Assembly (NCBI GenBank): GCA_020629355.1
Contig: JAHDDM010000003.1
Coordinates: forward strand, 1-18,074
DNA: 18,074 nt
Source of the DNA: Rhodospirillaceae bacterium
GTDB taxonomy: Bacteria > Pseudomonadota > Alphaproteobacteria > JABSOH01
Direction of reading: 5' to 3'
The translations under genes and the position numbers were made by a program. Shown here in pieces: positions 1-18,074 of the stretch (position 1 is the first letter of the stretch; each line of letters opens with the position of its first letter). The notes below the pieces were generated by a model, which searched no databases, was not told the DNA's origin, and saw only the letters and a program-made list of their open reading frames with translations.

Positions 1-1285
1 GCACAGAAAAGTTCACCTGAATCGCCTTGGCAACACTTTCGTAATTTTGGTCTTCTAAATTCAACGAGTTCAGTTCCAGCTTGCGGCTACGATCCGTTAA
101 CGAGCTGACGACTTTGGCCATTTCGGGGCTTTTCCGCGCCAAGATGCGCAAATTTGACACGAGGTTCTTGTTGACGTGAAAATTTGCTGCCGTGACATCA
201 GTGACATCCATATTTGCAGTATCACTTGGGACAAAAAGCTGCTGCTGCCAATATTCGGCATAGGGGCTATTGCCTGGAACACTATCACCTGGATAGGCTT
301 TTGGGGCATCAAAGGCCGCACCAAAGGCACCTGCAAAAGTATCAGGGTCATTGATTTTTGACGGTTTAACAAAAAGCTGAACCAGCCCATCTAATTGATC
401 TTGAATCTTTTGCAGCGGCGAAACATTCGGATCAGAAGCATCAGATGACTCCGCACCTGCGTCTTCGTAAGGCTTGATCAGCTGTATCTGCGCCCGAAGA
501 GAACCCTCTGGCAATTCATCCACCAGATTACGGCTGCTCAAAGCACTGTCAAGGCGGTAAGCGGTCTCGTCCCATGTAAAGGTATTGGCAAAACCACTGA
601 CCAAGGTTACGCCAGACTTGGTGTACAGGCTCACCGTACCATCGGTATTTCTCTGAACACTAACATCCACCGCCTTGGAAATTTCGTCAATGACGCGATC
701 TCGCTCGTTCTCAAAGCCACTGCGCGCGGATGACGAAGCCCCCTGAGAAATAACCGCCGTATTCAATTCGTCAACACGCGCAATATTTTCATTTAAGCCG
801 CTAATCGCCTGTCTTATGTCCACCGCAATATCCTGCCGAATAAGCTCCATCTCGCTTGAGAGTTGGCGAACCAGCGAGGCCATTTCCTTGGCAGCCGATT
901 CAATCTTAAAGGCCACGGCCTCATTTTCAGGAGCCGTTTGCAGTTCCCGCCAACCAGCAATAAAGGTATTGATGGTCGAGGTTAATTGCGAATTTCCGCT
1001 TGATGATCCCAAAATATCTGCGACTTCAGAGTACAGGTCACTCCGCACGCGGCTGGCCTCGGACCTAGCCAACGAACTGCGATAGTTTTTCTGCATCAAT
1101 TCATTCGTTTGACGCTGAATAGCCGCAACCCGAACACCAGCATTCGGATCGTCTTCCATCATCATCACGCGACGATTATAGTTCTCGTTATTCGCGTTGG
1201 CGACATTATCAGAAACTACGCCGAAATTCTCGGAGATGGTCTGCAACCCCGAAACCGCATTGTTCAATGATCTGATTAAAGTCAT
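1..1285 (-). CDS. flgK: Flagellar hook-associated protein 1, FlgK (3' end outside window)
   Basis: FlgK is the first hook-filament junction protein, exported by the flagellar type III system and assembled on the end of the hook. The frame runs open from an ATG at 1285 to the window edge, giving 428 codons with the C-terminus missing. The N-terminus (residues 1-40) has the heptad-like rod/hook family pattern: SLNNAVSGLQTISENFGVVS followed by DNVANANNENYNRR, corresponding to the usual NNIANANTPGYSRQ segment. The central FlgK-type coiled region (roughly 90-170) and the motif ERDRVIDEIS, typical of FlgK, follow. A strong ribosome binding site, TAAGGA with a 6-base spacer, overlaps the stop of the preceding flgN-like gene and fixes the start. 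It is the last gene seen in the flgI operon; flgL may lie beyond the left edge but cannot be seen. The Asn-rich NENYN in place of the usual TPGY is a small deviation. Confidence 0.9.
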   Translation of the reverse strand, partial: MTLIRSLNNAVSGLQTISENFGVVSDNVANANNENYNRRVMMMEDDPNAGVRVAAIQRQTNELMQKNYRSSLARSEASRVRSDLYSEVADILGSSSGNSQLTSTINTFIAGWRELQTAPENEAVAFKIESAAKEMASLVRQLSSEMELIRQDIAVDIRQAISGLNENIARVDELNTAVISQGASSSARSGFENERDRVIDEISKAVDVSVQRNTDGTVSLYTKSGVTLVSGFANTFTWDETAYRLDSALSSRNLVDELPEGSLRAQIQLIKPYEDAGAESSDASDPNVSPLQKIQDQLDGLVQLFVKPSKINDPDTFAGAFGAAFDAPKAYPGDSVPGNSPYAEYWQQQLFVPSDTANMDVTDVTAANFHVNKNLVSNLRILARKSPEMAKVVSSLTDRSRKLELNSLNLEDQNYESVAKAIQVNFSV

Positions 1286-1291
1286 GGCTTT

Positions 1292-1297
1292 TCCTTA
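1292..1297 (-). promoter_or_regulatory. Ribosome binding site of flgK
   Basis: On the minus strand TAAGGA lies 6 bases before the flgK ATG at 1285. The TAA of this site is also the stop codon of the preceding flgN-like gene, so termination there and initiation of flgK are probably coupled. Confidence 0.7.
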
Positions 1298-1729
1298 CAG
1301 CTCTTGATTATAGGCCAGCGCAACCGAACGCCGTCCACTGGTATCTTTCGCACCCATTTTACTATAACGCGACAAACGGTTCTGGGAATCCAATGCCGCT
1401 TGCGAGAAGCTTTCAAACATCTGATTACCCGCCTCTACCGCCCCTGCCAACAAGCGCTGATTACGCTCTGCGAGTTCCTGAAACTCTTCATTTGCTTCCA
1501 GAAGCTCTTCGCGCAAGTCCTCAGAGATGCCTTCGCGGATTTCCTTAAAGCGGCGTAAGTATTCCAGTTTCTTTGTGTACTGCTCGAACAAGGATACCTT
1601 ACGATCCACCAAAGGCTCGAACAAATCAACCTCTGAGGATTCCAGCATCGTGTTTTCCAAATTGACCAGTTCAATCATCCGATCAAGGATATCGAGTACC
1701 TCTTCTGCCAAAGAATCAGGATCACGCAT
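1295..1729 (-). CDS. flgN: FlgN-like flagellar export chaperone / junction-gene cluster protein
   Basis: A 144-residue acidic, almost wholly helical protein between flgJ and flgK. It is rich in Glu, Leu and Arg with heptad spacing (for example LAEEVLDILDRMIELVNLEN, near residue 6), as expected of FlgN chaperones that keep FlgK and FlgL soluble before export. The C-terminus, with YSKMGAKDTSGRRSVALAYN, resembles the tail of alphaproteobacterial FlgN proteins, which end in a short Tyr/Gly segment then an ALN-like motif. I choose the ATG at 1729 because it forms ATGCGTGA with the flgJ stop (8-base overlap). An in-frame TTG at 1747 would add six residues. Overall similarity is mostly compositional, so the family call rests on size, helical character, C-terminal motif and position next to flgK. 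Another small flagellar coiled-coil protein is the main alternative. Confidence 0.6.
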   Translation of the reverse strand: MRDPDSLAEEVLDILDRMIELVNLENTMLESSEVDLFEPLVDRKVSLFEQYTKKLEYLRRFKEIREGISEDLREELLEANEEFQELAERNQRLLAGAVEAGNQMFESFSQAALDSQNRLSRYSKMGAKDTSGRRSVALAYNQEL

Positions 1730-2048
1730 CGGAATTCTCGGCTTCAAGCTCTTGTAGTTTCAGCAATTGTTCTCGAACAGAATCGGCAATACCAATACCG
1801 CCACCTTCGGCGATTGAACGGGCATATTCATCCGCCATGAACGAACGATAAATCGTCTCAGAGTTGCCGCCGCCAAACATGCCCTCGCCGTCAACACCAG
1901 TGAACATATTTTCAATCATCAAAGACAGAAACTGGCTTTCAAACTCTTCTGCGGCCTCGTCTATTTTTTGGGCTTTCCACGATTGATCAATACGCTTTTG
2001 CGCCAGAACATCCTGCGGAAGATATGTATTCAAGCCTGGTATCGTCAT
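1722..2048 (-). CDS. flgJ: Rod-binding protein, FlgJ N-terminal-type (no muramidase domain)
   Basis: A 108-residue protein matching the rod-binding domain of FlgJ, which caps and helps assemble the flagellar rod in the periplasm. The recognisable core is AAEEFESQFLSLMIENMF (about residues 32-49), then GMFGGGNSETIYRSFMADEY and an IADSV segment. The bifunctional gammaproteobacterial FlgJ carries a C-terminal peptidoglycan hydrolase (about 150 more residues); here the protein ends after the rod-binding part, as in many alphaproteobacteria, where the homologue in Caulobacter is called CheL. Another enzyme must therefore open the wall for the rod. The ATG at 2048 follows the flgI stop by one base, and its stop overlaps the next gene's start, so it lies inside a translationally coupled flg operon. 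Confidence 0.88.
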   Translation of the reverse strand: MTIPGLNTYLPQDVLAQKRIDQSWKAQKIDEAAEEFESQFLSLMIENMFTGVDGEGMFGGGNSETIYRSFMADEYARSIAEGGGIGIADSVREQLLKLQELEAENSDA

Positions 2049-2049
2049 G

Positions 2050-3216
2050 CTACATCACCCGTATATCTGCATTGAGCGCACCAGCCGATTTAATGGCTTG
2101 CAATATCGTAATTAAATCACGCGGCCCAATACCCAAGGCATTCAGGCCATTGACCAAGTCCTGCAAGGTCACGCCACCATCGACAATAGCCAACCTATTT
2201 TCTGCGCCTTCATCAATGGCAATTTCGGTGCGTGGTACAACTTGTGTTGTACCAACATTCGAGAACGGCTGCGGCTGGGACACCTGCGCCTGTTCTGTAA
2301 TCCGAATGGTCAAATTGCCCTGCGCCACTGCAACTGGATTGATGCGAACATTCTCGCCCATCACGATGACACCAGATTGTTCATCAATCACGACATTGGC
2401 AATCATGTCTGGTTGAACCCGAAGCAGTTCAATCTCGGTCAATAGCGCAATCATACTGTCATTATAACCCGTGGGGCGTTGCAATTCTATCGTGCCAGGA
2501 TCAAGTACCGTCGTGACCTCAACGCCAACAAAAGCATCCACCGTCTTTTTAATCCGCGAAGCCGTGGTTAAATCAGGATTGCGCAAGGCCAAGCGCACAG
2601 AATTTAACGAGGACATTTCAAAGTTAATTTCACGCTCGACAATGCCACCATTCGCAATACGGCCACTGGTAGGAACACCTTTCAAGATAGTCTCTGCCGC
2701 GCCTTGCGCCTGAAAACCGCCTACGGTTACCGTACCCTGAGAAACCGCATAGACCTCACCATCTGCGCCAAGCAAAGGTGTCACCAACAAAGTGCCACCC
2801 AACAGACCTTTGGAATCGCCCAAGGCCGAAACCGCCACATCAATGCGCGAGCCTTGCCGTGCAAAAGGCGGCAAGGTTGCCGTGACCATCACCGCCGCGA
2901 CATTCTTGGTTGAAAGCCCCGCCCCCTGCGCGGTAACGCCAAGACGCTCTAACATACCCACCAGACTTTCACGGGTGAATATCGAGCTGGTTAGAGAATC
3001 TCCTGTGCCATTCAAGCCCACCACCAGACCATAGCCAATCAGCATATTGTCACGGACACCCTCAATATCCACGATATCTTTAAGGCGTGATTGCGCCTGC
3101 GCTTGATGGGCGTTCAACACCATAAATCCTGCAACAGCCAGCAATACAAAGACTGAGGCCAATTGTTGCATCAAGCCTTTAGGGCGTTTTTCTACAAGGT
3201 GGGACTTCTCTGTCAT
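2050..3216 (-). CDS. flgI: Flagellar basal-body P-ring protein FlgI
   Basis: FlgI forms the P-ring around the rod in the peptidoglycan layer. The mature part begins with SRLKDIVDIEGVRDNMLIGY and continues GLVVGLNGTGDS, both near-universal in FlgI. Later come GTLLVTPLLGADGEVYAVSQ, RIANGGIVERE and the C-terminal LVNGLNALGIGPRDLITILQ with the closing NADIRVM. Length (388 residues from this start) fits the family. A Sec signal peptide is visible: basic KRPKG, a hydrophobic stretch around LASVFVLLAVAGFMVL, then AHQAQAQ as the cleavage region. I prefer the ATG at 3216, preceded by AGGA, although an upstream in-frame ATG at 3243 would add nine residues. It is the first gene of the flgI-flgJ-flgN-flgK run and diverges from nnrD. 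A sigma-54-like promoter lies upstream. Confidence 0.93.
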   Translation of the reverse strand: MTEKSHLVEKRPKGLMQQLASVFVLLAVAGFMVLNAHQAQAQSRLKDIVDIEGVRDNMLIGYGLVVGLNGTGDSLTSSIFTRESLVGMLERLGVTAQGAGLSTKNVAAVMVTATLPPFARQGSRIDVAVSALGDSKGLLGGTLLVTPLLGADGEVYAVSQGTVTVGGFQAQGAAETILKGVPTSGRIANGGIVEREINFEMSSLNSVRLALRNPDLTTASRIKKTVDAFVGVEVTTVLDPGTIELQRPTGYNDSMIALLTEIELLRVQPDMIANVVIDEQSGVIVMGENVRINPVAVAQGNLTIRITEQAQVSQPQPFSNVGTTQVVPRTEIAIDEGAENRLAIVDGGVTLQDLVNGLNALGIGPRDLITILQAIKSAGALNADIRVM

Positions 3217-3276
3217 CGTCCTGTCGATCAATAATCTGCACATTTCATCGGCTCAATACAGAGCATCTTAGCCTAT

Positions 3277-3295
3277 ATTCATGCGAAATTCATGC
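3277..3295. repeat. Octamer direct repeat with 11-base period in the flgI-nnrD intergenic region
   Basis: ATTCATGC occurs at 3277-3284 and again at 3288-3295 on the plus strand, an 11-base period, close to one helical turn. It lies between divergent flgI and nnrD and overlaps the sigma-54-like element, so it may be an operator for either gene. The function is not known. Confidence 0.4.
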
Positions 3296-3297
3296 CA
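3282..3297 (-). promoter_or_regulatory. Sigma-54-like promoter upstream of flgI
   Basis: Read on the minus strand, the site is TGGCATGAATTTCGCA. Against the sigma-54 consensus TGGCACG-N4-TTGCA it keeps the invariant GG, the ten-base spacing and the invariant GC, and differs at two positions. Transcription would start near 3272, leaving a leader of roughly 30-55 bases before flgI depending on its start codon. Sigma-54 control of P-ring, hook and junction genes is established in several alphaproteobacteria. An overlapping octamer direct repeat could partly explain the match, so this is a prediction. Confidence 0.55.
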
Positions 3298-3320
3298 TTT
3301 TTATACCGCACAACCGATTT

Positions 3321-4208
3321 ATGACAGATGACAATATTTCAAAAAAACAGTACAAAGCATTTATGATTGAGAACTCCCCTGCCCTCTGGCAACATCTGCT
3401 GCGCGCGCCTGAGCCTGAGGCCAACAAATACAGCCGAGGTTTTGCCTTTATCCTTGGTGGTGAATTTATGACGGGCGCAAGCGCCCTTGCCGCCAGAGCC
3501 GCGCAGCGCGCTGGTGCGGGTATCGTCACCCTCACCTGCCCGAAGGGTGCAGCAGATGTATATCGTATTGTGAACCCTAGCACCATCACCCTAGGCTTTC
3601 GCGACACCTTGGGCTACAAGGAGCAGCTTGAGGACTCGCGCATCCATGCTTATCTGGTAGGCCCTGGCCTTGGTGACGGCCCGGCCAATACCGAACGCAT
3701 TATGGCCATGATCCGCCGTGGCAAACCCATGGTACTTGATGCCGATGCCTTAATGATCATGGCGGCAACACGGGAAAACTTCCTTAATCTGCTGGATGAA
3801 TACTATACTCCAGAAAGCCGCCGTAATATCCTGCTGACACCGCATCGCGGTGAATTCAATGCCCTATTTCCTGAGTATGCTGCACTACCTGCCGATGAAG
3901 CCGCCTCTGCTGCTGCCAATTTATTCGGAACAACAATCCTGCTCAAAGGCCACGACAGCTATATCGCGGAACAGACACAGGAATTGTGCAAGAATGCCGC
4001 CGCATCACCCTGGCTTGCCACAGCCGGCAGTGGTGACGTCCTAAGCGGACTATGTTTGGGCTTGCTTGCACAGGGCTTTTCAGCATACATTAGCGCCTGT
4101 ATCGCTACAGCAATACATGCTAAAGCTGCATCTGAGATAGGTCCTGGTTTAATCGCCGAAGATTTGAATGATTTCATCCCCCTGATACTTGCAGCTTTTA
4201 TGGATTAA
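3321..4208 (+). CDS. nnrD: ADP-dependent NAD(P)H-hydrate dehydratase (stand-alone)
   Basis: This enzyme repairs hydrated NADH/NADPH (NAD(P)HX) using ADP, in the cytoplasm. Diagnostic features are NKYSRGFAFILGG (residues 35-47), the family segment VGPGLGDGPAN (113-123), VLDADAL (138-144), the substrate-loop motif TPHRGEF (173-179), and the nucleotide-binding GSGDVLSG (236-243) with the catalytic Asp. The protein is 295 residues and carries only the dehydratase domain; the NAD(P)HX epimerase domain (NnrE/YjeF N-terminal), fused in E. coli NnrR, is absent. An epimerase must therefore be encoded elsewhere or be missing. Similarity to the family begins around residue 18 (NSPALW), so the ATG at 3363 is a credible alternative start; neither start has a clear ribosome binding site. 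The gene diverges from flgI and is followed after 11 bases by the TerC-type gene. Confidence 0.88.
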   Translation: MTDDNISKKQYKAFMIENSPALWQHLLRAPEPEANKYSRGFAFILGGEFMTGASALAARAAQRAGAGIVTLTCPKGAADVYRIVNPSTITLGFRDTLGYKEQLEDSRIHAYLVGPGLGDGPANTERIMAMIRRGKPMVLDADALMIMAATRENFLNLLDEYYTPESRRNILLTPHRGEFNALFPEYAALPADEAASAAANLFGTTILLKGHDSYIAEQTQELCKNAAASPWLATAGSGDVLSGLCLGLLAQGFSAYISACIATAIHAKAASEIGPGLIAEDLNDFIPLILAAFMD

Positions 4209-4219
4209 GGTCAAAATTC

Positions 4220-4819
4220 ATGGAATATTTTACCAGCCTACTGGCCTCCTTTGAACTGGAAGCCTTTATCAAGGTCATTATTATCGACCTGCTGCTATCT
4301 GCAGATAATGCCATTATTATCGGTGTCGCCGTAAAAGGGCTGCCGGCGCATCTTCGCGGTCGCGCGATTTTCTTTGGTATTGCTGCTGCAACCTTGATGC
4401 GCATTATCTTTGCGCTGCTGACTTACCAGCTACTTCAGATTATCGGCCTCACTCTGGCTGGCGGATTACTACTATTGTGGGTTGCCTATAAGATGTGGCG
4501 CGAAAGCCAGAAAGATGAACAATCTGAAGAAGGCAAGTCTGGCACGACTCTTTGGGAAGCCATTCGGTTGATCGTGGTGGCCGATGTTGTGCTATCGCTC
4601 GATAATGTATTGGCGGTTGCAGGTGCGGCACACGACTCGCCTATCGTACTGATTTTTGGGCTTGGGCTTTCGGTAATTCTGATGGCTGTAGCGGCCAATC
4701 TGTTGGCCAGAATCCTAAACCGCTACCACTGGCTGGTCTATGTCGGCATTGCGGTTATTGTCTATGTTGCCGTTGAAATGATCCATCGCGGCTCGGTTCA
4801 AGTCGCGCCATATCTCTAG
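4220..4819 (+). CDS. TerC/YjbE-family integral membrane protein, putative metal exporter
   Basis: A 199-residue multi-pass inner-membrane protein of the TerC family, YjbE type; some members are manganese exporters or supply metal to secreted proteins. Two related halves are visible, each with the acidic, metal-binding-type motif: DLLLSADNAIIIG (residues 23-35) and DVVLSLDNVLAV (122-133). Hydrophobic stretches cover roughly 14-36, 50-70, 74-92, 115-135, 143-165 and 170-190, and a charged cytosolic loop (about 93-108, KMWRESQKDEQSEEGKSG) joins the halves. YjbE-type genes are often preceded by a manganese riboswitch, but there are only 11 bases after nnrD, so no such leader fits here. It is probably cotranscribed with nnrD. 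The substrate cannot be read from the sequence. Confidence 0.85.
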   Translation: MEYFTSLLASFELEAFIKVIIIDLLLSADNAIIIGVAVKGLPAHLRGRAIFFGIAAATLMRIIFALLTYQLLQIIGLTLAGGLLLLWVAYKMWRESQKDEQSEEGKSGTTLWEAIRLIVVADVVLSLDNVLAVAGAAHDSPIVLIFGLGLSVILMAVAANLLARILNRYHWLVYVGIAVIVYVAVEMIHRGSVQVAPYL

Positions 4820-4910
4820 GTTTTGCGTTTTAGCCGAACCTTTCGGACTGCTGCTCTATCGCCCACGAGTCTATGTACTTCTGCATCCCAAACAAACAGC
4901 AGGCTAAGAC

Positions 4911-5738
4911 ATGACTCAAGAATTGCGCCAACTGAACACAAGCCTAGAAAGATTAGTGCAGATTAACCAGGAAGGTCTGGATAAAACCAACCAGCAACTC
5001 ACCGAACAACAGAATCTGCAATCGGCTCTGCGCAAGCAATCTAATGAATTCAAAGGACTGGCACGCGACTTAACGAAGCCCGCACAAAGCTCCACAAGCT
5101 TCACCGCGCAATTTCAGATTAAGAAACTTGATCAGGCCTTCAGCAAAAGCATAAAAATTATGGATAAGGAATTGGAAAAATTTGCCCGTAGCGGCAAGTT
5201 TAACCTACGTAGCCTCGGCACGGCCCTGCTGAAAATGCTGTTCAGTATTGAAAAGACGGCTCAAAAAAGCCAACAGAGCATCGGGCTTAATAGCATTGGC
5301 AGCAGTATTACCTCGGGCATTGGCGAGGTGCTCGGTGGCTTCTTTCACGATGGCGGAACAGTGAGCAAAAACCGCATGAATACACCGCTACCTAGCGAGA
5401 CCTTTGCCACCGCGCCAAGGCTTCACCGTGGTGGCAGACTGAGTGCAGGCTTGGGGCCAGCAGAATTTCCCGCAATCTTACAACGCGGTGAAACTGTTCT
5501 TAGCGCGCGGCAATCCCAAAATACACAAGCCCCTGCTGCCAAGGTTGATGTCCACATCCACGAGAACTCTGGCGCAAGAGTACGCACCAAACGCCAACAA
5601 CAGGCGGGCGGGAGCGAACGGATCGATGTCTTTATCGAGGCCGTAGAAGAACAGCTTTCCCAACGTATCATGCGCGGGGAAGGCATGGCAGGCAGTATCG
5701 AGGATCGCTATAATCTCAGCCCCAACCCCATGAGTTAG
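4911..5738 (+). CDS. Orphan protein resembling the C-terminal part of a phage tail tape measure protein
   Basis: A 275-residue protein in four parts. Residues 1-60 are a Gln/Asn-rich coiled coil. Residues 72-115 contain FARSGKFNLRSLGTALLKML, which matches the pattern of the conserved C-terminal segment of lambda-type tape measure proteins (FVTTGKLNFKDLARSIL-like). Residues 142-200 hold the Gly-rich linkers FHDGG and LHRGGRL and then FPAILQRGETVLSARQ, again highly typical of tape-measure C-termini. Residues 211-275 (VDVHIHENSGARV, ERIDVFIEAVEEQLSQRIM) match the usual closing NNAGAEV...IDVMID pattern. The long helical ruler that normally precedes these parts is absent; at a full 500-1500 residues tape measures set tail length. 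AGG with a 7-base spacer supports the ATG at 4911. No other phage gene lies nearby. It could be a domesticated tail gene, a gene-transfer-agent-type short tape measure, or a prophage remnant that kept an intact frame. Confidence 0.65.
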   Translation: MTQELRQLNTSLERLVQINQEGLDKTNQQLTEQQNLQSALRKQSNEFKGLARDLTKPAQSSTSFTAQFQIKKLDQAFSKSIKIMDKELEKFARSGKFNLRSLGTALLKMLFSIEKTAQKSQQSIGLNSIGSSITSGIGEVLGGFFHDGGTVSKNRMNTPLPSETFATAPRLHRGGRLSAGLGPAEFPAILQRGETVLSARQSQNTQAPAAKVDVHIHENSGARVRTKRQQQAGGSERIDVFIEAVEEQLSQRIMRGEGMAGSIEDRYNLSPNPMS

Positions 5739-5768
5739 CTTCTGTTGAGATTTCTCATAAAATAGAGG

Positions 5769-8015
5769 CTATTTGCCCTGAAACCCGTTGCCTTTGGGCA
5801 TTCCCTTCGGCAGAGTCTTGCCCGCACGTGCGCGTTGTCCGCTCCATTCCTGCCAATCTGGCAACTGGCGACGGCGGCCTTCTTTCGACAGCCATATCGG
5901 GCCGTCTTCCTCAAGGAAGGTTTGAGCATCAAGGAATTTCGTCCCCTTACACTGCATCAAGATGACACCTCGGCCTTTGTTCAGTTCTGGTATCTGATCA
6001 AGAGCAAAAATCAGCAATTTATGCTGTTTATTCAAGCACGCAATCCAGTCACCAGCAACAATACTGCAATGACACGCGACTTCTTTGTCGTTCAGGTGCA
6101 AGATTCGTTTACCATTCTTGGTTTGCGCAATGACTTCTTTGGCTGGCACAATCAGACCGCGGCCACTGGAAGAAGCCAATAATAATTTTTGCTCCGCCGC
6201 ATAAGGTAAAGCCTGAATCAATTCCAGCGCGCTATCAAGCTTTAACAAAAGATGCAACGGCTCGCCGTAGCCCTTGCCGCCTGGGAGTTTATCCACCCCC
6301 AAACTATAAAATCTGCCATTATCGGCAAAGAACAATAGCGATTGTTGTGATTGCGCCTCGATAAAGAAGCGACCTTCATCATCCTGTCTATAGTTGAGTT
6401 TACTCGGATCGTGGTCATGGCCTTTCAGCACGCGTACCCATCCCTGCTTCGAGATAATCACAGTGACGGGCTCTGAAGGCATCAGTGCCGCCTCTATGTC
6501 CACATCAGAAGAAATAACCGTACCTGCAACCTCCGTGCGTCTGCCGCCTAAAGGGTGCTTTGCAGAATATCGCTTCTTGACCTCTTGGATCTCTGCCGTA
6601 ATGGTCTTCCATTGCAAGTCTGGCTGTTCATACAAAGCACGCAACTCACTCTGCTCCGCTATCAAGGCAATATATTCCTCTTCAATGGCCTCCTCGCGCA
6701 ATTTCGACAGACTACGCAAACGCATCTGCAAAATCGCTTCGGCCTGAAGCTCATTCAAGCCATATTCTGCCATTAAGTCGGCTTTGGGTTTATCGGATTC
6801 GCGGATAAGACGGATAATCGCATCCAAGTGCGCATAGCAAATGCGCAAACCTTCCAAGATATTCAAGCGCTCCGCTATTTGATCCAATCGATACTTTGTG
6901 CGGTGTAATAAAACCACCAGACGATGATCCAGCCATTCCTGTATCAATTCCCGAAGACCCATCAGTTTCGGACGGCGGCCTTGATCAGTCAAGACATTCA
7001 TATTCACGCCAAAGCGAAGCTGTAAATCCGTTTTCTGGAACAATCCTTCCATGAAGACCTCTGGCTGCATGGTGCGCGACTTAGGGATCAGCACCAGACG
7101 AATTTCTGCATCGGATTCGTCGCGGGCATCAGCCAAAAAGGGCAACTTCTTATCATCCTGTAATTGCGCCATTTTTTCAAGCAAACGCGATTTCTTCAAA
7201 GGATAAGGCAGACCCGTCACAATCGCTTGCCACTGACCGCCTTTCAGCTTTTCGACATGCCAATTTGCCCGTACCGTAATACTGCCGCGCCCTGTCCCAT
7301 AAATATTCATTAGAGTTTCTGAGGATTCACAAATAACTCCGCCAGTGGGAAAATCTGGCCCTGGCACAAACTCCATCAATTTTTGCAGTGAGGCTTGCGG
7401 ATGGCGGATCAGATATATCGCGGCTTGGCATATTTCTTCCAGATTATGCGGCGGGATATTCGTCGCCATACCCACCGCAATACCACTTGCACCATTGCAC
7501 AGAAGCTGCGGGAATCCTGCTGGCAGAACCTCTGGCTCTTCCTGTTCACCGTCATAGGTGGTACGAAAAGCCACCGCTTCCTCGCCCAAACCCTCAAGCA
7601 ACAGTTCTGCTAAATCCGTCAATCGCGCCTCGGTATAACGCATGGCAGCTGGGTTATCACCATCAAGATTACCAAAGTTCCCCTGCCCATCCACAAGCGG
7701 ATATCGCACCGAAAAGTCCTGTGCCAAACGCGCCAGAGCATCATAAATCGCCTTGTCGCCATGGGGGTGAAATTTACCCATGACATCTCCGACAATCCGC
7801 GCGCATTTTTTATAGCCACTGGCATGACCAAGGCGCAATGCCTGCATTCCAAACAGAATTCGGCGTTGCACGGGCTTCAAGCCATCACGCGCATCCGGCA
7901 GAGACCGTGCGGTGATAATCGATAAAGCATAGGCAAGATAACGATCAGATAGCGCATCACCTACGGTTTCTACCCGCAAATCGCCAATGTCATCTTGATC
8001 AGTCAATGTATTCAC
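5769..8015 (-). CDS. parC: DNA topoisomerase IV subunit A
   Basis: ParC is the DNA-cleaving subunit of topoisomerase IV, which unlinks daughter chromosomes together with ParE. From the GTG at 8015 the protein has 748 residues, close to E. coli ParC (752). The winged-helix/tower region holds the catalytic Tyr127 in PAAMRYTEARLTD, preceded by DGQGNFGNLDGD. The quinolone-determining helix reads HPHGDKAIYDALARLAQDFS (83-102): Lys88 sits where E. coli ParC has Ser80 and GyrA has Ser83. The C-terminal beta-pinwheel lacks a canonical GyrA box and instead has GRGVILMQCKG near residue 695, supporting ParC over GyrA. The frame is open upstream to 8195 but that part overlaps recO; I choose GTG 8015, which has GGA 7 bases upstream and lies 32 bases after the recO stop. 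It is the last gene of the comEC operon and converges with the tape-measure-like gene across 30 bases. Confidence 0.93.
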   Translation of the reverse strand: MNTLTDQDDIGDLRVETVGDALSDRYLAYALSIITARSLPDARDGLKPVQRRILFGMQALRLGHASGYKKCARIVGDVMGKFHPHGDKAIYDALARLAQDFSVRYPLVDGQGNFGNLDGDNPAAMRYTEARLTDLAELLLEGLGEEAVAFRTTYDGEQEEPEVLPAGFPQLLCNGASGIAVGMATNIPPHNLEEICQAAIYLIRHPQASLQKLMEFVPGPDFPTGGVICESSETLMNIYGTGRGSITVRANWHVEKLKGGQWQAIVTGLPYPLKKSRLLEKMAQLQDDKKLPFLADARDESDAEIRLVLIPKSRTMQPEVFMEGLFQKTDLQLRFGVNMNVLTDQGRRPKLMGLRELIQEWLDHRLVVLLHRTKYRLDQIAERLNILEGLRICYAHLDAIIRLIRESDKPKADLMAEYGLNELQAEAILQMRLRSLSKLREEAIEEEYIALIAEQSELRALYEQPDLQWKTITAEIQEVKKRYSAKHPLGGRRTEVAGTVISSDVDIEAALMPSEPVTVIISKQGWVRVLKGHDHDPSKLNYRQDDEGRFFIEAQSQQSLLFFADNGRFYSLGVDKLPGGKGYGEPLHLLLKLDSALELIQALPYAAEQKLLLASSSGRGLIVPAKEVIAQTKNGKRILHLNDKEVACHCSIVAGDWIACLNKQHKLLIFALDQIPELNKGRGVILMQCKGTKFLDAQTFLEEDGPIWLSKEGRRRQLPDWQEWSGQRARAGKTLPKGMPKGNGFQGK

Positions 8016-8047
8016 GGCTCTATCCAAGTTCTTTAGATGAATGACTC

Positions 8048-8752
8048 TTACGGTGTATCGGCAAGGTTTTCCAGTAAATTCCTGCGAAACTCTGGCATGG
8101 TCTCGACAAAAGAAAATGCCCGCTTCAGAAAATATCCCGTGATGTGCAACCCTGCCACTATGTCCACGATGTCCGTTGATTGCTCTTGCCAGCATTTCGG
8201 CATTTCAAAGAGTTGATCACGATAAGGCGCGCCATGTTCACGACAAACCGCCCTAGCGGATTTTGGCGAAATATACTGCAAATTCTGCATGTTACACCCA
8301 ACAGAAGCACACGTGCTGAGATCAAGGCCAAACCCCATGGTTTCCAAAAAAGTCCTTTCCCACTCAAGATAATGCCTCGCCCAATCCGCACTGGAAAAAG
8401 CCGCTAAAAGATACAAGGTTGCCTCGTACAGCCTTGCCTCTGCCTCGCGTTCGTTGAGCGCTGTTTGCAAAAGGTAACTCATGGACAGCAAGCCTTGCAT
8501 GGCACGGGGCGTAAGGCCCAAAGGATCAAAACCCCCTAGTCGCTCTATCGAGCTTTGGCCTAAATGTTCCTCGAGTCGCGCCCGCCAGCGCACCCGAACA
8601 TATTCGCCAGCTTGCAAATTACCACTATGTTTCGGAACACGAAACAGTCCTGAAATTAAACCAAAATCCTGACTGAACACCTTGGCAACATATTTGGAAT
8701 CCCCAAGATTTTTCTGGCCTAAGAATATCCCATCTGATTGAATTTCCATCAT
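8048..8752 (-). CDS. recO: DNA repair protein RecO
   Basis: RecO works with RecR and RecF to load RecA on single-stranded DNA coated with SSB. The 234-residue protein has an N-terminal OB-fold (residues 1-80) with GIFLGQKNLGDSKYVAKVFS and the typical GLISGLFR, then the helical domain with LSMSYLLQTALNEREAEARL and an FLETMGFGLDL segment before the metal-site region. That region holds Cys148, Cys153 and Cys170, with His173 close by, a zinc-site-like set common in RecO outside the gammaproteobacteria. The downstream ISPKSARAV and GAPY motifs match the family. The ATG at 8752 shares one base with the glcF stop (TAATG); a second ATG follows directly at 8749. An upstream frame to 8854 merely overlaps glcF. 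Confidence 0.88.
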   Translation of the reverse strand: MMEIQSDGIFLGQKNLGDSKYVAKVFSQDFGLISGLFRVPKHSGNLQAGEYVRVRWRARLEEHLGQSSIERLGGFDPLGLTPRAMQGLLSMSYLLQTALNEREAEARLYEATLYLLAAFSSADWARHYLEWERTFLETMGFGLDLSTCASVGCNMQNLQYISPKSARAVCREHGAPYRDQLFEMPKCWQEQSTDIVDIVAGLHITGYFLKRAFSFVETMPEFRRNLLENLADTP

Positions 8753-10017
8753 TAAGCTAGAGTTTTTGGCTCTGCCCCGCCATACGCCCAATCCAGTAGT
8801 TCTAAAGTATGCACAATGGGAAGCGTACTCTTCTGTCCAATTTGCATCAAGCAACCAATATTACCCGCCGCGATAAAGTCTGGCTCAAGCTGCTGCAAAT
8901 ATTCGACTTTATTCTCTTGCAAACGCTTGGAAATCTCAGGCTGCAAAAGATTATATGTTCCAGCAGAACCACAGCAGATATGCGAATCTCTTGGTGTTTT
9001 GACGATAAAACCCGCCGAAGTTAAAAGTTTCTTCGGCGCATCAACAATTTGCTGTCCATGCTGTAGGCTACAGGCAGCATGATAGGCAATCACCTTGCCC
9101 TGCCCTGTAAAGTTCTTTGTCGGTTCTGGCGGGATACAGTCTGCAAGATATTCGGTAATGTCCTTGCACTTGGCAGCAAACTCTTCAGAATCAGCAACAA
9201 AATGCGGATAGTCCTTCAAGGCACTGCCGCAACCCGAAACATTGACGATAATCGCATCAAGTTTTTGATCGTCTGGAAAAGCCTTCATGGCCTGTTGTGC
9301 AAGATTTTGCGCCTGTTCCTCCTTGCCCATATGCTGGACAATCGCACCACAACAATGCGACTGTTCAGGAATAAAGACGCTGATACCGAAACGATTCAGC
9401 AAAGCCACCGAACGTTGATATAGTCTCGGAGCTAAAACAGTCTGCACACAGCCTAAGAACAAACCAACACGAGCAGTCGCGGGTATTTCAGGATGATGCC
9501 AACCAGCCTTGGGCATCGTCTCTGTCGGTAATTGGGCGGGAATCATTCCAAGCATGGCTTGAATACGCGCATCTGGCAGTCTCTTTTTCAGCACAGCCAA
9601 GGGTTTTGAGAATCGCATCAAAAAACGAAACAGCTTTGGGCGCACCAGAATTTGTGCCAGCAATAGCCGCAACATCCTATCGATTATCGGCCTATCGTAA
9701 TGTTTCTCAATATGATTGCGTGCCTGATCCAGTAAATGCCGATAATCAACATCCGAAGGACAGATACTGCTACAGGCAAGACAAGACAGACAACGATCAA
9801 TGTGCAAAACCATTTCAGGGCTGGGTTTTGATTTTTGCTGTAGCATCTGGCGGATAAGATAAATGCGGCCTCTGGGGCTATCTGCCTCGTTACCTAAAAG
9901 CTGATAGGTAGGACAATGTGCGGTACAGATACCGCACCGAACACAACTTCGGAGAATCGTGTTGGCTTGCTGTAAAGCAGGCTCTTCTAACTGTGCAGGG
10001 CTAAAATCAGTGCGCAT
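8752..10017 (-). CDS. glcF: Glycolate oxidase iron-sulfur subunit GlcF
   Basis: GlcF carries electrons from the flavin subunits GlcD and GlcE of glycolate oxidase to the membrane quinone pool. The 421-residue protein has two [4Fe-4S] motifs: Cys25, Cys28, Cys31 and Cys35 in CVRCGICTAHCP, and Cys76, Cys79, Cys82 and Cys86 in CLSCLACSSICP. Two CCG (cysteine-rich) domains follow, ending in HCCG (221-224) and HICCGSAG (347-353), with partner cysteines in LFLGCVQT (187-193) and YHAACSLQHG. The GNEADSPRGRIYLIR segment between the clusters is characteristic of GlcF. The start ATG at 10017 lies two bases after the glcE stop; the next gene recO shares a base with its stop, so the whole block is translationally coupled. 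Confidence 0.93.
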   Translation of the reverse strand: MRTDFSPAQLEEPALQQANTILRSCVRCGICTAHCPTYQLLGNEADSPRGRIYLIRQMLQQKSKPSPEMVLHIDRCLSCLACSSICPSDVDYRHLLDQARNHIEKHYDRPIIDRMLRLLLAQILVRPKLFRFLMRFSKPLAVLKKRLPDARIQAMLGMIPAQLPTETMPKAGWHHPEIPATARVGLFLGCVQTVLAPRLYQRSVALLNRFGISVFIPEQSHCCGAIVQHMGKEEQAQNLAQQAMKAFPDDQKLDAIIVNVSGCGSALKDYPHFVADSEEFAAKCKDITEYLADCIPPEPTKNFTGQGKVIAYHAACSLQHGQQIVDAPKKLLTSAGFIVKTPRDSHICCGSAGTYNLLQPEISKRLQENKVEYLQQLEPDFIAAGNIGCLMQIGQKSTLPIVHTLELLDWAYGGAEPKTLA

Positions 10018-10019
10018 GA

Positions 10020-11180
10020 TTATAGATTGTCATAAAGCCGTTGACGTTGAAAAATATTCTGCGGATCAAATTCCTGATACAGCCTTTGAAGCAGTTTCTT
10101 AGTCCCTGAATCAAGTGCAAATGCGCCTTTTGCACGCTCTGGCGCGACACGAATCGGCTGCACTGTTGCGCCGTAATCTTGACAGGCTTGGCGAATATCA
10201 CCAGCCGAAAGATTATCCGTACTTGCACACCAGACCTGCCCGCCGCCCCAATCCAAATTGATCTGGCTATTCGGCGATAGAACACGCAACGCACGGACAA
10301 CCTTCGCCGCCTGAGATGCAGGTTGGCTAAAGAGCCAAATTTCTTCGGATGAATCTCGCGCGGAAAAATCTGCGAGATTGTTGATACCAGACCATTGGGC
10401 AGAAGATTCCTTAGCTTCCATAAGATGTAAATCATTGTCTCTGAAAAGTTTTTTCAGATTTTGCACGCGCTCTTGAACCGAAGCCCAAAAGCCTTCCAGT
10501 CGCAAGAAAATCCGATAGCCCTGGCTGGTTTGTGCGGCATAAGCTCCACAAATATCCAACGAACTATTCAAGCTCTTTGCCATCAGGTCAACGGCTTGTT
10601 GGGCATCAAGAACATCAAAACACAGGCTCGCTTCAGTCTCTGCCAAAGGCCGCAAACGCATATTCACCGAAGCAATAATGCCTAATGTCCCAAGGCTGCC
10701 AATCATCAGTTTCGATAAATCATAGCCAGTGACATTCTTAAAGACCCGTCCGCCCATGGTGATCAGCTTGCCCTCAGCATTGATCACCTCCATGCCCAAT
10801 ACTGAATCCCGTATCGCATAATGATTGACACGATCAGAGCCTGATAGATTAACCGCTACCCCGCCGCCTAAGGTCGCATCCTCGCTATGCGTACCAAATA
10901 AACCTGAAAGATTCCGAAAACTACAGGAAAATCGTTGTTGCTTTTCCGCCAGCAGCGCCGAAAGCACTGATAGCTTTGCACCAGCCTGTGCAGAAATGAC
11001 CAATTCAGCAGGAGAATAAAATTCAACAGCATTAAAATCGTCAAGAGGGATACTCTTGGCATTCTTTACACTGGAAAAGCCTATCCCTTGATGACTGCCA
11101 GCGCCAACAATGCGCACCTGTTGCTGATTTTCGGCAGCGGTTGAGACTTCAGCACAAAGCGGAGCAAAAACCGAAGTCAT
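10020..11180 (-). CDS. glcE: Glycolate oxidase FAD-binding subunit GlcE
   Basis: GlcE is the smaller flavin subunit of glycolate oxidase, needed with GlcD and GlcF to turn glycolate into glyoxylate. The 386-residue protein has an FAD-binding PCMH-type N-terminus: the VRIVGAGSHQGIG segment, the ATLGGGVAVNLSGSDR motif (near residue 100), and NHYAIRDSVLGMEVINAEG and GRVFKNVTGYDLSKLMIGSL (in the 110-170 region), all typical of GlcE. The C-terminal end FDPQNIFQRQRLYDNL corresponds to the usual FNP-x-FN-GRL ending. The ATG at 11180 overlaps the glcD stop as ATGA, and glcF follows after two bases. The operon order glcD-glcE-glcF is the standard one. Confidence 0.93.
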   Translation of the reverse strand: MTSVFAPLCAEVSTAAENQQQVRIVGAGSHQGIGFSSVKNAKSIPLDDFNAVEFYSPAELVISAQAGAKLSVLSALLAEKQQRFSCSFRNLSGLFGTHSEDATLGGGVAVNLSGSDRVNHYAIRDSVLGMEVINAEGKLITMGGRVFKNVTGYDLSKLMIGSLGTLGIIASVNMRLRPLAETEASLCFDVLDAQQAVDLMAKSLNSSLDICGAYAAQTSQGYRIFLRLEGFWASVQERVQNLKKLFRDNDLHLMEAKESSAQWSGINNLADFSARDSSEEIWLFSQPASQAAKVVRALRVLSPNSQINLDWGGGQVWCASTDNLSAGDIRQACQDYGATVQPIRVAPERAKGAFALDSGTKKLLQRLYQEFDPQNIFQRQRLYDNL

Positions 11181-12619
11181 GGCCGCAATTCTTCAGAAAA
11201 AGGCAAGATTTTTCCAGGGTTCAGACGTTCTTCAGCGTCAAAAGCACGCCGCAAGCGGTAATGCTGTCGTAAAGTTTCAGCGTTAAATTGATAGGGCATC
11301 AAGTCACGTTTTTCCACGCCAATACCATGTTCACCAGAAAGACACCCGCCAACATCGACGCACAGCTTCAAGATTTCAGCACCACAGGCTTCGGCCTTCT
11401 CCTGCTCTTGGTCTTTATTGGCATCGAACAGAATCAATGGATGCAGATTCCCATCACCAGCATGAAAGACATTCGCCACCATCAAGCCATAGCGCGTGGA
11501 TATTTCTTCGACTTTCCGTAAAACATGGGCTAATTGACCATGAGGGATCACACCATCAATACAAAAATAATCTGGCGCAAGCTGTCCCACCGCAGAAAAC
11601 GCTGCCTTACGGCCTTTCCAGAGTAATTCGCGTTCGGTTTCTGTCTTCGCAATACGTTGAAACGTTGGTTGGTAAGGCTGTGCAATCGCGCATACCTGCT
11701 CTAGCAGAGTATCTATTTCCGCTTCACTACCTTCAACCTCGACAATCAGCACGGCAGCACAGTCCGTAGGATAGCCTGCCTTGGCGTAATGCTCGATCGC
11801 TTGCAGAGAAGGCTTATCCATAAATTCAATGGCTACTGGAATAATACCAGCAGCAATAATTGCCGCTACACAACTTCCAGCAGAAGCATTATCGCCAAAA
11901 CCCAACAGTATTGGACGCGCACCAGGGGCTTTCGGCAATAGGCGCACTGTAACTTCTGTGACCAAGCCCAAACTGCCCTCTGAGCCTGTGATGATCCCCA
12001 TCAGATCCAGACCAGCACTGTCACCAGCAGCAGAGCCTAGGGTGCAGACCTCGCCTTCAGCGGTCACAAAAGTCGCCGCAACAATATTATTCGTGGTCAC
12101 GCCATATTTCAGCGAATGCGCGCCGCCAGAGTTCATCGCGATATTGCCCCCAATAGTACAGGCAAGCTGGCTTGAAGGATCAGGCGCATAGAACAGGTTA
12201 TCTCCATCAGCATAATCACTAATGGAAAGATTCGTCGTACCGGCCTGAACCCGCATCAAACGCGAGGCAGGGTCATAGTCCAACACAGCGCGCATTCGTG
12301 CCATGGAAAGAACTATACCGTCACGCACTGGCAATGCGCCGCCTGTCAAAGACGTGCCTGCCCCGCGTGGGACAACCGCGATTTTCTCCCTGAAGCAATA
12401 GGCCATGATTTTGGCAACATCATCTGTGGTGTAAGGCAAAACCACCAGCATCGGCACGGCGGTATAACTGTTCAATGCATCTGATTCATAAAGCTTACGC
12501 TCATCGAGATGACGCACCACAACATCCTTACGCTCAAGCAGGCGCTCTATCTGATCGGCATGATGTTCAGCAGCAGCGATTGTTTCCTCAGCGACTGGTG
12601 GCATGGTAAGAGAAGTCAT
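11177..12619 (-). CDS. glcD: Glycolate oxidase FAD-linked subunit GlcD
   Basis: GlcD is the catalytic flavoprotein of glycolate oxidase, taking electrons from glycolate (and often D-lactate) in the cytoplasm at the membrane. The 480-residue protein has the FAD_binding_4 N-terminus with PRGAGTSLTGGALP (residues 84-97), APDPSSQLACTIGGNIAMNS, the segment GIITGSEGSLGLVTEVTVRL, and the C-terminal domain ending in HAGDGNLHP and CLSGEHGIGVEKRDLM (with the catalytic-type His), then LNPGKILP. The ATG at 12619 overlaps the comEC stop as ATGA and has GGAG six bases upstream; an in-frame GTG at 12631 would add four residues but lacks such a signal. No glcC-type regulator is adjacent, so the operon is likely driven by the promoter of comEC. 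Confidence 0.94.
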   Translation of the reverse strand: MTSLTMPPVAEETIAAAEHHADQIERLLERKDVVVRHLDERKLYESDALNSYTAVPMLVVLPYTTDDVAKIMAYCFREKIAVVPRGAGTSLTGGALPVRDGIVLSMARMRAVLDYDPASRLMRVQAGTTNLSISDYADGDNLFYAPDPSSQLACTIGGNIAMNSGGAHSLKYGVTTNNIVAATFVTAEGEVCTLGSAAGDSAGLDLMGIITGSEGSLGLVTEVTVRLLPKAPGARPILLGFGDNASAGSCVAAIIAAGIIPVAIEFMDKPSLQAIEHYAKAGYPTDCAAVLIVEVEGSEAEIDTLLEQVCAIAQPYQPTFQRIAKTETERELLWKGRKAAFSAVGQLAPDYFCIDGVIPHGQLAHVLRKVEEISTRYGLMVANVFHAGDGNLHPLILFDANKDQEQEKAEACGAEILKLCVDVGGCLSGEHGIGVEKRDLMPYQFNAETLRQHYRLRRAFDAEERLNPGKILPFSEELRP

Positions 12620-14583
12620 GGGGCACTCCACGGACGATTACGCTGCAATGATAAAGACTTTATACCTGATGTTTCAAGCATAATACGCATTGCGCTGAAA
12701 TCACGGTAAGGATCACTGGCGCAATAGTACAATGGCATGATTGCTTCTTCAGCACAACCATCCAGAGATATTGTGAGACTCTGAGAATTTTTACTTAAAA
12801 GACAAGTCTTTGCGCTGCATGACCACTCAAGGCCAGCGACTGAGCCCGTATCCTGCCACGGAATTTCTTGACGCTGCAAAATCTTCTGCCATTGCTCCAG
12901 AAGGTAATTGTTCGGTTTCATGCCTTTGGGCAACATAAAGCCTTGCTCTGTCACAATCGCCCAAGTTCCTGTGGAACGATGCAGCGCAAAATCGGTATCA
13001 GCGCGGAATATCAAATAGCCTGTTACGATACCGATAACAACACCCAAGATGATCCCGCGTATGAATGGATATAGCCCTTTCATCACCAACAGATAAAGCC
13101 CTGCTGCTGTGATGAAAATCATCAATAAAGGCGGCATTGGCGGCAAGGCAAGATGGCTATGAGGCAGGTCTGCAATGACCTCAGCCCATATGACCAGCAG
13201 TTCTATTCCAAATTCCAACGGCAAAGCCAACAGAGTATTCAAGCCCACAAAGCAAGAAGCTATATACAATAATATCAAGGGCATAACCAATATACCCATC
13301 CACGGTATCGCGATAATATTTGCAAACGCGCCATAGGGATACAAGGTCTGAAAATGCCCCCAAAGTAAAGCAGAGGTGAAAATCGAAATCAGACTTGAGG
13401 TAATAAAAATCTCGATACAGAATCGGAGGGATCTTGGGAATCTCGTGAAAGGTTGCACCCACCAGTCTCTTTGCTGCCAATAGCCGATAAGGACAATCAC
13501 CGCGCTGAAAGACAGCAGAAAACCTGGTTCGATCACCACCGAAGGGCGCGCAAGAAAAATCACCACAGCAGCCAGAGCCAAACTGCGATACCGAATCGCA
13601 TCACGTTCGACAATCCAGGCCAGCATCACAAAGCAAATCATGATAAATGCCCGATACATGGATACTGCACCACCAGTAAGCTCGATATAGAAATACGCAA
13701 AAAGAACTGCAATTCCAGCAGCATAACGATGTATTGGATAGCTCAGCACCAAGGGCGGGTATAGTGCAGCACTACGGCGAATAAAACCGAATATGACAAA
13801 AGCAATCATGCCAATATGCAGTCCAGATATTGCCAATAAATGCGCCAGTCCAGAGCGGCGAAACTGCTCAGACTGCGCTTCGGACAGGCTTTGACGATCA
13901 CCCAAAATCAAGGCACGAAGTACAGCAGCGGTATCTTCGCTAAAGTCCTGTTCGAGCAAGATATACAAACTTTGGCGCATTTCTGCCCAAAAAGACGTGT
14001 TTTCTTGTTCAGCAGAGATAATATCGGCAGGAAATATCGCATAGCCCACCGCGATAATCTGGTGAAAGAAAGCATAACGGGCAAAATCGAAGCCTTCGGG
14101 AATTACTGGCGCACTCGGCGGATACAGCCGCACCAACTGGCGTATCTCTGCCCCCTGTTCGAGTGATTCTTTAGTGCTGATACGAACAAGACCGTTCATG
14201 GCCTGCCCATCCAGTTTCACCGATGCCAGTGTCGTCCGCCATCTCCCCTGTCCAGCATATTCCACCTCATGCACAATACCTTGCAGGCGGATATTCTGCT
14301 CTGTTTCTTGAAAACGGCTGAGACTTTCAGCAAGGCTGTTGGCACGGTACTGTGCATAGGATACCCCCACCAATAGTCCCAAAACGATTAAGGCAATCGC
14401 ATAGTCATACTTTTTGACATAGGCCAACAACAACAAGACAAAAGTAACTCCTGATACGCCATACAGCAGCTCTGTTGCTGGTTCTGTTGGAAGATGGTAA
14501 TAAATCATCGCACCGATGCACAGGGACAAGGCAAAGCTCGATAGCCCTTGAGGAATCAATGTTTGCGTGTTTTTGATCATCAT
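12616..14583 (-). CDS. comEC: ComEC/Rec2-type DNA uptake channel protein
   Basis: ComEC forms the inner-membrane channel for single-stranded DNA in natural transformation. The protein is 655 residues. The N-terminal third has hydrophobic helices and an OB-like soluble part (residues about 95-185). The Competence domain (about 205-480) contains VLRALILGDRQSLSEAQSEQ, the hallmark SGLAHLLAISGLHIGMIA, and GGAVSMYRAFIMI. About ten membrane segments follow. The C-terminal soluble part has Cys-containing stretches (CSAKTCLL, DGCAEEAIMPLYYCASD) and ends RNRPWSAP; it lacks the HxHxDH metallo-beta-lactamase motif of Bacillus ComEC, as in other alphaproteobacteria. The start is the ATG at 14583 (or 14580), 24 bases from gltX on the other strand. 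Upstream frame to 14718 is only antisense to gltX. It leads the comEC-glcDEF-recO-parC operon. Confidence 0.88.
   Translation of the reverse strand: MMIKNTQTLIPQGLSSFALSLCIGAMIYYHLPTEPATELLYGVSGVTFVLLLLAYVKKYDYAIALIVLGLLVGVSYAQYRANSLAESLSRFQETEQNIRLQGIVHEVEYAGQGRWRTTLASVKLDGQAMNGLVRISTKESLEQGAEIRQLVRLYPPSAPVIPEGFDFARYAFFHQIIAVGYAIFPADIISAEQENTSFWAEMRQSLYILLEQDFSEDTAAVLRALILGDRQSLSEAQSEQFRRSGLAHLLAISGLHIGMIAFVIFGFIRRSAALYPPLVLSYPIHRYAAGIAVLFAYFYIELTGGAVSMYRAFIMICFVMLAWIVERDAIRYRSLALAAVVIFLARPSVVIEPGFLLSFSAVIVLIGYWQQRDWWVQPFTRFPRSLRFCIEIFITSSLISIFTSALLWGHFQTLYPYGAFANIIAIPWMGILVMPLILLYIASCFVGLNTLLALPLEFGIELLVIWAEVIADLPHSHLALPPMPPLLMIFITAAGLYLLVMKGLYPFIRGIILGVVIGIVTGYLIFRADTDFALHRSTGTWAIVTEQGFMLPKGMKPNNYLLEQWQKILQRQEIPWQDTGSVAGLEWSCSAKTCLLSKNSQSLTISLDGCAEEAIMPLYYCASDPYRDFSAMRIMLETSGIKSLSLQRNRPWSAP
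12626..12629 (-). promoter_or_regulatory. Ribosome binding site of glcD
   Basis: On the minus strand GGAG precedes the ATG at 12619 by a 6-base spacer, inside the last codons of comEC. It decides in favour of this start over the GTG at 12631. Confidence 0.6.
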
Positions 14584-14595
14584 ATTCGCTTGTTT

Positions 14596-14599
14596 AGGA
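14596..14599 (+). promoter_or_regulatory. Ribosome binding site of gltX
   Basis: AGGA with an 8-base spacer precedes the ATG at 14608. It selects this start over an in-frame ATG at 14548 that would add twenty residues not seen in the family. Confidence 0.65.
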
Positions 14600-14607
14600 A
14601 AACTCTT

Positions 14608-16005
14608 ATGTCTTCTATCGTTACACGATTTGCGCCAAGTCCAACAGGGATGTTGCATATTGGCGGCGTGCGTACAGCTTTGATCAACTGGCTTTTTGCC
14701 CGCCACCATGGCGGGCAATATCTGGTGCGTATCGAGGACACAGACCGCAAACGCTCGACACCTGAAGCCGTAAAGGCCATTGAAGACGGGCTAGAGTGGC
14801 TTGGCCTTGGCAGTGATCAGGATATTGCGTATCAATCCACAAGGCAGGCACGTCACCGCGCCGTTGCTGAACAGCTTGTGCAGCAGGGCAAAGCCTACTA
14901 CTGCCAGTGCAGCACCGAAGAGCTTACGGAAATGCGCACTACTGCTCGTGCAGAGGGCAGAACGCGGGTTTATGACCGTCGTTGTCGTGATGCAGATATC
15001 GCAACAGAAGCAGAAACGGTGGTGCGCTTAAAAGTCCCAACCACAGGCGAGACCACTATTGATGATTGGGTTCAGGGTTCTATCAGCATGCAGAATGATC
15101 ACCTTGATGATTATATTTTGCTTCGTGCCGATGGGACACCGACCTATATGCTGTCCTGTGTTGTCGATGATGCGGATATGAATATCAGCCATATCATTCG
15201 CGGCGATGACCATATCAACAATGCGTTTCGACAAATACAGCTTATTCGCGCGGCGGGTTTTCCTGAACCAGCTTACGGTCATATTCCGCTTTTGCACGGG
15301 GATGACGGTGCCAAGCTCTCGAAGCGTCATGGCGCGCTTGGTGTTGATCATTACCGAACAGAAGGCTATTTGCCTGAAGCTTTATTAAACTATCTGATGC
15401 GCCTGGGTTGGGGTAAAGGCGAAGAAATCCTGCCTCTGGCGCAAGCCGCCGAAATATTTGCCCTCAGCGATATGAGCAAAGCCGCCGCCCGAGTCGACTT
15501 TGCACGTTTGAAGTATTTTAACGCCAGCTATTTACGCAATATGTCCAACGAAAAAGCGGTTGCACACCTTGCAGCCTATCGGGACTGTGTTTTCTCAAGC
15601 CCTGAACAGGAAATACTCCTTCGTGGCCTGAATAGCCTTACTCAACGTACCGAAACGCTAGAAGAGCTATCCAACGCTGCAAATATTTATCTATACCCAC
15701 CCATTTGGCCTTTGGTTGATCAAAAGGCCGCCAAGCAATTTGCCGCGAAAGCCTCAGATGCTGGATTGCAGGATATACACCGTCTTGCTGGCAGTTGGGC
15801 TTTTGACAGTGCCGAATCTCTCAAAGAGGCAGTTGCAGGCTATGTTACCGAACGTAATATCGGCTTCGGCAAGGTAGGGCAGCCTTTGCGCATTGCTCTC
15901 TGTGGCACGATGCAAGCACCCGATATTGGCGAGATACTGTACGCACTTGGTGCAGATGAAACAAAAAACAGACTTGCGCACGCGATAGAAAATATTGAAA
16001 ATTAA
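14608..16005 (+). CDS. gltX: Glutamate--tRNA ligase (GltX)
   Basis: This class I synthetase charges tRNA-Glu, and in bacteria that lack GlnRS also tRNA-Gln. The 465-residue protein has the HIGH-type motif HIGG (17-20) within FAPSPTGMLHIGGVRTAL, and the KMSKS-type KLSKR (236-240) within GAKLSKRHGALG. A zinc-site-like pattern is visible as Cys99-x-Cys101, Tyr122 and Cys126, in YYCQC and YDRRC, the Cys-x-Cys...Tyr...Cys pattern seen in related GluRS and Glu-Q-RS. IIRGDDHINNAFRQIQLIRA (about 199-218) is family-typical. The length and a full anticodon-binding domain rule out the short Glu-Q-RS. It is divergent from comEC across 24 bases, so promoters for both must lie partly inside the opposite gene. 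Its stop is shared with the convergent tusA-like gene. Confidence 0.95.
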   Translation: MSSIVTRFAPSPTGMLHIGGVRTALINWLFARHHGGQYLVRIEDTDRKRSTPEAVKAIEDGLEWLGLGSDQDIAYQSTRQARHRAVAEQLVQQGKAYYCQCSTEELTEMRTTARAEGRTRVYDRRCRDADIATEAETVVRLKVPTTGETTIDDWVQGSISMQNDHLDDYILLRADGTPTYMLSCVVDDADMNISHIIRGDDHINNAFRQIQLIRAAGFPEPAYGHIPLLHGDDGAKLSKRHGALGVDHYRTEGYLPEALLNYLMRLGWGKGEEILPLAQAAEIFALSDMSKAAARVDFARLKYFNASYLRNMSNEKAVAHLAAYRDCVFSSPEQEILLRGLNSLTQRTETLEELSNAANIYLYPPIWPLVDQKAAKQFAAKASDAGLQDIHRLAGSWAFDSAESLKEAVAGYVTERNIGFGKVGQPLRIALCGTMQAPDIGEILYALGADETKNRLAHAIENIEN

Positions 16006-16223
16006 GCTTTTTCTATTATAAAAAAATAGACTTCCTTGTCCTCGTGCTGTTGGACAATCCTATCGCCGCTATGGGCGCAATAGTCTGGCAAGTCGCGGAG
16101 AATTCCAGCATCTGTAGCAGACACACTCAGGGTCTCCCCACTCTGCAAAGACTGCATGGCACGGCGGATTTTCAATATCGGCAGAGGGCATTTCAACCCG
16201 CACAAGTCTAAAGTATCGATCAT
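16002..16223 (-). CDS. tusA: TusA/SirA-family sulfur carrier protein
   Basis: A 73-residue protein of the TusA (SirA/YedF) family, small cytosolic proteins that carry a persulfide on a cysteine for tRNA thiolation, cofactor synthesis or sulfur trafficking. The N-terminal motif LDLCGLKCPLPILKIRRAM (5-23) contains the conserved Cys-Pro-x-Pro with the likely carrier cysteine Cys12; an additional Cys8 sits four residues earlier, in place of Ala or Asn. The middle segment ETLSVSATDAGILRDLPDYC is also typical. It lies next to a TSUP transporter (transcribed away from it) and converges with gltX, with the two stop codons sharing TTAA at 16002-16005. The family is clear, the exact paralogue (TusA, YedF or other) is not. 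Confidence 0.82.
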   Translation of the reverse strand: MIDTLDLCGLKCPLPILKIRRAMQSLQSGETLSVSATDAGILRDLPDYCAHSGDRIVQQHEDKEVYFFIIEKA

Positions 16224-16365
16224 GTTGCGTATTCATACAGATTTCACCCCATAACCCAAGGAAAAAAGACAGATTTGTAGGCTTTCGTCACTTGCAGAAC
16301 AGCCAATTTCATCGTATCACTATGGCACTTCAACAACTCAGCAACCTCAAAGGTGAAAGCATTCC
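16224..16365. other. Divergent intergenic region, tusA-like gene and TSUP gene
   Basis: These 142 bases are the largest non-coding gap and must contain the start signals for both flanking genes. AGGTG about 10 bases before the TSUP start is a weak ribosome binding site. The octamer ACAGATTT occurs twice in direct orientation, at 16237-16244 and 16269-16276, 32 bases apart (about three helical turns), and might be an operator. I see no clear -10/-35 pair, hairpin or small ORF. Confidence 0.4.
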
Positions 16366-17274
16366 ATGTACGCTTATCTCCCCATTGCTGAAAACTCCTT
16401 TAACATTCTGATTTTAGTCGGACTTGGCGGCGCAATCGGTTTTCTATCTGGTGTCTTTGGCGTTGGCGGCGGGTTCTTGATGACACCCATGCTCATCTTT
16501 TTAGGCATTCCACCCACCATTGCCGTAGGTTCAGAGGCCAGTCAGATTCTCGCCAGTTCGGTTTCTGGTGCCATGGCGCATTTCCGAAGGCGCAATATCG
16601 ATATGCGCATGGGCGGGATTCTGATTATTGCAGGTCTAGTGGGTTCGACGGTTGGGGTCTATATCTTCAAATGGCTTCAGAGCCTAGGCCAGATTGATCT
16701 GATTATTCGACTTACCTATGTCGGGCTTCTTGGCTCTATCGGCACGGCAATGCTTGTCGAGTCCGTCAATGCCCTACGCAAAACAAAAACCAAGAAAATG
16801 CAGAAAAAACATAAGCATAACTTTATGCACGGTCTGCCATTCAAAATGCGTTTTCCGCAATCCAACCTGTATATCAGTATCATTCCACCTATTATGATTG
16901 GCTTTTTTGTTGGGGTTTTATCATCAATCATGGGGGTCGGTGGCGGCTTCATCCTGCTGCCTGCAATGATCTACCTGTTAGGGATGCCCACCATTGTCGC
17001 GATTGGTACATCACTTTTTCAAATTATGTTTGTTACGGCAAACTCAACCTTTTTTCATGCCTCGGTCAATCAGACCGTCGATATTATGCTGGCAGTCCTT
17101 CTGCTGTTCGGTGCTGTTATCGGCGCGCAATTTGGCTCGCGCATGAGTACTCTTCTCCGCGGTGAGCAGTTACGTTCTTTACTCGCCTTAATCGTGATCA
17201 TGGTTTGTCTGAGTATGCTGTATAGTCTACTGGCAACACCAGCATCCTTCTATTCCTTCGAGGTCTTATCGTGA
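16366..17274 (+). CDS. TSUP family (TauE/SafE-type) membrane transporter
   Basis: A 302-residue membrane protein of the TauE/SafE (TSUP) family, which move sulfur-containing anions such as sulfite, sulfoacetate or thiosulfate, though substrates vary. Two homologous halves each start with the family's Gly-rich loop: GVFGVGGGFLMTP (residues 29-41) and MGVGGGFILLP (189-199). Roughly eight membrane segments are visible (about 14-36, 49-69, 84-100, 114-132, 172-188, 192-206, 212-230, 240-290). Between the halves lies a strongly basic cytosolic loop (about 138-160, KTKTKKMQKKHKHN). The segment TIAVGSEASQILASSVSGAM in the first half is also typical. The stop overlaps the start of the next gene as GTGA, so the two are translated together. 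The substrate cannot be read from the sequence; the adjacent tusA-like gene hints at sulfur. Confidence 0.85.
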   Translation: MYAYLPIAENSFNILILVGLGGAIGFLSGVFGVGGGFLMTPMLIFLGIPPTIAVGSEASQILASSVSGAMAHFRRRNIDMRMGGILIIAGLVGSTVGVYIFKWLQSLGQIDLIIRLTYVGLLGSIGTAMLVESVNALRKTKTKKMQKKHKHNFMHGLPFKMRFPQSNLYISIIPPIMIGFFVGVLSSIMGVGGGFILLPAMIYLLGMPTIVAIGTSLFQIMFVTANSTFFHASVNQTVDIMLAVLLLFGAVIGAQFGSRMSTLLRGEQLRSLLALIVIMVCLSMLYSLLATPASFYSFEVLS

Positions 17275-18020
17275 TCCGCAAGGCGACATTTTTGACCTTT
17301 TTGAGTCTGTGTCTGTCTGGCATGACCCCTGCCCTGGCGCAAGATGATTCGACATTTGCGGTTGATCTTGCTGATCGGCAAATAGCAATTACCACAGGTT
17401 TCAATGGTGCAGATTTGCTGATTTTTGGCGCGATTAGTCGTGGCAAAGTTATTCTGAGTATCGAAGGCCGCGCTGAAAACTATCAAATACGCAAGAAAAA
17501 CCGTGTTGGTGGCATCTGGATTAACAATGAATCCCGCAAACTCAACGCCTTACCAAATTTTTATGCTGTCGCCAGTTCCGAGAACGCGCTGGAGCAGATT
17601 TCTGTTGCCGAACGTCTGAATAGCCGTATTGGTTATGATGCCATTACGGGTGATCTGCCGATTTTCGATGCTCACGGCCGCGAATTTTTTGAATCTTTAG
17701 TGCGTATTAAAGAACAAAACGGCCTGTACCAAGAACTGTATGACACTATTCAAGTTTCACCCTCTGGCCTGTTTCGGGTCAATGTCCAAATCCCCGCCTC
17801 TGTTCCACCAGGGGATTACACCATTCGCGCCTTGAGTGTTGAAGACGGCAAAATTCTTCAGAAATATCAAACAGCTTTATCCGTCAATAAAGTTGGATTC
17901 GGCGCCCAGATTTATGACGCCGCCCATCAATACCCCAACCTGTATGGTATTGGCGCAATTATTATTTCAGTGCTCTCAGGGCTGCTGGCAAGCTTTGTCT
18001 TTAGCCGCCGCAAAGCATAA
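17271..18020 (+). CDS. TIGR02186 family (Alph_Pro_TM) secreted, C-terminally anchored protein
   Basis: A conserved alphaproteobacterial protein of unknown function. Residues 1-23 are a signal peptide (MIRKATFLTFLSLCLS, cleavage after ALA). The diagnostic core spans about 34-105: ADRQIAITTGFNGADLLIFG, RGKVILSIEGR, YQIRKKNRVGGIWINNESRK and LPNFYAVASS, with the family's Arg-Lys-Lys and Gly-x-Trp-x-Asn pattern. Residues about 145-215 form a beta-rich region, and the C-terminus is a single membrane helix (about 225-244) followed by SRRKA, leaving the body in the periplasm. The start is a GTG overlapping the TSUP stop as GTGA, so it is a translationally coupled partner of that transporter. Members of this family commonly sit next to TSUP genes, which suggests an accessory role, but no biochemical function is known. 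Length (249) is normal. Confidence 0.82.
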   Translation: MIRKATFLTFLSLCLSGMTPALAQDDSTFAVDLADRQIAITTGFNGADLLIFGAISRGKVILSIEGRAENYQIRKKNRVGGIWINNESRKLNALPNFYAVASSENALEQISVAERLNSRIGYDAITGDLPIFDAHGREFFESLVRIKEQNGLYQELYDTIQVSPSGLFRVNVQIPASVPPGDYTIRALSVEDGKILQKYQTALSVNKVGFGAQIYDAAHQYPNLYGIGAIIISVLSGLLASFVFSRRKA

Positions 18021-18074
18021 TCGTTGGACTTCGCTTTCTTTTTGGGAAGAGCCGACAGGGATGTGTTAGAAACT

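Follow-up and report, generated by a model that had tools for sequence, protein, structure and literature searches.

The stretch of DNA analyzed here (the window) is 18,074 nucleotides long and makes up an entire contig (18,074 of 18,074 b of C177) of a 1.25-Mb, 65% complete alphaproteobacterial genome, G000. An unbroken open reading frame of 275 codons runs from 4911 to 5738 on the forward strand and is preceded by an in-frame TAA at 4905–4907. The features of the locus are as follows.

3321–4208, forward strand: gene with an NAD(P)H-hydrate dehydratase domain (PF01256; Pfam)
4220–4819, forward strand: terC (PF03741; Pfam), the upstream neighbor, in the same direction and ending 91 bp ahead of the short gene
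4900–4903, forward strand: CAGG, candidate ribosome-binding site 7 nt ahead of the ATG (read from the sequence)
4911–5738, forward strand: short tape-measure-like gene, 275 aa (ORF list, profile matches, homologs)
4911–5282, forward strand: residues 1–124, predicted long helical stretch (low-confidence model)
5121–5249, forward strand: residues 71–113, Tape_meas_lam_C (PF09718) core (Pfam profile)
5346–5510, forward strand: residues 146–200, H-x-GG ... R-LHRGG ... PAILQRGETVL, the most conserved tape-measure signature (alignments)
5538–5735, forward strand: residues 210–275, predicted strands and C-terminal helix (alignment, low-confidence model)
5769–8015, reverse strand: parC (topoisomerase IV subunit A), the downstream neighbor, convergent (homologs)

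The intact frame described in the earlier note is present over all 275 codons, and the ribosome-binding site that it mentioned may be the CAGG at 4900–4903. The GC content of the gene (0.510), its GC3 (0.542) and its codon usage all lie within the range of 15 neighbors. No Rfam element at the gathering score and no tRNA was found in the window; a promoter scan gave one hit (1.3 in shuffles), a terminator scan gave four (2.0 in shuffles), none judged useful, and a repeat search returned short pairs only.

To the left of the tape-measure gene are flagellar genes (FlgN by profile, and others that we take to be flgK, flgJ and flgI), the dehydratase gene and terC. To the right are parC, recO, glcE, comEC, gltX, a TauE-type gene and an Alph_Pro_TM gene, together with two genes that are presumably glcF and glcD. 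The start of parC was set at 8015, as in a 748-aa database entry (P0032), with the longest frame starting at 8195. Every other nameable frame on the 18-kb contig is a host gene and no other phage gene was recognized there, so that the isolated position between terC and parC noted earlier holds over the 18,074 b as far as the frames could be named. No integrase or satellite genes were recognized among the window ORFs, nor any defense genes among the neighbors examined. Tail chaperone and distal tail genes, as expected in a tape-measure neighborhood, were not recognized among the nameable frames beside the gene, and it does not lie inside a head-tail cluster in the manner of RcGTA. The presence of comEC (12616–14718) on the same contig is probably a coincidence; competence proteins are described as importing RcGTA-delivered DNA (PMC7296036).

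In PHROG profiles, the last ∼200 residues of the protein match tail tape-measure proteins (TMPs) of the lambda type in their C-terminal module. The top match is a family without a named function (phrog_20862, E 2.2e-11), and three tape-measure families, phrog_2335 (E 1.6e-8), phrog_8462 (E 4.6e-7) and phrog_1716 (E 6.3e-6), confirm the resemblance to tape measures that had been read from the sequence by eye. Pfam Tape_meas_lam_C (PF09718) scored 20.9 bits (E 3.8e-4) in a single-protein search, below the 23-bit cut-off, and 23.5 bits, above it, in the genome scan; an NCBIfam search of the protein gave no match. The earlier note had divided the similarity into four successive stretches, a division that does not hold, since in the closest long TMPs a single continuous region corresponds to the last ∼200 residues; the alignment with those of two genomes (G292 and G378) extends to the very end of the protein. 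Compared by eye, the N-terminal ∼70 residues had no evident counterpart at the N-terminal ends of four long TMPs, in agreement with the earlier view that this 275-aa protein lacks the long ruler and has an N-terminus of its own. An AlphaFold model built from five sequences was poor (mean pLDDT 46.8, pTM 0.21) and placed predicted helices at 3–55, 66–94 and 99–124, strands within 212–242 and a helical end. A search of solved structures gave nothing significant; its top match, at E 0.13, was to a tape-measure chain. PADLOC gave weak matches of the protein to ZorA (E 1.4e-4; residues 3–139, window 4917–5327) and RTasRmuC (E 0.06), and the ZorA matches of the helical N-terminal half are probably a coiled-coil effect.

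A homolog search of 5.8 billion proteins, in which 1293 candidates were scored, matched six other proteins at E ≤ 1e-3. Four of these are 270–293 aa long and 80, 77, 72 and 43% identical to the window protein, with BLAST coverage of 100, 100, 100 and 80% (the last for the 43% homolog); all four are full-length proteins with similar endings, and these same-size homologs on other contigs support a short intact form of the protein. The other two aligned over 21% only and were excluded from the family. Linkage of homologs to the neighboring genes was inferred where two proteins are listed with contigs of exactly equal size. By this measure the 77% homolog (P0003) appears to share a 4950-b contig with a TerC of 91% identity (P0009), the 72% homolog (P0004) a 35,385-b contig with a TerC of 88% identity (P0012), and the 43% homolog (P0005) a 543,264-b contig with a ParC of 74% identity (P0037), which does not imply adjacency. 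The 4950-b pairing is the weakest of these linkages because short contigs are common. The approach was checked once: a TerC listed with a contig of 19,275 b (P0016) is 100% identical to the TerC on contig C101 of a same-genus genome (G001), which is of equal size, and a named MAG contig of this size carries the same DNA. No TerC was found on the contig of the 80% homolog (P0002; 4894 b) or of P0005 among the 24 TerC matches listed, and no ParC on the 4894-, 4950- and 35,385-b contigs among the best 120 of 7360 matches listed. The terC–gene–parC synteny raised in the earlier note is therefore upheld in part: linkage to terC seems to extend to two more genomes, but adjacency to parC is seen in the window alone and was not recovered for the homologs. 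A mis-joined contig is unlikely, since the terC linkage recurs, as judged by equal contig sizes, in those two genomes.

Relatives of the gene were scarce in phage sequence. Among viral contigs, the queries P0001 and P0005 found no relatives in single-protein scans, which detect close relatives only, and the alignment query A1 found one distant match, 33% identical over residues 169–243 and in a long frame; seven matches came from a control scan with the long G292 TMP. A tblastn search of phage genomes returned 36 records, all below 60% identity and none reaching 80% query coverage, and two plasmid records matched, also below 60%. The A1 scan of named genomes matched 321 stretches with no relative among them. 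In the class sample, 16 of 385 genomes matched at E ≤ 1e-5, the window's own included, and the 17 matches comprised its own, three short frames (229, 248 and 262 aa) and 13 long frames (717–1473 aa); with P0001 alone as query, 3 of 59 relatives were found at E ≤ 1e-3, its own included. We reject a recently landed prophage scrap because of the host-like composition, the same-size homologs elsewhere and the scarcity in the viral contigs scanned.

The same-genus MAG G001 (95% complete) has no match to the tape-measure gene, and a search for remnants on its terC and parC contigs found none (best E 1.0). It retains flgK–flgN–flgI and dehydratase–terC; flgI lies beside terC in one of 80 loci examined (flanks ≤3 kb), and that one is G001's contig. 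Directly 3′ of its terC, at the position that the tape-measure gene has in the window, is an IS630-type transposase ORF of 122 aa (L069, 2828–3196). The G001 ParC is 73% identical, over its last 237 residues only, and the gene adjoining parC there is presumably rpsB. Gain in one line and loss in the other are indistinguishable from the comparison of G000 and G001, and we lean toward loss in G001 because the genome of the 43% homolog has a ParC (74%) about as distant as that of G001 (73%).

Identity among the homologs is unevenly distributed along the protein, as constraint would produce. In the three close homologs identity is 91, 91 and 88% over residues 210–275 and 75, 75 and 62% over residues 1–75; the deeper (43%) relative shows 45% identity over the C-terminal module. 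In neutral simulations with substitutions only (300 at each level), the frame stayed free of stops in 31, 16, 4 and 0 runs at 80, 77, 72 and 43% identity, respectively. The support that this lends is weakened because the database holds predicted open frames only and the homologs are related to each other, and we regard the simulations on the open frame as supportive, not conclusive. The gene also diverges faster than its neighbors (TMP 77 and 72% versus TerC 91 and 88%; TMP 43% versus ParC 74%), which counts against strong constraint. We infer that a short TMP has probably been fixed in this host lineage and kept there by selection.

Membership of a gene-transfer agent or another tail device, as the earlier note proposed, is unsupported so far. 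Five capsid and tail families, HK97 Phage_capsid (PF05065), Mu gpT capsid, Phage_tube_2, Phage-tail_3 hub (PF13550) and DUF2460 (PF09343), were each found in neither of the two genomes searched, G000 and G001. In the controls, Caulobacter was positive for four of the five families and the Mu gpT family was positive in Synechococcus only. The tail tube was sought through Phage_tube_2 because this family occurs near both of the closest long TMPs and two short TMPs. Since G000 is 65% complete, one tail locus could be missing from it by chance. The only Terminase_6N match in G000 is on a P2-like 4.5-kb contig (C132), on which a P2-like terminase large subunit, a portal and a head scaffold/protease occupy 778–4487 (L037); P2 has a contractile tail. 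The terminase of G001 lies within an apparent prophage, which we take to be podovirus-type.

Our tentative explanation for these results is that this alphaproteobacterial lineage has fixed a short tape-measure gene of the lambda type in its chromosome and that selection has retained it as a host gene, one whose product would most likely still act as a tape measure in trans. Docking on a tail-tip complex would fall to the C-terminal module, and a short non-contractile tail would take its length from the helix of ∼120 residues, with the other tail parts presumably encoded elsewhere in the genome, as in a dispersed GTA-like particle. Although its probability is well below even, we consider it the best explanation and put it slightly ahead because the conserved part is a tape measure's working end and because short forms occur in phage-type clusters of three genomes. 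The lack of recognized partners from the five families in G000 and G001 and the lack of a match to the gene itself in G001 both count against it, as does the P2-like setting of the only Terminase_6N match in G000. An off-cluster TMP would also be unusual, because a chaperone-like gene lies shortly before the TMP in two of the clusters with short TMPs.

A host-encoded decoy or substitute is a somewhat more doubtful reading, in which the tape measure, made alone, is incorporated into the tails of infecting phages, or contends for the chaperone and tip complex of these phages, and leaves their tails shortened or nonfunctional. This reading predicts a lone gene such as the one in the window, and the same-size homologs, by the linkage inferred above, seem to be kept as host genes; moreover, the protein carries the C-terminal module of siphophage-type TMPs. 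Defense at tail assembly has precedents in kind in Tab, Tai, Rta and PLE: the C-terminus of the phage TMP is where sensitivity to Tab is reported to map (PMC10884400), Tai likewise is reported to act at tail assembly (PMC11364771), ICP1 reportedly escapes Rta through TMP substitutions, and the chimeric, shorter tails made with PLE satellites contain a TMP of the satellite (PMC12987554). Yet these published defense proteins are described as targeting tail proteins rather than as TMPs, the neighbors examined include no recognized defense gene, the PADLOC matches are weak, and a C-terminal module that is 88–91% identical within the close clade (45% in the deeper relative) is unlike the fast change of an arms race. 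In its full form, a tape measure turned host gene and chromosomally fixed as a decoy or substitute against infecting siphophages, whose tails it would shorten or inactivate, this reading is unlikely. We judge it equally improbable that the gene is a functionless relic, all that remains of a lost prophage or GTA and now drifting. Drift would account for the lack of partners from the five families in G000 and G001, for the lack of a match in G001, where a transposase ORF stands behind terC, and for the faster change relative to TerC and ParC, but it sits poorly with four full-length homologs that share the same ending, with the uneven identity along the protein, and with stop-free drift to 43% identity in 0 of 300 simulations. 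Least probable among these readings is a new cellular function, in which a coiled-coil protein with a TMP-like end has a role outside tails, such as one at the membrane or together with a chaperone; the nameable neighbors are host genes and the first ∼70 residues lack an evident counterpart in the N-terminal parts of four long TMPs, but the part that is conserved is a tail-type module common to phage TMPs.

Tape measures are known as components of whole tails, whether of phages, gene-transfer agents or tailocins. The gene in the window looks like a phage part that the host has put to use, and it seems to be retained in related species as well. In a limited search of open papers, by title and by the beginnings of abstracts, no lone tape measure maintained by a host lineage was reported. 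If this lineage does keep the part alone, then either particle genes can be dispersed until the ruler stands by itself, or the ruler alone is useful to the host, and both meanings are testable with one cloned gene. Tape measures have recently been found in satellites as well (PMC12987554).

Among known tape measures, those of three other genomes are similar in size to the window protein (242 aa in G088, 228 aa in G049 and 258 aa in G288) but lie inside head-tail or phage-type clusters. They are 22–24% identical to it, and the G088 protein has a similar C-terminal end. A short form of the TMP seems workable, since these three genomes have TMPs of 228–258 aa in phage-type clusters. In G088 the cluster (L028, 1–7466) holds a Mu-type portal, protease, gpT capsid, Gp36, tail terminator, tail tube and the 242-aa tape measure. 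The compact cluster of G049 (L030, 2412–16875) holds a Mor-type activator, Mu Gp27, Terminase_6, Phage_tube_2, the 228-aa tape measure and a Phage-tail_3 hub; it is a Mu-like prophage or a GTA and lies ∼500 bases from host-type genes that are likely fmt and def. The 258-aa tape measure of G288 (L029, 8528–9304; PF09718 E 3.4e-18) is in an apparent cluster whose remaining genes we take to be phage-type. The chaperone-like gene shortly 5′ of the TMP in two of the short-TMP clusters matches Phage_TAC_4 at 18.2 and 19.8 bits, below the cut-off of 21.1.

The long lambda-type TMPs, for example those of G292 (873 aa) and G378 (848 aa), align with the window protein throughout their last ∼200 residues, but they have ∼600 extra residues, do not have its N-terminus and have a Phage_tube_2 tail-tube gene nearby. 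The satellite TMPs of PLE and some cf-PICIs resemble the window gene in that a TMP is encoded outside a full tail operon, tmp genes being shown for cf-PICIs in a figure legend of the source; unlike the window gene, they lie in satellites, and in PLE11 genes for a tail chaperone and a hub accompany the TMP, neither of which was recognized on the window contig (PMC12987554). RcGTA g11 (Rcc01694) of Rhodobacter capsulatus belongs to a GTA gene set, whereas the window gene stands alone. As described, g11 starts with a helix of 113 residues, continues with strands and loops over 83 residues and ends in 20 helical residues (PMC7296036). At the level of architecture, the low-confidence model of the 275-aa window protein would parallel this description, with a predicted N-terminal helical stretch followed by strands and loops and a C-terminal helix.
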